From NCBI RefSeq assembly GCF_000403355.2, contig NZ_KE159646.1, forward strand, positions 1,454,258 to 1,518,257: a DNA stretch of 64,000 nt, in the 5' to 3' direction. Within the stretch, counting starts at the first letter, position 1; each line of letters begins with the position of its first letter. Positions 1-64,000 of the stretch are shown one piece after another. A program made the position numbers and the translations under genes. This stretch comes from Adlercreutzia caecimuris B7 (GTDB taxonomy: Bacteria; Actinomycetota; Coriobacteriia; Coriobacteriales; Eggerthellaceae). Below the pieces are notes generated by a model. It worked only from the letters and a program-made list of their open reading frames with translations, was not told where the DNA came from and made no database searches.

Positions 1-1
1 C

Positions 2-832
2 GAGAAGATCGTGCCCATCATGGCCATCCTCTACGTGCTCGGCTCGCTTATCGTGCTCATCATGAACGCGGCGAACATCCCGGCCACCTTCGCGCTCATC
101 TTCGAGTGCGCCTTCAACCCCGCCGCCACCGTGGGCGGCGCCACCTTCGGCATCATCGCCGCCATCAGCCAGGGCGCCAAGCGCGGCCTGTTCTCCAACG
201 AGGCCGGCATGGGCTCCACCCCGCACGCCCACGCGCTGGCCGAGGTGCGCGACCCCCACGAGCAGGGCGTTGTGGCCATGATCGGCGTGTTCGTGGATAC
301 CATCGTGGTGGTCACCATGACCGCGCTCGTGGTGCTGTCCACCCTGTACGTGGGCGACGGAATGCTCGCCACCGGCGACTACGCGAGCCTCACCGCCGAG
401 ACTATCACCAAGACCAACATCGCCCAGCTGGCCTTCGGGCAGTTCTTCGGCGAGGGCGCAGGCGCCTGGTTCGTGGCCATCTGCCTTTTGTTCTTCGCCT
501 TCTCCACCATTCTGTCGTGGAACCTGTTCGCGAAGCTGAACGTGGAGTGGCTCTTCGGAAAGCGCGCCGTGCTGCCCTTCACCGTGATCGCGCTCGTGTT
601 CATCTTCCTGGGCTCACTTTTGTCCAACGACCTGGTATGGGAGATGGCCGATATGTTCAACCAGCTCATGGTCATTCCCAACGCCATCGCGCTGTTCGCC
701 CTATCGGGCGCGGTGCTGGCCATCGCCAACGCCAAGCATGACAAACGCGCCCTGGATGTGGCCGAGGAGAAGCTCGCAGACAAGGAGCGCGCCGCCATGA
801 ACGCCATGGTGGAGAAGGACGAGCGGAAGTAG
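2..832 (+). CDS. Sodium:alanine symporter family protein (AGCS), C-terminal part
   Basis: This is the C-terminal 276 or so residues of an amino-acid carrier; the reading frame is open to the left edge, so the start lies outside the window. The visible part holds several hydrophobic helices and the segment GLFSNEAGMGSTPHAHA, which is typical of the AGCS (AlsT/DagA) family of Na+-coupled alanine or glycine importers in the cytoplasmic membrane. The tail is charged and cytosolic (KHDKRALDVAEEKLADKE). A strong hairpin terminator follows directly, so it is the last gene of its transcript. Family is clear; substrate (alanine, glycine or other) cannot be read from the sequence. Confidence 0.9.
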   Translation, partial: EKIVPIMAILYVLGSLIVLIMNAANIPATFALIFECAFNPAATVGGATFGIIAAISQGAKRGLFSNEAGMGSTPHAHALAEVRDPHEQGVVAMIGVFVDTIVVVTMTALVVLSTLYVGDGMLATGDYASLTAETITKTNIAQLAFGQFFGEGAGAWFVAICLLFFAFSTILSWNLFAKLNVEWLFGKRAVLPFTVIALVFIFLGSLLSNDLVWEMADMFNQLMVIPNAIALFALSGAVLAIANAKHDKRALDVAEEKLADKERAAMNAMVEKDERK

Positions 833-846
833 GCCGTTCAGTCGTC

Positions 847-895
847 ATGGCAGACTCACGTGTATACCACTCATGAGTCTGCCATTTTCATTTTG
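847..895 (+). terminator. Rho-independent terminator after the AGCS symporter
   Basis: A perfect 12-bp stem (ATGGCAGACTCA, 847-858, with TGAGTCTGCCAT, 874-885) encloses a 15-nt loop and is followed by a T-rich stretch (TTTTCATTTTG). It lies 14 nt after the symporter stop codon. Downstream, 896-1039 is AT-richer and I see no gene in it before the oppositely oriented DUF3644 gene. Confidence 0.85.
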
Positions 896-1039
896 TGTCA
901 ACTCTATTAAATATAGGAACATTTGTTTCCATATTGACATTGCCGCAAAATGACGCACCTGCTATAATCTATTTCACCAAAGCCGACTTGAGTGGATACA
1001 AGCTGGGTTCCCGAATGGGAGTAGGCATAGGTTGTATGC

Positions 1040-2092
1040 TTAGAATTCCTTTGCTCCTGGGGTCGGCTTTGGTCGTTTCGCAACTTCTTTCTTCAGGCGA
1101 TCGATGACGCCTTCCGGATTCTCTCGTATCTTATCCCAAATCAAATCCACCGCTTGCTGCGAATAAATGAAAGAAGAGGCCTCCCCTTCCAGCGAGTTAT
1201 CGTAAGAGTATCGGCTATCGGTTTTCATTCCATAGAATGAAGTAAACAGTCCGAACATATAGAGGTTGAAGGGGCGACGATTCTTTGTGCGGGCGCGCGT
1301 ATCCGAGCCATCCTGCATCAGAACAACGTTCGACTTCGCCAGACGCTCGCAAATAGCCTTTACCACTCCACTCGGGCGATAGGGATATTTGTTCTTAACT
1401 TCAACAGGTGTCTTGATGATCGCCACGGGCACATCACCGCTCTCGGCAATGCGAAAAGTATGGTCGGCATCGCCTTTCTTCGTACTTCTCAACTCAGTTA
1501 CATAGGTGCAGCTGAATTTTCTGTTATCGAGTTCATCAGCTGTGGTAAGGATGCCCTCGCGTTTTTCCAACATCTTCTCAAGAACAATGGGGTCGTAGCG
1601 GGCGCGGCACTCATCTTCATCCACTGCAGATTTGCGAACAGACAAAACAAGATAGTTCTCCGGAATGAGGTCGCTCACCTCGATACCTAAGAGCCTTCTT
1701 GCCTGACGATCGAAATTTTCAACGGAGGCTTGCAGAATGGGCCCGTAGAAACTTTCGTATTCAGGAACAATGAAATGAGCGCTGGTATTTCGCACATCGA
1801 TGAGCTTGTCCATATTCCTGCGAAGAGGATCTTTGCTGTTCGTAAACACTTTTTTGAGGCAATCCTCTAGGGAAAGAGTACGCGTATTTCCAGGATAATA
1901 GATCTCCCCAATTCCATACCGCTCAATAATATGAGCTTTAAGCATGAGCTCCCATGCGTTGCAGAGGAAGAAAGAGCAGCCTTCTACATGGTACTGAATA
2001 GTAGGGCGATTATAGAGCTCGATGGCGAGCAAGAAAGCCTCCTGAGCCTTTCGTATAAGTCGATCGTACGTCTGTCGCTCCTGGTCGTTCAT
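1040..2092 (-). CDS. DUF3644 domain-containing protein
   Basis: The 350-residue product has the N-terminal DUF3644 look: NAWELMLKAHIIERYG followed by DVRNTSAHFIVPE, a helical HEPN-like arrangement with an R-x4-H motif (RNTSAH). The C-terminal half is charged and unrecognised. No signal peptide or membrane helix is evident, so it should be cytosolic. DUF3644 proteins have no established biochemical role; many are patchily distributed and occur beside restriction or other defence genes, which fits the restriction-modification pair 4 kb away. Codon use is visibly AT-richer than the flanking symporter and helicase, suggesting horizontal acquisition. The ATG at 2092 has a GGGGGCGAT upstream that may serve as a weak ribosome binding site. 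Confidence 0.75.
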   Translation of the reverse strand: MNDQERQTYDRLIRKAQEAFLLAIELYNRPTIQYHVEGCSFFLCNAWELMLKAHIIERYGIGEIYYPGNTRTLSLEDCLKKVFTNSKDPLRRNMDKLIDVRNTSAHFIVPEYESFYGPILQASVENFDRQARRLLGIEVSDLIPENYLVLSVRKSAVDEDECRARYDPIVLEKMLEKREGILTTADELDNRKFSCTYVTELRSTKKGDADHTFRIAESGDVPVAIIKTPVEVKNKYPYRPSGVVKAICERLAKSNVVLMQDGSDTRARTKNRRPFNLYMFGLFTSFYGMKTDSRYSYDNSLEGEASSFIYSQQAVDLIWDKIRENPEGVIDRLKKEVAKRPKPTPGAKEF

Positions 2093-2184
2093 ATCGCCCC
2101 CACTTCCATATCCCCTGATAATGACGAAGCATCATAGCACGCGCGAAGAATCGCGCTCTTGGACCCGTCGAAAACTAATACTTT

Positions 2185-5100
2185 TTACTCTTCCCCCAAA
2201 AGCTCGGCCAGACGGTCGCGGGTGAGGCCTTCCAGGGCGTCGACACCGGTGGCGGCCACTACGGAGTCCGCCAGGTCGCGCTTAGCCTCTTGCAGCGCCA
2301 CGATGCGCTCCTCGATGGTACCCTTGGCCACCACCTTGTACACATCCACCTCGCGCTCCTGCCCGATGCGGTGGGCCCGGTCGGTGGCCTGATCGGTAGC
2401 AGCGGCGTTCCACCACGGGTCGGCGTGCACCACCACCGAGGCGCCCGTGAGGTTGAGCCCCGTGCCGCCGGCTTTCAGCGATACGAGGAACACCGGCGTG
2501 TCATCCTCGTTGAAACGCTTCACCCGTTCCACCCGCTCGCGCTTGGGCGTGGCGCCGGTGATGGTGAAATGCGCCAGCCCCCGCCGGTCAAGCTCGTCGG
2601 CCAGCACCGAAAGATAGCTCGTGAACTGAGAGAACACGAGCACCTTGCGATCGGCCTCCTGAGCCTCGGCCACCAGCTCCATGATGGCGCCGAGCTTCTC
2701 GGCGCCGCCCCGGTAGTTCTCGAACACGAGGGCCGGGTCCAGCGCGATCTGCCGCAGGCGCGTGAGTTCGGCAAGCACCTCCACCGAGCTCTTCTCGACC
2801 TCGGCCAGGTGCCCGCGCCGGTTCGCCCGCGAGGCGTTCTGGCGCTTCTGGGCGTTCAAGTCCTCGCGCAGCCGCTGCTCGGCCCCGTCGTAGAGGCGCC
2901 GTTGCTCGTCGCTTAGGGGCACGTAGCGCACCATCTCAGTCTTCGCCGGCAGGTCGGTGAGCACGTCGGCCTTCCGCCGGCGCAGCAGAAACGGCTCCAC
3001 GAGCGCCCGAAGGCGGGCGGCCGCCTCCTCGTCTTCCCCTAAGATGCCCAGCTCGTAGCGCTCGCGGAAGCGCTCGTAGCTGCCGAGGAGCCCTGGCATG
3101 AGGAAGTCGAAGATGCTCCACAGCTCCGAGAGGCGGTTCTCGATGGGCGTGCCCGTCAGCGCGAAGCGCAGCGGGGCGCGCAGGCGCTTCACCGCGCGGG
3201 TGGTCTTGGTGGCGTGGTTCTTGATGCGCTGGGCCTCGTCGAGCACCACCATACCCCAGCCGACCGGCTGCAAGAAGGGCCCGTCGATGCGCACGCGGTC
3301 GTAGGAGGCCACGATGACAGCGGGAACCTCGCCCGCGGGAGCACCGTCACCGGCTGCCCGTGCACCGCGCCCGATCACGCGCCCCTCCCCCTCCGCAGCC
3401 GCCCGGGCCACGAGCATCTCGCGCTGGGTGCGCGTGCCCTCCAGGGCCGCCACGGGCACAGCAGGCGCGAAGCGGGCGAACTCGTCCAGCCAGTTGAACA
3501 CGAGGGAGGCGGGGCAGGCGATGAGCACCGGCGCTTCCAGCCGCCCCGCGTCCCGCAGGCTCTGCACGAGCGCGATGGTCTGGAGCGTCTTGCCGAGGCC
3601 CATCTCGTCGGCGAGGATGCCGCCGAAGCCGAGGGAGGCAAGCCGCGCGAGCCAGCGGAAGCCCTCCAGCTGGTAGGGACGCAGCGTGGCGGTCAGGCCC
3701 GCAGGGGGCTCCACGGGACAGCCCGGCTCCTCCACCCGGCGCAGGTAGTCCTCGAAGGTCGCATCGCGCACCGCGTCGGCGTATTCCCGATCGAGGTAGA
3801 ACGCCTGGTAGGTGGGAATCTGCGCCGAGCCGTTCAGAAGATCGTCGGCCGACACGCCCAGATCGCGCATCATCTCGCCGAGATGCGCCACATCGCCCTC
3901 GGCAAGCGCCACAATGCGCCCGTCGCTCATGCGGTGGAAGCGCTTGCGGCGGCGCAGCGAGGAGAACATCGCCGCCAGCTCATCGCGAGACACGTCGCTG
4001 TCGCGCACGTCCATCTGGATGAGGTTCGCGACCAGCGAAAGACCCAGCTGCACCCGCGGCGGCCGCTCTGCCACGAGCCGATCGAAGGCCGGAGTGGTGA
4101 ACACCTCGCCCGCAGCGCGAAACTGCGCAAGGCCCCCGTAGAGCAGCTCGCCGGCCAGGTCGGCCTGGCGCAGCGGCAGCGTCATAGAGCCGTCGAAGAA
4201 CTGGGCGGCCAGCATGATGCCGGCATCCTCCAGCGCCTGATCGCGGAAGGGCTGCTGCGAGGCGGGGCGCAGCTCGGGCTCCTCGCCCGAGTCGGCGGGG
4301 CTGGCCAGCACCACCTCGCGCTCGCCGTAGAACGCCTTCACCGTCAGGCGTATGAGCGCCGCCTCCTTCTTCCCGGTCTTATCGAAGTAGAAGGCAAGGG
4401 TGCCGGCCACCGGGCGCAGAGCCTCCCACCCCTCGGGCAGGCGCACGTCCACCGCCGCCTCCAGCACCGGCAGCGCCCGACGGCAGAACGCCGCCCCGTC
4501 GCCCTCGGCCACGAAGGCCGCGCCTCCGTCGGCAAGGCCCGCCTCCCGCAGAAACGCGAAGGCTGCCGCCGCGGCGCCCTCCACCCGCGCGGCCACGCCG
4601 TCGGCGAGCACGTAGGCCCGCTCCAAGCCCCGCACCACCAGCGCGGATTCGGACAGGTGCAGGTCGTAGCCGCCATCGGCAGCATCGAACAGAAGGGCCG
4701 TAAGCGGTGCGTCGGCGGCCACACGCCACGGTTCAGGCGCAACGTCGGCGCTCGCCTCGGCGCTGCCGGCGCGACGCGCAAACGTGAAGGATCCCTCGCC
4801 GAGGGCGTCCAGCAGGGCCACTACCTCCGCCTCGCGCACCCGTGCCTCGCGCTTGCCGGTGCCGGCGGTGCGGAAGGCCGAGCCCCCGAACAGGCGCTCA
4901 TCGGGAAAGAGCCCGGCCACCACCCGGGCCACGGCCCGGGACGGCTCGTCGAAGGCCTCCAGGCGATGGGCGAAGGCGAGCTTCTTGCCATAGGCGTGGA
5001 ACTCACCGCTCTGCACGTGGTGGGCGAAAGCCTCGATGTCGCGCACCTGGTAGGTTCCGCGCGCGCCGCCCACCGTCAGATGCAGCGACCAGAGGCGCCC

Positions 5101-5601
5101 GTCGTAGACGAGCTGAACATCCAGGCGCACGCTGCCGGGCGTCACGCCCAAGGCCGGCCCTTCCGCATCGCGCGAGACGAGAGCGGCCGCGCTATTCGCG
5201 CTCCCCTTTCCCTCTGCCAACAGCCGGCCGAGGGCCTCGCTCGTGCGCCGTGCCATCGGAGCCGCCGTTCTCGCCGCACCTTCCTCGAAGCTGCGCGGTT
5301 GGGCAAAGTAGGAGGTCACCAAGGCCACGCAGTGCTTGCACAAGCCGTCGAAGCGGGCGATGGCCGGGCAGGTGCACTCGTAGTCGACGATGCGCGACTC
5401 GTAGTCGCCGAACATCACCGAGGCGTCGAAGTAGTCGGCAATGCCCGAGGCCGAGGCCACGCGGGCGGATATCACCGTCACATCCTCGTCGCGACGCACG
5501 GTGCGCCCCGCGATTGACTTCGCGCTGGCGGCAATGCCCACGCCCCGCGACACGGCACGCGGATCGGCGTAATCGGCCAGCTTGATGCCTCCGACGCCCA
5601 C
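2185..5601 (-). CDS. SWIM zinc-finger SNF2-family helicase/ATPase
   Basis: This is a Swi2/Snf2-type DNA translocase of about 1138 residues. Near the N-terminus is a SWIM zinc finger (CTC, then CKHC, residues about 76-91). The ATPase core begins in the last 40 percent: Walker A DEMGLGKT, DEAQ box (VVLDEAQRIKN), SALTGTP-like RFALTGTPIENRLSELW, and helicase domain C ending in DRAHRIGQ. Such bacterial Rad5/RapA-like enzymes remodel DNA or stalled polymerases; the exact role is unknown. I place the start at GTG 5601 because GGAAGGAGG lies 5 nt upstream; the frame also has a GTG at 5634 without a good binding site. GC content matches the host, so it is probably a resident gene and not part of the adjacent accessory genes. 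Confidence 0.9.
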   Translation of the reverse strand: MGVGGIKLADYADPRAVSRGVGIAASAKSIAGRTVRRDEDVTVISARVASASGIADYFDASVMFGDYESRIVDYECTCPAIARFDGLCKHCVALVTSYFAQPRSFEEGAARTAAPMARRTSEALGRLLAEGKGSANSAAALVSRDAEGPALGVTPGSVRLDVQLVYDGRLWSLHLTVGGARGTYQVRDIEAFAHHVQSGEFHAYGKKLAFAHRLEAFDEPSRAVARVVAGLFPDERLFGGSAFRTAGTGKREARVREAEVVALLDALGEGSFTFARRAGSAEASADVAPEPWRVAADAPLTALLFDAADGGYDLHLSESALVVRGLERAYVLADGVAARVEGAAAAAFAFLREAGLADGGAAFVAEGDGAAFCRRALPVLEAAVDVRLPEGWEALRPVAGTLAFYFDKTGKKEAALIRLTVKAFYGEREVVLASPADSGEEPELRPASQQPFRDQALEDAGIMLAAQFFDGSMTLPLRQADLAGELLYGGLAQFRAAGEVFTTPAFDRLVAERPPRVQLGLSLVANLIQMDVRDSDVSRDELAAMFSSLRRRKRFHRMSDGRIVALAEGDVAHLGEMMRDLGVSADDLLNGSAQIPTYQAFYLDREYADAVRDATFEDYLRRVEEPGCPVEPPAGLTATLRPYQLEGFRWLARLASLGFGGILADEMGLGKTLQTIALVQSLRDAGRLEAPVLIACPASLVFNWLDEFARFAPAVPVAALEGTRTQREMLVARAAAEGEGRVIGRGARAAGDGAPAGEVPAVIVASYDRVRIDGPFLQPVGWGMVVLDEAQRIKNHATKTTRAVKRLRAPLRFALTGTPIENRLSELWSIFDFLMPGLLGSYERFRERYELGILGEDEEAAARLRALVEPFLLRRRKADVLTDLPAKTEMVRYVPLSDEQRRLYDGAEQRLREDLNAQKRQNASRANRRGHLAEVEKSSVEVLAELTRLRQIALDPALVFENYRGGAEKLGAIMELVAEAQEADRKVLVFSQFTSYLSVLADELDRRGLAHFTITGATPKRERVERVKRFNEDDTPVFLVSLKAGGTGLNLTGASVVVHADPWWNAAATDQATDRAHRIGQEREVDVYKVVAKGTIEERIVALQEAKRDLADSVVAATGVDALEGLTRDRLAELLGEE

Positions 5602-5821
5602 GACGCCCTCCTTCCCACAACGAATTGCGAACACTTGAGGTTACCACAACAACGCCATGCGCGAAGAGCGCAGGCGATCTCCCGCAAAAACGGAAGGGAA
5701 ATCGACACCGCCAGGTCACATCTCCGCGCACCCGCGAGCCCCACGACCGCCCGAAATGCCACGCCCAGCCGCGTCGTGTGCGAAAATACGGTCGCGCGGA
5801 TGATGGGTACCGCGCCCGTCA

Positions 5822-5830
5822 TGCTAGAAT
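5822..5830 (+). promoter_or_regulatory. Extended -10 promoter of the haem lipoprotein gene
   Basis: TGCTAGAAT gives an extended -10 (TGn followed by TAGAAT, 5825-5830), 44 nt before the ATG. No convincing -35 box lies 17 nt upstream, as is usual for extended -10 promoters. The 272-bp gap 5602-5873 separates divergent genes and shows nothing else I can name. Confidence 0.5.
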
Positions 5831-5873
5831 TCTCCCGCAATCCCATCGCACCCCGAGAATCGAGGAGACACCC

Positions 5874-6293
5874 ATGCGCCGCATTCTTCTGGCCCTCTGC
5901 CTCGCCGTCAGCCTGGCCGCCCTGGCCGGCTGCTCGTCGAACCATCCCATCACCAAGGCCGGCGAGGCCTGTGCCTCCTGCCACAGCGACGGGCGAGCCG
6001 CCGTAGAAGGGGAGGCCGTCGACGCGGCGCTGGCCGATGCGACGGAGACGGGCCTTACCTTTACCGTGGGGAGCGGTGCCGACAAGGTGTACCTGTGCAC
6101 GGTGGCCGTCGCCGACGGCGGCACCATCGTGCCCGCCCAGATGCGCGCGCTCACCGCCGACGAGCTCGGCGCCGTCACCGTGAGCGAGCCGGGCGTCTAC
6201 GCCCTCTGCACCGGCGAGATCTCCAGCCCCTCCTCGATCACCCTCGTCAACGCCACCGAATCCGGCCCCACCGATGCCGTCGTGAAGCTGTAA
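5874..6293 (+). CDS. Lipoprotein with a single CxxCH haem-binding motif
   Basis: The 139-residue product begins with a lipoprotein signal peptide (MRRILLALCLAVSLAALAGC, lipobox LAGC, lipidated Cys20). Shortly after follows EACASCHSDG, a single CxxCH that would bind one c-type haem. The rest is small, acidic and contains two further cysteines (LCTVAVAD and ALCTGE). I infer a membrane-anchored exported monohaem cytochrome or electron shuttle. The ATG is chosen because GAGGAG sits 6 nt upstream and the signal peptide starts there, although the frame is open further. It is a single-gene unit, with its own promoter and a terminator behind it. Confidence 0.75.
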   Translation: MRRILLALCLAVSLAALAGCSSNHPITKAGEACASCHSDGRAAVEGEAVDAALADATETGLTFTVGSGADKVYLCTVAVADGGTIVPAQMRALTADELGAVTVSEPGVYALCTGEISSPSSITLVNATESGPTDAVVKL

Positions 6294-6297
6294 GCGA

Positions 6298-6358
6298 CTC
6301 CGAACTTCACCCACAAAGCGGGAAAGTTCGGAGCCGGACAATCAGCAGCAACCCGGCT
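6298..6358 (+). terminator. Hairpin terminator between convergent genes
   Basis: CTCCGAACTT (6298-6307) pairs perfectly with AAGTTCGGAG (6324-6333). A second CCGG...CCGG stem follows and runs into CTTTTTC near 6356. Placed between the lipoprotein stop and the stop of the oppositely oriented endonuclease gene, it can serve the lipoprotein transcript. Confidence 0.6.
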
Positions 6359-6361
6359 TTT

Positions 6362-7207
6362 TCAGCCGATAAGATGTTTCAGGACAAGCACGGAATTCAT
6401 CGAGTCATCAAGATTATGTTCTTGCAGAGCACGCCGCATCTCCTCCTGCAAGCGATCAATGCACTCCTGGCGCGCCATCCGCACGTCACCGTTGTTGATG
6501 CGCGACACGTCCGACACGAGGCCCTTCTCGGAATCGAATCCAGTGAGCCATTGCCAGAAAGCCGCCCCCGTCAGATAGCGATATTGAAAGCCCGCAATGT
6601 CCTGATTGGCAAGATCGCGTTCGGAAGGCTCGTATGTGAGCACTTTATCGGTGGCATTCTTGTCGCGCAAAACGCAGAACGCAGCTCGAATCGGCTGGCT
6701 GCTCGCTCTCCGGAAGCGGCGTTGCGCCTCACATTTATCTTTCAGTTCGCGCAATTCTTGCGGAAAAGACGAGGAGTTCGTCGTGTTCTTCTGGGACTTC
6801 AGCTCGCATACGTAAAGCGCACCGTCGCGAACAGTCATCATATCCCCCGTGTCGAGTGTGTCAGACGATATGGCACTGACAATTGCCTGCCAGGTCGTGC
6901 CAATAACCGTCTCCTCGCTTGAGCTCTCGCAAGCGCGAAACGCCTCCGCGACGAACTCCTCGGCATTCTGCACACCGCGCGCCGCGAACATGATGATGTC
7001 TTTGGCGAGCAGCTTCTTTAAGTTGAGCTTCTTGGGATCGCGATAGTAGGCAATCCTGTTCTCCACGAATGCGTCAAGGTACTCGTAGGCTATGGCACGC
7101 TTATTCTCGATGTCAGTCAGTCCCTCTTCGGGCAAATCTACAAAATCGACTTCGAGACTGCGCTCGTCCGAAAATATCACCCGAGGCTCATCGCCGGAAC
7201 CACCCAT
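6362..7207 (-). CDS. Predicted type II restriction endonuclease (PD-(D/E)xK fold)
   Basis: This 281-residue protein is encoded divergently from a cytosine-5 methyltransferase, the standard layout of a type II restriction-modification pair. The middle contains DTGDMMTVRDGALYVCELKSQ: an acidic residue, a hydrophobic strand and E-L-K, consistent with a PD-(D/E)xK nuclease active site. It would cleave unmethylated cytosolic DNA at the site protected by the partner enzyme; the recognition sequence cannot be inferred. I start it at ATG 7207, which has GGAAGGTGGG upstream; the longer frame would run into the methyltransferase gene. AT-richer composition suggests recent acquisition. The nuclease call rests on context plus the motif, and no specific family was assigned. 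Confidence 0.7.
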   Translation of the reverse strand: MGGSGDEPRVIFSDERSLEVDFVDLPEEGLTDIENKRAIAYEYLDAFVENRIAYYRDPKKLNLKKLLAKDIIMFAARGVQNAEEFVAEAFRACESSSEETVIGTTWQAIVSAISSDTLDTGDMMTVRDGALYVCELKSQKNTTNSSSFPQELRELKDKCEAQRRFRRASSQPIRAAFCVLRDKNATDKVLTYEPSERDLANQDIAGFQYRYLTGAAFWQWLTGFDSEKGLVSDVSRINNGDVRMARQECIDRLQEEMRRALQEHNLDDSMNSVLVLKHLIG

Positions 7208-7280
7208 ACAAACCCACCTTCCTCGCTGCTTCGCTACCATCGCCATACTACTGGAACATTTTCGAGTCGTCCCATGCAAA

Positions 7281-7314
7281 CTTGTATAAAATGGTCTTAA
7301 AAATTTTCCGACCA
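7281..7314. promoter_or_regulatory. Divergent R-M promoter region with candidate operator
   Basis: The AT-rich gap between the endonuclease and methyltransferase starts contains TATAAA (7285-7290), a candidate -10, and a dyad TGGTC (7292-7296) / GACCA (7310-7314) around an A/T core. It ends 11 nt before the methyltransferase ATG. Because the methyltransferase carries its own N-terminal helix-turn-helix, this dyad is a reasonable autoregulatory operator. This is inference from position and symmetry. Confidence 0.4.
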
Positions 7315-7325
7315 GAAAGATAGCC

Positions 7326-8684
7326 ATGACCAGCAGCCAACCAGATGCGCTTATCTCCGCCGAGGAAGCCGCCGATATCCTCGGCGTGACCAAGCAAACA
7401 ATATCACGGCTCATCCGCGAGAGCAGAATTCCCGCGCAAAAGGTGGGAAACAAGTGGGTGCTCTACGCGGAGGATATCGCGGAATACCTCGACGCGAACA
7501 ACCTTATCCCCGAACCGAAGGACCACGGGAGGCGCTCCGAAGAGGCGACCCCCGTCGTGGCACTAAGCTTCTTCTCCGGTGCTCTAGGCCTTGACCTGGG
7601 TATGGAAGCAGCGGGGATCGCACCTCTGCTCTATTGCGAGAACGACCGGAAATGCCGCATGACCATCGAGGCCTGCCGTCCCGATACGGCCCTTGCGGGC
7701 GACATCAACTCCTATACCTCCTCCGAGCTGCTTGCCCTCGCGGGCCTTGCGCCAGGCGCCCACGTCGATGTCATGTTCGGAGGGCCACCCTGCCAGGCCT
7801 TCAGCACCGCCGGTGCGCGGCGCGCCTTCGATGACGCTCGGGGCAACGTGTTCCTGAAGTACCTCGAGCTGGCAGCGGAAATACGCCCCACCTATATCGT
7901 CATCGAAAATGTGCGGGGACTTCTCTCCACCCCCTATCCCACTTGCAAGGACGGCGACCCAGTCAAGGGCGGGGCACTGCGCCTAATTCTCAAGCATCTT
8001 GAAGAGGCAGGATACGCGGTGAGTTTCAATCTGTACAACGCCGCTAATTTCGGTGCGCCGCAAATTCGCGAGCGCGTGGTGCTCATCGGAAAGCTCGGAG
8101 GCAAAAAGGTTCCCTACCTCACGCCCACCCACGCGGCCGATGGCACGCATGACCTTCCCGCCTGGCGCACGTTCCGTCAGGCAGTAGAGGGCCTCGATCC
8201 CGAGGCGTCAACTCACACCGATTTCCCCCCGAAGCGCCTCAAGTACTTCGAGATGCTCAAAGAGGGCCAATACTGGAAACATTTGCCTCTCCCGATGCAG
8301 CGAGAGGCTATGGGGAAAGCCTACGAGCTTTCTGGGGGGAAAACGGGCTTCTACCGGCGTATCTGGTTCGATCGCCCCTGCCCAACTCTTGTCACGTCGC
8401 CCACGATGCCGGCGACCGATCTGTGCCATCCCACGGATAACCGGCCGCTTTCCGTCGAGGAGTACATGCGCGTGCAGGGCTTCCCCGATGACTGGCGCAT
8501 TTGCGGAGACATCTCTGACCGCTACCGTCAGATCGGCAACGCCGTCCCCGTGGCACTAGGCCATGCGATCGGCCGCGCAATCGTTGACGATATGCAGGGA
8601 ATCCCCTTCGATCGCCGTTTCGATGGCTTCAAATACTCCCGCTACCGCTGTACGAGCGATCAAACCTGGTGCATGCCCCAATAG
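7326..8684 (+). CDS. DNA (cytosine-5-)-methyltransferase with N-terminal helix-turn-helix
   Basis: The enzyme transfers a methyl group from S-adenosylmethionine to C5 of cytosine. Residues 10-55 form an excisionase/MerR-like helix-turn-helix (SAEEAADILGVTKQTISRLI). The C5-methylase motifs follow in order: motif I SFFSGALGLDLG (about 81-92), motif IV GGPPCQAFS with catalytic Cys156, motif VI IENVRG (193-198), motif VIII QIRERVVLIG, and motif X GNAVPVALGHAIG. The variable target-recognition region lies between VIII and X. It is complete at 452 residues and would protect the genome against the divergent endonuclease. The fused DNA-binding domain may also control transcription of the pair, as in other C5 methylases with N-terminal extensions. 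Confidence 0.92.
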   Translation: MTSSQPDALISAEEAADILGVTKQTISRLIRESRIPAQKVGNKWVLYAEDIAEYLDANNLIPEPKDHGRRSEEATPVVALSFFSGALGLDLGMEAAGIAPLLYCENDRKCRMTIEACRPDTALAGDINSYTSSELLALAGLAPGAHVDVMFGGPPCQAFSTAGARRAFDDARGNVFLKYLELAAEIRPTYIVIENVRGLLSTPYPTCKDGDPVKGGALRLILKHLEEAGYAVSFNLYNAANFGAPQIRERVVLIGKLGGKKVPYLTPTHAADGTHDLPAWRTFRQAVEGLDPEASTHTDFPPKRLKYFEMLKEGQYWKHLPLPMQREAMGKAYELSGGKTGFYRRIWFDRPCPTLVTSPTMPATDLCHPTDNRPLSVEEYMRVQGFPDDWRICGDISDRYRQIGNAVPVALGHAIGRAIVDDMQGIPFDRRFDGFKYSRYRCTSDQTWCMPQ

Positions 8685-8734
8685 CGAAACGGAGAATCGC
8701 GCCCGGGCCCCACTACTGTAGGAAAACCGCCTCC

Positions 8735-10534
<1,800 letters not shown>

Positions 10535-10561
10535 GATCGCGACTTCCCTCAGTCGGAGCCG

Positions 10562-10659
10562 CCGGGTATTCCGATTCGCTCGGACAGTCCTCGCTTTGTG
10601 AAACAGGACGTTTAGTCCTGTTTCAGTCGCTGTGGAACTCGCTCGGTCGGAACACCCGC
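10562..10659 (-). repeat. Dispersed hairpin repeat, copy A
   Basis: Outer arms CGGGTATTCCGA (10563-10574) and TCGGAACACCCG (10647-10658) are inverted with one mismatch. Inside lies a perfect hairpin, GAAACAGGAC (10600-10609) with GTCCTGTTTC (10615-10624). The segments flanking that hairpin, GACAGTCCTCGCTTTGTG and CAGTCGCTGTGGAACTCG, recur in copies B and C. Located between two co-directional minus-strand genes. Confidence 0.8.
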
Positions 10660-10690
10660 CGTCTCCTCTACGCTCAACCTTGGCCGAGCA

Positions 10691-10808
10691 GGCGGGGGAC
10701 AGGGGGCGTGCCTCCACGCGCAGTTCCGCAGCGAACGGAAATGCCCGGTGGGCATTTCCGCCGAGCGAGGACTGTCTGAGCATGGAGGTATGCCCCCTGT
10801 CCCCCGCC
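10691..10808 (+). repeat. Dispersed hairpin repeat, copy B (inverted relative to A)
   Basis: Two 29-nt arms, 10691-10719 and 10780-10808, are inverted repeats identical at 26 of 29 positions. The centre holds a perfect 11-bp hairpin, CGGAAATGCCC (10736-10746) with GGGCATTTCCG (10750-10760). On the minus strand it carries the same core as copies A and C (GCTCAGACAGTCCTCGCT and TTCGCTGCGGAACT). The outer arm sequence is different from that of A, but it is again self-complementary. Confidence 0.8.
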
Positions 10809-10818
10809 GGACAGAACC

Positions 10819-12936
10819 CTAAAGCTTCAAAAGTTCCGTGAGCTCGCCGTTGGCGAGGATGGTGACGTGGCGGGTGGCGCGGCTGATGGTGGTGTATAGG
10901 CGCCGCCGGGCCAAGTCGCTGGCGGGAAACACCTGCGGCGAGGCGTCGGGGACGATGACGCGGTCGAACTCCAGCCCCTTCGCCAACTTGAGCGGCAGCA
11001 CCACCACGCCGCCATCGGGCAGGCTGTCGCGCTCGCCGAGCACCACAGCGGCCTCTCCCAGCACCTTTGCCACCCGCCGTGCCTCGCTCTTGTAGGGCAC
11101 GATGACGGCCGTCAGCGTATCGGCGCTGGCCGCCTCATCGGCCACACGCCGCAGCTCGGCGGCCCAGGCCTCTCCGTCCGAGGCCACGACGATCTCCGGC
11201 GGGACGGCCTCCCGCTGCACCGAGGACACCTCCACCGCCTCGTCCGGCGGCAGCAGCGATGCGAACAGATCGGTGATGGCCGGGGTGGAGCGATAGCTCG
11301 TCATGAGACGGCACTCGTCCACCGATCCGCGCTCGGCTTCGAACACGGCGCGGATCTCGCCCCAGCCGGCCGTGCCCTCGGCGATGGCCTGGTTCGGGTC
11401 GCCCAAAAGCAGGAAGTTCGCCCGGCGGAAATAGCGGGCCATCACGGCCAGCTGACCTTCGGAATAGTCCTGCACCTCGTCGATCATCACGTACTTCGCA
11501 TCGGGGTCGCCCATACCCGTGAGCGCCATCTTCAGATACACCCATTCCACCGAGGTGAGCCCGTCGCAGCCCAGAAGGCGACGGGCGATCTCGTCGATAT
11601 CGAGCCAGTCCATGGCACGCACCTGCTGAATGCCGGACGCATATTTCTCGCGTACGTAGGTGAGGGCGAGCGCACGAGCCTCCTCCTCGCTTTGCGGGTC
11701 GAAGGTCTCGCCGAACAGCCGCAGCTGCTCCTCGATGGAAAGCTCGGAAATCTCGTCGTGGGTGTCCTCGGCCGCCGCGATGCTCGCGAGCCGGCTCTGC
11801 AGACGCGCCTCCAGCTCCTCGTTCATGAGCGTCACGCGGTGCGGGCCGGCAGGCAAATGATCGAACTTCGCCGCCACCTTCGCCACAGCATCGCCGCCGA
11901 CAAGGCGCGTGCCGGCCGCCGTGATGTCGCGGAAGTCCGAACGCTCGAAGGCGAAGTGCGCCAGGGCCGCGTCGATGGCGCGCAGGCGCTCGTAGGAGAC
12001 GTTGCCCTCCCCCGCCCCGCGACCCGCGGGTAGAAGCGGCGCCAAGAACTCGGCCCAGGTGAGGATCTCGGGGTTGCGCTCGCCCAGATCGGGCAGCACG
12101 CGGTCGATGTAACGGCCGAACACCGGATTCGGCGAGATGAGGAACACCTGGGCAGGATCGAGCGTGCCGCGATGCTGGTAGAACAGATACGCGATGCGCT
12201 GCATGAGTACCGAGGTCTTTCCCGAGCCGGCCACGCCCGCCACCTGGAGCACCGGCACGTCGGCATGGCGCACGACGGTGTTCTGCTCCTTCTGGATGGT
12301 GGCCGTGATGGCCTGCATGTGGGCGGAGCGGCCCCGGGAAAGCGAGGCTAAAAGCAGCTTGTCCTCGATGGCCACGTCGGAATCGAAGTAGCCGAGCAGC
12401 TGGTCGCGATCGATCTCGAACTGGCGGCGTAGCAGCAGGTCGGCGTGGATGACGCGCCCGTCGGCCACGTACGACGTCGGCCCCATGGCCTGATTGTAGT
12501 ACACCTCGGCCACGGGGCTGCGCCAGTCCACCACCAGGCGACGGTAGTTCTCGTCCGAGATGCCGGCTGAGCCGATATAGAGCTCCTTGGCTGGCGCGCC
12601 CTCCTTGAATCGCAGGGCGATCTTCGCGAAGTAGGGTTCGCGCAGAAGCACCTCCACAGCGCGCAGGCGCTCGGCCTGCACGGAGTTGGCCATGTCGTGG
12701 GCCTCGATGATGTTGTTCATGGCCACGATGTCGGCGTGGGTCTCCAGAATGTCGTCCCAGGTGGCGAAGTTCACGGCCAACTCCTCGGCCATGGACTTCT
12801 TGTCCTCGGCCGCCTGAGCCGCCACAGCCTCCATAGCCGCCACCGCATCGCGACCGATCTTCTCCAGCTTTCCGTAGGTCTCCGTTAAGTGCGCCTGCTC
12901 GGTGGTAAATTCGGGATCGGACGCGGCGCTAGACAA
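10819..12936 (-). CDS. HelD-like UvrD-family ATPase/helicase
   Basis: The 705-residue product has an N-terminal coiled-coil arm (about 1-80), an early segment DWRSPVAEVYYNQAMG typical of HelD proteins, then superfamily 1 motifs: Walker A VAGVAGSGKTSVL, Walker B VMIDEVQDYS, and LLLGDPNQAIAEG. HelD/HelR proteins bind RNA polymerase and release it from stalled or inhibitor-bound complexes using ATP. The likely start is TTG 12936, with GAGGG 5 nt upstream, which overlaps the end of the deformylase-like gene by 8 nt, so translation of the two genes may be coupled. Family assignment is firm; the use of the TTG start is less certain. Confidence 0.88.
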   Translation of the reverse strand: MSSAASDPEFTTEQAHLTETYGKLEKIGRDAVAAMEAVAAQAAEDKKSMAEELAVNFATWDDILETHADIVAMNNIIEAHDMANSVQAERLRAVEVLLREPYFAKIALRFKEGAPAKELYIGSAGISDENYRRLVVDWRSPVAEVYYNQAMGPTSYVADGRVIHADLLLRRQFEIDRDQLLGYFDSDVAIEDKLLLASLSRGRSAHMQAITATIQKEQNTVVRHADVPVLQVAGVAGSGKTSVLMQRIAYLFYQHRGTLDPAQVFLISPNPVFGRYIDRVLPDLGERNPEILTWAEFLAPLLPAGRGAGEGNVSYERLRAIDAALAHFAFERSDFRDITAAGTRLVGGDAVAKVAAKFDHLPAGPHRVTLMNEELEARLQSRLASIAAAEDTHDEISELSIEEQLRLFGETFDPQSEEEARALALTYVREKYASGIQQVRAMDWLDIDEIARRLLGCDGLTSVEWVYLKMALTGMGDPDAKYVMIDEVQDYSEGQLAVMARYFRRANFLLLGDPNQAIAEGTAGWGEIRAVFEAERGSVDECRLMTSYRSTPAITDLFASLLPPDEAVEVSSVQREAVPPEIVVASDGEAWAAELRRVADEAASADTLTAVIVPYKSEARRVAKVLGEAAVVLGERDSLPDGGVVVLPLKLAKGLEFDRVIVPDASPQVFPASDLARRRLYTTISRATRHVTILANGELTELLKL

Positions 12937-13348
12937 GGATGCCCTCGCAGTGGTCGATCATGTGCTGCACGGCCTGGGCGGCGTTACCCTCGAGCTTCTT
13001 CTTGGCCGGCACGAGCTTGCCGTCCTGGAAGCGGTCGTAGCTCACGCGAATCCAGTCGTAGCGCTGCACCGCCGTGGGCTCCTCGCGGGAGAGGCACGCC
13101 TCCACCGCCGTGTAGGGCTTCAGCTTCTGGGTCACTTTCGGGTTGAACATGACCACCGGGCGCCCCGCCTCGTTCAGGTAGGCGACGATGCACTTCGTCT
13201 CGCCGATCTGGTTGGCGGCCAGGCACACGGCCTCGTCGCTGGCGAGCAGCGTCTCCACCAGGTCGGTACCGATGGAGGCGTCCTCGGCCGTGGCCGGCTC
13301 GCAGGGCTTCGACAGAATGTCCTCGTCGGTGATGATCTCTTTAATCAC
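12929..13348 (-). CDS. Peptide deformylase homologue lacking the catalytic glutamate
   Basis: Deformylases remove the N-formyl group from nascent proteins using a metal held by one Cys and two His. This 139-residue protein has the three motifs in order: AANQIG (45-49 region), EACLS with metal ligand Cys85, and QHMIDH with ligands His129 and His133. In normal enzymes the last motif is HExxH; here Met130 (codon ATG) replaces the Glu that acts as general base. The overall sequence resembles the short deformylases of Clostridia and Coriobacteria. The metal site may persist, but normal catalysis is doubtful, so it may be an inactive or repurposed paralogue. It precedes, and overlaps, the helD-like gene. 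Confidence 0.85.
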   Translation of the reverse strand: MIKEIITDEDILSKPCEPATAEDASIGTDLVETLLASDEAVCLAANQIGETKCIVAYLNEAGRPVVMFNPKVTQKLKPYTAVEACLSREEPTAVQRYDWIRVSYDRFQDGKLVPAKKKLEGNAAQAVQHMIDHCEGILV

Positions 13349-13447
13349 AGGGGCTCCTTTGCGTCGGCGACGGCTCGGACCGCCGCGTCTTCCGGAAAAA
13401 TGCGACTATCGAGTATAGCACTGCCGTCGCCAGTCGCGCGCGGCGCA

Positions 13448-14449
13448 CTAGCCTTCCATATCCAGCGCGTACACCGCGCCGGCGCCGTAGAGCTTCCCGA
13501 AGATGTACTTGTTGCTGGCCGATTCGTCGGACACATACACACGACCCTCGAACGATTCGATGCCCTCGGCCATGGGCGGCGCCTCCACGTCCTCGGCCAA
13601 GCTGCGACCGTCCAGGCAGTACAGCGGCACCTCCTCGCCGTCGGCGGCAAACGTGCCCTCGGCGGCCAGCTCGGTCATATCGTAGGCAAGCAGATGCGAG
13701 GTGGCAAGCCCATAGGACTGCGACAGCACGAGCCGTCCCGCGCCGGCCGTACACACCCCCTGGATCATGCCGGGAATGGAATAGACGCGCTCGGCCACCG
13801 GGGCCACCCCGAAGGGCGCGCCCCCGTCGAGGGCGTAGGCGTACATGATCGCCGGGTTCTCGGTGCCGTCGGCGGTAAGGATATGGTGCTCGTCGGGCGT
13901 CTCGTAGTCGCCGGGGTAGTAGAACTCGCCGACAAGAAAGGTGTCGCCCTCGATGTTCATGAAGGCCGGCGAGAAGTCGAGTTCCACCTTGGCCAGGGCG
14001 CCCAGCACCTGCCCGTCGGCCGCGCTGGCCACCTCTTCCGCATCCAGCACGAGGTAGCCGCCCTCGCAGGCCAGATAGGCATACCGGTCGGTGCTCGTGA
14101 TAGCCGAGCCATGGCCCGCATAGACATCGCCATCGGGCAGAGCCACCGTAAGGCGCGCCACCGCGCCGTCGGCATCGCGCCGGTAGAGCGGCGAGGGGGA
14201 ATGGTCGGCCATATAGCCGCTGAACAGCCACGCGTCGGTTGTCTCAAGGTGGTCGAGATCCTGGCAGACGAAGCCCGCGTTCACCCCCGGAATGTCGAAG
14301 ACACGCTCGGCCTGGTCGTAGAAAGGCCCGAAGGCCACGCGCACGTTGATGTTCAGCGCCACCACGGCCGCCACCGCGAGAGCCAGGGCGATGCCGAGCG
14401 CCCACGCGACGATTCTCAAGGGATGCCTCTTCTTGGCCGCTGCCTCCAT
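13448..14449 (-). CDS. Membrane-anchored protein of unknown function, probable beta-rich extracytoplasmic domain
   Basis: The 333-residue product has a short basic N-terminus, one strong transmembrane segment (about residues 13-33, IVAWALGIALALAVAAVVAL) and a long outside region. The latter contains repeated short strands with turns (LVLDAEEVASAADGQ, DTFLVGEFYYPGDYE, GRLVLSQSYGLATSHLLAYD), which look like blades of a propeller. I recognise no catalytic motif. The ATG at 14449 is preferred over the longer frame because GGAAGGAG lies 8 nt upstream and the membrane helix follows it. It lies between the metallo-hydrolase gene and the deformylase-like gene, all on the minus strand. Function unknown. 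Confidence 0.65.
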   Translation of the reverse strand: MEAAAKKRHPLRIVAWALGIALALAVAAVVALNINVRVAFGPFYDQAERVFDIPGVNAGFVCQDLDHLETTDAWLFSGYMADHSPSPLYRRDADGAVARLTVALPDGDVYAGHGSAITSTDRYAYLACEGGYLVLDAEEVASAADGQVLGALAKVELDFSPAFMNIEGDTFLVGEFYYPGDYETPDEHHILTADGTENPAIMYAYALDGGAPFGVAPVAERVYSIPGMIQGVCTAGAGRLVLSQSYGLATSHLLAYDMTELAAEGTFAADGEEVPLYCLDGRSLAEDVEAPPMAEGIESFEGRVYVSDESASNKYIFGKLYGAGAVYALDMEG

Positions 14450-14553
14450 AGGGAATGCTCCTTCCGCCTGCGCCCGCCTGCCCGAACGCGCCTCGCTGCC
14501 GGGAAAAGCATAGGGCAGTCCCACGCTCTGCCGGGATGACGCCGCCCGAACCG

Positions 14554-15402
14554 TCACGCGATGGTTATGGGCCTGTCCTGAAAGGCCACCGACACGCGCA
14601 CCCGGTCAGATAGCTCGGGAGCCGCGGCGTCCAGGGCGGCCGCAAGCGTCTCTCGGGGCAGGCGGTAGGTGTTGTTCTCCTGGGACACGTGCATGGCCAC
14701 CACCTGCTCCAGCCCCTCATGGACAAGACGCGCGAGGGCCTCGGCGGCCTGCTTGTTGGAAAGATGGCCCCGCGCCGATGCGATGCGCTGCTTGACGGGA
14801 TAGGGGTACGGACCTGTGGCGAGCATCCGCGCATCGTGGTTGCTCTCCAGGGCCAAAAGCCGCACGCCGGCAAGGGCCTCCCATGCCTCCTCGGTCACGA
14901 TGCCGGTGTCGGTCATATAGCCGAGCACGTCGCCACCAAGGGCCTGCGAGGGCGCCGCATCGGAGGAGGCGGTCTCCTCGAAGCGGAAGCCGAAGGAGGC
15001 CGCCGCGTCGTGGGACGTAGGGAACGGACGCAGGGTCATCCCCGCGAGCTCGAGCCGATCGCCTGCCTCGAACACCTGGCAGCAGGCGCCCACGCTGGCC
15101 ACGGCCTCGCGCAGGGGCGCCGAGGCCGCAAGCACCGCCTCGCTCGCGTACACCGCCGGGCGCACCCCCGCCTTGGCAAGCCCGCGCAGCACCACGCCGA
15201 GCCCCTTCACGTGGTCGCCGTGATCGTGGGTCACCACCACGGCCCGCAGACCGGCCACGTCGAACCCCACGGCCTCGGCGGTTTCGAAGAAGGCCCGCTT
15301 GCAAATGCCGCAGTCCACGAGCACGCCCTCGCCAGTACGGTCGTTTACCACCACGGCGGCATTGCCGCGGCTTCCGCTGGCCAACACGTGCAACTTCAAC
15401 AT
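14554..15402 (-). CDS. MBL-fold metallo-hydrolase of the YycJ/WalJ type
   Basis: This 282-residue protein has the metallo-beta-lactamase fold seen in YycJ/VicX: start LHVLASGSRGNAAVVV, strand VLVDCGI, and the metal-binding signature VVTHDHGDHVKGLG (about residues 55-68), then later histidines in PTSHDAAASFG and ALESNHDARML. The family comprises 5'-exonucleases or phosphodiesterases linked to mismatch repair and cell-wall control. The ATG at 15402 follows GGGAAGGGAAACGCC and begins the conserved MLKLHVLASGS; the longer open frame is unlikely. No partner kinase or regulator gene is adjacent. Family is firm, biological substrate uncertain. Confidence 0.85.
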   Translation of the reverse strand: MLKLHVLASGSRGNAAVVVNDRTGEGVLVDCGICKRAFFETAEAVGFDVAGLRAVVVTHDHGDHVKGLGVVLRGLAKAGVRPAVYASEAVLAASAPLREAVASVGACCQVFEAGDRLELAGMTLRPFPTSHDAAASFGFRFEETASSDAAPSQALGGDVLGYMTDTGIVTEEAWEALAGVRLLALESNHDARMLATGPYPYPVKQRIASARGHLSNKQAAEALARLVHEGLEQVVAMHVSQENNTYRLPRETLAAALDAAAPELSDRVRVSVAFQDRPITIA

Positions 15403-15785
15403 GGCGTTTCCCTTCCCTTGTTTGCGAGAGATCATCCTATCGCGCTCCAGGTGCCCTCGAGCCGCTTTCTTTCCCATCACCATAGAGAAAGGAGAGCTGG
15501 CACCCCCATTACAGTAAGAGCCGTCCAATAGCCCCCCCCCCGAACTCGTTGCGGCACCTCGAGGCTCGTTGTGGCGCACCCAGATCCGGCCGACCCTACG
15601 CGCCGCAGGGGCCGCATCCCCCCTCAACGGCACCCATCCGGCCCGCGTGTCGCTCTTCCCCACAAAACGCATACTTTTGTTCAACTGCACTATTCTTAAG
15701 TAGATGACCTGTGGTTTCGCTCCCATATTTTCATTGACCTGGGGTCAACAAAGTTCAACTGCGCTCTTTCTTCATTCGCGAGGCA
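15403..15785. other. Intergenic region between divergent genes
   Basis: No gene is visible here. It contains a run of ten C residues (15532-15541), about 130 nt upstream of the metallo-hydrolase start, and AT-rich sequence from 15660 onward that leads into the promoter of the RidA gene. Confidence 0.6.
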
Positions 15786-15815
15786 TTGACAGCGACGATG
15801 CTTCTAGCGTTTAAT
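15786..15815 (+). promoter_or_regulatory. Sigma-70-type promoter of the triple RidA gene
   Basis: TTGACA (15786-15791) and TTTAAT (15810-15815) are separated by 18 nt. The -35 box is a perfect consensus match. The ATG lies 45 nt further on, preceded by GAAGGGGG. Confidence 0.75.
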
Positions 15816-15860
15816 GCACTTGCACAAAACGGTGCACATTCTACCTTGAAGGGGGTACCA

Positions 15861-17123
15861 ATGACCGATCCGAACGTGGTAGTGGCCCGCAACACCGAGA
15901 AGGCGCCCGTAAGCGACCTCTATTCTCAGACCGTGGCGTTCTCCCACTACAACAACCTCTCGGCCCAGCTGCCCATCGACCCGGCGACGGGTGCCATCGT
16001 GGCCGGCGGCGCTGCCGAGCAGGCCGAGCAGTGCCTCAAGAACATCCAGGCCATCGTGGAGAGCATCGGCCACGACATGAACGACATCATCCGCTTGTCC
16101 GTCTACCTGGCCGACATCATGGACCTGAATGCCGTGGAGAAGGTGCAGGCTTCCTTCTTCCCCACCTACCAGCCCGCCCGCACCGTGGTGGCCGTGGACG
16201 CCCTGCCCCAGGACGCGCTCGTGTTCATCGAGGCCCTTGTGGACAACGGCGAGGGCACTCAGTCCGTGCCCCAGGCCGGCGACCTGGTGAAGCTCACCAA
16301 CAACACCCATGCCGCCCCCTACGACGCCCTCTCCACCCAGACCGTGGCGTTCTCCCACTACAACAACATCACCATGCAGCTGCCGCTGTGCCCGAAGTCG
16401 GGCCGCCCGATCCTGGGCGATGCGGCCGCCCAGACCGCCCAGTGCCTGAAGAACGTGAAGGCCATCCTGGAGTCGGTGGACGTGCCCCTGGACGACGTCG
16501 TGAAGGTGACCATCTTCGTGAAGGACCTCGCCGATATGGAGGCCGTGGACGAGGTGTATAAGACCTTCTTCCCCGATTCCGGCATCGCCCGGGCCGTGAA
16601 CTACCTGCCGGCCCGCACCGTGGTGCCCGTCAACGACCTGCCCTTCCACTGCGACGTGGCCGTGGAAGCCGTGGTGTCCCATGGCGACGGCACCCCGCCC
16701 CAGGCCATCGAGGACCGTCACGGCCTCATCATCGAGGCGAGCAACACCGACGCCGCCCCGAAGTGCCCCTTCTCCACCCAGACCGTGGCCTTCTCGCACT
16801 ACAACAACATCTCCGCCCAGCTGCCCTTCGGCGCTGACGGCAAGCTGATCGCCGGCGGCGCGGCCGAGCAGACCGCCCAGTGCCTCGCCCACGTGAAGAC
16901 CATCATCGAGTCGGTGGACCACGTGGTGGAAGACATCGTGAAGGTGAACGTGTTTTTGGCCGACATGGCCGACCTGGACGCCATGAACGAGGCCTATGCC
17001 GCCTTCTTCGGCGACCACAAGCCGGCCCGCAAGGTCGTCGGCTGCGGCAAGCTGCCCTTCGGCGCCCGCGTCATGATCGACGCCATCGCCGGCAACTGGG
17101 AGGGCACCCCGCCGGTAGCCTAG
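15861..17123 (+). CDS. Protein with three tandem RidA (YjgF/YER057c/UK114) domains
   Basis: RidA proteins hydrolyse reactive enamine/imine intermediates from amino-acid metabolism and normally act as homotrimers of about 130-residue subunits. This 420-residue chain contains three such domains (about 1-135, 140-280, 290-420). Each has TVAFSHYNN (residues 24-32, 161-169, 308-316), a QCLxxVxxIxES helix, and the PAR motif whose arginine binds the carboxylate of the substrate (Arg107, Arg252, Arg390), followed by an acidic residue (IEA, VEA, IDA). All three sites look intact. Domain 2 has a short insertion before its PAR (IARAVNYL). It has its own promoter and terminator. The high similarity between domains suggests internal triplication; a single-chain trimer is inferred. 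Confidence 0.9.
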   Translation: MTDPNVVVARNTEKAPVSDLYSQTVAFSHYNNLSAQLPIDPATGAIVAGGAAEQAEQCLKNIQAIVESIGHDMNDIIRLSVYLADIMDLNAVEKVQASFFPTYQPARTVVAVDALPQDALVFIEALVDNGEGTQSVPQAGDLVKLTNNTHAAPYDALSTQTVAFSHYNNITMQLPLCPKSGRPILGDAAAQTAQCLKNVKAILESVDVPLDDVVKVTIFVKDLADMEAVDEVYKTFFPDSGIARAVNYLPARTVVPVNDLPFHCDVAVEAVVSHGDGTPPQAIEDRHGLIIEASNTDAAPKCPFSTQTVAFSHYNNISAQLPFGADGKLIAGGAAEQTAQCLAHVKTIIESVDHVVEDIVKVNVFLADMADLDAMNEAYAAFFGDHKPARKVVGCGKLPFGARVMIDAIAGNWEGTPPVA

Positions 17124-17164
17124 GATCTCGCGGCTGCGCACGTCTCGCACTCATACATGCACAA

Positions 17165-17205
17165 GGAAGGGGAACCGAAGCGTTTCGGCTCCCCTTCCCG
17201 TTTTC
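17165..17205 (+). terminator. Rho-independent terminator after the RidA gene
   Basis: GGAAGGGGAACCGAA (17165-17179) pairs with TTTCGGCTCCCCTTCC (17183-17198) around a very short loop and is followed by CGTTTTC. The stem is long and GC-rich with one mismatch. Confidence 0.85.
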
Positions 17206-17312
17206 TACAGCTTGACGCGCCCTGACCGCAAGGACCGAAACGGACGCCACCGACAGTCCCGCCGCCCATAAGAAAGTGGACTCCAACGACGGAGGGGCGC
17301 GCCGCCTTCCCC

Positions 17313-19628
17313 CTACTTCTCGGGAATGTGCTCGGCGAGCAGGGCGATGAGGGCGTGGGTGTTCAAAGGCTTGGTGGTCAGCGCCGTCATGCCGGCCTCC
17401 CGGGCGCGGCGCTGCCCTTCCTCGAAGGCATCGGCCGTCTCGGCGATGATGGGCAAGCTGGCGGCATCGGGGCGGTCGAGCGCGCGTATCTCGCGCGTGG
17501 CCTCGTCGCCGTCCATGCGGGGCATGCGCATGTCCATGAGCACCGCATCGTAGTAGAACGGCGCCACCGAGGCCACCTTGCGCACGGCCGCGTCGCCGTC
17601 GCGGGCCTCTTCCACCGTGAAGCCGTAGTCCTTCAGAATTTCCATGAGGATCTCGCGGGACAGATCGTCATCGTCCACCACGAGCACCTTGCAGCCCGTA
17701 AAATCGCGGCGGCACTCATCAGTCGCAGAGCTCCGCGCCTCCTCGCGGGACACCTCTTCCGGCGACGCCAGGCGCAGCGGCAACGTGATGGTGAAGGTGG
17801 AGCCGCGACCCACGGTACTTTCCACCTGGATCTCGCCGCCCATTAAGTCCACGAGGCTCTTGGTGATGGTCATACCAAGGCCGGTACCCTCGGTTCGGTT
17901 GGCATAGCCCAACCCGTCGCGCTCAAAGGGCAGGAAGATGCGGTCAAGGAACTCCGGCGTCATGCCGCAACCGGTATCGCTCACCGTGATGACGTAGCTG
18001 CCGAACCCGCGAGGCGCCTCGCCGCTCTCGCTGAAGGTCACCGTGATCAGGCCGCCAGCCGGCGTGAATTTCACGGCATTGCCGACGGTGTTCACAAGTA
18101 CCTGGCTGAGTCGCAGTGGATCGGTAACCACCCGGCTGTGGGAAAGCCCCGAAGTGCTTACCGTCAGATCGATGCCCGAGGCCTCCGCCTTGTCGCCGAA
18201 CATCGTGGCCACCTCCTCGGCCGCCTCGGCCAGATCGACCACATCCTCGTTGAACGACAGCTTGCCGCTCTCGATGCGGCTCACGTCCAAGATGTCGTTC
18301 ACGAGGCTCAGCAAATGATCACTCGATACCATGATTTTGCGCAGGCAGTCGCGCACGCGATCGGTATCGTTCAAGTGGTCGAGCGCAATGGAGGCGAATC
18401 CCGATATAGAGTTCATCGGCGTGCGGAAATCGTGGGACATATTGGTGAGGAAGGTCGATTTCGCCCGGCTGGCATGCTCGGCCAGATCGAGCGCGTTCTG
18501 CAGCGCCAGCTTCTGCAGCAGCTGCTCGCGCATCTCGGCGGTGACGTTGCGCGCTGCGAGAATCACCTTGGAGCTCGGCCGCGGAAGACGGATGATACGC
18601 AGCTCCACGTACTGCTCCTCGTCCCCAAACAGGCGCCGGTAGCCCACCGAGAAATCGGCATCGCCTTCGGCGAGGCGCCGCCACAACGCATCGGGCCCCA
18701 CCTCGGCGCGCACGCGGGCGCGATCCTCTTCCACCACGTAGGTATCGATGTAGCGCTCCATAGCGACCGGATAGTCACCCTCCTGCTCGCTGATGAGGGC
18801 AAAGTTGGCGGTGTCGTCCTCGCCGCGACGATATACTTCCAGCTCGTTGGTTTCCAGATCCACCAAATACAGCGCGAAGTTCTCGGCGCCCAGGCTGTCG
18901 ATGACCTCTACGTACTGCTCGCTTTTCTGCTCGGCCTGCTTGGTGCGCGTGAAGTCCTCCACGAAGCCATAGGCGAAGCGCTCCGAATGGCCCGTGTGGT
19001 CCAAGCTGATGCGCAGCCAGCGCCCGTCGGGCAGCTGGCCCTCCTGGTAGAGACTCGTCTGGTCGTCGAGGAAGTTCTCCATCTGGCGGAGCAAGTCGTC
19101 GCCGGCGGTGGCGCCGAAAGTAAGCTCGATGAACTCGGCGAGACTGATGTAGTTGGTGCCAACCCCACTCTGCTCGCGAGCCGAGTCGGTAAGCAGCAGC
19201 TGGCGGTAGCGCATGTCGTAGAAAAACAGGCCGGCGCCGGCTTTGTCAAGCGAACGCTGGGCTGGCACGATCCAGCTCGTCACATCCTGCAGGGTGAAGC
19301 CGCACAGACCCGGGCCCACGGGAAAGGCCTCAGCGCGAAAGAACTGTTGCAGCATATCGGAAAGCGACTCGAACTGGACGACGCGATCCTCAAAGGCTGC
19401 CTCGTAGAAGTGATCGAGCCACGTGGGGTCGCCGCCCCACATGAGATACATGAGCGCACCCGTGAGCTCTTCCACGGTGTGGTCGGTAACGGCTGCCATA
19501 GCCGGGTTGAGGTAGCGGTAGGCGGCATCGTAGGGCCGGCCGCTGTCGTCGACGAGCACCTCGACGATACCGAAAGGCTGAGGGCTGCGGTCGAATGTCA
19601 TCGCCCAAACCTTCAGCATTTCATCCAT
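17313..19628 (-). CDS. Hybrid sensor histidine kinase with PAS-like sensors and receiver domain
   Basis: The 771-residue protein has two or three PAS-like regions in the first 380 residues, no obvious transmembrane helix, then a histidine-kinase core: H-box NMSHDFRTPMNS, N-box region NAVKFTPAGG, G1 VSDTGCGM and G2 GTGLGMTITKSLV. A C-terminal receiver domain carries DDDD near its start, the phosphoacceptor in AVLMDMRMPRMDG, and a late TTKPL lysine. It would sense a cytosolic or membrane-associated cue and pass phosphate internally; no separate response regulator or Hpt gene is adjacent. I start it at ATG 19628, with GGGAGC upstream. Signal and output are unknown. Confidence 0.9.
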   Translation of the reverse strand: MDEMLKVWAMTFDRSPQPFGIVEVLVDDSGRPYDAAYRYLNPAMAAVTDHTVEELTGALMYLMWGGDPTWLDHFYEAAFEDRVVQFESLSDMLQQFFRAEAFPVGPGLCGFTLQDVTSWIVPAQRSLDKAGAGLFFYDMRYRQLLLTDSAREQSGVGTNYISLAEFIELTFGATAGDDLLRQMENFLDDQTSLYQEGQLPDGRWLRISLDHTGHSERFAYGFVEDFTRTKQAEQKSEQYVEVIDSLGAENFALYLVDLETNELEVYRRGEDDTANFALISEQEGDYPVAMERYIDTYVVEEDRARVRAEVGPDALWRRLAEGDADFSVGYRRLFGDEEQYVELRIIRLPRPSSKVILAARNVTAEMREQLLQKLALQNALDLAEHASRAKSTFLTNMSHDFRTPMNSISGFASIALDHLNDTDRVRDCLRKIMVSSDHLLSLVNDILDVSRIESGKLSFNEDVVDLAEAAEEVATMFGDKAEASGIDLTVSTSGLSHSRVVTDPLRLSQVLVNTVGNAVKFTPAGGLITVTFSESGEAPRGFGSYVITVSDTGCGMTPEFLDRIFLPFERDGLGYANRTEGTGLGMTITKSLVDLMGGEIQVESTVGRGSTFTITLPLRLASPEEVSREEARSSATDECRRDFTGCKVLVVDDDDLSREILMEILKDYGFTVEEARDGDAAVRKVASVAPFYYDAVLMDMRMPRMDGDEATREIRALDRPDAASLPIIAETADAFEEGQRRAREAGMTALTTKPLNTHALIALLAEHIPEK

Positions 19629-19773
19629 GGCACGCTCCCATCGACAGACTAGCTGGAATTTTTCTCCCATGATGCACGATAACAGTGTATCACGTATCGG
19701 TGATTTGGGTCTCTCAAATCGAAATCTTCCCCGTGCAAGCCTAGTTTTTCCACAGAGCCTATCATAGTGCAGT

Positions 19774-19810
19774 TGCACAAAAAAAGCCCGCCGCGTATCC
19801 GCGGCGGGCT
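19774..19810 (-). terminator. Terminator of the minus-strand lipoprotein gene
   Basis: AGCCCGCCGC (19785-19794) and GCGGCGGGCT (19801-19810) form a perfect 10-bp stem with a 6-nt loop. On the minus strand it is followed by a run of T (the A-run 19779-19785 on the plus strand). It ends transcription of the lipoprotein gene before the histidine kinase. Confidence 0.9.
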
Positions 19811-19847
19811 AGGCGCTCCGAAGATTTACGCCGTAAGGGAGACAGTC

Positions 19848-20348
19848 CTAGGCCTCCGGCTCGGCCTGCTGCTCCTGGCCTTGGCCTGCCTCGGCAGCCG
19901 CAGCGTCGGCATCGGCGCCAGCGGTAGCGTCGGCATCCGCCGGCAGCTCGCCCTTCTTGAACTTCAGGGAGTCGCCCTCCACCGACAGCACCAGCTCATC
20001 GCCTTCCAGCACCGCGTCGGCGGTGTCGCCCTCGAAGGTGAGCGCCACGGTGGTGGCGTCCTTGGCCTCCCACGTGCCGTCGTAATCGCTGCCGAACAGA
20101 CTCACCACGGCGCTGCCGCCCTCGTTCATCTGGATGTACACGTGCAGCCCCATCTGCTCCATGGCCTCGATGCTCTTGGCCGTCAGCTCCTTGCCGTCGG
20201 CATTGCCGCCGGAGAGTACCCAGGTACCCTGGAAGTTCGCGCTGTTGTCGGCGCTGCCCGCAGTACCGCCGCCAGCGCATCCGGCCAGAGCCACGCACAG
20301 GGCCACCGCGCACACCGCCGCTGCAAAGATCTTCGCTTTCAGTTTCAT
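19848..20348 (-). CDS. Small secreted lipoprotein of unknown function
   Basis: The 166-residue product begins with a lipoprotein signal peptide (MKLKAKIFAAAVCAVALCVA, then LAGC). The mature part has a glycine/serine linker and a beta-rich domain (FQGTWVLSGGNADGKEL, YDGTWEAKDATTVALTFEGD) that resembles small lipocalin- or DUF4923-like folds without a certain match. The tail is Ala/Asp/Glu-rich low complexity (ADADATAGADADAAAAEAG). The ATG at 20348 follows GAAGGAGTGGGA. It is monocistronic, with a strong terminator after it. Exported and membrane-anchored; function unknown. Confidence 0.75.
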   Translation of the reverse strand: MKLKAKIFAAAVCAVALCVALAGCAGGGTAGSADNSANFQGTWVLSGGNADGKELTAKSIEAMEQMGLHVYIQMNEGGSAVVSLFGSDYDGTWEAKDATTVALTFEGDTADAVLEGDELVLSVEGDSLKFKKGELPADADATAGADADAAAAEAGQGQEQQAEPEA

Positions 20349-20486
20349 TCCCACTCCTTCGATTCGGGTTGTGTAAAACAGCTGTCTCATCTTAATGCTA
20401 AGCAAGCCCGTCGACAACAAGCGATTCAGCCTGTTTGTCCGAAAAGAGGCCGAAGACTCCTCCCCTCTGCCGCCGCGAGCCTCCGC

Positions 20487-20523
20487 GACAGCCCCGTTGC
20501 CCTTGCAGCGGGGCTGTCTTTTC
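20487..20523 (+). terminator. GC-rich hairpin with T-tract
   Basis: GACAGCCCCG (20487-20496) pairs with CGGGGCTGTC (20509-20518), followed by TTTTC on the plus strand. It lies just past the end of the minus-strand membrane protein gene, so the T-tract is on the wrong side for that gene; it may block transcription entering from the left, or act only as a hairpin. Confidence 0.5.
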
Positions 20524-20543
20524 GGAAGGGGTACCCGCGCTTG

Positions 20544-20999
20544 CTAGCGGGCGTGGCCGGTGACGGGACAACGCACAGGCGCGACGTCTTCGCGATGGAG
20601 GTACTGGCGCACAAAGCCGATGCCAGCCAGGGCGAGTGCCGTACCGAGACCGGTATAGAAGAAGGCCACGAACCAGCCGGGCACGACGCCGAAGCTGCGC
20701 AGGGCAATACCGCCGCCCATCATGACGGCCATGATGATATAACCCTTCACGTCGAAGAACCGCAGCACGTGCATCTTCTCCTCACCGTAGCCGTGAATGC
20801 GCGCGGCATGCTTGGCCACGAGCTTCGAGAACATGGCGTGGAAGGCGACGAACGTCGCGGGAATACCGATAACGAGAAGCCACAGAGGGGCCGCGCCGGC
20901 CGCCATGACCTCGATGCCCATGCGCATGACTTGCGACCCGGCGATGAGCCACACCGCAGCCGCGATGAGCAGCAAATACTTTGAGCGAACTTTGAACAT
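20544..20999 (-). CDS. Small four-helix membrane protein, function unknown
   Basis: The 151-residue product has about four transmembrane segments (YLLLIAAAVWLIAGSQVM, APLWLLVIGIPATFVAF, IIMAVMMGGGIALRS and PGWFVAFFYTGLGTALALAG) with a basic cytosolic loop HAARIHGYGEEKMHVLRFFD between the second and third. I do not recognise a named family. The ATG at 20999 follows GAGGAGGCACGCC, a strong binding site; the upstream part of the open frame is not protein-like. It stands alone on the minus strand. The gap 21000-21260 to the divergent alkyltransferase gene holds a run of ten C residues at 21212-21221. Confidence 0.7.
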   Translation of the reverse strand: MFKVRSKYLLLIAAAVWLIAGSQVMRMGIEVMAAGAAPLWLLVIGIPATFVAFHAMFSKLVAKHAARIHGYGEEKMHVLRFFDVKGYIIMAVMMGGGIALRSFGVVPGWFVAFFYTGLGTALALAGIGFVRQYLHREDVAPVRCPVTGHAR

Positions 21000-21260
21000 G
21001 GCGTGCCTCCTCGGGCTGGGCCTGCGCGGAACCGGCGCGAGGGGCGCTTTCGGCTTTCCTTTGGATCCGGTTCCGCACGGCCGGGCTGTTTTCTCCGCGC
21101 ACGATACCACCCCGCCTAACCCTGTTCCACAAAGTGCGCTATGCTGACAGCAAAACTTCAGGAAGCCGTCACGCCAACTGCACCCCGTCGCTCTCGACAG
21201 GGCACGGAGCACCCCCCCCCCTGATGGCGACGCGGCGGTCCTTCGACGGGAGGAACAGTC

Positions 21261-21737
21261 ATGGGAGATTTCGCCAATCGGGTATTCGCGGTGGTGCGGC
21301 GCATCCCCACGGGGAAGGTGGCCACCTACGGCCAAGTGGGACGTATGATCGGGGCGCCGCGGGCGGCCCGTTACGTGGGCTATGCCCTGCACGGCAACCC
21401 GGAGCCGGGCACCGATCCGGGATGCATCCCCTGCCACCGCGTGGTGTTCAAGGACGGCCGCATGGCCACGGGCTTCGCCTTCGGCGGCCCTGACGAGCAG
21501 CGCAAGATGCTAGCCGCGGAAGGGGTGGCCTTCGACGAGGAGGGCCGGGTGCTCATGGGCGCCCACCAGTGGGACGGCCATCCCGAAGGCGCGACGGCCG
21601 GCGGCGACGGCGCGGCCGACGGGCCGCTTGGGCCGCCGCCCGACTTCGACTGGGAAGCCGAGCTAGCGGAACACCCCCTGCACCGCTGCGAGACCTGCGA
21701 GCGCCCCCGCGCCGACTGCCGCAAGAACGGCGCTTGA
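21261..21737 (+). CDS. MGMT-family methylated-DNA alkyltransferase with Cys-containing tail
   Basis: The first 95 residues are the DNA-binding/active-site domain of O6-alkylguanine alkyltransferases: VRRIPTGKVATYGQVGRMIG, ARYVGYALHGNP, and the active-site signature IPCHRVVFKDG with the acceptor Cys. Alkyltransferase-like proteins have Trp at this place, so this one may be catalytically competent. The usual N-terminal domain is absent. Instead there is a C-terminal extension of about 60 residues rich in Gly/Asp/Pro that ends in HRCETCERPRADC, a possible metal site. The ATG at 21261 follows GGGAGGAACAGTC. It would repair alkylated guanine or flag it for other repair; the tail is unusual and its role unknown. 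Confidence 0.85.
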   Translation: MGDFANRVFAVVRRIPTGKVATYGQVGRMIGAPRAARYVGYALHGNPEPGTDPGCIPCHRVVFKDGRMATGFAFGGPDEQRKMLAAEGVAFDEEGRVLMGAHQWDGHPEGATAGGDGAADGPLGPPPDFDWEAELAEHPLHRCETCERPRADCRKNGA

Positions 21738-21779
21738 GCACCCGAGGAGCGCGCTCGAACGCCGTGAAACGACGCATGC

Positions 21780-22901
21780 CTACGTGAGCAGCAGCGTGGC
21801 CACCACGAAGGCCGCGGTCACGAGCACAAAGCCGGCCGTGAGCGCCCATGCAGCCGGGCGGCCCCAGTTGATCGTCCAGCCGATGCCGAAGCGCTCGGGC
21901 AAAAAGAGACTCGCGTCGCCGCGGTTCACGTAGAGGATGCCGAGCTTCCAGAAACGGTCGTCGTCGCGGGCCATGGCATCGCTCGCCTCCATGCGCGCGA
22001 TGAGACGGCTGCCGTTCTGACCGTACACGACACTCACCGCGAGCGTTGCCACGAGGATGATCGCGACGATGGCGACAAGCGGCACGAGCGTCTGGGCCAA
22101 GGTGAGCACCCCAACGAACGCGAGCTGCATGAGCGGGCCGATCAGGCTCGCGAGCAGCCCCATTCCCAGGATGAGGATGCTCTGGGCGTGGGCGAACATG
22201 CCGTAGGCCCAGGTGCTGGCCGCCGGACATGTCGGATCGCTCCCCTTCTTCGAGCGCAGGATAGACCACTGCCCCAAGGTGAAGCAGGCGGCCATGAACA
22301 TGGCGAAGATGACCGGAAACGCCACGACACCCGGGGACTTGTCAGCCCAGCGGGTCACCGCACCGTCGAGGCTCACCTGCATGGGGATGCGCTCGGGCAT
22401 AGCGCCGTAGCCGGCAAGGCCGATGGCGAGCGTGAGCAGAATGACGGGCACGTACAGCAGGCACCACCACAGCGAGAGGGGCTTGGGAAACGACTCGTCC
22501 GCCACGAGCGCGGTCATCTGCTCCCCGGCCGCCTTCCAACCGCGCTCTCGCTTGTAGGTGCGCACCTTCGCACGGGAACGCAGCATGAGGGCGTAGCCTG
22601 CCACCATGAGCACGAGAAGCGCCGGACAGAGCACCGCGATGAAAACCTGGGGCGAGGCGAAGGTCAGCGAGAGCGCGGAGAGCAGGGTGAGCGCCGCCGT
22701 GAGCCCGAGCACCTTCGCAGTAAAGGCGCGCTTGAGGCGACGCAGATACGGGTCGGCCTGGGCGGCATCGGGCACGGTGACGGCGAAGCACTCGCGCTTG
22801 GGCATCAGGTAGGGCGTGAACGCGAACAGGGCGCCGGTCAGGGGAAGGGCGATCACGATCACCCCCAGCAAAAGCATCATGGTCGGTTCGATGGATATCA
22901 T
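21780..22901 (-). CDS. DUF1648/DUF5808 multi-pass membrane protein
   Basis: The 373-residue product has about eight membrane segments. A DUF1648 signature is visible in the middle (MPERIPMQVSLDGAVTRWADKSP) and a C-terminal DUF5808-like segment follows (DDRFWKLGILYVNRGDASLF, then PERFGIGWTINWG). Such proteins are commonly encoded next to YtrA-type GntR regulators, exactly as here, where the regulator gene lies 242 nt upstream on the same strand. They are thought to act in cell-envelope stress or immunity but have no proven biochemical function. The ATG at 22901 follows GAAAGGAAAACC. Membrane location is certain; role is inferred from context only. Confidence 0.82.
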   Translation of the reverse strand: MISIEPTMMLLLGVIVIALPLTGALFAFTPYLMPKRECFAVTVPDAAQADPYLRRLKRAFTAKVLGLTAALTLLSALSLTFASPQVFIAVLCPALLVLMVAGYALMLRSRAKVRTYKRERGWKAAGEQMTALVADESFPKPLSLWWCLLYVPVILLTLAIGLAGYGAMPERIPMQVSLDGAVTRWADKSPGVVAFPVIFAMFMAACFTLGQWSILRSKKGSDPTCPAASTWAYGMFAHAQSILILGMGLLASLIGPLMQLAFVGVLTLAQTLVPLVAIVAIILVATLAVSVVYGQNGSRLIARMEASDAMARDDDRFWKLGILYVNRGDASLFLPERFGIGWTINWGRPAAWALTAGFVLVTAAFVVATLLLT

Positions 22902-22980
22902 GGTTTTCCTTTCGCTCAGTAGCACCCGGTGCAGATGCAACGAGGCGTCACGGATCGAGTGGCGGACGGAATGCCCTCAG

Positions 22981-23069
22981 ATGGCGCATTTTTTCGGTTT
23001 TGGTGCATCTCGAGTCGCCCCTAAACGTCGAATCGAGCCAAGCTACACCAAAAACGAAACCATGCGCCA
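22981..23069. repeat. Long imperfect inverted repeat between regulator and DUF1648 gene
   Basis: The arm 22982-23005 (starting TGGCGCATTTTTTCGG, ending TTTTGGTG) is inverted at 23046-23069 (starting CACCAAAAACGAAA, ending ATGCGCCA), with 3 mismatches over 24 positions. The 40-nt interior includes further partial symmetry (CGAGTCG and CGAATCGAG). It lies in the space between two co-directional minus-strand genes. Confidence 0.7.
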
Positions 23070-23143
23070 CGACTCGAGGGGTTCCCGCCTTTGAGAGGCC
23101 TTCAGAGCCGGGGCTTGCACCATTTCCGCAATTTTGCGCCCGA

Positions 23144-23632
23144 TTACACGCTCGCTCCCTGCAGAGGCATTCCGCACGCCCCTGTTGCGAGGCGGTCCGC
23201 CGCGGAGGCGCCGGGCATGGTGCTTTCGACGGAAGCGCCCATCACGCCGTAGGCGCGGGCGGCTTGGGCGGCCGCCGCCTCCAGGAAGGCGCCGCGCGCG
23301 CCTCCGCGGGCGCGGTGGGCCAGGGCGAGCTTGAACAACTCGTCTTCCATCTTCACCTGGGCACGCTCGTCCGCATCGGCGCGATCGGCCGCGGCGGGGT
23401 CGGCAATGACGGCGCCCGCGCGGCCCCGCATGCGCACGTAGCCCTCGTCGCGCAGGACGGCGTAGGCCTTGTTCACCGTATGCAGGTTGATGCCCAAGTC
23501 GCTTGCCAGCGAGCGCACCGACGGCAGCGCCTGGCCGGGCTCCAGCTCGCCAGTGGCGATACCGGCCACGATCTGGTTGCGAATCTGCAGGTACAGAGGC
23601 TCTTCCAAGGCCCCGTCCACGGCGAGCATCAT
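23144..23632 (-). CDS. GntR-family transcriptional regulator (YtrA subfamily)
   Basis: The 162-residue protein begins with a GntR winged helix-turn-helix (EEPLYLQIRNQIVAGIATGELEPGQALPSVRSLASDLGINLHTVNKAY in outline, residues about 10-60, shown here only by its conserved order PLYLQI, LPSVR, NLHTVNKAY). The short C-terminal part lacks a FadR/HutC ligand domain, as in the YtrA group. It starts at ATG 23632 behind GGGGAG. It is divergent from the CPBP protease gene and upstream of the DUF1648 gene. The AT-rich space between the divergent starts contains two dyads suitable for its binding, so autoregulation of the cluster is likely. Confidence 0.88.
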   Translation of the reverse strand: MMLAVDGALEEPLYLQIRNQIVAGIATGELEPGQALPSVRSLASDLGINLHTVNKAYAVLRDEGYVRMRGRAGAVIADPAAADRADADERAQVKMEDELFKLALAHRARGGARGAFLEAAAAQAARAYGVMGASVESTMPGASAADRLATGACGMPLQGASV

Positions 23633-23648
23633 GGCGCTCCCCTTTCTC

Positions 23649-23704
23649 TTGACTTTCTGTTCTATTCGTATTATAACAGAAATTGTTATAGCTTCAATAG
23701 AACA
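23649..23704. promoter_or_regulatory. Promoter and nested operator dyads of the GntR/CPBP divergon
   Basis: On the plus strand TTGACT (23649-23654) and TATAAC (23672-23677) are spaced by 17 nt. Two nested perfect dyads lie over it: TGTTCTATT (23658-23666) with AATAGAACA (23696-23704), and TATAAC (23672-23677) with GTTATA (23685-23690). The inner dyad overlaps the -10 box. This is a strong candidate for the GntR-family operator. Confidence 0.7.
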
Positions 23705-23726
23705 AAATTGCTCCAGGAGGTACCCC

Positions 23727-24719
23727 ATGAAACGAGCGCTCATCTTCCTCGCCATCACCTTCGGCATCACCTACGCCTACGAGCTTCTCGTGGTGTATCC
23801 CCTGGCAGCGGGTACGGCGCCCTACATAAGCGACCTCGTCTCGCCGACGCTGGCCTACATGGGAGCCGTGGCCCTCGTCATGCTCTTCCCCGCGCTGGGC
23901 GTGGTGCTCACGCGCGTGGTGACGCGCGAGGGATTCAAGAACTGCGTGCTGAAGCCGGCACCGCCCCGCCAATCGCTGCCGTGGTTCGCCGTGGCCTGGT
24001 TCGGGCCGATCCTTCTGGTGCTGGCGGGAGGGGCCGTGTACTACCTGCTGTTCCCCGGCGACTTCGATCCCGCCCTCACCTCCTTCGTGGAGGCGCAGCG
24101 CGCCGCGGCCATGGCGAACGGCGCCGATCCAGCGACCCTGGCAGCGTTCAATGAGGCAGCGGCTGCGCCCCTCGCGATGGTCGCCAGCCTCCTCGGAGCT
24201 TGCGCCATCGCGCCCGCGCTCAACATCGTCACCACCTTCGGCGAGGAGTGGGGCTGGCGCGGCTACCTCATGCCGAAGCTGGCGACCCGCCTCTCCATCG
24301 TGCCCACCCTGGTGGTCACGGGCGTCATCTGGGGTCTGTGGCACGCGCCCATCGTGGCCCTCGGGCACAACTACGGCACCGGATATCCCACCGAGCCTTG
24401 GGGCGGCATCCTGGCGATGTGCGCCTGGTGCGTGGCGCTGGCCGTGTTCCTCGGCTACGTGACCATCCGCACACGCTCCACCTTCGCGGCGGCCATCGGC
24501 CATGGCGCGCTGAACGGGTCGGTGAACCTCGTCACCATCTGCTCCATCTCGGGCGGCAGCCCCTTCGTGGGACCCTTGTGCACGGGCATCGTGGGCGGCC
24601 TGCCGCTGCTGGCCGTGGCGGCGCTCATGCTGTGGGACCTGTGCCGCCGCGAGAAGGCCGGCACCTTGCACGTCCCTGAAGCGGGCCTTCCCGACGGGGT
24701 GCGGAAAGAGCACCGGTAG
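23727..24719 (+). CDS. CPBP-family intramembrane metalloprotease (CAAX protease-like)
   Basis: The 330-residue product has about eight membrane segments. The CPBP/Abi motifs are present: GEEWGWRGYLMPKL (about residues 171-184, EExxxR motif), HAPIVALGHN and, later, GHGALNGSVN, providing the Glu and His residues of the membrane-embedded active site. Bacterial members process peptides or protect against bacteriocins. ATG 23727 has a perfect AGGAGG 6 nt upstream. It is divergent from the GntR regulator and likely controlled by it, which suggests an envelope-stress or toxic-peptide response together with the DUF1648 protein. Confidence 0.88.
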   Translation: MKRALIFLAITFGITYAYELLVVYPLAAGTAPYISDLVSPTLAYMGAVALVMLFPALGVVLTRVVTREGFKNCVLKPAPPRQSLPWFAVAWFGPILLVLAGGAVYYLLFPGDFDPALTSFVEAQRAAAMANGADPATLAAFNEAAAAPLAMVASLLGACAIAPALNIVTTFGEEWGWRGYLMPKLATRLSIVPTLVVTGVIWGLWHAPIVALGHNYGTGYPTEPWGGILAMCAWCVALAVFLGYVTIRTRSTFAAAIGHGALNGSVNLVTICSISGGSPFVGPLCTGIVGGLPLLAVAALMLWDLCRREKAGTLHVPEAGLPDGVRKEHR

Positions 24720-24773
24720 GAGCGCAACGATCCGGAGCGAACGGGCCGCCACGGCACCGGGGCGCCGCTGCGG

Positions 24774-26210
24774 TCAGCCCGCGGCGGCTTCGAGAAGCGG
24801 CTCGATATAGGCAAGGGGCGCCACGCGAATGCGACCGCAACAGGGCGCGGGAACGAGCGGGGCGGTTGCTGCGGCCGCCTGGCCGCCAGGCACCTGCACG
24901 GCGAGCGGCTCGCCCTCGGCACCGCCTCGCCTAGCGCAACCTTGATCGCGGACAATGTACAATCCCGGCTTGGGGGCGATCATAGTGACCGTGACATCGG
25001 CGCGCACCGTGTCGGCGGCGGCCGCACCCGTCTGGGCCGAAAGACCGCTCGGCACGTCGGCAGCCACCACCACGGTGCCCCGGACGCGGGCGTCGTTCAG
25101 GACGCGAATCCATCTGTCGAAGGGAGCTTTCACTGCATCGTGGGAGAAGCCGGTGCCGAGAATGGCGTCGATGGCGAGGGGCGATGCGGCCAGAAGATCG
25201 GCAACCTCACCGTCATCGGGCGCGACGAGCACGGCGGCGCGATCGCTCAGGACCGCCCGGGTCCTGAGCGCCGCCGAGCGCGCCGGCTCGGCCCTCAGGT
25301 CTTCGGGAGCCCGCGCCGTCACCACGCGCACCGGGATACCCCACCGATCCAGGTACTCGGCGGCCACCCAGCCATCTCCCCCGTTGTTGCCGCTGCCGCA
25401 GAAGACGACAACCGGGCCCTCGCGCCGGAAGCCCCTGTGCCGGGTGCCGTCGGCTGCCGCCGACCCATCGGAGCCCGCTGCGACGCCAACGGCGACTAGC
25501 GGCGCATCGGCACCTGCAGCGCCGCTCTCTGCGACAGCGCCCCCGTCGGCTCCCTTCCCCTCCAGCATCTTGCGCGCCTCGTAGGCCAGGAAGCGGCCCG
25601 CGCGGCGCATGAGTCCGTCGAGCGGCGTGCCGGCGGCGGCGATGGCCCGTTCCAGTGCCACCACTGCGGACACATCCAGCACCGGTGGCTCGAAGCAAGT
25701 CACCGCCTCGGCCACGGGACGGTAGGCCTCCACGAGCCGCGGCAACGACCAGGCGGCGTTGGCCGGGCTTGTGGAGGGCAGCTTCTGGGCCGCGATGCCG
25801 CAAACGGGCTCGCACAGCTTCCCGTAGAGTCGCGCCGAGGTGGCGCCGGTGCAGAACACGTGCCGCACGGGAGCCGCATGCAGAATGCGCGAGAGATCGT
25901 TGGGCCGGGCGTTACGAATGGAAGCGTCGGAGGCGCCCTCGATGTCGCAGGAGGCGAGCACGTCCCACAGCGCTATATGGTGGCGCAGCAGCAGATCGGT
26001 GCGCTCGGCGTTGCTCTCGGGTACCGGCTCGTCGAACAGCGCCGCCAGCACGCGCCAGAACCGATTCTGAGGATGGCCGTAGAAAAACCCCGCCTCCCGC
26101 GATTTCGGCGAAGGCATCGTGCCCAGCACGAGCACCTCCGACCGTCCATCGGACACCGGCGGAATGCCGTGCTCTACCGATTGCGGCTGCCTCTGCGTCT
26201 CCTTCGTCAT
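24774..26210 (-). CDS. Fusion: hypoxanthine/deoxyinosine DNA glycosylase + NAD(P)H-hydrate epimerase domain
   Basis: Residues 1-170 belong to the uracil-DNA-glycosylase superfamily, in the deoxyinosine-glycosylase group: VLVLGTMPSPKSREAGFFYG (27-46), HPQNRFW (46-52), and LPSTSPANA (144-152). Residues about 178-478 are a YjeF_N domain: an entry helix (LMRRAGRFLAYEARKML), the binding loop FCGSGNNGGDGWVAAEYL (270-287), DAILGTGF, and VVAADVPSGL. A 40-residue low-complexity linker (about 219-260) interrupts the YjeF_N part. The epimerase converts damaged R-NAD(P)HX to the S form for a dehydratase, which is usually fused but absent here. So a DNA-base repair enzyme is joined to a cofactor-repair enzyme. 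I see no frameshift; the open frame is continuous. Confidence 0.85.
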   Translation of the reverse strand: MTKETQRQPQSVEHGIPPVSDGRSEVLVLGTMPSPKSREAGFFYGHPQNRFWRVLAALFDEPVPESNAERTDLLLRHHIALWDVLASCDIEGASDASIRNARPNDLSRILHAAPVRHVFCTGATSARLYGKLCEPVCGIAAQKLPSTSPANAAWSLPRLVEAYRPVAEAVTCFEPPVLDVSAVVALERAIAAAGTPLDGLMRRAGRFLAYEARKMLEGKGADGGAVAESGAAGADAPLVAVGVAAGSDGSAAADGTRHRGFRREGPVVVFCGSGNNGGDGWVAAEYLDRWGIPVRVVTARAPEDLRAEPARSAALRTRAVLSDRAAVLVAPDDGEVADLLAASPLAIDAILGTGFSHDAVKAPFDRWIRVLNDARVRGTVVVAADVPSGLSAQTGAAAADTVRADVTVTMIAPKPGLYIVRDQGCARRGGAEGEPLAVQVPGGQAAAATAPLVPAPCCGRIRVAPLAYIEPLLEAAAG

Positions 26211-26410
26211 CCGACCCCGCCCTTTCCTACCGTCTTTCCATGACAGCGTTATATATCAGGATGACCCCGCTGGCAACGGCCGACGGCCCCTTCAAATTCA
26301 AACGCCTCTTTTCCCATCGACCATCTATACCTGATAAAGGACGTCGCCTGACGAGGCGATCACACGCTATAACGGGTAACACGTTCTAAGCTCAATCGAC
26401 TACGCCCTTT

Positions 26411-26614
26411 CTACACCAGCTGCACGGCGCTCTTGCGCTGGACGCGCGGGGTGCGGCAGGCGAACAGGCCGTGGCGATTGCAGTAGGCGAAAATGGTGCC
26501 GGAGCCGCGGTAGGGGAAGCGGGCATCGGCCGTCTGCTCGGGGTACAATTTGCGGAAGAACACCTGGTCAGTGGTCACATAGGCCATAAAGCTGATGAAG
26601 TGGCCCTTGCCCAT
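26411..26614 (-). CDS. Small conserved-looking hypothetical protein
   Basis: The 67-residue product (MGKGHFISFMAYVTTDQVFF..., ending SAVQLV) is basic, aromatic-rich and has two cysteines (AYCNRHGLFACRTPR), which with the nearby histidine could bind metal. The start at ATG 26614 has GGAG 6 nt upstream; an ATG at 26626 is an alternative. I do not recognise a family. The intergenic stretches on both sides (26211-26410 and 26615-26852) show no other gene. Confidence 0.5.
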   Translation of the reverse strand: MGKGHFISFMAYVTTDQVFFRKLYPEQTADARFPYRGSGTIFAYCNRHGLFACRTPRVQRKSAVQLV

Positions 26615-26852
26615 GGGGTGCTCCATCTTCCGAATGTTGAACGCCGCCGATTATGGGCGCTCGTGACCGCCCTGGCAACCTACGCTCCGTAGACCCATGT
26701 CCGCCTGCGAACCGTGCGACCACCGCCTGTCGGCCGCACGCCAGCCGTCCTCCAGCCACACAGCAACCGAGCGCCCAGCGCCCGCGGACGCTCTTGCAGC
26801 CACCCATCGCCTATACTGGCGAAAACGGAAACGATGGGGAAAGGGTAACATC

Positions 26853-27233
26853 ATGATGAGCGTGCTGTGCGTGGGGGCGGGCGGTTTCGTGGGCGCGGTG
26901 AGCCGCTATGGCCTCGGCCTCATTCCTCTGGCATCGGGCCTGCCACTCGTGACCCTGCTCATCAACTTCACCGGCTCGGTAGTCATCGGCGCAGTCGCAG
27001 AGGCCGCATCCCTCGCCCCAACCGCCCTGCCCCGCGAAGCGGTGCTCTTCCTGAAAGTGGGACTGTGCGGTGGCTTCACCACGTTCTCCACCTTCTCCCT
27101 GGAAACCCTGGAACTCATCGAAGGCGGCCAATGGGCCGTGGCCGGCGCCTACGCCCTGGCCAGCGTCGTCCTCTGCGTAGCCGGCGTGCTGGCCGGCAAG
27201 CTGCTCGCCCGCACGCTTGTGCCGGCCGCGTGA
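26853..27233 (+). CDS. crcB: Fluoride channel Fluc/CrcB
   Basis: The 126-residue membrane protein has four helices and the CrcB hallmarks GGFVGAVSRYGLG (N-terminus), LLINFTGS with the pore Asn, and GLCGGFTTFSTFS with the phenylalanine box and central Na+-binding break. Fluc channels form dual-topology dimers that export fluoride. One copy is visible here, so a homodimer, or a partner elsewhere in the genome, must be assumed. The ATG at 26853 follows GGGGAAAGGG. I looked upstream for the fluoride riboswitch fold and did not find a convincing match. Confidence 0.92.
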   Translation: MMSVLCVGAGGFVGAVSRYGLGLIPLASGLPLVTLLINFTGSVVIGAVAEAASLAPTALPREAVLFLKVGLCGGFTTFSTFSLETLELIEGGQWAVAGAYALASVVLCVAGVLAGKLLARTLVPAA

Positions 27234-27441
27234 GAACGCCAGCCACTCTCCTTCGGAATCAGCCTCAGCAGCCGACGCCCCGACCTTCTCGGCCAGGCCA
27301 CCATCCGGCAACCGCAATCGGCGCATCGGTTGTGGCATTTCGGTAGACATCCTTTCAAAAGCCTCACCGCTTTACTCATTCTTTACAATGATCGGCTATC
27401 TTGCCTCCATTCGTCAGCAATCGCGAAAGGCGGTAAAGCCC

Positions 27442-27792
27442 ATGGGTCTCTTCTCTTTCAGCAGTCGACGCAAGCGCAGCAGCCATCACGGCGGCGGCTA
27501 CTATCAGCAGGGAGGCTTTCTCGGCGGGCTGCTCGGCGGCTCTAGAAGTTCCCATCGTCGATTCGGACACGACCCGCGCTATGCGCAGCCCTATCCCGCC
27601 CCTCAGGCGCCTTCCGCGGCCCCCCAAGCTGCCCAGTCGAACTGCCCCCATTGCGGATCCACCGTTCCTGCCGGGTCGAAATTCTGCCTGAACTGCGGCA
27701 AGGAGATCGGCGGCGGATTTTGCCCGCAATGCGGCAGCGCCCTTGCCCCTGGCGCCAAATTCTGCTCGGAGTGCGGTTCCCCGCGCGCCTAG
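27442..27792 (+). CDS. Double zinc-ribbon protein with glycine-rich N-terminus
   Basis: The 116-residue product starts with a basic, Ser/Arg/Gly-rich segment (SSRRKRSSHHGGGYYQQGGF) and a Pro/Ala-rich linker, and ends with two zinc ribbons: NCPHCGSTV...KFCLNCGKEI and GFCPQCGSAL...KFCSECGSPRA. Zinc ribbons of this type mediate protein or nucleic-acid contacts. No membrane segment or signal peptide is evident. It is followed, 10 nt after its stop, by a kinase-like gene, so they probably form a two-gene operon. The ATG at 27442 is preferred; ATG 27388 in the same frame would add 18 residues. Confidence 0.78.
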   Translation: MGLFSFSSRRKRSSHHGGGYYQQGGFLGGLLGGSRSSHRRFGHDPRYAQPYPAPQAPSAAPQAAQSNCPHCGSTVPAGSKFCLNCGKEIGGGFCPQCGSALAPGAKFCSECGSPRA

Positions 27793-27802
27793 GACGATAC
27801 GC

Positions 27803-28699
27803 TTGCCCCCTGCATTCACAAGAGTGCGGCGAATTGCAGGCATCTTGGGCGCCCGCAGGCTCGTCGGCCGCGCCGTTGCAGGCTACCAGCTGGTTGCCAT
27901 ACTCGGCCACGGCCGCTTCGGCACATGCTATCGAGCCCGCCCCCTCCACACCGACGGCCCCGATCTCGTCTTCAAGCTCGTTGTTGAGTCCCCGGAGCCC
28001 CTCTCCCAGCGCGAGGACGCCCCGACAATGGCAACGGACGGGCGGTCGGCAGGAAGCCGTCACTGTCATCGCCCGAACAGCCGCCCTCGTCCGCAAGACG
28101 CCGCGCACGAGCTCCTATGGGCTGAAGCCGCCGCGTTCTCCCTCGCTTTTGACGAGCACCGCCGCGATACGCCCGAATGGCTCGGCGTGGCACGAGACGA
28201 ACGCGGGCGTACCTTTCTCTTGCAAACGCTTATGGAAGGGCGCCCCCTCGACCGTATGCTCAGGGACGGCACCGTCTTCTCGCCCGCAGAAATCCACGCG
28301 CTCATCGCACAGCTTATGGCCATACTCGACCGGCTTCACGCGCGGGGCGTACTCCATAACGACGTGCGCCCCGCCAATATCCTCGTCGACGAGGGCCGCC
28401 TCGCGCTCATCGACTTCGGCATGGCGACGTTCTTTGACCAACGGCGCTGCCCCGAGGTTTTCGCTGCCGATGGCGTAACCGATCGGTCGGGAGTCGCCGA
28501 TGTGCTTCTCTTCCTTCTATACAGCGATCCCAAACGTGTTCGCCGCACCAAACGTGGCACGTGGCGCGATGAGCTCGATCTGGACCCGTCGCAGCGCGCG
28601 TTCATCGACGGAATGTTCGCAGAAACCCCTTGCGGGGAAAACTGGGGAGCGGTCCGACGTCAGTTCGATCACCTCTTTCGGCCCGCAACCCTGAGTTGA
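27803..28699 (+). CDS. Serine/threonine protein-kinase-like protein
   Basis: The product of about 298 residues has kinase-like features: glycine loop LGHGRFGTCYRA, the lysine strand LVFKLVVE, a catalytic loop LHNDVRPANIL (HND in place of HRD, with the Asp and Asn kept) and the metal-binding ALIDFGMA. A C-terminal segment resembles the end of small ABC1/Rio-like or Hanks kinases. There is no membrane anchor. The start is uncertain: TTG 27803 has AGGA 8 nt upstream and GTG 27824 is another choice; a longer frame would overlap the zinc-ribbon gene. The pairing with a double zinc-ribbon protein suggests that one may be the substrate or adaptor of the other. Confidence 0.7.
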   Translation: MPPAFTRVRRIAGILGARRLVGRAVAGYQLVAILGHGRFGTCYRARPLHTDGPDLVFKLVVESPEPLSQREDAPTMATDGRSAGSRHCHRPNSRPRPQDAAHELLWAEAAAFSLAFDEHRRDTPEWLGVARDERGRTFLLQTLMEGRPLDRMLRDGTVFSPAEIHALIAQLMAILDRLHARGVLHNDVRPANILVDEGRLALIDFGMATFFDQRRCPEVFAADGVTDRSGVADVLLFLLYSDPKRVRRTKRGTWRDELDLDPSQRAFIDGMFAETPCGENWGAVRRQFDHLFRPATLS

Positions 28700-28956
28700 G
28701 CGCCCATCTCCATCCGCCCGATCAGCAGGGAGAACTGGCACAGGCGGCCGCTCTAGGGGGCTGAATTGCGGAAGTGCGCCCTGGCTGCCGAGTATCTCGA
28801 TTCGGCGACAAGGCGAAAAGGGGCACAGCCGGCATTCCCGAGGGCATCCGACTTCCAGCGCTTTCGGACGCACATGGTGTCAAGAAGCGCGGAAGGTGCG
28901 CCCTCTTCCTGGGATATACTTTCCCTCGCGAATGTTTCCCGGAGAGAAAGGCCGCT

Positions 28957-30219
28957 GTGCAATCCATGACCCCCATCGCCTTTCTGCGCGAGCACGCCGT
29001 GCTTGCGGTGTCGGCCGTGGCGGCGGCCTCCATGGTGGCGGTGCCGCCCGACAGCGCGTATTGGGGATACTTCGACGGGAAGACGCTCGGCTGCCTGTTC
29101 TGCGTGTTGGCCGTAGCGAGCGCTCTCAGGCTCATGGGCGCCTTCGACCGCGCGGCCCGAACCGTCATCGCGCGATTCGGGAGCCCGCGATCCCTTGCGC
29201 TTGCGCTCGTACTCACCACAGCGGCACTCTCGTGCATGGCCACCAACGACATGGCCCTCATCATGATGCTGCCGCTGTCGGCCGCCACTCTCGTGGGCGC
29301 AGGGCAGGCACGACTGATACCGGCCGTCTTCGTGTTGCAGAGCCTGACGGCGAACCTCTGCGGCATGATCGTGCCCTTCGGCAATCCGCAGAACCTGTAC
29401 CTGTACTCGTACTACGGGCTGCACCTCGGTGACTTCCTGCGCACCATGGCGCTTCCCTTCGCCATATCCGTGGTCGGCGTCGTTGCCGCTACTTGGTGGC
29501 TCGCAGGGCGACCCGGCAGGAAGAAGGCAAGCGCGAGCGCGGAGGCGACCCGGGGCATAGCCACGGCGAAGGCCTCCGTTTCCTCGGCACCTGCGGCCAG
29601 CGCCGCCATCGGGGCCGCCCCCGGACCCCCAACCGCGCCCGTCCCTCGCCGCCCCATGCCGCTCAGTCGCCGTCGCCTCGGCGCCTACGGCGTGCTGCTG
29701 GCCCTCACGCTGCTGGCCGTGTTCCGCGTCCTGCCCATCGCCGTGGCCGTCGCGGCGGTGGCGGCAACCCTCGCCGTGCTCGGCCGCCGGGCGCTGGCCG
29801 CCGTGGATTGGTCGCTGCTCGCCACCTTCGCCTGCTTCTTCGTGTTCGCGGGGAACCTGGCCCGCATTCCCGAACTGGCCGCGTGGCTCGGCCCGCTCAT
29901 GGACGATCACGGCCTCGTTATCAGCGCCGGCGCAAGCCAAGTCATCAGCAACGTGCCAGCCGCCGTGCTGCTGTCGCATTTCACGGACGCGTGGCAGCCT
30001 CTGCTCGTCGGTGTGAACATCGGCGGCGCGGGCACGCTTGTGGGCTCGCTCGCCAGCCTCATCACCCTTCAGCATTTCACCAGCGTACGCAAGGTGTTTC
30101 CCCAAACGCGCGACGTGCCCGGGCTGTCAACCGGCCGCTTCATCGGCTTGTTCAGCGCCGTGAACATGGTCTTCCTCGCGGGATTGCTCCTCATCTGCAT
30201 GATCGCCTTCCCCTGGTGA
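28957..30219 (+). CDS. ArsB/NhaD (SLC13-like) anion permease
   Basis: The 420-residue membrane protein has about ten helices. Two signature re-entrant regions are visible: TAALSCMATNDMALIMMLPL followed by FGNPQNLYLYSYYG, and in the second half SNVPAAVLLSHF then NIGGAGTLVGSLASL. This inverted repeat of Asn-Pro and Gly-rich motifs marks the ion transporter superfamily. A cytosolic Ala/Pro-rich loop (about residues 190-230) separates the halves. GTG 28957 is chosen because AAAGG lies 5 nt upstream; ATG 28966 is possible. The substrate (arsenite, citrate or another anion) is not evident, and no ars genes are adjacent. The preceding 257 bp hold no gene. Confidence 0.82.
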   Translation: MQSMTPIAFLREHAVLAVSAVAAASMVAVPPDSAYWGYFDGKTLGCLFCVLAVASALRLMGAFDRAARTVIARFGSPRSLALALVLTTAALSCMATNDMALIMMLPLSAATLVGAGQARLIPAVFVLQSLTANLCGMIVPFGNPQNLYLYSYYGLHLGDFLRTMALPFAISVVGVVAATWWLAGRPGRKKASASAEATRGIATAKASVSSAPAASAAIGAAPGPPTAPVPRRPMPLSRRRLGAYGVLLALTLLAVFRVLPIAVAVAAVAATLAVLGRRALAAVDWSLLATFACFFVFAGNLARIPELAAWLGPLMDDHGLVISAGASQVISNVPAAVLLSHFTDAWQPLLVGVNIGGAGTLVGSLASLITLQHFTSVRKVFPQTRDVPGLSTGRFIGLFSAVNMVFLAGLLLICMIAFPW

Positions 30220-30335
30220 CACTTCTCTGGTGTCGCCGCCCTTTCCGCACGCGAGCACCTCTGCGGATCGCCGCCCTATCCCAACACGCCTAGCCGTCCC
30301 CCTCCGGCACTCCCGACCCTTCCAATTATTCTCCC

Positions 30336-30364
30336 TTGCGAATAGTATAGGAATTCGCTAGAAT
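30336..30364 (+). promoter_or_regulatory. Promoter upstream of the MOSC gene
   Basis: TTGCGA (30336-30341) and TAGAAT (30359-30364) are 17 nt apart in an AT-rich patch, 114 nt before the MOSC gene ATG. The rest of the gap 30220-30477 shows no gene. Confidence 0.65.
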
Positions 30365-30477
30365 TTTCCCGCGCCGAAGTTTCCCCCCTCTCGTCGTGCA
30401 GCGGGCCGGTGATATGTCCAATGCACCGGGCGGGTCGAGAGTGGCGCACGGCCTGTCGCCAGCGAGAAAGGTGCATC

Positions 30478-30909
30478 ATGGGCGTTGTCAAAGCCGTATG
30501 CACGAGCAGCATCAAGGGAATCCAGAAAACCGAGCAGGACGCCATCGAGCTGAAGTCCGATTGGGGCATCGAGGGCGACGCCCACGGCGGGCCGTGGCAC
30601 CGCCAGGTGAGCCTTTTGTCCTACGAGCAGATCGAAGCCTTCAAGGCCCGCGGGGCCGACGTGGGCCACGGTTCCTTCGGCGAGAACATCATCGTGGAGG
30701 GCTTCGACTTGAAGAGCCTCCCCATCGGCACGCGCTTCGCCTGCGGCGACGTGGTGCTGGAGCTGACTCAGGTCGGCAAGCAGTGCCACGCCCACTGCGC
30801 CATCTACCACCAGGTGGGCGACTGCATCATGCCCCGCGAGGGCGTGTTCTGCAAGGTCATCGAAGGCGGTACCATCGCCCCCGGCGACACTATCGAGATC
30901 GCAAGATAG
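30478..30909 (+). CDS. MOSC domain-containing protein
   Basis: The 143-residue protein is a single MOSC domain of the type found near molybdenum-cofactor genes: VVKAVCTSSIKGIQKT at the start, GIEGDAHGGPWHRQVSLLSYE in the middle (GDxHxG...RQVSL), and GKQCHAHCAIY holding the conserved cysteine. MOSC domains bind sulfur or cofactor and are linked to Mo-cofactor sulfuration or transfer. The ATG at 30478 is preceded by GAAAGG. It has its own promoter and is followed directly by the hipBA control region. The exact reaction is unknown. Confidence 0.9.
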   Translation: MGVVKAVCTSSIKGIQKTEQDAIELKSDWGIEGDAHGGPWHRQVSLLSYEQIEAFKARGADVGHGSFGENIIVEGFDLKSLPIGTRFACGDVVLELTQVGKQCHAHCAIYHQVGDCIMPREGVFCKVIEGGTIAPGDTIEIAR

Positions 30910-30937
30910 CTCGCAACGGGCGACCGAAGGCCCCTGG

Positions 30938-31037
30938 AATTTCTGCGTACGCACGAATTTCGACGCTTTTATGAGAAATTTCGTCGTACGCAGAAATTTT
31001 GTCTCATTCTGCGATAATTACGCCGTACGCAGAAATT
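30938..31037 (+). promoter_or_regulatory. Three evenly spaced HipB-type operators upstream of hipBA
   Basis: Three related palindromes share a CGTACG centre and A/T-rich ends: O1 30938-30960, O2 30976-30999 and O3 31016-31037. Their half-site is CGTACGCAGAAATT. The centres are at 30948.5, 30987.5 and 31026.5, exactly 39 bp apart. A -10-like GATAAT (31013-31018) touches the start of O3, and AAAGGAG just after O3 is the ribosome binding site of the first gene. This is the expected layout for autorepression by an XRE antitoxin. Confidence 0.8.
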
Positions 31038-31048
31038 AAAGGAGAGCC

Positions 31049-31267
31049 ATGAGCCCCGTCTACACCTCGAAAGACCTTGGAGCAGCCATCCGCGCCGAGC
31101 GGAAACGCCAAAAACTCACCCAAACCGAGGTGGCAAACTTATGCGCCGTCAGCCTCTCCTTCATTTCCAACCTAGAAAACGGCAAGGAAACGGCGGAGCT
31201 TGAGAAGGCCTTGAAGGTGCTGAGCACCCTCGGCCTCGATATCACGATCACAAAGCGAGGCGAATAG
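31049..31267 (+). CDS. hipB: HipB-like XRE-family antitoxin/repressor
   Basis: The 72-residue protein is almost entirely an XRE helix-turn-helix: LGAAIRAERKRQKLTQTEVA, then NLCAVSLSFISNLENGKETA, and a short C-terminal LGLDITITKRGE. It would bind the operators upstream and the kinase encoded next, whose gene begins 2 nt after its stop. ATG 31049 has AAAGGAG 7 nt upstream. The size and position match HipB antitoxins. Confidence 0.88.
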   Translation: MSPVYTSKDLGAAIRAERKRQKLTQTEVANLCAVSLSFISNLENGKETAELEKALKVLSTLGLDITITKRGE

Positions 31268-31269
31268 GC

Positions 31270-32544
31270 ATGGAGCTGACTATCTACCGCGATTCGCTCG
31301 GAGGGCCTATGCCAATCGGAACGCTCAGTCGCCGGGAAGGGGCCGTCTCGTTTCGCTACGATGAGGGCTATCTGGCCTCCTCCGAGGCCGCTCCTGTCTC
31401 GCTCTCCCTCCCCCTGCGTGCCGAGGCCTATGCCGAAGAGGAGCTCGCCCCCTACTTCCGCGGCCTGCTACCCGAGGGGGCGGCCCTGGAAAACCTCTGC
31501 CGCACTCTCGGTATACCGACCGATGATTACTTCGCCATGCTCGCCTCTTGCGGACTCGATTGTCTGGGCGACATTATCATCAATCCCGCTTCTTACGCCG
31601 AGACGCGCTCTTACCAGCCCGTGCCCCTCAGCCAGATCAAGGAGATGGCCGGCAAGCCGGGAAAAGTCGATCTGTCCCTGGAAACGGCACGTCTTTCCCT
31701 TGCGGGAACTCAGAACAAATGCGGACTGTTCCACGACCCCCGAGCGGCTATCGACGAGGGTTGGTACCAGCCCTCGGGAGGCGCCCCCTCGAACTACATC
31801 GTCAAGTTCGCCCGAGACGATCTTGCCGATCTCATGCAGGTCGAGCATCTTTCGATGACCTGCGCGGCCGCTTGCGGGCTTAGCGTGGCTCGCACCGCCC
31901 TCATCAGCCCCCTAAAACCCATTATCTGCGTCGAGCGCTACGACCGGCTTCATGCCTCACGCGAGAGCATCGACGGTCTTGCGGCTCCGGCACGTCGCCA
32001 CCAGGAAGACCTCACTCAGGCTTTTGGACTGCTGCCCCACGCGAAGTACCGCGAGCTCCAGCCCAGCAGCGTAAGCGTCATTGCCGATTTTCTCCGTCGG
32101 CGCTCCGCGGAGCCGGCGCGAGACCTCCGTGCCTTCGCGAGCCTCGTCCTCTTCAATTACCTCATCGGCAACTGCGATAACCACTTGAAGAATATGTCCA
32201 TTCTCTATGCCCCCGACTGGAAATCATTCGCGCTGGCGCCTGCCTACGATTTAGTGAGCACGACCTATTTCACGCGCTTCTCGCGCGAGATGGGCATGGC
32301 CATCGGGAGCCACAGCGATATCGAAGAGGTGACGGTCGCGGATTTCGCAATCTTGGCCGAGCAACTCGGCGTGGGCATAAAACTGCTGCGCGACATAGCA
32401 GGCACCTTCGCCGAGCATGCCCTCCCGGCACTCCGTGAAGAAGGAAACCGCCTCGATAGCGAGGGCTACAAGGCCGCCCCTTATATTGCCGACGATATCG
32501 AAGAGGACATCATGCCCCGCTTGGAGCTGCTTACTAGCCTGTAG
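31270..32544 (+). CDS. hipA: HipA-family toxin kinase
   Basis: HipA toxins are Ser/Thr kinases that inactivate glutamyl-tRNA synthetase or other targets and cause growth arrest. The 424-residue product has the N-terminal HipA domain (VSLSLPLRAEAY, FRGLLPEG) and the kinase part with LSLAGTQNKCGLF, ATP-lysine strand NYIVKFA, ICVERYDR, HQEDLTQAFGLLP, catalytic loop GNCDNHLKNMSIL and metal loop LAPAYDLVST. All key residues appear intact. It is translated with the antitoxin gene (2-nt gap) and followed by a convergent gene 1 nt away. Its cellular target here is unknown. Confidence 0.92.
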   Translation: MELTIYRDSLGGPMPIGTLSRREGAVSFRYDEGYLASSEAAPVSLSLPLRAEAYAEEELAPYFRGLLPEGAALENLCRTLGIPTDDYFAMLASCGLDCLGDIIINPASYAETRSYQPVPLSQIKEMAGKPGKVDLSLETARLSLAGTQNKCGLFHDPRAAIDEGWYQPSGGAPSNYIVKFARDDLADLMQVEHLSMTCAAACGLSVARTALISPLKPIICVERYDRLHASRESIDGLAAPARRHQEDLTQAFGLLPHAKYRELQPSSVSVIADFLRRRSAEPARDLRAFASLVLFNYLIGNCDNHLKNMSILYAPDWKSFALAPAYDLVSTTYFTRFSREMGMAIGSHSDIEEVTVADFAILAEQLGVGIKLLRDIAGTFAEHALPALREEGNRLDSEGYKAAPYIADDIEEDIMPRLELLTSL

Positions 32545-32545
32545 C

Positions 32546-32806
32546 CTACACCCGCTTGGCGGTGATGCCGTTGCTCACGGTGACGCCCTCCTCGACGCAG
32601 AGCTTGGCCTCGTCGAGCAGCGCGCGGGCGTCGGCCAAGAGCGCCTGGGCGGCGTGCAGCTTCTCGGACGCGCTGGCGAAGCCGCCGTCCTCGGCCATGT
32701 GGGCCATCTTGTGGGTCCAGCGGTACCCCACGGCCACGTAGTCGTCGGCCATATCGATCATCGACTCGAACTGGGAGGTGTTCACTCCGTTGGTGCACAT
32801 GGGCAT
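32546..32806 (-). CDS. Small protein downstream of hypB, function unknown
   Basis: The 86-residue product is helical and acidic (FESMIDMADDYVAVGYRWTHKMAHMAEDGGF..., then LLADARALLDEAKLCVEEG). It has two Cys and three His but no known motif. The start ATG 32806 has GAAAGGATATGCCC context. It lies 132 nt downstream of hypB on the same strand, so it may share that transcript; its stop is 1 nt from that of hipA. A role in nickel or hydrogenase metabolism is only suggested by position. Confidence 0.55.
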   Translation of the reverse strand: MPMCTNGVNTSQFESMIDMADDYVAVGYRWTHKMAHMAEDGGFASASEKLHAAQALLADARALLDEAKLCVEEGVTVSNGITAKRV

Positions 32807-32938
32807 ATCCTTTCGAGAACGGGGCGACAGCCGCGGGAATACCCGCCGGCCGCGCTCGGGACGGCACTGGGGCGGCGCGGCGGCGCGGGAGCCCGGGCCG
32901 CCTGCGCACAGGTTGGCTCGGATGGGGTCGGCGAAAAG

Positions 32939-33616
32939 CTACTTCACCTTCGCGGCGCGCTGGGCCTGAAGCCAGTCCACCAGCTCGGGGATGCCTTCGT
33001 GGGTGCGCGCGCTCGTGACGAAGATGTCGAGCGCGGGGTTCAGAAGGCGCGCCTGCTCCTTGAGGCGGTCCATGTCGAAGTCCTCGTTTAAGGGCAGATA
33101 ATCGCACTTGGTGACGATGAGCGCGTCTACGGCGGCGAACATGGGCGGGTACTTCATCACCTTGTCCCAGCCCTCGGGGACCGAGAGCAGCATGACGCGG
33201 GTGTGGGCCCCGGTGTCGAAGTCGGCCGGGCACACGAGGTTGCCGATGTTCTCCAAAAACAGGTAGTCGAACCGCGAGCCGTCGAAGGCCTCGAAGGCCA
33301 TCTCCACCATGCCCATCTCCACATGGCACACGCCCCGGGTGTTCAGCTCCACCGACTCCACGCCGGCCTCCTTGATCTTGAGCGCGTCCACATCGCTCTC
33401 GAGGTCCGCCTCGATGACGCCGAGCGCCTCCACGCCGCGGCTGCGCAGCTCCTTGATGATGGCGAGCAGGATAGTGGTCTTGCCGGCGCCCGGGCTCGCC
33501 ATCACGTCCACGAAGAACGTGCCGTCCTCGGCCCGCGCGGCGCGGAAGGCGTCGGCGGCCTCGTCGTTGGCGGCCAGGATGTTCCTCTTCACTTCGATAA
33601 CGCGCTTGCTGTCCAC
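32939..33616 (-). CDS. hypB: Hydrogenase nickel-incorporation GTPase HypB
   Basis: HypB is a SIMIBI-class GTPase that helps insert nickel into NiFe hydrogenase together with HypA. The 225-residue protein shows the P-loop ASPGAGKTT, the ADLESDVDALKIKEAG segment, NTRGVCHVEMGMV, ENIGNLVCP with the nickel/zinc-binding Cys, and the guanine motif TKCD. It lacks the histidine-rich N-terminal extension and CCG motif seen in some members. ATG 33616 follows AAGGAGACCC. No other hyp or hydrogenase structural gene is in this window, so its partners must lie elsewhere. Confidence 0.92.
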   Translation of the reverse strand: MDSKRVIEVKRNILAANDEAADAFRAARAEDGTFFVDVMASPGAGKTTILLAIIKELRSRGVEALGVIEADLESDVDALKIKEAGVESVELNTRGVCHVEMGMVEMAFEAFDGSRFDYLFLENIGNLVCPADFDTGAHTRVMLLSVPEGWDKVMKYPPMFAAVDALIVTKCDYLPLNEDFDMDRLKEQARLLNPALDIFVTSARTHEGIPELVDWLQAQRAAKVK

Positions 33617-33814
33617 AAGGGTCTCCTTCGTTTAAGGCCAGCGCCCTCGGCGCGGCACGTCCGCTTTTCCTCTTGAGACCATAGTAACCGCGCGGCCCCC
33701 TTTCGCGCAATTCACAAAGGGAATCGGCTATGCAGATTATCGGAATAGCCCCTGCGCATTTTGCAACCGGCAGCCCGGAAGGCTGCGAAGATGCGGGGCC
33801 AAGCCTACGCGCCG

Positions 33815-35311
33815 CTACCCTTGGGAAGCGACCGCCGTCACCAAGTCGATGAGCTCCTCTTTGGAATGAATGCCGAGCTTCTGGTAAATGTGCTTGATAT
33901 GCGTCGCCACCGTGTTCTTCGAGATGAACAGCTTCTCGCGAATATAGGGGCGACTGCGGCCCTGAGCCAGGAGGAACGCTATCTCGGTCTCGCGATCGGA
34001 CAGGCCGAAGCGCTCCTGCAGGCGCAGGCAGCCTTCCATCAGCGCACGCTCCACTGCGTTCGCCCCGACAAGCTGATCGGCATCTTCGGCCGGCTCGCCG
34101 GAAGGCGCCACGACGCCGGCAAACGAGACCAGGCAGATGAGCAGCAGTCCCACCGTGGTAAGCGGCACGCCCGCGGCAACGCACAGCTCGCCGCCAACGT
34201 TTCCCACGAGCACCCCCGCCTGCACCGCGCCGTTGAGCAGCCCCACGCCCAGGGCTGCCGGCACCTTCCCCTGTTTGGCGAGCGTCAGCGCGAAGAGATA
34301 GACGAGCACCTGGATGAGCGAATCGAAGGTCTCCCCAATGGCACTGGCGGCGAATCCCGGCCACAAACCCGGCATCTCGCGCAGCACAAGCGTCACCACG
34401 GCGAAGGGCACCGCCCAGCGGAACAGGCCCGAGAAGCTCACCTTCTTCGAGAAGAAAACGATGGTCACCCCCAAAGCCACGCTGGCCAAGCTAGAGAGGA
34501 GCATGGCGACATCGAAATCAACGAGCTCGTGAAGACCGTCGCGCGTTTCCGCAAGCGAGGAGAGCCAACCCACCGACACATAGAGAACCGCCAGCACGAG
34601 AACTACACGGAGAAAATAGACGCGCCACGATCGCTCGATCGGGATTCGCGCAGCGCGATTCCCATCCACGCAAAGCTCGGCGCACGGCAGATCCCCTTTG
34701 CGCGAGGAGCCCTCGGCCCGTTCCCCCGCCTCGCCGTCGCGGGCGCACAGCAAAAGCAGCACCCCCGACGCCAAGGGCAGCAGCACCGTGGCCGCCAGCC
34801 CCGACAAGCCCCGCAGGTGGGGAAAGACCACTACGCACGGCACGATCACTATAAAAGAGAGGGGAATGGCGACCTCCATCTCCTCGATGTCGAGCACCAT
34901 GAGGGCCTGGGCCCACAGCAAGCTGAGCAGAGCGTAGCCCACGCCCGTCAGCAATCCGCCTGCGCCCGAAAGCATCGGAGCGCCCACCCCCAGATAGGAG
35001 AGGATCGTGCCAACCGCCATCAGCAGCGGCGCCGCCAGGCGCAAGGGAAGCCACAGCGACGAGGTTCGGGGGATCCGGCTGAGAGCCATACCGCCGACGA
35101 GAAACACGATCACCACCGCCGCAGCCGAGGCGAGCCACGACGCGTCGGCGTTTATGGACTGCCCTTGGCGCTCGGAAAACAGCGCCGAAGTGGAATACGA
35201 GCAGTACAGCCACGCCCAAACGAGCCCGATGCCCATATAGCGCAGTTTGAAAGCAGATTCGATATATCCCAGCGATGCCAAGGCTCTCCCCCGAGCCGTC
35301 GCGCTCTTCAC
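33815..35311 (-). CDS. LuxR-type regulator with about twelve transmembrane helices
   Basis: The 498-residue product is mostly membrane: about twelve hydrophobic helices arranged like a transporter, ending with a cytosolic LuxR/FixJ helix-turn-helix (FGLSDRETEIAFLLAQGRS, then IREKLFISKNTVATHIKHIYQKLGIHSK). In Eggerthellaceae this architecture is common and such genes usually neighbour an inducible flavoprotein reductase, as here (the divergent gene starts 289 bp away). It likely senses the substrate in the membrane and activates that gene. GTG 35311 is chosen because GGGGGGAATTT precedes it; a longer frame reaches 35353. The ligand is unknown. Confidence 0.88.
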   Translation of the reverse strand: MKSATARGRALASLGYIESAFKLRYMGIGLVWAWLYCSYSTSALFSERQGQSINADASWLASAAAVVIVFLVGGMALSRIPRTSSLWLPLRLAAPLLMAVGTILSYLGVGAPMLSGAGGLLTGVGYALLSLLWAQALMVLDIEEMEVAIPLSFIVIVPCVVVFPHLRGLSGLAATVLLPLASGVLLLLCARDGEAGERAEGSSRKGDLPCAELCVDGNRAARIPIERSWRVYFLRVVLVLAVLYVSVGWLSSLAETRDGLHELVDFDVAMLLSSLASVALGVTIVFFSKKVSFSGLFRWAVPFAVVTLVLREMPGLWPGFAASAIGETFDSLIQVLVYLFALTLAKQGKVPAALGVGLLNGAVQAGVLVGNVGGELCVAAGVPLTTVGLLLICLVSFAGVVAPSGEPAEDADQLVGANAVERALMEGCLRLQERFGLSDRETEIAFLLAQGRSRPYIREKLFISKNTVATHIKHIYQKLGIHSKEELIDLVTAVASQG

Positions 35312-35600
35312 CAAATTCCCCCCCGACTCCGCGAAAAACAAGCAGGCTGCCACGCAGCGCGAATACCGCCACGTGAATTTTCCTCGGAAGAGTATACCGC
35401 TGCCCCTCCCCCGCCCTTCGCGAAAAGCCCTGATAACGGCATCACCTCAGAAGGGTGATTTCTCCAATCGCCGCCAGAGGGCGATAGATAGCGCCCTCGC
35501 ATTTTCCTATGGTGCCCTTGCGTCGCGCGCTTCGCCCCGCCCGTACGAGACGAAGCGGCAGGAGAGCGGCGCGCCCGAGTATCACCGACAGGAGGGACCA
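35312..35600. promoter_or_regulatory. Divergent control region between LuxR regulator and flavoprotein gene
   Basis: This 289-bp gap must hold both promoters. On the minus strand TATACT (35396-35391) is a candidate -10 for the regulator. On the plus side the only clear signal is AGGAGGGACC before ATG 35601. A LuxR-type binding site is expected here but I cannot identify one with confidence. Confidence 0.4.
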
Positions 35601-37304
35601 ATGAGCAACAAAACCATGAGCATGAATCGCCGCGATTTCCTCGGCCTCGGAGCCGCCGGAGCCGCCGTCGTCGGCGCCCTGGGCCTTGCGGGCTGCGCTC
35701 CGAGCGCTCCCGCCGAGAAGAGCCTCGGCGAAACAGGTGCGGCAACCGATGCTGCGGCCGCATCCGATTGGCTCGGCACTGAGCCGGAAGTCGCCGAGGG
35801 CGATATCGCAGAGACCCTGGACACCGACTTCCTCATCATCGGCGCGGGTACGGCGGGATTGGCCGCCGCCGGCGCCGCGGCCGACTTGGGACTGAACTTC
35901 ATCATCTGCGACAAGGCGAACCAGGTGCCCGAAACCCGCGAGTACCTGGGCGGCGTCGACACGGCCTACGCCAAGGCGAACAACGTGGAAATCGACAAGC
36001 CGAAGCTTCTGAACGAGCTGACGCGCTATGCCTCGGGCAAGTGCAACCAGAAGCTCATCAAAATGTGGATCGACGAGAGCGCCGAGTACGTGGACTGGGT
36101 CACCGAGGTCATGAAGGATCAGGGCAAGGAGGTCATGCTGGATATGCCGCCCGCCCACGCCACCGGGGGCACTGACTACTACGTCCCCTATGTGCAGCAC
36201 CTGTGGGAGCCCTCCTACGTGCCGCCCATGCGCAACGACGTCATCGCCGAGCGGCTTTCCGGCCAGGGCCGCGACATCCTCTTCGAGCATGAGATGGTGA
36301 AGCTGCTCCACGGCGAGGGCACGGTGACCGGCGCCATCTTCAAGACCAAGGACGGCTACAAGCAGATCAACGCCAAGAACACGCTTTTGGCCACCGGCGG
36401 CTATGCGGCCAACCCCGTCATGATGCGCGCCCTTCAGCCGGCCGCCGTGGCCTGCTGCACCGCTTCCAGCTTCAACCCCACCTGCACCGGCGACGGCATT
36501 CGGGCAGGACTCTGGGCCGGAGCCTCTAAGGACATCGATGCCGCTCCCATGATCTTCGACCGCGGCGCGGTGGCCCCCGGCGTCGATGCCGGCTACGAGG
36601 GCACGGACGAAGCGGCGGTCTTCCGCGGCAACATCTTCCAGGAGAACATCGGCAGCCAGCCCTTTATGAAGGTGAACCGCCGCGGCCAGCGCTTCGCCAA
36701 CGAGTCCACCCCCTACGACTTCGTCTGCTTTGCCGCCACCTACCAGCCCGGCGGCGTGTGGTGCCAGGTGTATGACGCCAACATGATGGACGACATGGTG
36801 CGCTTCGAGACCGTGGGCTGCTCGCGCGTGGTGCCCTACATCGAGATGGGCATGACCTTCGACGAGTACACCGCCGCCTCCCAGGAGTCCGGCATTCTCA
36901 TGAAGGCCGACACCTTGGAGGAGCTGGCCGATATGCTCGGTTTCGCCGACCAGGATAAGGAAAACTTCCTCGCCGAGGTAGAGCGCTACAACGGGTTCTT
37001 CGACAAGCAGGTGGACGAGGACTTCGGCAAGGAGGCCTACCGCCTGTCCGCCATTCGCCAGGCACCCTTCTACGGCTGCTGGTTCGGCGGAAGCCTGCTC
37101 ACCACCATCGACGGCCTGCGCATCAACGAGAACTGTCAGGTGCTCGATCCTGAGCTGAACGTCATCGAGGGCCTTTATGCGGCCGGCGACGTATCCGGCA
37201 GCTTCTTCAGCGGCAACTACCCCGAGTACATCGTGGGCGTGGCCTGCGGACGCAGCTCCGTTGAGGGCCGCCACGTGGCCAAGCTGCTGGCCGGCGCTGC
37301 CTAA
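35601..37304 (+). CDS. Tat-exported FAD-dependent oxidoreductase (fumarate-reductase/succinate-dehydrogenase flavoprotein-like)
   Basis: The 567-residue product begins with a Tat signal (NRRDFLGLGAAGAAVVGALG) ending in a lipobox LAGC, so it is probably exported folded and lipid-anchored. The FAD-binding fold starts at DTDFLIIGAGTAGLAAAGAAA, with LLATGGYAANP in the middle and IEGLYAAGDVSGSFF near the end. It lacks an FMN-binding domain. Related Eggerthellaceae enzymes reduce unsaturated or hydroxylated diet- or host-derived compounds with electrons from quinol or cytochromes. The divergent LuxR-type membrane protein is its likely regulator. It has a strong binding site (AGGAGGGACC) and a terminator. 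The substrate cannot be inferred. Confidence 0.9.
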   Translation: MSNKTMSMNRRDFLGLGAAGAAVVGALGLAGCAPSAPAEKSLGETGAATDAAAASDWLGTEPEVAEGDIAETLDTDFLIIGAGTAGLAAAGAAADLGLNFIICDKANQVPETREYLGGVDTAYAKANNVEIDKPKLLNELTRYASGKCNQKLIKMWIDESAEYVDWVTEVMKDQGKEVMLDMPPAHATGGTDYYVPYVQHLWEPSYVPPMRNDVIAERLSGQGRDILFEHEMVKLLHGEGTVTGAIFKTKDGYKQINAKNTLLATGGYAANPVMMRALQPAAVACCTASSFNPTCTGDGIRAGLWAGASKDIDAAPMIFDRGAVAPGVDAGYEGTDEAAVFRGNIFQENIGSQPFMKVNRRGQRFANESTPYDFVCFAATYQPGGVWCQVYDANMMDDMVRFETVGCSRVVPYIEMGMTFDEYTAASQESGILMKADTLEELADMLGFADQDKENFLAEVERYNGFFDKQVDEDFGKEAYRLSAIRQAPFYGCWFGGSLLTTIDGLRINENCQVLDPELNVIEGLYAAGDVSGSFFSGNYPEYIVGVACGRSSVEGRHVAKLLAGAA

Positions 37305-37380
37305 GGCGAGCTGCCCGCCTCGTCGCGAAGGGGCGCTCTCGAAAACGCGCCCTCTGCGATTCACTTCCCAGCCCTCCCTG

Positions 37381-37418
37381 CCGAAATCCAGCCATCGCGT
37401 GCTGGATTTCGGTTTTTT
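37381..37418 (+). terminator. Strong terminator after the Tat flavoprotein
   Basis: CCGAAATCCAGC (37381-37392) and GCTGGATTTCGG (37401-37412) form a perfect 12-bp stem with an 8-nt loop, followed directly by six T residues. Confidence 0.95.
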
Positions 37419-37559
37419 GGCTTGGAAAGCACGACCTTGGTACCACACGAGCGCCCTTTCCGCTTCCTTGTCATACGCTACCTGGGAAAATGCCGCCGCT
37501 GTAATACGGAGACACCTCTTCTGTGCCGCTTTCCGTCCCAAAGTCGTGTTTTTCAAGCC
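37419..37559. repeat. Wide inverted repeat between flavoprotein terminator and next gene
   Basis: The arm GGCTTGGAAAGCACGACC + TTGG (37419-37440) is inverted at 37538-37559 (CCAAAGTCGTG, then TTTTTCAAGCC), 19 of 22 positions matching. The 97-nt interior shows no gene. The whole gap 37305-37633 holds only this element, the terminator before it and the start signals of the next gene. Confidence 0.6.
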
Positions 37560-37633
37560 AGAATACGCGTTTCGAGCGTGCTATAGTGGACACGTTGGCT
37601 TCAAACGCAGCGAAAACGACAAAAGGAGCCCTC

Positions 37634-38086
37634 ATGGTTACCACTGAAGTAGCCTTCGCCCGTTCCACATGGCGGAAGTCCCGGGAGTTCAACGCCGGCG
37701 TGCGCGATCTGGCGCGCCTCATGCCCATGGAGCTCGTGCGCCTCTACGTCACCGAGGGCACACGCACGCCCCGGGTGCCCCTCACCTGCTACGATCGCAT
37801 CGACGAGCTGCGCGCCCTACGCCGCGAGGCCCTGCTCGGGGAAATGCCCTCCGTGGAGGCCCAGGCGCAAATCTGGCTCGACGAGCACCCCGCCGAGGCC
37901 GCGCGCATGGCCGCCAAGCACCGTCGCAGCACCGCCACCCCCGATATGCTCCTGGGCACTGCCGTCATGAACGGCGAGAGTCCCGCCGCCGGCTTCTCGC
38001 CGGAGACCTACCTCATCGCGCCGAGCCTGCGGGTTTACGAGCTGTTCATGTGGTACGACGAGAGCGAGCGCTGGCTTCAAAATTAA
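37634..38086 (+). CDS. Hypothetical protein, 150 residues
   Basis: The product (MVTTEVAFARSTWRKSREFN...) is soluble and helical, with a basic first half and DELRALRREALLGEMPSVEAQAQIWLDEHPAEAARMAAKHRR in the middle region (a helical, charged stretch given here in outline). It ends in LRVYELFMWYDESERWLQN. I recognise no domain. The ATG at 37634 follows AAAAGGAGCCCTC, a good binding site, and codon use fits the neighbours, so it is very likely a real gene. It stands alone after a terminator and before the APC permease. Confidence 0.65.
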   Translation: MVTTEVAFARSTWRKSREFNAGVRDLARLMPMELVRLYVTEGTRTPRVPLTCYDRIDELRALRREALLGEMPSVEAQAQIWLDEHPAEAARMAAKHRRSTATPDMLLGTAVMNGESPAAGFSPETYLIAPSLRVYELFMWYDESERWLQN

Positions 38087-38148
38087 GCGAGAAGGAGCTC
38101 GGGCGGATCTGCAACCGATTTCGCTTTCGTTAACACTGAGCGTCTCCC

Positions 38149-38177
38149 TTTACTTTATTACAGTAGAGCACTATAGT
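38149..38177 (+). promoter_or_regulatory. Promoter of the APC permease gene
   Basis: TTTACT (38149-38154) and TATAGT (38172-38177) are spaced by 17 nt in an AT-rich patch, 106 nt before the permease ATG. Confidence 0.6.
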
Positions 38178-38282
38178 ATCGGCAGCATTATCGCCGTGTC
38201 GATGGTGCCACCTTGGCCGGGAGCAGCGCGCCGCGCGTCCGCCCAAGGTGCCCGTACCGCGCATCGAGAAGAAGGAACCGCC

Positions 38283-39797
38283 ATGAGCGCACCTTACGAC
38301 GACAACAATCCTGCCGCCACGCCCCCTACTCTGCGCCGCCAATTCGGTCTGCGCGAGGCCATCACCATCACCGTGGGCACCGTCATCGGCGTGGGCCTGT
38401 TCACCACCGGCGGCAACATCGTGGGGCTCATGGGCCCATCGGTCATCATTGCCACCCTGGTGGCGATGCTCGTCTCTATCTACCCGGCGCTACTGTACGC
38501 GGAAATGGGCGCGGCCCTCCCCTATGCCGGCGGCACCTACCAGTACGCGGGCCTGGGACTCGGCCGACCCTTGGGCATGCTCGCCGGCTGGAACTTCATC
38601 ATCTCGCTCGTGGCCGTGACCGGCGGCGAGTCGCTGGCCTTCGCCTACTATTTCAAGACCGTCTTTCTTGCCATCGGCATCGAGCTGCCCGTCCCCGATG
38701 TAGTGCTGGCCTGCATCGCGCTCGTGCTGTTCATCGTCACCAACGTGCGCGGCGTGCAGATCACCGGTCGTCTGCAGAACGGCTTCATGTTCTTCTTCTG
38801 GGGCGTGGCCGTCATCTGGTTCCTCACCATGATCCCCGAGGTGAGCCTGCCCACCTTTGTGACCGCGCCGACCTTCTTAGGCTCCATGGACGCATTCGGG
38901 TTCATCGCCGCCGTGGCCATGATCTGGTGGTGCTTCGCCGGCTTCGAGACCTGCTGCGGCATGGGCGAGGAAATTCGCTACCCCTCCATCAACATCCCCC
39001 GGGCCTTGAAGCTCGCGCCCTTCATCATCTTCGCCGTGAACGGGGCCTTCCAGTGGTTCCTCGTGGGCATCACGCCGGCAGAGGCCATCCCCGGCCTGGC
39101 CGAGGCGGCCGCGCCCTACGCCGAGGCCATGATGTCGGCGGGCATTCTGGGGCTGCCGCTGCTGCTTCTGGCCCTGGGCGTGGCCTTCGGCGGCGACTTC
39201 TCCACCCTGAACGCTTCCATCGCCGTCCCGCCGCGCTACCTGTTCACCATGGCCCGCGACGGCGCCATGCCCCGCGTGTTCGCGAAAGTGCACCCGCGCT
39301 TCCGCACACCGTATGTGGCCATCATCGCCCTGGGAGTGCTGTCCATCCTGCTCGTGGCCACCTCCACCCTGGACTTCATCGCGTCGCTGTCGCTGTTCGC
39401 CGACTTGTTCTACTACATCATCGGCATCGCGGCGGCTTTGGGACTGCGCCGGCGCATGCCCGATCTCGCCCGACCCTTCCGCGTGCCGGGCGTGGCCGTG
39501 GGCGTGCCGGTGTCTATCGTCATCTACGCCGTCATGATGAGCCAGCTGGGTACCGAGCCTTTGGTGGTGGGCGCTGCCTGGTGCGTGATCGGCCTTGCGG
39601 TGTTCTTCATCTGCCAGAGCCGCTACGGCAAGCCCGAGCCGGTATCGGTGGCCGAGGCCCTGCCCGGCGCCGATGAGGTGCCCGGCGCCGAAGAGGCCGC
39701 GAAGATGGATCGCGAGTACCGCGCGTGGAAGATCGTGGTAACCGCCTGCTGCATCGTGGTGGCCCTGCTGTATGCAGTGCCGATGCTCGCGGGCTAG
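38283..39797 (+). CDS. APC-family amino acid permease
   Basis: The 504-residue protein has the APC fold with twelve or more helices. The N-terminal region REAITITVGTVIGVGLFTTGGNIVGLMG carries the unwound TM1 motif (GTVIGVGLF), followed by LLYAEMGAALPYAGGTYQY; later FAGFETCCGMGEEIRYPSINIPRALK is the conserved loop after TM6. The C-terminal tail has an acidic cytosolic segment and one more helix. It imports or exchanges an unknown amino acid. ATG 38283 follows AAGGAACCGCC. It has its own promoter and no functional partner gene next to it. Confidence 0.88.
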   Translation: MSAPYDDNNPAATPPTLRRQFGLREAITITVGTVIGVGLFTTGGNIVGLMGPSVIIATLVAMLVSIYPALLYAEMGAALPYAGGTYQYAGLGLGRPLGMLAGWNFIISLVAVTGGESLAFAYYFKTVFLAIGIELPVPDVVLACIALVLFIVTNVRGVQITGRLQNGFMFFFWGVAVIWFLTMIPEVSLPTFVTAPTFLGSMDAFGFIAAVAMIWWCFAGFETCCGMGEEIRYPSINIPRALKLAPFIIFAVNGAFQWFLVGITPAEAIPGLAEAAAPYAEAMMSAGILGLPLLLLALGVAFGGDFSTLNASIAVPPRYLFTMARDGAMPRVFAKVHPRFRTPYVAIIALGVLSILLVATSTLDFIASLSLFADLFYYIIGIAAALGLRRRMPDLARPFRVPGVAVGVPVSIVIYAVMMSQLGTEPLVVGAAWCVIGLAVFFICQSRYGKPEPVSVAEALPGADEVPGAEEAAKMDREYRAWKIVVTACCIVVALLYAVPMLAG

Positions 39798-39817
39798 GGG
39801 CAGCGGCACACGGCGGC

Positions 39818-39885
39818 GGCCCCGGCTCCGAAGCGCTCGTGCACGGCGGTGGGCCCCGGCTCCGAAGTGCTCGTGCGCAGTGGTG
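39818..39885 (+). repeat. Two tandem copies of a 34-bp unit
   Basis: The unit at 39818-39851 (starting GGCCCCGGCTCCGAAG) is repeated at 39852-39885 with 4 differences. It lies just after the APC permease stop codon and is not part of a recognised gene. Confidence 0.8.
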
Positions 39886-39909
39886 GGGCGAGGCGGCCGA
39901 CGGAGGCCC

Positions 39910-39963
39910 GCATGTTTTCGAACGGCCCTCGGGCTCGCATGTTTTCGAACGGCCCTCGGGCTC
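39910..39963 (+). repeat. Perfect tandem duplication of a 27-bp unit
   Basis: The unit at 39910-39936 (starting GCATGTTTTCGAACGG) is repeated without change at 39937-39963. Identity suggests a recent slippage event. The open frames that cross it read as low-complexity repeats and are not likely genes. Confidence 0.9.
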
Positions 39964-40065
39964 GCTCAAGCGCTCGCCCTCCGGGACGGGCGCTTTTCAG
40001 TGCGCCTGATTTCTACGGCCCGCTCTTCTGCGCGGAAAAGGTCTGATTCTCTATTTCCTAAATTT

Positions 40066-40205
40066 GGCCACTAAACTCTGCGAGATAGACTCGGCCGAGC
40101 GAAAAACCGCTGAAACGGGGCCACAATAGATCAAATATGGGCCTTTTCGACAACCAGACATCTATTTCGCGAAGTTTGCTGCACAAAAAGCAGCATTACA
40201 GAAAC
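40066..40205. repeat. Palindromic dispersed repeat R2, copy 1
   Basis: CTAAACTCTGCGAGATAGA (40071-40089) is inverted imperfectly at TCTATTTCGCGAAGTTTGC (40161-40179), 14 of 19 positions matching, with a 71-nt interior. The right arm and its flank (TTCGCGAAGTTTGCTGCACA, then an A/G-rich stretch and CAGAAAC) match the right arm of a second copy at 49651-49830. Confidence 0.6.
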
Positions 40206-40486
40206 AGCGGGCGGGAGCCAGCTGCCGAACTCGAAGACGTACTTGGGTTTTCAGGTGAGATTCCCGTCTGCCCGCGGAAACATCGACGGGAGCGGCGGCC
40301 TCCGAAAACGTAAGCCCCTACGAGTCCATGCGTGGAGCCGGCCCGTGCGATTTCCTTGTCCTCTCGCCGTCACGACATGGGGATACTCCAGCCGAGCCAG
40401 AGGATCGCGAGACTCCCCCTTCCTAAGGCGGCGAAACGCGCGGTGCCTGCTTTGCACACTGAAGGCCAGCGGCACCCGAGGCTTCG

Positions 40487-41281
40487 CTACCCGAGGGCCA
40501 CGTCCAAGACCATCATGAGCACGAAGCCGAGGGCCACGCCGATGGTGCCGATGTTGGTGTGGCGACCCTGCTGGGTCTGGGGAATGAGCTCCTCGGTGAC
40601 CACGTACATCATGGCGCCGGCGGCGAAGGCCAGCACATAGGGCAAAAGCGGGGTCACGAGTCCCGTAATGGCCAGCATGAGCACCGCGCCGAGCGGCTCC
40701 ACCGCGCCGCACAGGGTGCCCGCCATAAAGGCGCGGGGCCGCGAGAGGCCGTTGGTCGTCAGCGGCAGCGACACGATGGCACCCTCCGGCACGTTCTGGA
40801 TGGCGATGCCGACAGACAGCGCCACCACGGCCGAGAGCGTAATAGCCGCATCCCCCGCCAGAAAGCCCGCGAGCACCACGCCCACGGCCATGCCCTCGGG
40901 CAGGTTGTGGATGGCCAGGGCCGCCATCATCATCGCCGGCTTCTTCAACGTGGAAGCCGGGCCCTCCGGCTCGTTGGAGCCCACGTGCAAATGCGGCGTG
41001 AAGTGGTCGATAGCCAAAAGCAGGAGCATGCCGCCGAGAAAGCCCACGGCCACGGGCAGCCATGCGGGCACCGGACCTCCCTCGGACGCCTCGAGGGCGG
41101 GGGTGATGAGGCTCCACACGCTGGCGGCAATCATCACGCCGGCCGCGAAGCCCAGAAGCGCCTTCGTGAACCGTTCGGACATACCGTGGCGCATGAGGAA
41201 CACGAGCGCCGCGCCCAGAGTGTTCCCCAGAAACGGCACCACCAAGGCCACGAGTACGCCGATCAGAGCGGGGTTTTCCAC
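40487..41281 (-). CDS. ZIP-family metal transporter
   Basis: The 264-residue membrane protein has eight helices and the ZIP metal-site motifs ALAIHNLPEGMAVG (TM4) and AIQNVPEGAIVSLPL (TM5), plus a histidine-rich loop after TM3 (IDHFTPHLHVG). ZIP transporters take up zinc, iron or manganese. It starts at GTG 41281, with AAAGGAAGG upstream; the longer frame covers the large hairpin and is not protein-like. It follows the FMN/FAD flavoprotein gene on the same strand, separated by that hairpin. Metal specificity is not evident. Confidence 0.9.
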   Translation of the reverse strand: MENPALIGVLVALVVPFLGNTLGAALVFLMRHGMSERFTKALLGFAAGVMIAASVWSLITPALEASEGGPVPAWLPVAVGFLGGMLLLLAIDHFTPHLHVGSNEPEGPASTLKKPAMMMAALAIHNLPEGMAVGVVLAGFLAGDAAITLSAVVALSVGIAIQNVPEGAIVSLPLTTNGLSRPRAFMAGTLCGAVEPLGAVLMLAITGLVTPLLPYVLAFAAGAMMYVVTEELIPQTQQGRHTNIGTIGVALGFVLMMVLDVALG

Positions 41282-41360
41282 CGCGCACCTTCCTTTCCCA
41301 AGAAACGAGCCTCTCGAGCAGGCTGCCACCCGCCCGAAACGAAACGGGGCACCCGAACGG

Positions 41361-41431
41361 GGGACGCGCTTACCGGTGGGGCTGCCCCGCGTTCCTGAAC
41401 ATGGGGCAGCCCCACCGGGTAAGCGCGTCCC
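41361..41431. repeat. Very long near-perfect hairpin between two minus-strand genes
   Basis: The arm 41361-41388 (starting GGGACGCGCTTACCGG) and the arm 41403-41431 are inverted repeats: all 28 positions pair, with a single extra C in the right arm. The loop is GCGTTCCTGAACAT (41389-41402). There is no T-tract on either side. It lies 80 nt upstream of the ZIP gene start. Confidence 0.9.
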
Positions 41432-41451
41432 ACTATAGCGCATAGGCCAAA

Positions 41452-41480
41452 GCGGGGCGTCCCGAGAAGGGCGCCCCGCC
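41452..41480 (-). terminator. Candidate terminator of the FMN/FAD flavoprotein gene
   Basis: On the minus strand GCGGGGCG and CGCCCCGC form an 8-bp stem around a 12-nt loop, followed by only a short TTT. It lies about 30 nt after the flavoprotein stop. The weak T-tract makes termination partial at best. Confidence 0.4.
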
Positions 41481-41511
41481 AACTTAGTTACCGATATTTT
41501 ACCGAGAACGC

Positions 41512-43356
41512 CTACTTCGCATAGCTCGCAGCATTCTTGCCGGCGATGCGGCCGAAGGTGTAGATGTCGGTCATAGAGCAGGAGCCGAGGCGGTTCGTGC
41601 CCATCTTGTGGCCGGCCACCTCGCCGGCGGCGTACAGGCCGGGAATGACCTGCGCGTCCACAGTGAGCACCTCGGCCTTAGGCGTGATATGCAGGCCGCC
41701 CATGGTGTAGTGCACGGCGGGCTTGCAGGCCATGAGGTAGTAGGGGCCCTCCTCGATAGTGTTCATCTCGGCGCTATAGCCGAAGTCGGGGTCCTTGCCG
41801 TCGGCGCAGTACTGGTTCCACGCATCCACGGTCTTCTTCAGCTCCTCAGCATCCACGCCCTGGGCCTGGGCCACCTCGTCGAGCGTGTCGGCCTTCACGA
41901 TGACGCCGCGGCTCTCGCTGTTCTCGTACTCGTCGGCATGCTGCTCCACGAGCCCCGTCGCATCGGCGGCCGCCTGGTTGAACAGCAGGTAGGCAACCCC
42001 GTCGGTCTGGGCCTTGATGCCGTTGGAAATGACGTCGCGGCGGTCGAGCTCCTGCACGAAGCGGTCGCCTTCCTTGTTCACGAGGATGCCGTAGTTCTCC
42101 AGGCGCACGTCGCCCACGTACAGCAGCGCGCCGGTCTCGGGGTCGCACACCGGGTAGGTCTGGATGTACTCCATGTCGATGGTATCGGCGCCGATCTTCT
42201 CGGCCATGACGATGCCGTCGCCCTGGGCGGCCACCGAGTCGGTGGAGAGGATCTTGTCATCCATCTCGGGGTTGTACTTCACGCGCATATCGACGTTCGA
42301 GCCGAAGCCGCCGGTGGCGAGCACCACGGCCTTGCACTTCACCTCGGCCTCCTCGCCGGTGACGGGGTTTTTCACCTTCACGCCGACGACCTTGCCGGTG
42401 CTGTCGGTAACGAGCTCGGTGGCCTGGGTGTTGTCGATGAGCGTGATGGCGTCGATGGCCTTCGCGCGGTCGGTCAGCTTCGTGGTCATCTCGGAGCCAG
42501 AATGGGTGATGGGGATGATAGAGCGCTTGATGTTATGGCCGCCGAACTGCATGAGGTCGTGCTTCCAGGAAATGCCGCCCTCGTAGGTGAGCCAGTTGGC
42601 GGAATCGAGCGCGCCGTTGGCGATGATGGCCACCAGCTCCGGGTCGCCCTTGTTGTCGCCGCCCACGAGCATGTCGGAGATGAGGTTCTCCGGCGAGTCC
42701 TCCACGCCCTGGGTCATCTGGATCCAATTGCCGGGCACGGCCATCTCGCCACCCGACAGGCACGTGTCGCCGCCGTAGACGCCCATCTTGTCCATGAGCA
42801 CCACGCTCTTGCCCTCGTTGGCCGCCGTGATGGCCGCCGCAAATCCTGCGCCGCCGGCGCCCACTACGACCACATCGGCCTCCTCGGGCAGCTTCACGTC
42901 GCTTTCCCACGCCTGGTAGTCGCGGTTCTTCCACTCCTCAGAATCCTGGCCCAAAGCGTCGAGGGCGCTTCCCACAGCGGTGAGGAAGGCCATGGACGTG
43001 AGCGTGGCGCCGCTGACCGTGTCCACGTTGAGCGTCTGGCCGTCGATGATGGACTTCGTCATCTTCTCCATGGCCACGTCCCCCATGCCCGGCGTCTCGC
43101 GGGAATCGAGCACGGTGATGCGGTCGATGGCCCCGTCGTTGGCGGACACCTCCACAGTGAACGTGCCGTGCTTGCCCATCCCCTCGCCGATGGCCGTGGT
43201 CGCCGCCCCGGCCGAGGCGCTCCCGGCCGCGCCGGCCTTGCGTTTCTCCTGCGCCTCCTCATGGGACATCGGCGCGCAGCCGACTAGAGCCAGCGTGCCG
43301 CCCAATGCGGCGATGGCGCCGCCCGCGATGAACTGCCTACGAGAACAACCAGACAT
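41512..43356 (-). CDS. Exported FMN-binding/FAD flavoprotein (urocanate/fumarate reductase-like)
   Basis: The 614-residue product starts with a twin-arginine signal (CSRRQFIAGGAIAALGG) and lipobox LVGC. Residues about 60-130 are an FMN_bind domain with the flavinylation motif SGATLT, whose last Thr would carry FMN covalently. The FAD-binding reductase domain follows (EADVVVVGAGGAGFAAAITA), with VLATGGFGSN, the active-site region DRFVQELDRRDVISNG, and the C-terminal GLYAAGEVAGHKMGTNRLG. This layout matches periplasmic flavocytochrome-like urocanate or fumarate reductases used for anaerobic respiration. Binding site GGGAGG is 5 nt before ATG 43356. The substrate remains uncertain; the ELDRRDV region resembles urocanate reductases more than classical fumarate reductases. 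Confidence 0.88.
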   Translation of the reverse strand: MSGCSRRQFIAGGAIAALGGTLALVGCAPMSHEEAQEKRKAGAAGSASAGAATTAIGEGMGKHGTFTVEVSANDGAIDRITVLDSRETPGMGDVAMEKMTKSIIDGQTLNVDTVSGATLTSMAFLTAVGSALDALGQDSEEWKNRDYQAWESDVKLPEEADVVVVGAGGAGFAAAITAANEGKSVVLMDKMGVYGGDTCLSGGEMAVPGNWIQMTQGVEDSPENLISDMLVGGDNKGDPELVAIIANGALDSANWLTYEGGISWKHDLMQFGGHNIKRSIIPITHSGSEMTTKLTDRAKAIDAITLIDNTQATELVTDSTGKVVGVKVKNPVTGEEAEVKCKAVVLATGGFGSNVDMRVKYNPEMDDKILSTDSVAAQGDGIVMAEKIGADTIDMEYIQTYPVCDPETGALLYVGDVRLENYGILVNKEGDRFVQELDRRDVISNGIKAQTDGVAYLLFNQAAADATGLVEQHADEYENSESRGVIVKADTLDEVAQAQGVDAEELKKTVDAWNQYCADGKDPDFGYSAEMNTIEEGPYYLMACKPAVHYTMGGLHITPKAEVLTVDAQVIPGLYAAGEVAGHKMGTNRLGSCSMTDIYTFGRIAGKNAASYAK

Positions 43357-43670
43357 GATGACCTCCCTTGGTCGGACTCCAGAGCGCGATGGCGCACGAT
43401 ACCGGCCGCTCTTCGCGAAAAGCGGCGGTTCGGTATCGGTTGAGCGTCGTCGCTGACGGCTTCCCGTCACCTCGGCTCCCTTTGACGGCGCCATCATAGA
43501 ACCATCACAGATGCGGTCGCCATTCCGTGGCCGGCCTCAACCGAACCGTTGCCGCTCCGTTGGGATAAGGGAACCCGGAGGGAGCAGACGGAAATCGGGT
43601 GGCCGCAGGCAGCGGGGAGTTGCCCTCGGGGGCGCTCTCGGGTAGGCTGTGGGGAAACGAAGGGAGACCC

Positions 43671-44312
43671 GTGAACGAACTGGCCATACTGGATGCCATG
43701 CAAGCGTGGCACAACCCCGTGCTCGATCCGCTTGTGGCGGTCTTCACCAGCACGAGCAACCACGGCGAGCTGTGGATTCTCCTCGGCATCGTGCTGCTGT
43801 GCTTCCGCCGCACCCGCAAAGCCGGCGCCGGCGTGCTCGTGGCCGTGGCGCTCGGCGCGGTGGTGACGAACTTGACCATCAAGCCCCTGCTCATGCGCCC
43901 ACGCCCCTGCGACGTGAACGCCGCTGTGGCCATGATCGTGCCGCGGCCGAGCGGCTCGTCGTTCCCCTCGGGCCACACCACGGCCGCTTTCGCCGCTGCG
44001 GCAGCCCTCTGGTTCGCGCGCAGGCCCACCGCACCCGCCGGGCTTATCGCAGGCGTTACCGTAGCCGCCGCCCTTATGGGCCTTTCCCGCATGTACTGCT
44101 ACGTGCACTACCCCACCGACGTGCTCGCCGGTGCCATCGTGGGCACCCTGGCCGGCCTCGCCGCCGCCCGCCTGATGGATGCGCTCTGGAAGCAGCGCGC
44201 CAAACCCAGCATTCCCCGTGGACCTGCCGGCTCCGACTACCCCGCCGGCTCCGACAGCCCCAACAACCCCGACGACGGCCGCGGCCCGGGCGCTCCCGAA
44301 ATGCGGCCCTAA
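43671..44312 (+). CDS. PAP2-superfamily phosphatase
   Basis: The 213-residue integral membrane enzyme carries the three PAP2 motifs: KPLLMRPRPC, PSGHTTAAF and SRMYCYVHYPTDVLAG, with the catalytic His in each of the last two. It would dephosphorylate lipid phosphates such as undecaprenyl pyrophosphate or phosphatidate. The tail (about 175-213) is Pro/Gly/Asp-rich and cytosolic or disordered. GTG 43671 has GAAGGGAGA 4-5 nt upstream and starts the first amphipathic segment. The ferredoxin gene begins 23 nt after its stop, so they may be cotranscribed. Confidence 0.88.
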   Translation: MNELAILDAMQAWHNPVLDPLVAVFTSTSNHGELWILLGIVLLCFRRTRKAGAGVLVAVALGAVVTNLTIKPLLMRPRPCDVNAAVAMIVPRPSGSSFPSGHTTAAFAAAAALWFARRPTAPAGLIAGVTVAAALMGLSRMYCYVHYPTDVLAGAIVGTLAGLAAARLMDALWKQRAKPSIPRGPAGSDYPAGSDSPNNPDDGRGPGAPEMRP

Positions 44313-44335
44313 CCGCCGCAGGAATCGGAGCCGCC

Positions 44336-44560
44336 ATGCGCCAGACCTACTACGCCATCGACAAGCGCCTCTGCTGCCGCTGCGGAGCCTGCCAGCGCAT
44401 CTGCCCCCACGGCGCCCTCGCCACCGCCGCTAACGGGGTGCCCTCCATCGACCAGGAGCGCTGCCGGCACTGCGGCATGTGCTTCCGCGCCTGCCGCTTT
44501 GGCGCCGTGGGCCGCCCCTATGAGCTCTACCGCCTGAAAGACGGCCGCTCGCACCGATAG
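44336..44560 (+). CDS. Small 2[4Fe-4S] ferredoxin
   Basis: The 74-residue protein contains two cluster motifs: CCRCGACQRICPHGA (CxxCxxCxxxCP) and CRHCGMCFRACRFGA (CxxCxxCxxxC). The second lacks the usual proline. It would carry electrons in the cytosol of this anaerobe. ATG 44336 follows CAGGAATCGGAGCC. It sits 23 nt after the PAP2 gene and is convergent with the dGTPase gene, 10 nt away. The redox partner is not evident from the neighbours. Confidence 0.9.
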   Translation: MRQTYYAIDKRLCCRCGACQRICPHGALATAANGVPSIDQERCRHCGMCFRACRFGAVGRPYELYRLKDGRSHR

Positions 44561-44570
44561 CCGCCCATCC

Positions 44571-45614
44571 CTAGTACGACAGCGCGTGGGGAATGAACAG
44601 GCGCTGATAGGTGCTTGTGGCGAAGCGGTCGGTCATGCCGGCGATGTAGTCGGTCACCGCGCGCAAATCATCGCCGTCGGAGATGGCGCGATAATCGGCC
44701 GGCACCTCGTCGATGTGCGCGGCGTAGTAGTCGAACAGATCGGCGATGAGATGCGTCGCCTTCTCCACCTCGGCCATCACGGGAGGGGCGGTGTACACGT
44801 TGGCGAACAGGAAGGCCCGCAGCTCCATCATGGCATCCCACACCGCCGGGCTCATGCGAATGTCGCCCTCGGCAGCCGATGTTTCCACCATGTCGCGCAC
44901 GAGCGTCTCGATGCGGGCCGAGTGGTCGGCGCCGAGTACGCGGTGAGTCGCCTCGGGCAGGTCGGCCTCGCGCAGGATGCCCGCGCGAATGGCATCGTCG
45001 ATGTCGTGGTTCACGTAGGCGATGCGGTCGGCCGTGGCCACGATGCGTCCCTCCAAGGTCTCGGCGCGCAAGTTCCCTGTGTGGTTCAGGATGCCGTCGC
45101 GCACTTCCGCGGTGAGGTTCAGTCCCGCGCCGCCGTTCTCGATGCGCTCCACCACCCGCACCGACTGCTCGTTGTGGCGGTACAGACGCGCCGCCTGCGA
45201 GCTTGCCGGATCGATGCCCCTATGGCGTGCGAGTGCCCCGGCAAGGGCCGCCTCGCCCGTGTGCCCAAAGGGGGTGTGGCCCAAGTCGTGACCGAGGGAG
45301 ATGGCCTCGGTGAGATCCTCGTTCAACCCGAGTGCCCGCGTGATGGTGCGCGCGATCTGCGCCACCTCCAAGGTGTGGGTAAGCCGCGTGCGGAAGTGGT
45401 CACCCTCAGATGCGAGGAACACCTGGGTCTTGTGGGAGAGCCGCCGAAACGACTTCGAGTGCAGAATCTTGTCGCGGTCGCGCTGGTAATCGGTACGCAA
45501 CGCATCGGGCGCCGTCGAGCGATCACGTCCCTCCGACTCGGCGGCCAGCGCCGCATCTTCCGCCAGCATCGCGCGCTCGCGCTGCTCCTGATCTTCCCGG
45601 CCCCTCACCCGCAT
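44571..45614 (-). CDS. dgt: Deoxyguanosinetriphosphate triphosphohydrolase (HD-domain dNTPase)
   Basis: The 347-residue enzyme hydrolyses dGTP or other dNTPs to the nucleoside and triphosphate. It shows FRRLSHKTQVFLASEGDHFR near the start, the HD metal site RLTHTLEVAQIA and SLGHDLGHTPFGHTGE, and later ADRIAYVNHDIDDAIRAG. This set is typical of the shorter dGTPase-like proteins. ATG 45614 has GGGAGGTCGGT upstream. No operon partner is evident. Besides controlling nucleotide pools, such enzymes can limit phage replication, but nothing here points to that specifically. Confidence 0.92.
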   Translation of the reverse strand: MRVRGREDQEQRERAMLAEDAALAAESEGRDRSTAPDALRTDYQRDRDKILHSKSFRRLSHKTQVFLASEGDHFRTRLTHTLEVAQIARTITRALGLNEDLTEAISLGHDLGHTPFGHTGEAALAGALARHRGIDPASSQAARLYRHNEQSVRVVERIENGGAGLNLTAEVRDGILNHTGNLRAETLEGRIVATADRIAYVNHDIDDAIRAGILREADLPEATHRVLGADHSARIETLVRDMVETSAAEGDIRMSPAVWDAMMELRAFLFANVYTAPPVMAEVEKATHLIADLFDYYAAHIDEVPADYRAISDGDDLRAVTDYIAGMTDRFATSTYQRLFIPHALSY

Positions 45615-45732
45615 ACCGACCTCCCTTCCCGCCGACTAGGCGGACACTCCGCCTGCTGGCAGTGTAGCAAAAGAAGCTGTCCCAAATATTAGAAGTTTCG
45701 CATCCGTAGGTTCGCCCAAGGAAGTCAGCGAG

Positions 45733-45830
45733 GGTCCGACCGGTGCCTGGAATTGTACTGAAGCGCGGCCGAACAGCCTTCGGCTGTGAGGGAAAGAGCT
45801 GAAGTGCAAAGCCAGGTGCCGGTCGGAACC
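45733..45830. repeat. Long imperfect palindrome at the IS insertion point
   Basis: The arm 45733-45764 (starting GGTCCGACCGG) is inverted at 45798-45830 (ending CCGGTCGGAACC), with about 24 of 32 positions matching. The centre has a small perfect hairpin ACAGCC-TTC-GGCTGT (45773-45787). The insertion sequence begins 12 nt to the right. It has the same architecture as the A/B/C repeats but no matching core. Confidence 0.7.
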
Positions 45831-45833
45831 GCA

Positions 45834-45841
45834 GCATCGGC
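45834..45841 (+). repeat. Left 8-bp target-site duplication of the IS
   Basis: GCATCGGC directly precedes the left end of the insertion sequence and is repeated exactly at 47199-47206 directly after the right end. Confidence 0.9.
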
Positions 45842-47198
45842 GGGTTAATTCTCAAAAGGTGTGTCTAAGAATCATACATTCTCCCAGATCATATAGCTCT
45901 TTTTAGGTCAAAAAGTTGGTACGGCCCAACTTTTGGGAGTCTCAAAAAGTGTGTCCGGCTTGCTCTTGACGTCCCTGTTCAGACATTCTTTTCCCAAAGA
46001 AAAGTTGAATCTGGACGGGAGCTTGGTGTGGACAATCCAAAGTGCGGCGCATGCGGGGCATCGATGAAGAGAAACGGCAAGACCGAAGCGGGTGCTCAGA
46101 GGTGGCGCTGCAAGTCCTGCGGGGCATCCAAAACCCATCGGATAGACAATTCCGCCAAGCAGCTTAAGGCATTCCTCGGGTGGCTCATGGGTAAGGGCTC
46201 GCTCAAGGAACAGAGGTGTTCGAAGGCGACCTTCGAGCGTCGGGCGCAGAGATTTTGGTCCCTTTGGCCGCTGCCGGACTTTGCCGGTGAGGTCCATGAT
46301 GTCCTGTTCGTTGACGGGATCTATATCTCCAAACGGCTCGTGGTGCTTATCGCCTGCACCAAAAGGCATGTTGTGGCATGGCATCTGGCCGAGAGCGAGT
46401 GCTCGGCATCCTGGGCGGCCCTCATGGCCAAGGTGGCGCCTCCGACCATGGTGGTCACCGATGGCGGATCGGGCTTCAAGAAAGCGGCGAAGGCGATATG
46501 GCCCGACACCTCGGTACAGCGCTGTCTCGTCCATGTGAGGAGGCAGGTAATACGCAGGACGACCATGCGCCCGAAGCTCGACTGCGGCCGGGAACTGCTC
46601 GATCTTGCCCGCGCCCTTCCGAAGATCAAAGGAGCGGATGGCGCAGCGAAGTGGCTGGCGGATTATGCGGAATGGTGCTCCAAATGGGAGAGGTTCCTGC
46701 GTGAATTCACCTTGAAGGACGGCCGCAAACAATACGTCCACGAGCGTCTCAGGAGCGCGCGGCATTCCCTCAACGGTCTCGTCCGGGACAGGACGCTGTT
46801 CACGTTCGCCGAGATGCAGGAGAGTCTGGGAGGAGTATGGGACTCGACCAACAACGTGATCGAAGGTGGCGTCAACGCCCAGATTCGACTCATGCTTCAA
46901 CATCATCGGGGACTTACAACCATACGCCGTGCCAAGGCTGCGTTTTGGTGGTGCTATCTGCACTCCGAGTACAAAGTCGGTGAAGCGGAAATGCTCAAGA
47001 CGATGAAGACGGACGAAGAGGTCGCAGGGCTGTTCATGCTCGCCACCAATAGATCAGAGCACGAAGATGGGGCGCCTGATGAACATGGAACATCTCTGCC
47101 GGAATGGAGTGAGATGAGAATGAGTGGATCAAAGGAGACGGGTTGGTTCTAGACAGTAGTGAATAATACGCCTAGACACACTTTTTGAGACCTAACCC
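45842..47198 (+). mobile_element. Complete insertion sequence, IS256 family (IS1249-like), 1357 bp
   Basis: The ends are inverted: GGGTTAATTCTCAAAAGG (left, from 45842) and, on the reverse strand, GGGTTAGGTCTCAAAAAG (right, ending 47198), both continuing with TGTGTCTA. They are flanked by a perfect 8-bp duplication GCATCGGC, the length expected for IS256 elements. A second, subterminal copy of the end motif (GTCTCAAAAAGTGTGTC) lies at 45939-45955. The single transposase gene is intact. The exact duplication and intact frame point to a recent insertion. Confidence 0.92.
46028..47152 (+). CDS. IS1249-like transposase (IS256 family)
   Basis: The 374-residue transposase begins with a zinc ribbon (CGACGASM...WRCKSCGAS), followed by a helical DNA-binding region. 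The catalytic domain has DVLFVDGIYISKR, MVVTDGGSGFKKA with the second Asp, the IS256-type QRCLVHVRRQV, and the late acidic segment WDSTNNVIEGGVNAQIR with the Glu. GTG 46028 is used because GGGAG lies 6 nt upstream. It fills the insertion sequence and shows no internal stop, so the element may be active. Confidence 0.9.
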   Translation: MDNPKCGACGASMKRNGKTEAGAQRWRCKSCGASKTHRIDNSAKQLKAFLGWLMGKGSLKEQRCSKATFERRAQRFWSLWPLPDFAGEVHDVLFVDGIYISKRLVVLIACTKRHVVAWHLAESECSASWAALMAKVAPPTMVVTDGGSGFKKAAKAIWPDTSVQRCLVHVRRQVIRRTTMRPKLDCGRELLDLARALPKIKGADGAAKWLADYAEWCSKWERFLREFTLKDGRKQYVHERLRSARHSLNGLVRDRTLFTFAEMQESLGGVWDSTNNVIEGGVNAQIRLMLQHHRGLTTIRRAKAAFWWCYLHSEYKVGEAEMLKTMKTDEEVAGLFMLATNRSEHEDGAPDEHGTSLPEWSEMRMSGSKETGWF

Positions 47199-47206
47199 GC
47201 ATCGGC
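47199..47206 (+). repeat. Right 8-bp target-site duplication of the IS
   Basis: GCATCGGC, identical to 45834-45841, immediately after the right terminal inverted repeat. Confidence 0.9.
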
Positions 47207-47233
47207 ATGCCCGTTGTCGCGTTAGCGACAACG

Positions 47234-47273
47234 GAAAAACAGGGCCGCCCCCGCCGGATAGCGGAAGCGGCCC
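47234..47273 (-). terminator. Terminator of the purine gene pair
   Basis: On the minus strand GGGCCGC, an internal CCGC/GCGG pair and GCGGCCC form a long interrupted hairpin (47242-47273), followed by TGTTTTT. It lies about 100 nt after the stop of the AICAR transformylase gene and before the right end of the insertion sequence. Confidence 0.8.
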
Positions 47274-47370
47274 CTCAGTCACAATAGTAGCGATACATTG
47301 TGAGGCGGCCAGCCGTTGCAGCGGCTGCCACCTGCTTCATTATAAACCTCCGCGATTCTCGCGGTCAATC

Positions 47371-48549
47371 CTAGTGGTGGAACAGACGCATGCCGGTGAA
47401 GGCCATGGCGATGCCGTACTTGTTCGCCACCTCGATGACGTTGTCGTCGCGGATGGAACCACCGGGCTCGGCGATGTAGGCCACACCCGACTTACGGGCG
47501 CGCTCCACGTTGTCGCCGAAGGGGAAGAAGGCGTCCGACCCCACGGTCACGCCGCTCATCTCGGCGATCCAAGCCTTCTTCTCCTCACGGGTGAGCGGCT
47601 CGGGGCGCTTGGCGAACACGCGCTGCCACTCGCCATCGGCCAGCACGTCCTCCCACTCGTCGGAGATGTACACGTCGATGGCGTTGTCGCGGTCGGGACG
47701 GCGGATGCCCTCCACGAAGGGCAGCGCGAGCACGCGCGGATGCTGGCGCAGCCACCAGTTGTCGGCCTTGTTGCCCGCCAGGCGCGTGCAGTGGATGCGG
47801 CTCTGCTGGCCGGCGCCCACGCCGATGGCCTGGCCGTCCTTCACATAGCACACAGAGTTGGACTGGGTGTACTTCAGCGTGATGAGGGCCACGATCATGT
47901 CGATCTTGGCGGATGCGGGAATCTCTTTGTTCTCGGTTACCACGTTCTCCAGCAGTGCCTCGTTGATCTCGAAGTTGTTGTGGCCCTGCTCGAAGGTGAT
48001 GCCGAACACGTCCTTCAGCTCCGTCTCGGTCGGCACGTAGGCGGGATCGATCTGCACCACGTTGAAGGAGCCCTTGCGCTTGGTCTTCAGAATCTCGAGC
48101 GCCTCGTCGGTATAGCCCGGGGCGATGATGCCGTCGGACACCTCTTTTGCCAGGTAACGGGCCACATCAGCATCGCACACATCCGACAGCGCCGCCCAGT
48201 CGCCGTAGGAGCACAAACGATCGGCTCCGCGGGCGCGGATGTAGGCGCAGGCGATGGGCGACAGCTCGCCCTCCTCTTCCACGAAGTACATGGCGCGGTC
48301 GGTGTCGGTCAGGGGGTGGCCTACCGCGGCGCCGGCCGGCGACACGTGCTTGAAGGACGCCGCCGCGGGCAGCCCCGTGGCCTCCTTCAGCTCACGCACG
48401 AGCTGCCAGGAATTGAAGGCGTCGAGGAAGTTGATGTAGCCGGGCTTGCCGTTCAGCACCTGAATGGGCAGGTCGCTGCCGTCCTTCATATAGATGCGCG
48501 AGGGCTTCTGGTTCGGATTGCAACCGTACTTCAGTTCCAGTTCGTTCAT
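47371..48549 (-). CDS. Stand-alone AICAR transformylase (PurH C-terminal domain)
   Basis: The enzyme transfers a formyl group from 10-formyl-tetrahydrofolate to AICAR to give FAICAR, the ninth step from PRPP. The 392-residue product matches only the transformylase part of bifunctional PurH: LKYGCNPNQKP at the start, LNGKPGYINFLDAFNSWQL, the catalytic Lys-His in ASFKHVSPAGAAVG, SNSVCYVKDGQAIGVGAGQQSR, and SDAFFPFGDNV. The N-terminal IMP cyclohydrolase domain is absent, not frameshifted, and that step is provided by the PurO-type gene just upstream. ATG 48549 follows AAAAGGAGAATC. Confidence 0.93.
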   Translation of the reverse strand: MNELELKYGCNPNQKPSRIYMKDGSDLPIQVLNGKPGYINFLDAFNSWQLVRELKEATGLPAAASFKHVSPAGAAVGHPLTDTDRAMYFVEEEGELSPIACAYIRARGADRLCSYGDWAALSDVCDADVARYLAKEVSDGIIAPGYTDEALEILKTKRKGSFNVVQIDPAYVPTETELKDVFGITFEQGHNNFEINEALLENVVTENKEIPASAKIDMIVALITLKYTQSNSVCYVKDGQAIGVGAGQQSRIHCTRLAGNKADNWWLRQHPRVLALPFVEGIRRPDRDNAIDVYISDEWEDVLADGEWQRVFAKRPEPLTREEKKAWIAEMSGVTVGSDAFFPFGDNVERARKSGVAYIAEPGGSIRDDNVIEVANKYGIAMAFTGMRLFHH

Positions 48550-48582
48550 GATTCTCCTTTTCGTTGTTGGAAATCACCGAGG

Positions 48583-48696
48583 GCGAAGCTACGCGGTATT
48601 CTGATTCGCTCAGACAGTCCTCGCTTTGTGGAAATGCCCACTGGGCATTTCCAGTCGCTGCGGAACTCGCTCGGTCAGAACACCCCGCATCTTCGC
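48583..48696 (-). repeat. Dispersed hairpin repeat, copy C, between the two purine genes
   Basis: Outer arms 48583-48604 and 48675-48696 are inverted (16 of 22 positions, with GGTATTCTGA opposite TCAGAACACC). The centre is a perfect hairpin GGAAATGCCC-ACT-GGGCATTTCC (48630-48652). The flanking cores (GCTCAGACAGTCCTCGCTTTG and CAGTCGCTGCGGAACTCG regions) match copies A and B at 10.6-10.8 kb. Where copy A has TTCCGA/TCGGAA, copy C has TTCTGA/TCAGAA, so pairing is kept by paired changes. Confidence 0.85.
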
Positions 48697-48726
48697 TATG
48701 CTCAACCTCCGTTGAGATGCGTGCAA

Positions 48727-49362
48727 TTAATCCCCGAGGTTCTTGTTGTAGAGAGTGACCTCGCCGTTCACGTTGGCGTACAGACTCACCTTGTTCTCGT
48801 CGTTGAGCGCGCCCCACAGCTCGTCGGCGGTGGGCAGCGCAACGGGGATCGGCTCGCCGGCGAAAGTGGGCAGCGGGTTGCCGTCGCCCTGGTAGGTGCT
48901 GATGAAGTAGCCGCAGCCCTCGTCGACGCCCTCGTAGGCGAAGAACTCGCGAATGCAGCGGTCGTCGGCCCCGTGCTTCAGGATGGACAGCTCGAAGGTG
49001 CCGTCAGGGTTCACGATGGCCGAGATGCGCGGGGTGAAGTTCGGCGCATCGGGCTCATATTCGCGGGCCATGCAGCCGGCACGGAAGTCGCCCGCCTCCA
49101 CGATAGTGTCGGTCTGGTCGCCGTTGGTCACCACGAGCGCCTCGCCCATGGTGCGCACCGGATGGTAGATGATAAGGCTCGGATCCTCCAAAAGCGCCGG
49201 GTCGTGGGCCTCGGTGCGGATGCCGTCGGGCTCAATGGCGAAGATACGGTTGCGGCTGTTAAGGCTTCGGCCCATGATGAAGTAGTACACGACGTCCTTC
49301 CCCACCACGATGCCGCGGCCCGGGTAGGGGTTGTTCTTCAGCAGTTCGACGAGATCTTGCAC
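48727..49362 (-). CDS. purO: PurO-type IMP cyclohydrolase
   Basis: PurO closes the ring of FAICAR to form IMP, the last step of purine synthesis, and is unrelated in sequence to the PurH N-terminal domain. The 211-residue product begins VQDLVELLKNNPYPGRGIVV, then YYFIMGRSLNSRNRIF, and later VVTNGDQTDTI and ANFTPRISA-like PNFTPRISAIV, which match the IMP_cyclohyd family found mainly in archaea and some anaerobic bacteria. GTG 49362 is used because AGGGAAG lies 3-4 nt upstream and the conserved part starts there. It precedes the transformylase gene on the same strand. Confidence 0.9.
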   Translation of the reverse strand: MQDLVELLKNNPYPGRGIVVGKDVVYYFIMGRSLNSRNRIFAIEPDGIRTEAHDPALLEDPSLIIYHPVRTMGEALVVTNGDQTDTIVEAGDFRAGCMAREYEPDAPNFTPRISAIVNPDGTFELSILKHGADDRCIREFFAYEGVDEGCGYFISTYQGDGNPLPTFAGEPIPVALPTADELWGALNDENKVSLYANVNGEVTLYNKNLGD

Positions 49363-49650
49363 GGACTTCCCTTTCTCTCTGACCTGACCGCAAGCGCACG
49401 GCCCCTGCAACGGCCCGCATTCCCCCGCGGCACTTCCCCGCATTCCGCCCATGAAAAAGGGCAAACCAACGCCACGCGAATGCGCAGGTCGGCTTGCCCA
49501 GACGGTCGGCGGAAATCGCGCGCTGCTCCCCCGTGGTCTTCCACGCTTGCCCGTCAGTCACGGCGCGCTTAGCTTCGTTTCGCAGGGTACCACGATTTGA
49601 CGGATCCCGCGACCGAAAACACCCCGTGCGCCCAAACCAGCGGATTTTGT

Positions 49651-49830
49651 GCAGTAAACGCCGCGAGATAGATGTCTCTTTCCGCTGCTACGAGAAATCG
49701 TGAAGCGACGTGGAGGAAAACGCCTGGTCAGCATCTTTCGCATTAAGCGGAAACCTGCGCACCGGGCCTCTTGCCCCCTCCGCATGTCTACTTCGCGGAG
49801 TTTACTGCGCAGAAAGTGCGACTTCAGAAA
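49651..49830. repeat. Palindromic dispersed repeat R2, copy 2
   Basis: The arm 49651-49672 (starting GCAGTAAACGCCGCGAG) is inverted at 49787-49808 (ending CGGAGTTTACTGC), 19 of 22 positions matching, around 114 nt. The right arm and its flank, to CAGAAAC near 49830, match copy 1 at 40161-40205. Confidence 0.7.
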
Positions 49831-49846
49831 CACGGCTCCGCTCACG

Positions 49847-49992
49847 CCCGTCTCGCCCGCGGCGCCGTGCCCGTCTCATCCACGGCGCTGCATTCGGTCT
49901 CGCCTGCACCACTCGCGCCCGGTCTCGCCTGCAACCCGTCTCGCCCGCGGCGCCGTGCCCGTCTCATCCACGGCGCTGCATTCGGTCTCGCC
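49847..49992 (+). repeat. 58-bp direct repeat, period 88 bp
   Basis: A 58-bp unit at 49847-49904 (starting CCCGTCTCGCCCGCGG) is repeated exactly at 49935-49992. The 30-bp spacer contains a partial third unit (GGTCTCGCCTGC). Only two full copies exist and the spacer is itself repeat-derived, so this is not a CRISPR array. Confidence 0.85.
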
Positions 49993-50201
49993 CGCGGCGC
50001 CGCGTCCGGCCACACACCCGATTCCGCACCCGATCCCTCACTCGGTCTCGCGGCCAGCCGCTAGCGCATGGCGCCGCATGGCCTCTCGCCGCATTCGGCA
50101 ACGGGCGGGCAACGGTGAGTCAAAAGCTGAGAGATGCCACCGCCGATGGACGGCAGTCGGGAGTACCCTAGAGCCAACGGACGTCCGACTGAGGAAGCAT
50201 C

Positions 50202-50852
50202 ATGGCATTCCCGAATATGAGAAAACTGACCGAGCACGATGAGATCGGCTACTTTGCGCTCCGCACCTGGGAGTTCTGGCGCGCTCTCATCGTGTGCTTC
50301 TGCCTGTGCTGCATCCTGGGCCATTGGCTGGAAATGCCCTACTGCTGGTTGATGGATCAGTGCTTCGGCATCGTAGCCGACGACTACGCCGTGTGGACCG
50401 ACCCGTGGTACCACCCTTACTGGGTCTACGGCTTCGGCGCCGTGTTCATGACCTTGCTCATCGAACCCTTGAAGGAGCGGCTGATCCTGCATCGCAAGAC
50501 GCTTTGGGGCGCGTTCCTGGAATCCCTCGTTCTGGCCATCGTCATCGCCATGGTGCTGGAACTAGTCATGGGCTGGCTCATCAACCAACCCGACCCGGCC
50601 ACCGGCGAGTACCCCTTCTGGGACAACTCCCAACTGCCGGGCAACGTGTTCGGCCAGGCCTGGCTCGTGAACGACTTCTTCATCGGCCTGGCCACCATGA
50701 TCTACGTCTGGGTCATCTTCCCCCTGGTTTGCGAAGGCTTCTCGCTCTTGAGCCCCAAGGCCGCCAATATCGTCTTCGCCCTTATCATCGTCGGCTTCAT
50801 CGCCTGCGTCACCGCCTCCTACCTGGAGCTGAGGCTCTGGGAAAAGTACTAG
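50202..50852 (+). CDS. Five-helix membrane protein, putative ABC-transporter type IV family (CmpB-like)
   Basis: The 216-residue product has about five transmembrane segments. The motif order LGHWLEMPYCW, WYHPYWVYGFGAVFMTLLIEPLK in outline, LVMGWLINQP and FWDNSQLPGNVFG resembles the PF06541 'putative ABC-transporter type IV' family, which has no proven transport function. No ATPase gene is adjacent. ATG 50202 follows GAGGAAGCATC. It stands alone between the long repeat-bearing gap and the fructose bisphosphatase gene. Membrane location is certain; function unknown. Confidence 0.75.
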   Translation: MAFPNMRKLTEHDEIGYFALRTWEFWRALIVCFCLCCILGHWLEMPYCWLMDQCFGIVADDYAVWTDPWYHPYWVYGFGAVFMTLLIEPLKERLILHRKTLWGAFLESLVLAIVIAMVLELVMGWLINQPDPATGEYPFWDNSQLPGNVFGQAWLVNDFFIGLATMIYVWVIFPLVCEGFSLLSPKAANIVFALIIVGFIACVTASYLELRLWEKY

Positions 50853-51023
50853 GGGACGCTCCTCCGACAGCACGCTTTCGCGACTCCCCGCGAGATCGCA
50901 CGCCGTCGCCACCCCGTATCACGGCAAGCGACTCCGCAGTTTCTGCGGCGACGGACGGGGCGGTGTCGGGGTCGGATACAATGGGGCAGCGAAATCCCTG
51001 CGGTCCAACAAGGAGGATAATCT

Positions 51024-52958
51024 ATGGACGCGCCTGAAACGACCTACCTGGAGACCCTCTCGGAACTGTACCCCACCGCCGAGGAAGCGGCGGCGGAAAT
51101 CGCGCTCTTGGAAGGAGCGCTCGCCCTGCCGCGGGGCACCGAGCTGTTCGCCTCGGATATCCACGGGGAGCACAATGCGTTCTCCCATCTGGTGCGCAAC
51201 GGCTCCGGCGCCGTACGCGAGCTCGTAGCGGCCGTCTTCCCCGACGCGACCGCCGATGCGCGCGCCGAGTTGGCAGCCGCCGTGTGCTACCCCGCCGAGA
51301 AGGCCGAGCTGGTTTTGGAAGATGCCGGCGAGGAAGCGCTCGCCGATCTCATCGAGCAGCTGGCCGCCGTGGCGCGGGCGGCCGTCGAGCGGCACCTGCT
51401 CGTGGAGGTCGACGCGTTCGTCCCCGAAGACTTCGCCGTCGTCATCGGCGAGCTCTTGGCCGCCACGCCGGCCAAGAGCCCCTGCGCTCGGGCCCTCATC
51501 GAGGGGGCCGTAGACAGCGGCGCCGGCATCGTCGTCGCCGAGATCCTGGGCGAACTTACGCAGCACCTCACCATCGACCGGCTACACCTCGTCGGCGATG
51601 TGTACGACCGGGGCCCGGCCCCCCACCTCATCATGGACGAGCTCCTCACCCACCCCAGCGTGGACGTGCAGTGGGGCAACCACGACATCCTGTGGATGGG
51701 CGCCGCCCTCGGCCAACCCGGCAGCGTGGCCAACGTCGTGCGCATCTGCGCCCGCTACGGCAACCTGTCCATCCTGGAGGACGCCTACGGCATCAACTTG
51801 CGCCCCCTGGCCAGCTTCGCCGCCGAGGCCTACGGCGACGATCCCTGCGTCGCCTTCGCCCTCAAAGGCAACCCCGGTCTCTCCGAGGCCGAAACGCGCC
51901 TGACGGAGAAGATCCAGAAGGCCATGGCCATCATTCAGTTCAAGGTGGAAGCGGCTCTCATCGCCGAGAACCCTTCCTTCGACCTGGACGACCGCAATCT
52001 GCTGCACCGCATCAACCGCGAGCGCAACACCGTGATAGTTGACGGCGTGGAATACGAGCTGACCGACACCGTGTTCCCCACCGTGGACTGGGACGACCCC
52101 TATCGCCTGACCGAGGGCGAGGAAGCTGTCATCGAGCAGCTCTGCGCCGCATTCTCCGGCTGCGAGCGACTCCAGCGCCACATGGACTTCCTCCTCACCC
52201 ACGGCAGCCTGTACAAGATCGTAAACGGCAACCTGCTGCTGCACGCCTGCGTGCCCCTGGCCGCCGACGGCAGCCTCATGGAGGTCACTCTGTTCGGGAA
52301 GACCTACCAGGGCAAGAGCCTCTACGACATGGTGGACGCCTCGGTGCGGGCCGCCTATCTGGCCACCGACGAAGCCGAGCGCAAGCGCGGGCTGGACATG
52401 CTGTGGTACCTGTGGCTCGGCCCCGGCTCGCCGCTCTTCGCCAAGAGCAAGATGGCCACCTTCGAGCTGTACCTCATCGCCGACAAGGCCGCCCGCAAGG
52501 AAGTGAAGAACCCCTTCTACACGCTGCTGGACGACGATGCCGTCATCGATCGCATCTTCGAGGACTTCGCCATGGATCCGGCCACCTCGCGCATCATCTG
52601 CGGACACGTGCCGGTGAAGGTGAAGGACGGCGAGGATCCGGTGAAGGCCGCAGGGCGCGTGCTCTGCATCGACGGCGGCTTCTCGGCACCTTACCAGAAG
52701 ACCACGGGGCTAGCGGGATTCACCCTGGTATCGAACGCCGAGGGACTGTTCCTGGATGCGAACACACCGCTATCCAGCCGTCAGGCGGCCATCGCGGATA
52801 ACGCCGATATCGTAGCCGAGCGTCGGGTCATCGAGCGCTACGAGACGCCGCGCAGCGTGGAGGACACCGACGAGGGCGCGGCCCTGCGCGAGCGGGTCGT
52901 TGAGCTGGCACGGCTCATCGAAGCCTACGACAGCGGCCTGATTGCCGGGGCGCAATAG
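51024..52958 (+). CDS. fbp: Fructose-1,6-bisphosphatase, class III
   Basis: The 644-residue enzyme removes the 1-phosphate of fructose 1,6-bisphosphate in gluconeogenesis and belongs to the metallophosphatase-type class III (Firmicute Fbp). Visible metal-site motifs are FASDIHGEHNAF (near residue 45), HLVGDVYDRGPAPH, and VQWGNHDILWMGA; later ICGHVPVK and CIDGGFSAPYQ complete the site. The length is normal for the class. ATG 51024 has AGGAGGATAATCT upstream. It is monocistronic with a hairpin terminator. Cytosolic. Confidence 0.95.
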   Translation: MDAPETTYLETLSELYPTAEEAAAEIALLEGALALPRGTELFASDIHGEHNAFSHLVRNGSGAVRELVAAVFPDATADARAELAAAVCYPAEKAELVLEDAGEEALADLIEQLAAVARAAVERHLLVEVDAFVPEDFAVVIGELLAATPAKSPCARALIEGAVDSGAGIVVAEILGELTQHLTIDRLHLVGDVYDRGPAPHLIMDELLTHPSVDVQWGNHDILWMGAALGQPGSVANVVRICARYGNLSILEDAYGINLRPLASFAAEAYGDDPCVAFALKGNPGLSEAETRLTEKIQKAMAIIQFKVEAALIAENPSFDLDDRNLLHRINRERNTVIVDGVEYELTDTVFPTVDWDDPYRLTEGEEAVIEQLCAAFSGCERLQRHMDFLLTHGSLYKIVNGNLLLHACVPLAADGSLMEVTLFGKTYQGKSLYDMVDASVRAAYLATDEAERKRGLDMLWYLWLGPGSPLFAKSKMATFELYLIADKAARKEVKNPFYTLLDDDAVIDRIFEDFAMDPATSRIICGHVPVKVKDGEDPVKAAGRVLCIDGGFSAPYQKTTGLAGFTLVSNAEGLFLDANTPLSSRQAAIADNADIVAERRVIERYETPRSVEDTDEGAALRERVVELARLIEAYDSGLIAGAQ

Positions 52959-52997
52959 CCGCATCGTCGCCGTATCGCCTTCATCACCGGGCATTTT

Positions 52998-53027
52998 ACG
53001 GGCTCCGCTTCAGGGCGGGGCCCGTTT
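52998..53027 (+). terminator. Terminator after fructose bisphosphatase
   Basis: ACGGGCTCCGC and GCGGGGCCCGT form a GC-rich imperfect stem with a short loop, followed by TTTT. It begins 40 nt after the fbp stop codon. Confidence 0.8.
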
Positions 53028-53135
53028 TGCATAGAAGGAAAATTCTCAAAATGAGACTATTGCGACTATATCTTCCCTCGCACAAATGCGCTATGGTGGG
53101 AAGCGCCTGCCGCCCCGTCCCCTCCAGGAGAAGCC

Positions 53136-53714
53136 ATGAGCCACACCGACATCTTCAACTGGCCCCCTTTCGCCGTACCCGTCACGGCGCCGCAGGTGAG
53201 CCTTTACTTCGACCGCACCGGCGGCCTGATAGACACATCCGGCTGGCAATGCACCGACCGCCAGGGCCGACGCTACGTCAGCGCGGCCGTGTATTTCGGT
53301 GCCCTCGCACTCCACGGAGGCACCGTCAGCGAGCGGGAGCGCCATATGCGCCAGGGGCTGGGACTGCCGCAGTCGGGGACCATCCGCCTCGATTACGCTT
53401 GCACCGCCGACGAGGTGCTCCTTCTGCGTGCCGGCATTCCGGGCCACCTCCCCCAGCCCTATACTGTCCTTGCAGCGGGCGCCGTCGCAGAGGCCGAGAG
53501 CCTCATCGCCGACTTTCTCGCCCGCGATTTCCGCACGATTCTGCTGTGCCGCTGCAGTCAGCAGGCCGACGGAGACATCCTCTTCGAAGGCGAGGCGGAA
53601 TTCTACGAGGGATTCCTAGGCGATGATGGCCTCCCCTTGCCGGTGGGAGACAGCGACTCTGCCGATGACGCCCTCCAGCCCTTGGGCTGCGGGCTCGGTC
53701 TCGTGCGTTCCTAG
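53136..53714 (+). CDS. Hypothetical protein, 192 residues
   Basis: The soluble product (MSHTDIFNWPPFAVPVTAPQ...) looks beta-rich in its first half (VSLYFDRTGGLIDTSGWQ) and mixed alpha/beta after that, with IADFLARDFRTILLCRCSQQ in the second half and an acidic tail. I recognise no domain; the region around residues 95-160 could be a small alpha/beta sandwich. ATG 53136 has AGGAGAAGCC upstream and the composition fits the host, so the gene is likely real. It lies between fbp and an APC permease without close coupling to either. Confidence 0.6.
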   Translation: MSHTDIFNWPPFAVPVTAPQVSLYFDRTGGLIDTSGWQCTDRQGRRYVSAAVYFGALALHGGTVSERERHMRQGLGLPQSGTIRLDYACTADEVLLLRAGIPGHLPQPYTVLAAGAVAEAESLIADFLARDFRTILLCRCSQQADGDILFEGEAEFYEGFLGDDGLPLPVGDSDSADDALQPLGCGLGLVRS

Positions 53715-53846
53715 AAGCACCGCTGACCCCAACCGCCGCGTCTCATCCGCTTGCCGCCGCGGTGCGCCTGCGCCTACCCGCTTGGGGGGAATGAACTACA
53801 CTGCAATCCTCATCTACTGCCGAGCCTTCAAGGGGGTGGTTCGCGC

Positions 53847-55391
53847 TTGGCCGCCAACAACTCGTTTCCTGCCGGAGAACAGGATCTCTTCCCGCCGACC
53901 CCGCCCGAAGGGTCCATCGGCAACCTGCGGAAGACCAACATCAGTGCGCTCGGCATTGCCTTCATGCTGTTCTGCCTCGTGTCGGCCGGTGCCTTCGGCA
54001 TCGAGGAGATCATTCCCGCCGCAGGCCCCGGGCTCACCCTCATCATCCTCATGGTGCTGCCCTTCGTGTGGGCGCGTCCCATCAGCCGGCTCGTGGCCGA
54101 GGCCAACGCCATCCTGCCGCGGGAAGGCGGCATCTACGCCTGGGCCAAGGAGACCTTCGGGGAGTTCTGGGGGTTTCAGGCCGGCTGGTGGACCTCCATG
54201 GACACCTACATCTCCTCAGGCGCCTACATCGCCATGGTGGGCGGCTACACCTCCCAGCTGCTGTCCCTCGATGCCGAGGGCACCTTCGTGGTGAAGCTTT
54301 TGGTGGTGGGCTGCTTCACCGTGGTCAACCTCGTCGGGCTCATCGAGGTGGAGCGCATCAGCTCGTTCTTCTCGGTGCTCATCCTCATCGTGTTCGGCAT
54401 GGCCGTGGTCTTCGGGCTCATCAACTGGCAGACCAACCCCTTCGACCCCATCTTCGCCGCACCGGAGGCCCCTATGGGCTGTTTGGTGGACTCGCTGTCC
54501 ATAGGCATCTGGATGTACTGCGGCTACGAGTGCATCGCCGCCATGTCCGGGGAATACGAGGACTCGTCCCGCAACGTGGCCAAGGGCTTCCGCATCGCCC
54601 TGCCGCTCATCGCCCTGTCCTACATCCTGCCCACCTTGGCCTGCCTGGCAGCCTACCCGGCCGGCTCGTGGACGCAATGGGGCATCGACGGCGGCTTCTC
54701 GGCCGACGTGCTCGGCTACGGCACCATCTTCGCCACGGTGCTCGGCCACTCCGGCGTGGTGCTGTTCCTCGTCATCGCCATCATGAGCCAGTGCACCATC
54801 TACAACACCTACCTGGCCAGCGGCTCCCGCAGCTTCTGGGTGCTGTCGGAAGACAACCTGTTCCCCAAATTCATCCGCAAAGTGGACAAGGCCGGCCGCA
54901 GCCCCTATGTGGGCGTGCTCACCATCGCCGCCTCGTCGCTCGTCTTCTCGCAGTTCGACTTCACCACCATTATCGAGATGAACATCATCTTCATCCTTGC
55001 CCGCTACATGTTCCTCGGCTTCATCGTGATGCGCCTGCGCAAGATGTACCCGGTGGAAAGCCGTCCGGCCGATATGTACGTCATCGGCGGCGGAAAGGTG
55101 GGCGTGCGCCTGTACTCGGCTTTGGCCTTCGGCATCGCCACCTTCACCCTGTGCCTGAGCCCCGTGGCGAACTTCTTCGCCACCGTGGCGTTCCTCGCCT
55201 CGGGCGTGGTGGCCTATATCATCTTCAAGAAGATCTACGGCGGCCTGGCGAAGGAGAACCCCGAGCATCACCCCACCGATCCCCGCACGGGCCTGGCCGT
55301 GGGAGATACGCGCCGCATCGGGCTGTTCGCCCTCATCGTGGCGGGGCTGTTCGCGCTGAACGTTGCGCTGAACCTGCTGTTTCTCGGGTAG
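53847..55391 (+). CDS. APC-family permease (glutamate/GABA-antiporter-like)
   Basis: The 514-residue protein has twelve or so helices. TM1 has SALGIAFMLFCLVSAGAFGIEE, followed by ISRLVAEANAILPREGGIYAW, the pattern seen in the glutamate:GABA antiporter branch of the APC superfamily; later GYECIAAMSGEYEDSSRNVAKG is the conserved loop after TM6. The amino acid moved is unknown. The likely start is TTG 53847, with GGGGGTGG about 10 nt upstream; no ATG or GTG with a binding site begins this frame nearer TM1. It is a separate unit, convergent with the ferritin-like gene. Confidence 0.85.
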   Translation: MAANNSFPAGEQDLFPPTPPEGSIGNLRKTNISALGIAFMLFCLVSAGAFGIEEIIPAAGPGLTLIILMVLPFVWARPISRLVAEANAILPREGGIYAWAKETFGEFWGFQAGWWTSMDTYISSGAYIAMVGGYTSQLLSLDAEGTFVVKLLVVGCFTVVNLVGLIEVERISSFFSVLILIVFGMAVVFGLINWQTNPFDPIFAAPEAPMGCLVDSLSIGIWMYCGYECIAAMSGEYEDSSRNVAKGFRIALPLIALSYILPTLACLAAYPAGSWTQWGIDGGFSADVLGYGTIFATVLGHSGVVLFLVIAIMSQCTIYNTYLASGSRSFWVLSEDNLFPKFIRKVDKAGRSPYVGVLTIAASSLVFSQFDFTTIIEMNIIFILARYMFLGFIVMRLRKMYPVESRPADMYVIGGGKVGVRLYSALAFGIATFTLCLSPVANFFATVAFLASGVVAYIIFKKIYGGLAKENPEHHPTDPRTGLAVGDTRRIGLFALIVAGLFALNVALNLLFLG

Positions 55392-55488
55392 GGGCGCAGA
55401 AAGGGGAAGGCGGGGCGCAGGACCCTCTCCAGGGAAAGCTTCCCCAAAAGGGAACCGCCCGTTCAGTAACGGATCGCGCAAACACGAA

Positions 55489-55519
55489 GCGGCGCCCCCG
55501 GAATTTCCGAGGACGCCGC
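55489..55519 (-). terminator. Hairpin between APC permease and ferritin-like gene
   Basis: GCGGCG and CGCCGC close an interrupted stem that continues with CC/GG and CCGG-type pairs to an AATTT loop. On the minus strand it follows the ferritin-like stop by 25 nt but has only a broken T-tract (TTCGTGTTT). It may work for both convergent genes. Confidence 0.5.
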
Positions 55520-55544
55520 GTTCTCGTTTGGGGCGAAGTTCCGC

Positions 55545-55850
55545 CTACTTGCCTTTCTTGTCGCCGAGCAGCTCGCGCACTTCCTCGCGGCCCTCGTCGT
55601 GCAGGCCCTTCTCGTCGGGGCACAGGCGCTCCAACAGCTCGAGAAGCTCGCCCATATGCTCGCGCTCCTCATCGCGGATATCGGAGAGCACCTTGATGGC
55701 GTCCTTGTTGTCCGTGGCGAGAATGTGGGCATCGTACTCGTGGATGGCCTCCAGCTCGCCCACCAGATCCTGGCGGATGGCGTTGGCCAGCTCGCGGTCG
55801 GTCAGCTTGCGGGGAACTTCCATGACGAAGGGGTTCGAGAGAATTGCCAT
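55545..55850 (-). CDS. Encapsulated-ferritin-like protein (EncFtn family)
   Basis: The 101-residue protein is two helices with the ferroxidase pattern of encapsulated ferritins: LVGELEAIHEYDAH with Glu32, and SDIRDEEREHMGELLELL with Glu62 and His65. Such half-ferritins assemble as annular decamers that oxidise Fe(II), normally inside an encapsulin shell. The C-terminal tail is charged (REEVRELLGDKKGK). It has no obvious Leu-Gly-rich cargo-loading peptide and no encapsulin gene is adjacent. ATG 55850 follows AAGGAGTGACGCATT. Iron storage or detoxification is likely; whether a shell exists cannot be told from this window. Confidence 0.8.
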   Translation of the reverse strand: MAILSNPFVMEVPRKLTDRELANAIRQDLVGELEAIHEYDAHILATDNKDAIKVLSDIRDEEREHMGELLELLERLCPDEKGLHDEGREEVRELLGDKKGK

Positions 55851-55991
55851 AATGCGTCACTCCTTAACTCGCAGGGCCAGGCGATGCGAAGGCACCGCCC
55901 CTCGACCCGACCATAATATCGGAGCGCGCAGTCACTTGCCGACCCGCCTCATCACCTTACACCGACCCGTTGACGCCGCGCCACCGGCCGA

Positions 55992-56534
55992 TTACGTTCG
56001 CGGCTCGCCCTCCACGGCTATAAGCGAGAACACCTCGGCATCGGTTTCCTCGGCGATCACGGCACGGGGGCTCAGGAAGGCCAGCTCCATAACGAAGCCG
56101 AGGCCCGCCAGATGCGCGCCGCTCGCGCGCACGAGGCGTACCATGGCCGTGGTGGTGCCGCCCGTGGCCACCAAATCGTCCACGATGAGCACCACGTCGT
56201 CGGGCGTCAGCGCATCGGCGTGAATCTCCAGCGCATCGGTGCCGTACTCCAGCACATAGGACTCGCGCAGCGTCGTACGCGGGAGCTTGCCCGGCTTGCG
56301 GCAGGGCACGAAGCCAGCTCCCAGGCGCAAGGCCACCGCCGCGCCCACAATGAAGCCGCGGGCCTCGGCGCCCACCACCTTCGTGATGCCGGCACCGGCG
56401 AAGTGCGCGGCCAAGTCGTCCACCATGGCGGCGAAGGCCGCGCCGTCCGCAAAGGCCGGCGTGAGGTCCTGAAACACGATACCCGGCTTCGGATAGTCGG
56501 GAATGGGCACGATGAGCTCTTCGTAGGGGCGCAT
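55992..56534 (-). CDS. apt: Adenine phosphoribosyltransferase
   Basis: Apt salvages adenine with PRPP to form AMP. The 180-residue enzyme begins with the Apt-typical YEELIVPIPDYPKPGIVFQD, then KVVGAEARGFIVGAAVA, RKPGKLPR and the PRPP-binding motif VVLIVDDLVATGGTTTAMV. All expected motifs are present and the length is normal. ATG 56534 follows AAAGGAAGCTTC; the longer open frame adds no conserved sequence. It is a single gene on the minus strand, upstream of the ferritin-like gene with a gap of about 140 bp. Confidence 0.95.
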   Translation of the reverse strand: MRPYEELIVPIPDYPKPGIVFQDLTPAFADGAAFAAMVDDLAAHFAGAGITKVVGAEARGFIVGAAVALRLGAGFVPCRKPGKLPRTTLRESYVLEYGTDALEIHADALTPDDVVLIVDDLVATGGTTTAMVRLVRASGAHLAGLGFVMELAFLSPRAVIAEETDAEVFSLIAVEGEPRT

Positions 56535-56678
56535 GAAGCTTCCTTTCTCATTCGCAATCGAAGCTTTCTCATTGTCGCACACGAGCCGCACCCCGAGCAC
56601 CGGGCCACCAAGCCGTAACGCAAGCTTCGCCCGAGGCGGCCCCGATGCGAGTCGCCAACTTGCCCCCGTTGCCTCTAC

Positions 56679-56960
56679 CTATTGAGACACGACATCGCGC
56701 AGGTAGCCGTAGCCTTCAGCTTCTAGCTTGTCGGCGGGAATGAAACGGAGGGCGCTTCCGTTTATACAGTAGCGTTGGCCACCCAGCTCAACTGGTCCAT
56801 CTGCGAAGACGTGGCCCAGATGGCTGTCTCCGACAGCGCTGCGCACCTCCACGCGGGGCATGCCGGAGATAGACTCGTCCACCGACTCCTTGACGACGCT
56901 TTCAGCCAGCGGACGCGCGAACGACGGCCATCCGCAGCCGGCGTCGAACTTATCCCGGGC
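56679..56960 (-). pseudogene. N-terminally truncated methionine-R-sulfoxide reductase (msrB remnant)
   Basis: The frame encodes the C-terminal two thirds of MsrB: DKFDAGCGWPSFARPL (56954 downwards), VEVRSAVGDSHLGHVFADGP, and the catalytic-Cys motif RYCINGSALRFIP. The first 50 or so residues of a normal MsrB, including the first CxxC zinc pair, are missing. The reading frame runs unbroken into the end of the GNAT gene, without a start codon before CGWPSF; the first in-frame start is GTG 56882, inside the domain. I read it as a remnant left by a deletion that brought the GNAT gene next to it. Confidence 0.75.
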
Positions 56961-56977
56961 CGCCCCGGCCGGATAGG

Positions 56978-57418
56978 TTAGCGCGTCAGGCGCATCTCGA
57001 TATGGGGAATGCCGCCGTCGTCGAACTCGTCGGAGGTCTGCTTGAAGCCGAGCTTCTCGTAGAAGCCGCGGGCCTGCACCTGGGCCTCGATGGTGATGAC
57101 GTCGGCGCCCAGCTCACTTTGGGCCACGCGGATGGCCTCCTCCATGATGCGACGCCCCGCGCCCATGCCGCGGCTCACCGCGATGACGCGGCCGATGGAG
57201 GGGGTCTCGTGGGCCACGCCGGCCGGCAGCACCCGGGCATAGGCCGCAAGCGCGCCGTCCCCGTCGCGCAGCCACAGGTGCAGCGCCTCCTTGTCGGCGT
57301 CGTCCACCTCTTGGTAGGGGCTCTGCTGCTCCACGACGAACACCGCACAGCGCAGTTTCAGCATCTCGTGATATTCGTCCAGGCTCAGCTCGTGAAAACG
57401 CTTGACGGTCAATGCCAT
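56978..57418 (-). CDS. ElaA-like GNAT acetyltransferase
   Basis: The 146-residue protein is a GNAT-fold acetyltransferase of the ElaA type: LSLDEYHEMLKLRCAVFVVEQ (N-terminal), YQEVDDADKEALHLW, the acetyl-CoA loop RVIAVSRGMGAGRRIMEEA (motif A), and a C-terminal ARGFYEKLGFKQTSDEF (motif B). The acceptor is unknown. ATG 57418 has AAGGAGGCTGGC upstream. The MsrB remnant begins right after its stop codon on the same strand, which suggests that the deletion took place there. Cytosolic. Confidence 0.9.
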   Translation of the reverse strand: MALTVKRFHELSLDEYHEMLKLRCAVFVVEQQSPYQEVDDADKEALHLWLRDGDGALAAYARVLPAGVAHETPSIGRVIAVSRGMGAGRRIMEEAIRVAQSELGADVITIEAQVQARGFYEKLGFKQTSDEFDDGGIPHIEMRLTR

Positions 57419-57553
57419 GCCAGCCTCCTTAGTTGCCGCGGTGCGCCCCGTCTTCGAGGCGCACCTCTTTTCGCGCAGGGGCCCGTCGCCCCTCTCTTTT
57501 TCCCTTCTCACCCCGGAGCAATCCAGGATCAATCCGAAGCGGGCGCTCAGTCC

Positions 57554-59242
57554 CTAACGCTCGGCACCGCAGGGGCGGGCGCAGCGCACCGGCTCCCCGT
57601 CGGCAGCCACCACGCGGTAGAAGCCGTAGCCGCCACGGAAATTGTAGGCGTCGAAGCCGTGCTGGGCCAGCATGCGGCAGGCCACGTAGCTGCGCAGGCC
57701 CGACTGGCACGTCACGTAGACCGGCGCTGAGGTCGGCAGCTCACCCAGGCGGTCGCGCAGCTCATCCAGAGGAATGTGCACAAACCCGTCGATGTGGCCC
57801 CGATCCCATTCTGCTTCCGTGCGCACGTCGAGCAGCGTGGCGCCAGCCGAGCGCAGAGCCGGTATCTCGTCGTAGCCGGCCTGCTTCATCAGGCCGGCGG
57901 CCACGTTCTCGATCATGAAGCCGACCATGTTCACGGGGTCCTTGGCCGAGGAATAGGGCGGCGCGTAGGCCAGGTCCAGATCTTTCAGACGCGCCCCATC
58001 GGCTCCCAGCTGCATGGCGCAGGCCAGAACGTCGATGCGCTTGTCTGCCCCCTCGGCCCCTACGATCTGGGCGCCGAGCAGCCGCAGCGTGTCCCTCTCA
58101 AACACCACCTTCATGGTCAGGGGGCGTGCGCCGGGGTAGTAGCCGGCATGGGAGCCGGGCGACAGGATAACCGTGTCGCAATCGTAGCCCTGGGCGCGGG
58201 CGGCCGCCTCGTTCAGGCCCGTGGACGCTACGGTGAGATCGAACACCTTGATGACCGACGAGCCCCAGGAGCCGCCATAGCGGCTGTTAAGACCGCAGAT
58301 GACGTCGGCGGCGATGCGCCCCTGCTTGTTGGCGGGGCCGGCCAAGGCCACGAGCGCCTTCTTTCCCGTCACGCCGTGAGTCACCTCCACGGCATCGCCC
58401 ACGGCGAAGATGTCCGGGTCGGAGGTGCGCATGGACGCATCGGCGGCAATACTGCCGCGCTGGCCGAGGGCGAGCCCCGCCTCGGCGGCCAAATGCGCCT
58501 CGGGCGCCACGCCGATGACGAGCACCACCAGATCGGCCGGCAGCGCCTCGCCGTCGCCGAGGCGCACGACAAGACCGCAGGCGTCCTCGTCCACCGCCTC
58601 CAGCGAGCCGCCGAGCACGAGACGCACCCCGTGGGCGCGCATCTCAGCGTGCACGAAAGCGGCCATGTCGGCGTCCAGGGGCTTCAGCAGTTGCGCGGGC
58701 CGCTGCACGAGCGTGGTTTCCACGCCCATCTCCACCAAGTTCTCGGCGGCCTCGATGCCGATGAAGCCGCCGCCGACTACCACGGCCCGGCGCGGCGCCT
58801 TCTCGATCACAAACGTGCGCAGAGCCAGGGCGTCCTCTACCGTGCGCAAGGTGAACACCCGCGGCGAATCCAGCGACACGGCCGCCGGCACCACCGGAGC
58901 GGCCCCCGGCGCCAAGATGAGCTTGTCGTAGGGCTCCTCGTAGATGCGGCCCGTCTCCGCCTCGCGCACCGAGACCGTCTTCGCCTCCCGGTTGATGGCG
59001 GTCACCTCGCTGCCCACGCGCACGTCGATGTTGAAGCGCTCGCGGAAGCGCTCCGGCGTCTGCAGCGTCAGCTCGGCGCGGTCGGCGATAACGCCGCCCA
59101 CGTAGTAGGGCAGCCCGCAGTTCGCGTAGGACACGTAGCCCGTGCGCTCCACCATGACGATCTCGGCGCTCTCGTCCAGCCGACGCAGCCGCGCCGCCGC
59201 GCTCGCACCGCCGGCCACACCCCCGATAATGACGACCTTCAT
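57554..59242 (-). CDS. CoA-disulfide-reductase-like flavoenzyme with C-terminal rhodanese domain
   Basis: The 562-residue protein joins an FAD/NAD(P)H pyridine-nucleotide disulfide reductase (residues about 1-450) to a rhodanese domain (about 465-562). The N-terminus has KVVIIGGVAGGASAAARL and the redox Cys in SYANCGLPYYVG; the NAD(P)H motif is VVGGGFIGIEAAENL and the second FAD motif DIFAVGDAVEV. The rhodanese part ends with VTCQSGLRSYVACRML, holding the persulfide Cys. Such CoADR-RHD enzymes reduce CoA disulfide or per- and polysulfides. The next gene on the same strand (59243-59563) ends exactly where this one starts, so they form an operon for sulfane-sulfur handling. Confidence 0.92.
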   Translation of the reverse strand: MKVVIIGGVAGGASAAARLRRLDESAEIVMVERTGYVSYANCGLPYYVGGVIADRAELTLQTPERFRERFNIDVRVGSEVTAINREAKTVSVREAETGRIYEEPYDKLILAPGAAPVVPAAVSLDSPRVFTLRTVEDALALRTFVIEKAPRRAVVVGGGFIGIEAAENLVEMGVETTLVQRPAQLLKPLDADMAAFVHAEMRAHGVRLVLGGSLEAVDEDACGLVVRLGDGEALPADLVVLVIGVAPEAHLAAEAGLALGQRGSIAADASMRTSDPDIFAVGDAVEVTHGVTGKKALVALAGPANKQGRIAADVICGLNSRYGGSWGSSVIKVFDLTVASTGLNEAAARAQGYDCDTVILSPGSHAGYYPGARPLTMKVVFERDTLRLLGAQIVGAEGADKRIDVLACAMQLGADGARLKDLDLAYAPPYSSAKDPVNMVGFMIENVAAGLMKQAGYDEIPALRSAGATLLDVRTEAEWDRGHIDGFVHIPLDELRDRLGELPTSAPVYVTCQSGLRSYVACRMLAQHGFDAYNFRGGYGFYRVVAADGEPVRCARPCGAER

Positions 59243-59563
59243 CTAGCGCTCCACCTCCCCGTTCCAGCTCCCAATACCGCCGATATTGCGCACATCGCCG
59301 TAGCCCGCCCGCTTCAGGGCCGCCGCGGCCTGGGCGCTGCGACCGCCGCTCAGGCAGTACACGAACAGCGGCGTGGCCGCCTCGGGCACCGCTGCCGCTA
59401 TGGAGCCGATCTGCTGCAGCGGCACGTTCACCGCGCCGGGGATATGGCCGTCGGCAAACTCCGCCGGCGTGCGCACGTCGACGAGCTTCGCCCCTGGCGT
59501 CTCGCGGAACTCCCGCACCCCGGCGTTGATGTCGGCCGGCCTCAAGCTGTCAAACAATCCCAT
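59243..59563 (-). CDS. Single-domain rhodanese
   Basis: The 106-residue protein is a rhodanese domain: KLVDVRTPAEFADGHIPGAVNVP, then LFVYCLSGGRSAQAAAAL with the active Cys, and NIGGIGSWNGEVER at the end. It transfers sulfane sulfur as an enzyme-bound persulfide. Its stop codon abuts the start of the CoA-disulfide-reductase/rhodanese gene, so the two are cotranscribed and probably act together in persulfide metabolism. ATG 59563 follows AAGGGGAAACC. It is cytosolic; no signal peptide is evident. Confidence 0.92.
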   Translation of the reverse strand: MGLFDSLRPADINAGVREFRETPGAKLVDVRTPAEFADGHIPGAVNVPLQQIGSIAAAVPEAATPLFVYCLSGGRSAQAAAALKRAGYGDVRNIGGIGSWNGEVER

Positions 59564-59573
59564 GGTTTCCCCT

Positions 59574-59843
59574 TCAGGCTCGCTCGCGAACAGTCACGTG
59601 CACCGTATCGCCGGGCTGCTTCCCCACGGCCGCGCGGATATCCTTCCGCACGCCGATGATATGGCCGGGCGTTCCCATGCGCACGAGGCTTCCATCATAG
59701 GGCACGCCGTCGAAGGTAGCGCGCACCTTCACCCGTCCGCGCCCGAATTCCTCCCGAACGTCGTAGGGAAACTCCACATAAGCCCCGTCGATGTCGGGCA
59801 CCTTCTTCAATTCCGCCTCGAATTCGTAGGTTTTCTCATTCAT
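59574..59843 (-). CDS. DUF1905 domain-containing protein
   Basis: The 89-residue protein matches DUF1905: [21 protein letters not shown], then [41 protein letters not shown] and PGDTVHVTV. Members form a small beta-barrel and have no known biochemical role. ATG 59843 is preceded by GGGGGCGTTCCG. It lies 10 nt upstream of the rhodanese gene on the same strand and may be the first gene of that operon. The conserved region starts right at this ATG, so the longer frame is unlikely. Confidence 0.85.
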
Positions 59844-60175
59844 CGGAACGCCCCCTATCGCGCGCGGCGCTTTGCCGTCGCCAGCTCCGGCAAGAGCCCG
59901 TCTGCCAGATTCGAGTGCCTTTGCGGCAGGGCACATGGTATCTCAGAGAAAGAGGGCTCATCAATGCCTTGAGGAGGCGGACTCGATCGTTCGCCCTTTA
60001 GACGCGTTCGGCAGCTTGCTCGATACGCCCCACGCTTTGCGCGACAGTCCGAACCCGGAGAAGATCACCTGTCGGCCATGGCGGGGGACGCCTGCGGCGA
60101 AGCAGCCCCTTCCCAAGGTGCCAAGTTGCGAACAAGAGGGCAACGGGCCGTCCAAGGCGGCGCTAAAGCCTTACC
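59844..60175. other. Divergent gap of about 330 bp before the Trk operon
   Basis: This lies between the DUF1905 gene and the Trk operon, which are divergent, so both promoters should be here. I see no clear -35/-10 pair, operator or further gene. Confidence 0.5.
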
Positions 60176-60319
60176 ATGACGGTCATGGACGAGACGACGA
60201 ACGAAACAACCGCCGCAACCGCGGCCGCGCCCGAAACCGCACCGAAGACCGCGGGCCGCGCCCAAAGCGGCCCGGTGAAGCCGGGCGTCTTGGGCGCGGC
60301 ACCGGGAAGGGAGGCCTAG
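60176..60319 (+). CDS. Possible 47-residue leader ORF before the first trkA gene
   Basis: ATG 60176 opens a short frame (MTVMDETTNETTAATAAAPE..., ending GREA) whose TAG stop overlaps the binding site of the next gene and lies 2 nt before its ATG. The composition is Ala/Thr/Pro-rich and may be a disordered peptide. A weak upstream binding site and no known homologue make it uncertain; it could be a coupling leader or a chance frame. Confidence 0.3.
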   Translation: MTVMDETTNETTAATAAAPETAPKTAGRAQSGPVKPGVLGAAPGREA

Positions 60320-60320
60320 G

Positions 60321-60752
60321 ATGGCGAAGCGGGCCCGCATCATCGTGGTGGGGTGCAGCATGTTCGGCACGGCCGTGGCCCGGGCGCTTTCGGGTGCGGG
60401 CCACGATGTCATTGCCGTGGACATGCAGGAAGGCGCCTTAGACGCCCTGGGCGACGATTTCGACGGTGAGATCATCACCGGCGACGGCAAGAGCGCCCAG
60501 GTGCTGGAGGAGTGCGGCGTGCGCGAGGCCACGCACCTGGTGGCCGCCACGAGCGACGATGCCGCCAACCTGCTCATCGCCGAGGTGGCCAGCGAGGTGT
60601 TTGGCGTGCCCCACGTGCTGCCCCTCGTGGAAGACGAGGCCTTCGTGGAAATCTTGGAGGATCGGGGCATCGAGCCCATTTGCCCCCACCGCATCTGCGA
60701 AGCGGAGTTCTTCCGCCTCACCGACCTGGCCCGAGGCGGTGAGACCCCATGA
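60321..60752 (+). CDS. TrkA-N (RCK) regulatory subunit, first half-TrkA
   Basis: The 143-residue protein is one RCK/TrkA-N Rossmann domain that gates the TrkH channel in response to nucleotides. It shows RIIVVGCSMFGTAVARAL (dinucleotide loop GCSMFG), the acidic end of strand 2 VIAVDMQEG, and ATHLVAATSDDAANL. The C-terminal TrkA_C domain found in full TrkA is missing. ATG 60321 follows GGGAGGCC. It overlaps the start of the second trkA-like gene by 4 nt (ATGA), so translation is coupled. Likely part of a potassium uptake complex with the genes behind it. Confidence 0.9.
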   Translation: MAKRARIIVVGCSMFGTAVARALSGAGHDVIAVDMQEGALDALGDDFDGEIITGDGKSAQVLEECGVREATHLVAATSDDAANLLIAEVASEVFGVPHVLPLVEDEAFVEILEDRGIEPICPHRICEAEFFRLTDLARGGETP

Positions 60753-61306
60753 GAGTGGTCATCGTGGGCGGTCGCACCCGAGCCGACTACCTCATGGGGG
60801 CGCTCGCCGAGGAGGCCGAGGCCGTGGTGGTCATCAACGACGACCGCCGCTTCTGCGAGTACCTCTCCAGCCGCCACGAAGGTACGGTGATCTGGGGCGA
60901 CGGCACCAAGCGATCGGTGCTGGAAGATGCCGACGTGGCCGGCTTCGACGCCATTGTGGCCCTGACCGGCTACGATGCCGACAACCTGGCCATCTGCCAG
61001 GTGGCCAAGGCCTTCCTCGATATCCGCCTGCAACTGTGCATCGTCTCCAATCCGGAGAACACGCGCATCTTTCGCCAGCTGGGCGTGACTGCGGCCATCA
61101 GCGCCACGGCCGCTCTCACCCAGGCTATCCGCGACGCCATCGGCGCCGTGGCCCCGGACGAGGGCGAAGCGGCCGCGGAAGACGCCGACCAGCGCGAGCC
61201 CGACGACGAGGAAAACATCGATCCGGAGGAGGACGGCGGCGAGGAGGGCGGCTCGCTCCTGTCGCTTCTGGGCTCCTGGCACCGGATCGGGAAAGACCGG
61301 AGGTAG
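60749..61306 (+). CDS. TrkA-N-like regulatory subunit, second half-TrkA with acidic tail
   Basis: The 185-residue protein is a second TrkA-N domain, but its dinucleotide loop is altered (VVIVGGRTRADYLMG lacks GxGxxG), while VVVINDDRRFC and FDAIVALTGYDADNL are kept. After about residue 140 follows a strongly acidic tail (DEGEAAAEDADQREPDDEEN..., residues about 148-176). It may not bind NAD and may only pair with the first TrkA-like protein, giving a two-chain version of the double-RCK TrkA. The start overlaps the preceding gene (ATGA) and TrkH follows after 5 nt. Confidence 0.85.
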   Translation: MRVVIVGGRTRADYLMGALAEEAEAVVVINDDRRFCEYLSSRHEGTVIWGDGTKRSVLEDADVAGFDAIVALTGYDADNLAICQVAKAFLDIRLQLCIVSNPENTRIFRQLGVTAAISATAALTQAIRDAIGAVAPDEGEAAAEDADQREPDDEENIDPEEDGGEEGGSLLSLLGSWHRIGKDRR

Positions 61307-61311
61307 CCGCC

Positions 61312-62850
61312 ATGGCTAAACTTCGGAGCAGCGCCATTTCGCCGAGCGTAGTTGTGGGCGCGGTTAACGAGGGGCGGCCGCACCCCTTGGCCCCGCTCGC
61401 CCGCTACGTGGGCGTGGCCGTCATGTTCGTCGGCCTGGCAGGGCTCGTTCCCCTGGCCGTGCTGCCAGCTCATCCCGCCGAGGTGCCCCTGGCCCCCTGC
61501 TTCATCTTCCCGGGCCTGGGGGCAGCAGTGGCGGGATACCTCGTGTACTTCGCCGTGCCCGACCCCGGCCCCTCCGTGCGTCTGACACGGGGGCAAGCCG
61601 CCGCATGCACGGTGCTTGTCTGGGTGCTGGCCATCATCGTGTACGCCGTCCCCTATGTGGCGGCAGGCCTGCTCACCCCCATGCAGGCCGTCTTCGAATC
61701 CACAAGCGGGCTCACCACCACGGGCTTGAGCGTCGTGGACGTGGACACTTGCCCCGCCATCTTCCTGTTCTACCGCAGCCTCACCTGCTACCTCGGCGGC
61801 GTGGGGCTGGTGCTTATCCTCACTTGCGTAGTCAGTCAAACGGGCGGCCTGGGAGTGTACAACGCCGAGGGCCACACCGACCACCTGCTGCCGAGCGCCG
61901 CCAAAACCGCCCGGCTCATCCTGCTCATTTACACGGGGCTCATCCTGGGCGGCGCCCTCGCCTACGGGCTGGCCGGCATGACCCCCTTCGACGCCCTGAA
62001 CATTTCCATGTGCGCCGTGCCCACCGGCGGCTTCGCCACCCACAGCGAGAGCATCGCCTACTGGCACAGCCCCCTCATCGACGGCATCACCATCGTGCTC
62101 ATGATCGCCGGCGGCACGAACTTCCTGCTGCTGTTCCTGCTTCTGCGGGGGAAACTCAAGGCGCTTCTCACCCACATCGAGACGCCCCTTTACTTCGGCA
62201 CCGTCGCAATCGCCACGCCGGTGGTAGCCGGCTTCTTCCTGGCCCAGGGCACCGCCGCCGACGTGCCCGATGCGCTGCGCCACAGCCTGTTCCAGGTGGT
62301 GTCGGTGCTCACCTCCACGGGGTTTCAGACCATTCCCTCCTTCGGCGACTTGAGTCCGGCGCTGCTGTTCCTGTTCGGCCTGCTCATGCTCGCGGGAGCC
62401 GAGGCCCGCTCCACCTCCGGCGGCATCAAGCTGTACCGCGTTGCCGTGGCCGTCCGGGGCCTGGCCCACGACCTGCACGGGCGCTACGGCAATAAGCGGC
62501 ACGTGACCAGCATCAAAATCAATCGCTTCGGGAAACGCTCGGTGCTCACCGACGAGGACGTGTCCGAGGCCCAGACCTTCGTGGCCCTGTACCTGCTGGT
62601 GGCGGCCGTGGGCACCTTCCTGCTCATCCTGTGCGGGGCCACCCTGCAGGAGGCGCTGTTCGACTTCGTCTCCTGCCTGGGCAGCACCGGTGTGGGCACG
62701 GGGTTCCTCGGCGCCGAAAGCGGGCCGGTGCCCCTGTTCATCGGGTGTGCGGGTATGCTGCTCGGCCGCCTCGAGATCATCCCGCTGTTTCTGGGCGTGA
62801 GGGCCCTCGCCTCGACGGCGTGGAAAGGAGTTCGTCGTGATCGTACCTAG
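61312..62850 (+). CDS. trkH: TrkH-family potassium transporter membrane subunit
   Basis: The 512-residue channel-like protein has the four selectivity-filter repeats of TrkH/KtrB: STSGLTTTGLS, VPTGGFATHS, TSTGFQTIPS and CLGSTGVGTGF. GAEARSTSGGIKLYR is the conserved region before the last membrane pairs. It conducts K+ inward under control of the TrkA proteins encoded just upstream. ATG 61312 follows GGAGGTAGCCGC. Its end overlaps the start of the KdpD-like gene by 14 nt, which places all four genes in one operon. Confidence 0.95.
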   Translation: MAKLRSSAISPSVVVGAVNEGRPHPLAPLARYVGVAVMFVGLAGLVPLAVLPAHPAEVPLAPCFIFPGLGAAVAGYLVYFAVPDPGPSVRLTRGQAAACTVLVWVLAIIVYAVPYVAAGLLTPMQAVFESTSGLTTTGLSVVDVDTCPAIFLFYRSLTCYLGGVGLVLILTCVVSQTGGLGVYNAEGHTDHLLPSAAKTARLILLIYTGLILGGALAYGLAGMTPFDALNISMCAVPTGGFATHSESIAYWHSPLIDGITIVLMIAGGTNFLLLFLLLRGKLKALLTHIETPLYFGTVAIATPVVAGFFLAQGTAADVPDALRHSLFQVVSVLTSTGFQTIPSFGDLSPALLFLFGLLMLAGAEARSTSGGIKLYRVAVAVRGLAHDLHGRYGNKRHVTSIKINRFGKRSVLTDEDVSEAQTFVALYLLVAAVGTFLLILCGATLQEALFDFVSCLGSTGVGTGFLGAESGPVPLFIGCAGMLLGRLEIIPLFLGVRALASTAWKGVRRDRT

Positions 62851-63709
62851 GCAAAGCGACCCCACGCCGGCGGGGAACGAGCAGAAAGCCGCGAAAGCAC
62901 CGGAAACGAAAGGGCCGGCGCCCGCGAAGCCGAGCAGGGGGACGCCGCCTTCCCCGGCGGTCCGGCGACGGGTGCGCAACCTCGTCGTGCTCGCCATCCT
63001 GTACGGGGCGGGGCTGGCCGCCGTGTGGGGTTTCTCGCTCATGGGGGTGAGCACGCTCGTGGTCTTCCCCGTGTTCGTGCTCGGCGTGCTCATCGCCAGC
63101 CTGGAGACCGATTCGGGCCTGTGGGGCGGGGCACTGGGGCTTGCCTTCCTGCTGTCCTACGACTTCCTGTTCGCCAGCCCCATGCTGGAGCTGAAGGTGC
63201 TCAACCGCACCGATCTGGTGGCGCTCGTCATCTTCGTGGCCGTGGCGCTCATCATGGGGGTCATCACCCACCGCATGAGCCGCCAGGTGCAGGCCGCCGA
63301 CCGCACCGCCACCGCGCTCAGCCGGCTGAATCGCCTGAGCGCCGGCCTTTTCGAGAGCACCACTCCCGCCGAGGCCTGTCGCTTTTCCCAGGAGTTCCTG
63401 GCGAAGATCCTGCGGCGGGACGTCACGATCGCCCTGGGCGAGCCGGGCCCGGACGCACCGAGCGCAGTCCGCGACTGCTACGAGCAGCGCATCCCCACCG
63501 GCTACGGCGAAGTGGGCTACCGCGGCGTACCGGAGAAGTTCTTGCCCCTGGGGATGAAGGGGCGCATCTTCGGCGTCGTGGCCGTCGACTGCACCGCCGG
63601 CGACCTCGATGGTGCCAGCCGTACCCTCATCGCCTCGGTGGCGGCCCAAACCCTCGTGGCCGTGGAGCGCAACACGTTGAAAGAGCAGCAGGATATCTCG
63701 GAGGAGTAA
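62837..63709 (+). CDS. KdpD-like membrane sensor lacking the histidine kinase domain (DUF4118 + GAF-like)
   Basis: The 290-residue protein starts with a Pro/Ala/Lys-rich cytosolic segment, then four transmembrane helices of the KdpD/DUF4118 type (residues about 50-140) and a soluble region after TAdRTATALSRLNRLSAGLF that resembles the KdpD GAF domain, ending at KEQQDISEE. The kinase dimerisation, ATPase and the Kdp/Usp domains are absent; the ending is a normal stop, 41 nt before a convergent gene. GTG 62837 has AAAGGAG 6 nt upstream and lies inside trkH. I infer a membrane sensor of potassium or osmotic state that acts by protein contact on the Trk complex. Confidence 0.75.
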   Translation: MIVPRQSDPTPAGNEQKAAKAPETKGPAPAKPSRGTPPSPAVRRRVRNLVVLAILYGAGLAAVWGFSLMGVSTLVVFPVFVLGVLIASLETDSGLWGGALGLAFLLSYDFLFASPMLELKVLNRTDLVALVIFVAVALIMGVITHRMSRQVQAADRTATALSRLNRLSAGLFESTTPAEACRFSQEFLAKILRRDVTIALGEPGPDAPSAVRDCYEQRIPTGYGEVGYRGVPEKFLPLGMKGRIFGVVAVDCTAGDLDGASRTLIASVAAQTLVAVERNTLKEQQDISEE

Positions 63710-63749
63710 ACTCCCTCGCAGAAGCCGCCGGCATCGCCCTTGCGGCCCG

Positions 63750-64000
63750 CTACTCGGTCGCCGCCGGCGCCCCCTCCCCTAGCAGGTCGCGGGCGTGGGC
63801 GATGGCGTCGTCGATGCTGGCGCGGAAGTGCTCCTCCCCCACCAAATCGACGAAGCTGGCGCGGCGCATGGTCTTCATGGGCTGCTCGTTCACGTGGGAG
63901 AAGATGAGGCTGACGCCGTGGGCGCTGCAGTACTCGTAGAGGTTCTCCAGGGCGTTCATGCCCGTGGCGTCCAGCGAGGGCACGCCGCGCATGCGGATGA
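63750..64000 (-). CDS. SulP-family anion transporter, C-terminal STAS domain (partial)
   Basis: The frame is open to the right edge, so only the last 83 or so residues are seen. The sequence IRMRGVPSLDATGMNALENL is the conserved core of STAS domains at the C-terminus of SulP transporters (the Ser-Leu-Asp-Ala-Thr-Gly phosphorylation-like loop), followed by LIFSHVNEQPMKTM. The membrane part lies beyond the window. The substrate (sulfate, bicarbonate or other anion) cannot be determined. Confidence 0.85.
   Translation of the reverse strand, partial: IRMRGVPSLDATGMNALENLYEYCSAHGVSLIFSHVNEQPMKTMRRASFVDLVGEEHFRASIDDAIAHARDLLGEGAPAATE

Follow-up and report, generated by a model that had tools for sequence, protein, structure and literature searches.

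The HDG-NnrE fusion gene and its genomic setting

The window, that is the entire 64,000-nucleotide stretch of the Adlercreutzia caecimuris B7 genome that was analysed, carries a gene in which a predicted DNA-deoxyinosine (hypoxanthine) glycosylase (HDG) is joined in frame to a predicted NAD(P)H-hydrate epimerase (NnrE, YjeF_N domain). Its features are:

26221..26228, minus strand: Shine-Dalgarno-like AGGAAAGG, predicted from the sequence, 10 nt 5' of the ATG of the fusion gene
24774..26210, minus strand: coding sequence of the HDG-NnrE fusion, a single open frame of 478 aa (ATG at 26210, stop at 24774)
25716..26177, minus strand: N-terminal DNA-deoxyinosine (hypoxanthine) glycosylase domain, residues 12-165 (TIGR04274; PDB 2l3f)
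26064..26066, minus strand: codon of Asn49, in the HPQN-FW motif
24780..25691, minus strand: C-terminal NAD(P)H-hydrate epimerase (YjeF_N, NnrE) domain, residues 174-477
25437..25544, minus strand: low-complexity insert inside the epimerase domain, residues 223-258 (about 217-264), with pLDDT below 50
25371..25397, minus strand: GSGNNGGDG motif, residues 272-280
25056..25058, minus strand: codon of Asp385, in the D-x-P-S-G motif
24969..24971, minus strand: codon of Lys414
24870..24941, minus strand: second disordered loop, after Lys414, residues 424-447, with low pLDDT

The unbroken frame across both domains, described in a first-pass annotation of this DNA, holds: there is one 478-codon ORF with neither a stop nor a frameshift between the halves, and an identical frame occurs in 38 further genomes of the family (Eggerthellaceae). 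Read on the plus strand, the interval 24774-26210 contains a stop. A CrcB-like gene (26697-27233) is divergent from the fusion gene and the gene of an Rce1-like protease, ending at 24719, is convergent with it, so that by position the fusion gene would be transcribed alone.

That two adjacent genes were joined artificially, by sequencing error or misassembly, is scarcely credible. Although several of the loci derive from metagenome assemblies and some end at contig edges, no sign in favour of an artefact was found, and the identical frame is present in 41 genomes with little variation in the length of the junction. It is also encoded in ten named records among the best 80 relatives listed, including the Adlercreutzia hattorii chromosome (L070), the record of which is titled as a complete genome; the best named relative among these 80 is Adlercreutzia muris DSM 29508 (94 % identity over residues 1-478). 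The genomes surveyed here and the named records may overlap in species, and their counts are kept separate. Pairwise comparisons with five congeners further point to purifying selection at the codon level over both parts, with dN/dS values of 0.17-0.23 (HDG part), 0.14-0.38 (epimerase core) and 0.11-0.40 (NnrE N-terminal helices). Values of 0.78, 0.84 and 0.29 were obtained for the low-complexity insert in the three comparisons with congeners that could be scored.

The genome of the strain (2.96 Mb; 99.88 % complete) contains one YjeF_N match and one TIGR04274 match, both in the fusion gene, and the fusion protein is thus its only NnrE and its only HDG. A second gene of the UDG superfamily is present, while endonuclease V had no match in this genome. 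The search for a second epimerase that the first-pass annotation called for returned none across the whole genome. The ADP/ATP-dependent dehydratase NnrD, by contrast, which the same annotation had taken to be missing, is encoded by a separate gene (C1:143232-143990) at a distance of 1.3 Mb; no match to its Carb_kinase domain was found by Pfam within the fusion protein itself.

The predicted glycosylase half

The HDG half passes the curated equivalog threshold of the NCBIfam model for DNA-deoxyinosine glycosylase (TIGR04274; 127 bits against a cut-off of 80) and matches the Pfam UDG domain over residues 21-156 (1.8e-8). The nearest solved protein by sequence is 2l3f, with which residues 10-172 of the predicted model share the UDG fold (Z 17.7; 155 aligned residues; rmsd 2.2), and the model also matches the MUG structure 2c2p (Z 15.0). 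Asn49, a candidate catalytic asparagine, is invariant in the 40 fusions (40/40) reaching its column, and Trp82 and Asp83 are retained in all 41. The other motif columns vary slightly, with Thr121 replaced by Ala in 2/41 fusions. Motif 1 reads GTMPSP (residues 30-35) and lacks the Asp or Asn that, according to PMC5387724, is used by UDG families 1 and 2; since families 4 and 5 also lack this residue, the feature alone is not specific to family 6. The TIGR04274 score and the predicted fold agree with the deoxyinosine glycosylase proposed in the first-pass annotation, and the HDG half is on these grounds assigned to UDG family 6 (HDG) as a predicted deoxyinosine-DNA glycosylase, a family acting on hypoxanthine in DNA and little or not at all on uracil.

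The predicted epimerase half

The NnrE half matches Pfam YjeF_N over residues 249-416 (1.9e-30; 106.5 against a cut-off of 24.9) and exceeds by a slim margin the cut-off of TIGR00197, the NCBIfam model for NAD(P)H-hydrate epimerase (91.7 against 88.6 bits). By sequence its nearest solved proteins are TM0922, mouse AIBP and yeast YNL200c. An AlphaFold2 model, built from 28 sequences of which 11 include the epimerase half, contains both folds whole in one confident prediction (mean pLDDT 86.6; pTM 0.85). Residues 174-477 of this model align with TM0922 (3rs8; Z 27.2; 205 aligned residues; rmsd 2.3), yeast YNL200c (Z 24.9), mouse AIBP (Z 23.3) and human Edc3 (Z 21.4). The epimerase domain begins at approximately residue 174-178, well ahead of the Pfam boundary, its N-terminal helices starting close to residue 178. 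Between these helices and the GSGNNGGDG motif lies the low-complexity insert, which is fast evolving and is missing in several relatives; the loop of residues 424-447 is absent from the other 11 fusions of the alignment used (A1).

The domain shows no degeneration across its relatives. GNNGGDG is found in 41/41 fusions, Asp385, which aligns with the Asp of TM0922 and AIBP, in all 38 that reach its column, and Lys414, which aligns with the Lys of TM0922, AIBP and YNL200c, in all 37 that reach its own. Within D-x-P-S-G, Ser388 is replaced by Thr in 4/38 fusions and Pro by Ala in 1/38. To judge by the motif, Lys414 is likely to be equivalent to K192 of E. coli YjeF, the invariant lysine of the epimerase; according to PMC5938422, the K192A exchange lowers epimerase activity by at least 95 %. 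TIGR00197, Pfam and the predicted fold thus concur with the earlier identification of a YjeF_N/NAD(P)HX epimerase, while its alternative suggestion, that this half binds a different damaged purine compound, finds no support in the present data.

Distribution of the fusion

The taxonomic range of the domain pair, which the first-pass annotation had proposed to determine, covers 39 of 138 genomes of the family (the window and 38 fetched loci), in eight genera. YjeF_N was found in 102, TIGR04274 in 108 and NnrD in 135 of these genomes; YjeF_N and TIGR04274 co-occur in 89 (39 fused), YjeF_N only occurs in 13 and TIGR04274 only in 19. The 102nd YjeF_N genome (G118) holds a contig-edge fragment, and 101 nnrE loci were therefore read. 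Two further fusions, among the matches listed, belong to other families of the order (G414 and G407). A class-wide search of 396 genomes gave at least 30 matches spanning both domains, 28 in the family and two outside it among the matches listed, and the 296 genomes searched across the phylum at E <= 1e-60 gave no fusion outside the order. HDG stands alone in most of the best 80 relatives listed, and three longer-looking matches within these (L074, L087 and L096) are plain HDG.

The domain order is HDG-NnrE in all 41 fusions. The junction, counted from the last HDG motif to the first NnrE motif, measures 47-50 residues in 41/41 (48 residues in 30) and is thus near-constant, although inserts elsewhere differ by tens of residues. 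In G030 (L229) an epimerase helix follows the HDG and is succeeded by the end of the contig, and this genome may hold a further fusion. It was the only case obtained when the HDG-only frames (among L215-L254 and L294-L311) were read by eye for NnrE remnants following an unfused HDG, which would point to recent fission.

The pairing is unusual, as had been noted from the sequence: in a published survey (PMC5938422), NnrE and the dehydratase were fused in 97 % of 1,248 prokaryote genomes having both genes, and the word glycosylase is absent from the main text of that paper. No paper describing an HDG-NnrE pair was found in the literature searched, some searches covering the top-listed matches only. 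The constituents are known enzymes in a new and conserved arrangement.

Evolutionary origins of the fusion

The NnrE tree was built from the 101 loci of the family plus 24 others, with seven of the loci L263-L291 (29 in total) omitted, one of the seven being a duplicate. In the HDG tree, four short rows were dropped, identical rows were used once, the ten named fused records were omitted and other named records were thinned to approximately one in four, L042 and L077 being retained. These were quick trees without bootstrap, and the tool flagged long branches in both.

In the NnrE tree, 39/41 fusions (type 1) fall on one branch together with four genes lacking an HDG half (SH-aLRT 93). One of the latter, L202, retains the C-terminal tail of its fused relatives and so has probably lost its HDG half. 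The two remaining fusions (type 2), from G130 of the family and G407 of another family, cluster in the NnrE tree with stand-alone genes from another family (support 99), and in the HDG tree they are separated from every other HDG (support 99). A single clade of all fusions was rejected by the AU test for HDG (p 0.0014), as was a single clade of all fusions and the four nested stand-alone genes for NnrE (p 0.0032), with the type-2 rows on long branches and the tested groups partly picked after the first tree had been seen. Given the separate position of type 2 in both trees and these rejections, the fusion probably arose at least twice.

The history of type 1 is complicated by its HDG halves, which do not form one clade: a single type-1 origin was rejected in the HDG tree (AU p 0.0054, the HDG of G030 being counted as unfused), and in the NnrE tree a type-1 clade without the four nested genes is borderline (AU p 0.053). 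From the junction and the NnrE tree, type 1 would seem to have arisen once; the HDG tree would fit either replacement of HDG halves or several fusions. A constant junction is what would be expected from a linkerless head-to-tail join and it is held in both lineages; its reading as a trace of a common origin of all fusions is rejected by the trees.

Other fusion partners of NnrE and HDG

The 101 family nnrE loci comprise HDG fusions (39), VanZ-RDD fusions (27), proteins with a C-terminal extension (2), one fusion to an N-acetyltransferase and 32 loci without a recognised partner. Pfam was run on one example of each partner type, and both the VanZ and the RDD parts were found in 27/27. NnrE and NnrD share one frame in 0/101 family loci versus 21/29 loci from other families of the class, the genomes for the latter being hand-picked (the set of 38 genomes was chosen by hand, not at random). 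The VanZ-RDD-NnrE proteins (L175 4981-7080, minus strand; L160, L170-L171, L176-L185, L190, L194-L196, L199, L201, L205 and L209-L214) are apparently membrane-anchored NAD(P)HX epimerases. The N-acetyltransferase partner, at L188 (2797-4389, plus strand), is of the arylamine type. The C-terminal extension at L193 (1129-2901, plus strand) has a helix-turn-helix match below the Pfam cut-off, and that at L208 (1624-3234, plus strand) resembles it by eye.

HDG also has partners other than NnrE. At L219 (4446-5513, minus strand) a Vsr endonuclease is fused to HDG (Pfam), and L237 and L248 are perhaps HDG-Vsr proteins too, judging by eye from their C-terminal extensions. In L099, HDG occupies residues 23-177 of 591 and is followed by MutY-like sequence (by eye). 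The HDGs of L245 (4571-5464, plus strand) and L252 (4985-6022, minus strand) have a common N-terminal extension, WELI...SSRRTLFGIPSALD, and a similar stretch lies ahead of HDG in the L141 fusion.

Genes neighbouring nnrE

An O6-alkylguanine-DNA-alkyltransferase-like gene, identified by Pfam on L181, lies just upstream of nnrE and on the same strand in 26/27 VanZ-RDD-NnrE loci, and directly before nnrE in 4/35 other unfused loci. It was found in 0/29 loci of other families (1.5-kb flanks, some ending at contig edges) and no strong match to it was obtained in the surroundings of the 39 HDG fusions, six of which (the window included) have a weaker relative, of 45 bits, at up to approximately 4 kb. 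As the 27 VanZ-RDD loci represent roughly one lineage, the alkyltransferase link amounts to perhaps two or three independent observations and not to 30.

Genes of this Ogt/ATL-like type are carried by L160, L170-L171, L175-L185, L190, L194-L196, L199, L201, L205 and L209-L213, and also by L161-L163 and L200. The active-site Cys of the PCHR motif is replaced in most of the 26 VanZ-RDD loci, mostly by Asp (by first pattern match, PCHR in 8 and PDHR in 12), as in alkyltransferase-like proteins. In the window, positions 21261-21737 (plus strand) encode a 158-aa MGMT-type DNA-binding protein with PF01035 only and with PCHR, approximately 3 kb from the fusion gene, and similar genes occur near five other fused loci of its genus.

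Among the 45 commonest neighbour clusters, assigned by eye, a ribulose-phosphate-epimerase-like gene occurs at 27 unfused loci and a cysteine-desulfurase-like gene, presumably encoding a PLP enzyme, at 25; the alkyltransferase is therefore not the sole conserved neighbour of nnrE. At the VanZ-RDD loci a PLP-type neighbour recurs, by eye. A conserved operon around the HDG fusions was considered and rejected, the recurrent neighbours being mostly confined to single genera, that of the window (g1) and g41. The clusters that cross genera are one in g41 and g44, one in g41 and g9 and one, of four loci, in three genera. A RecN-like frame (by eye) lies within approximately 2.4 kb upstream of HDG-NnrE in six fused loci of g41 (L127 3043-4755, minus strand; L126 2290-3981, minus strand) and of the HDG-less L202, seven loci of this genus in all carrying it.

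Predicted function and alternative explanations

The fusion is best explained, and with good probability, as one polypeptide in which two functional enzymes each clear a different kind of spontaneous damage, both activities being predicted. The family 6 glycosylase would act on hypoxanthine (deaminated adenine), rotating the base out of the DNA and cleaving its glycosidic bond by hydrolysis; the resulting abasic site would be left to base-excision repair. NnrE, with Asp385 and Lys414, would interconvert R- and S-NAD(P)HX, the S form of which the separately encoded NnrD would convert to NAD(P)H. No intermediate would move between the two sites, and the fusion would place both enzymes in equal number under a single control. 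The likely common reason is that both lesions arise by spontaneous hydrolytic damage to purine or nicotinamide nucleotides: on chemical grounds, water drives both the deamination of adenine and the hydration of NAD(P)H, and each occurs spontaneously. Acid or nitrosative stress in the gut is a plausible source, although a shared stress as the reason for the pairing is speculative. We infer a functional tie between the repair of the two lesions, which is favoured by the conservation of the fusion, its probable second origin and the alkyltransferase-like neighbour in relatives, and weakened by the promiscuous fusion of NnrE within the same family. As NnrE is also found on VanZ-RDD, on an N-acetyltransferase and with a C-terminal extension, fusion alone need not mean shared function.

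The main rival, and a serious one, is that the fusion is incidental, with NnrE, freed from NnrD, promiscuously joining an upstream gene, so that both halves work and the union only shares expression. This is a real possibility, somewhat short of an even chance. It gains from the other partners of NnrE in the family, from the lack of single-frame NnrE-NnrD proteins there in comparison with the hand-picked loci of other families, and from the restriction of the fusion to just 39 of the 89 genomes having both domains. It accounts less well for the arrival of two lineages at one and the same pair, with the same domain order and nearly the same junction length, or for the retention of the type-1 fusion, at a junction length that hardly changes, in seven genera of the family and in one genus of another. 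The other recognisable partners of HDG are moreover DNA-repair enzymes (Vsr and, by eye, MutY-like), one N-terminal extension aside, and the alkyltransferase-like gene is a conserved neighbour of nnrE. A role for NnrE tied to the repair of damaged nucleobases, for instance in handling a purine or nicotinamide nucleotide product of the same damage or in positioning or regulating DNA-base repair, would explain both the probable double joining to HDG and the alkyltransferase-like gene ahead of nnrE in sister lineages. Such a role appears unlikely at present; if true, it would offer a second possible answer to the question of the unexplained additional function of the NAD(P)HX epimerase.

Eukaryotic Edc3, a protein with an RNA link, is among the fold matches, and the near-constant junction and the pTM hint at a fixed arrangement of the domains, as would suit a YjeF_N half that serves the glycosylase as a nucleic-acid- or nucleotide-binding accessory and does not epimerise NAD(P)HX. 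The retention of GNNGGDG, Asp385 and Lys414 without exception where these columns are reached, the closer fold matches to epimerase proteins and the status of the fusion as the only NnrE of a genome that has kept NnrD make this improbable. For the NnrE half, a role in relation to vitamin B6, as proposed for E. coli YjeF, in place of NAD(P)HX repair is given even less credence. Niehaus et al. (2018) tie the epimerase to pyridoxal phosphate (PMC5938422), and among the 45 commonest clusters the cysteine-desulfurase-like gene is found at 25 unfused loci, while an aminotransferase-like gene is found at five loci, one of them fused. At the HDG fusions, however, the former occurs in 0/39 and the latter in 1/39, both identities being by eye, and the 45 clusters shown contained no recognisable B6 synthesis gene.

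Comparison with known bifunctional proteins

The HDG half resembles the family 6 HDGs, the solved relative of which (2l3f) is from Methanosarcina acetivorans, in its equivalog score, UDG fold and motif 1. It differs in forming the N-terminal half of a larger protein, whereas family 6 HDGs normally stand alone. With NnrE/NAXE/AIBP (TIGR00197, PF03853) the fusion has in common the whole domain fold, GNNGGDG, D-x-P-S-G and the invariant Lys, but its NnrE is placed behind a DNA glycosylase and not before a dehydratase, and has a low-complexity insert.

The recurrent and conserved union of HDG with NnrE, together with the alkyltransferase-like neighbour, constitutes a new and testable clue that control of cofactor damage and of DNA-base damage may be organised together in these gut bacteria. 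According to PMC5938422, humans who lack the NAD(P)HX epimerase die in infancy, yet the NAD(P)HX pools of E. coli hardly changed when its counterpart was disabled, and the enzyme has been suspected of a second function. Like the NnrE-NnrD proteins (E. coli YjeF, TM0922), the fusion combines the same epimerase domain with another in a bifunctional repair protein, but the partner is a DNA glycosylase, the order is partner-NnrE and NnrD is encoded separately in the window genome. Another protein that joins NnrE to an enzyme other than the dehydratase is the plant NnrE-PPOX fusion, which is taken as a hint of a second NnrE role in PMC5938422, and in which the partner is a B6 salvage enzyme and not, as in HDG-NnrE, a predicted DNA-repair enzyme.
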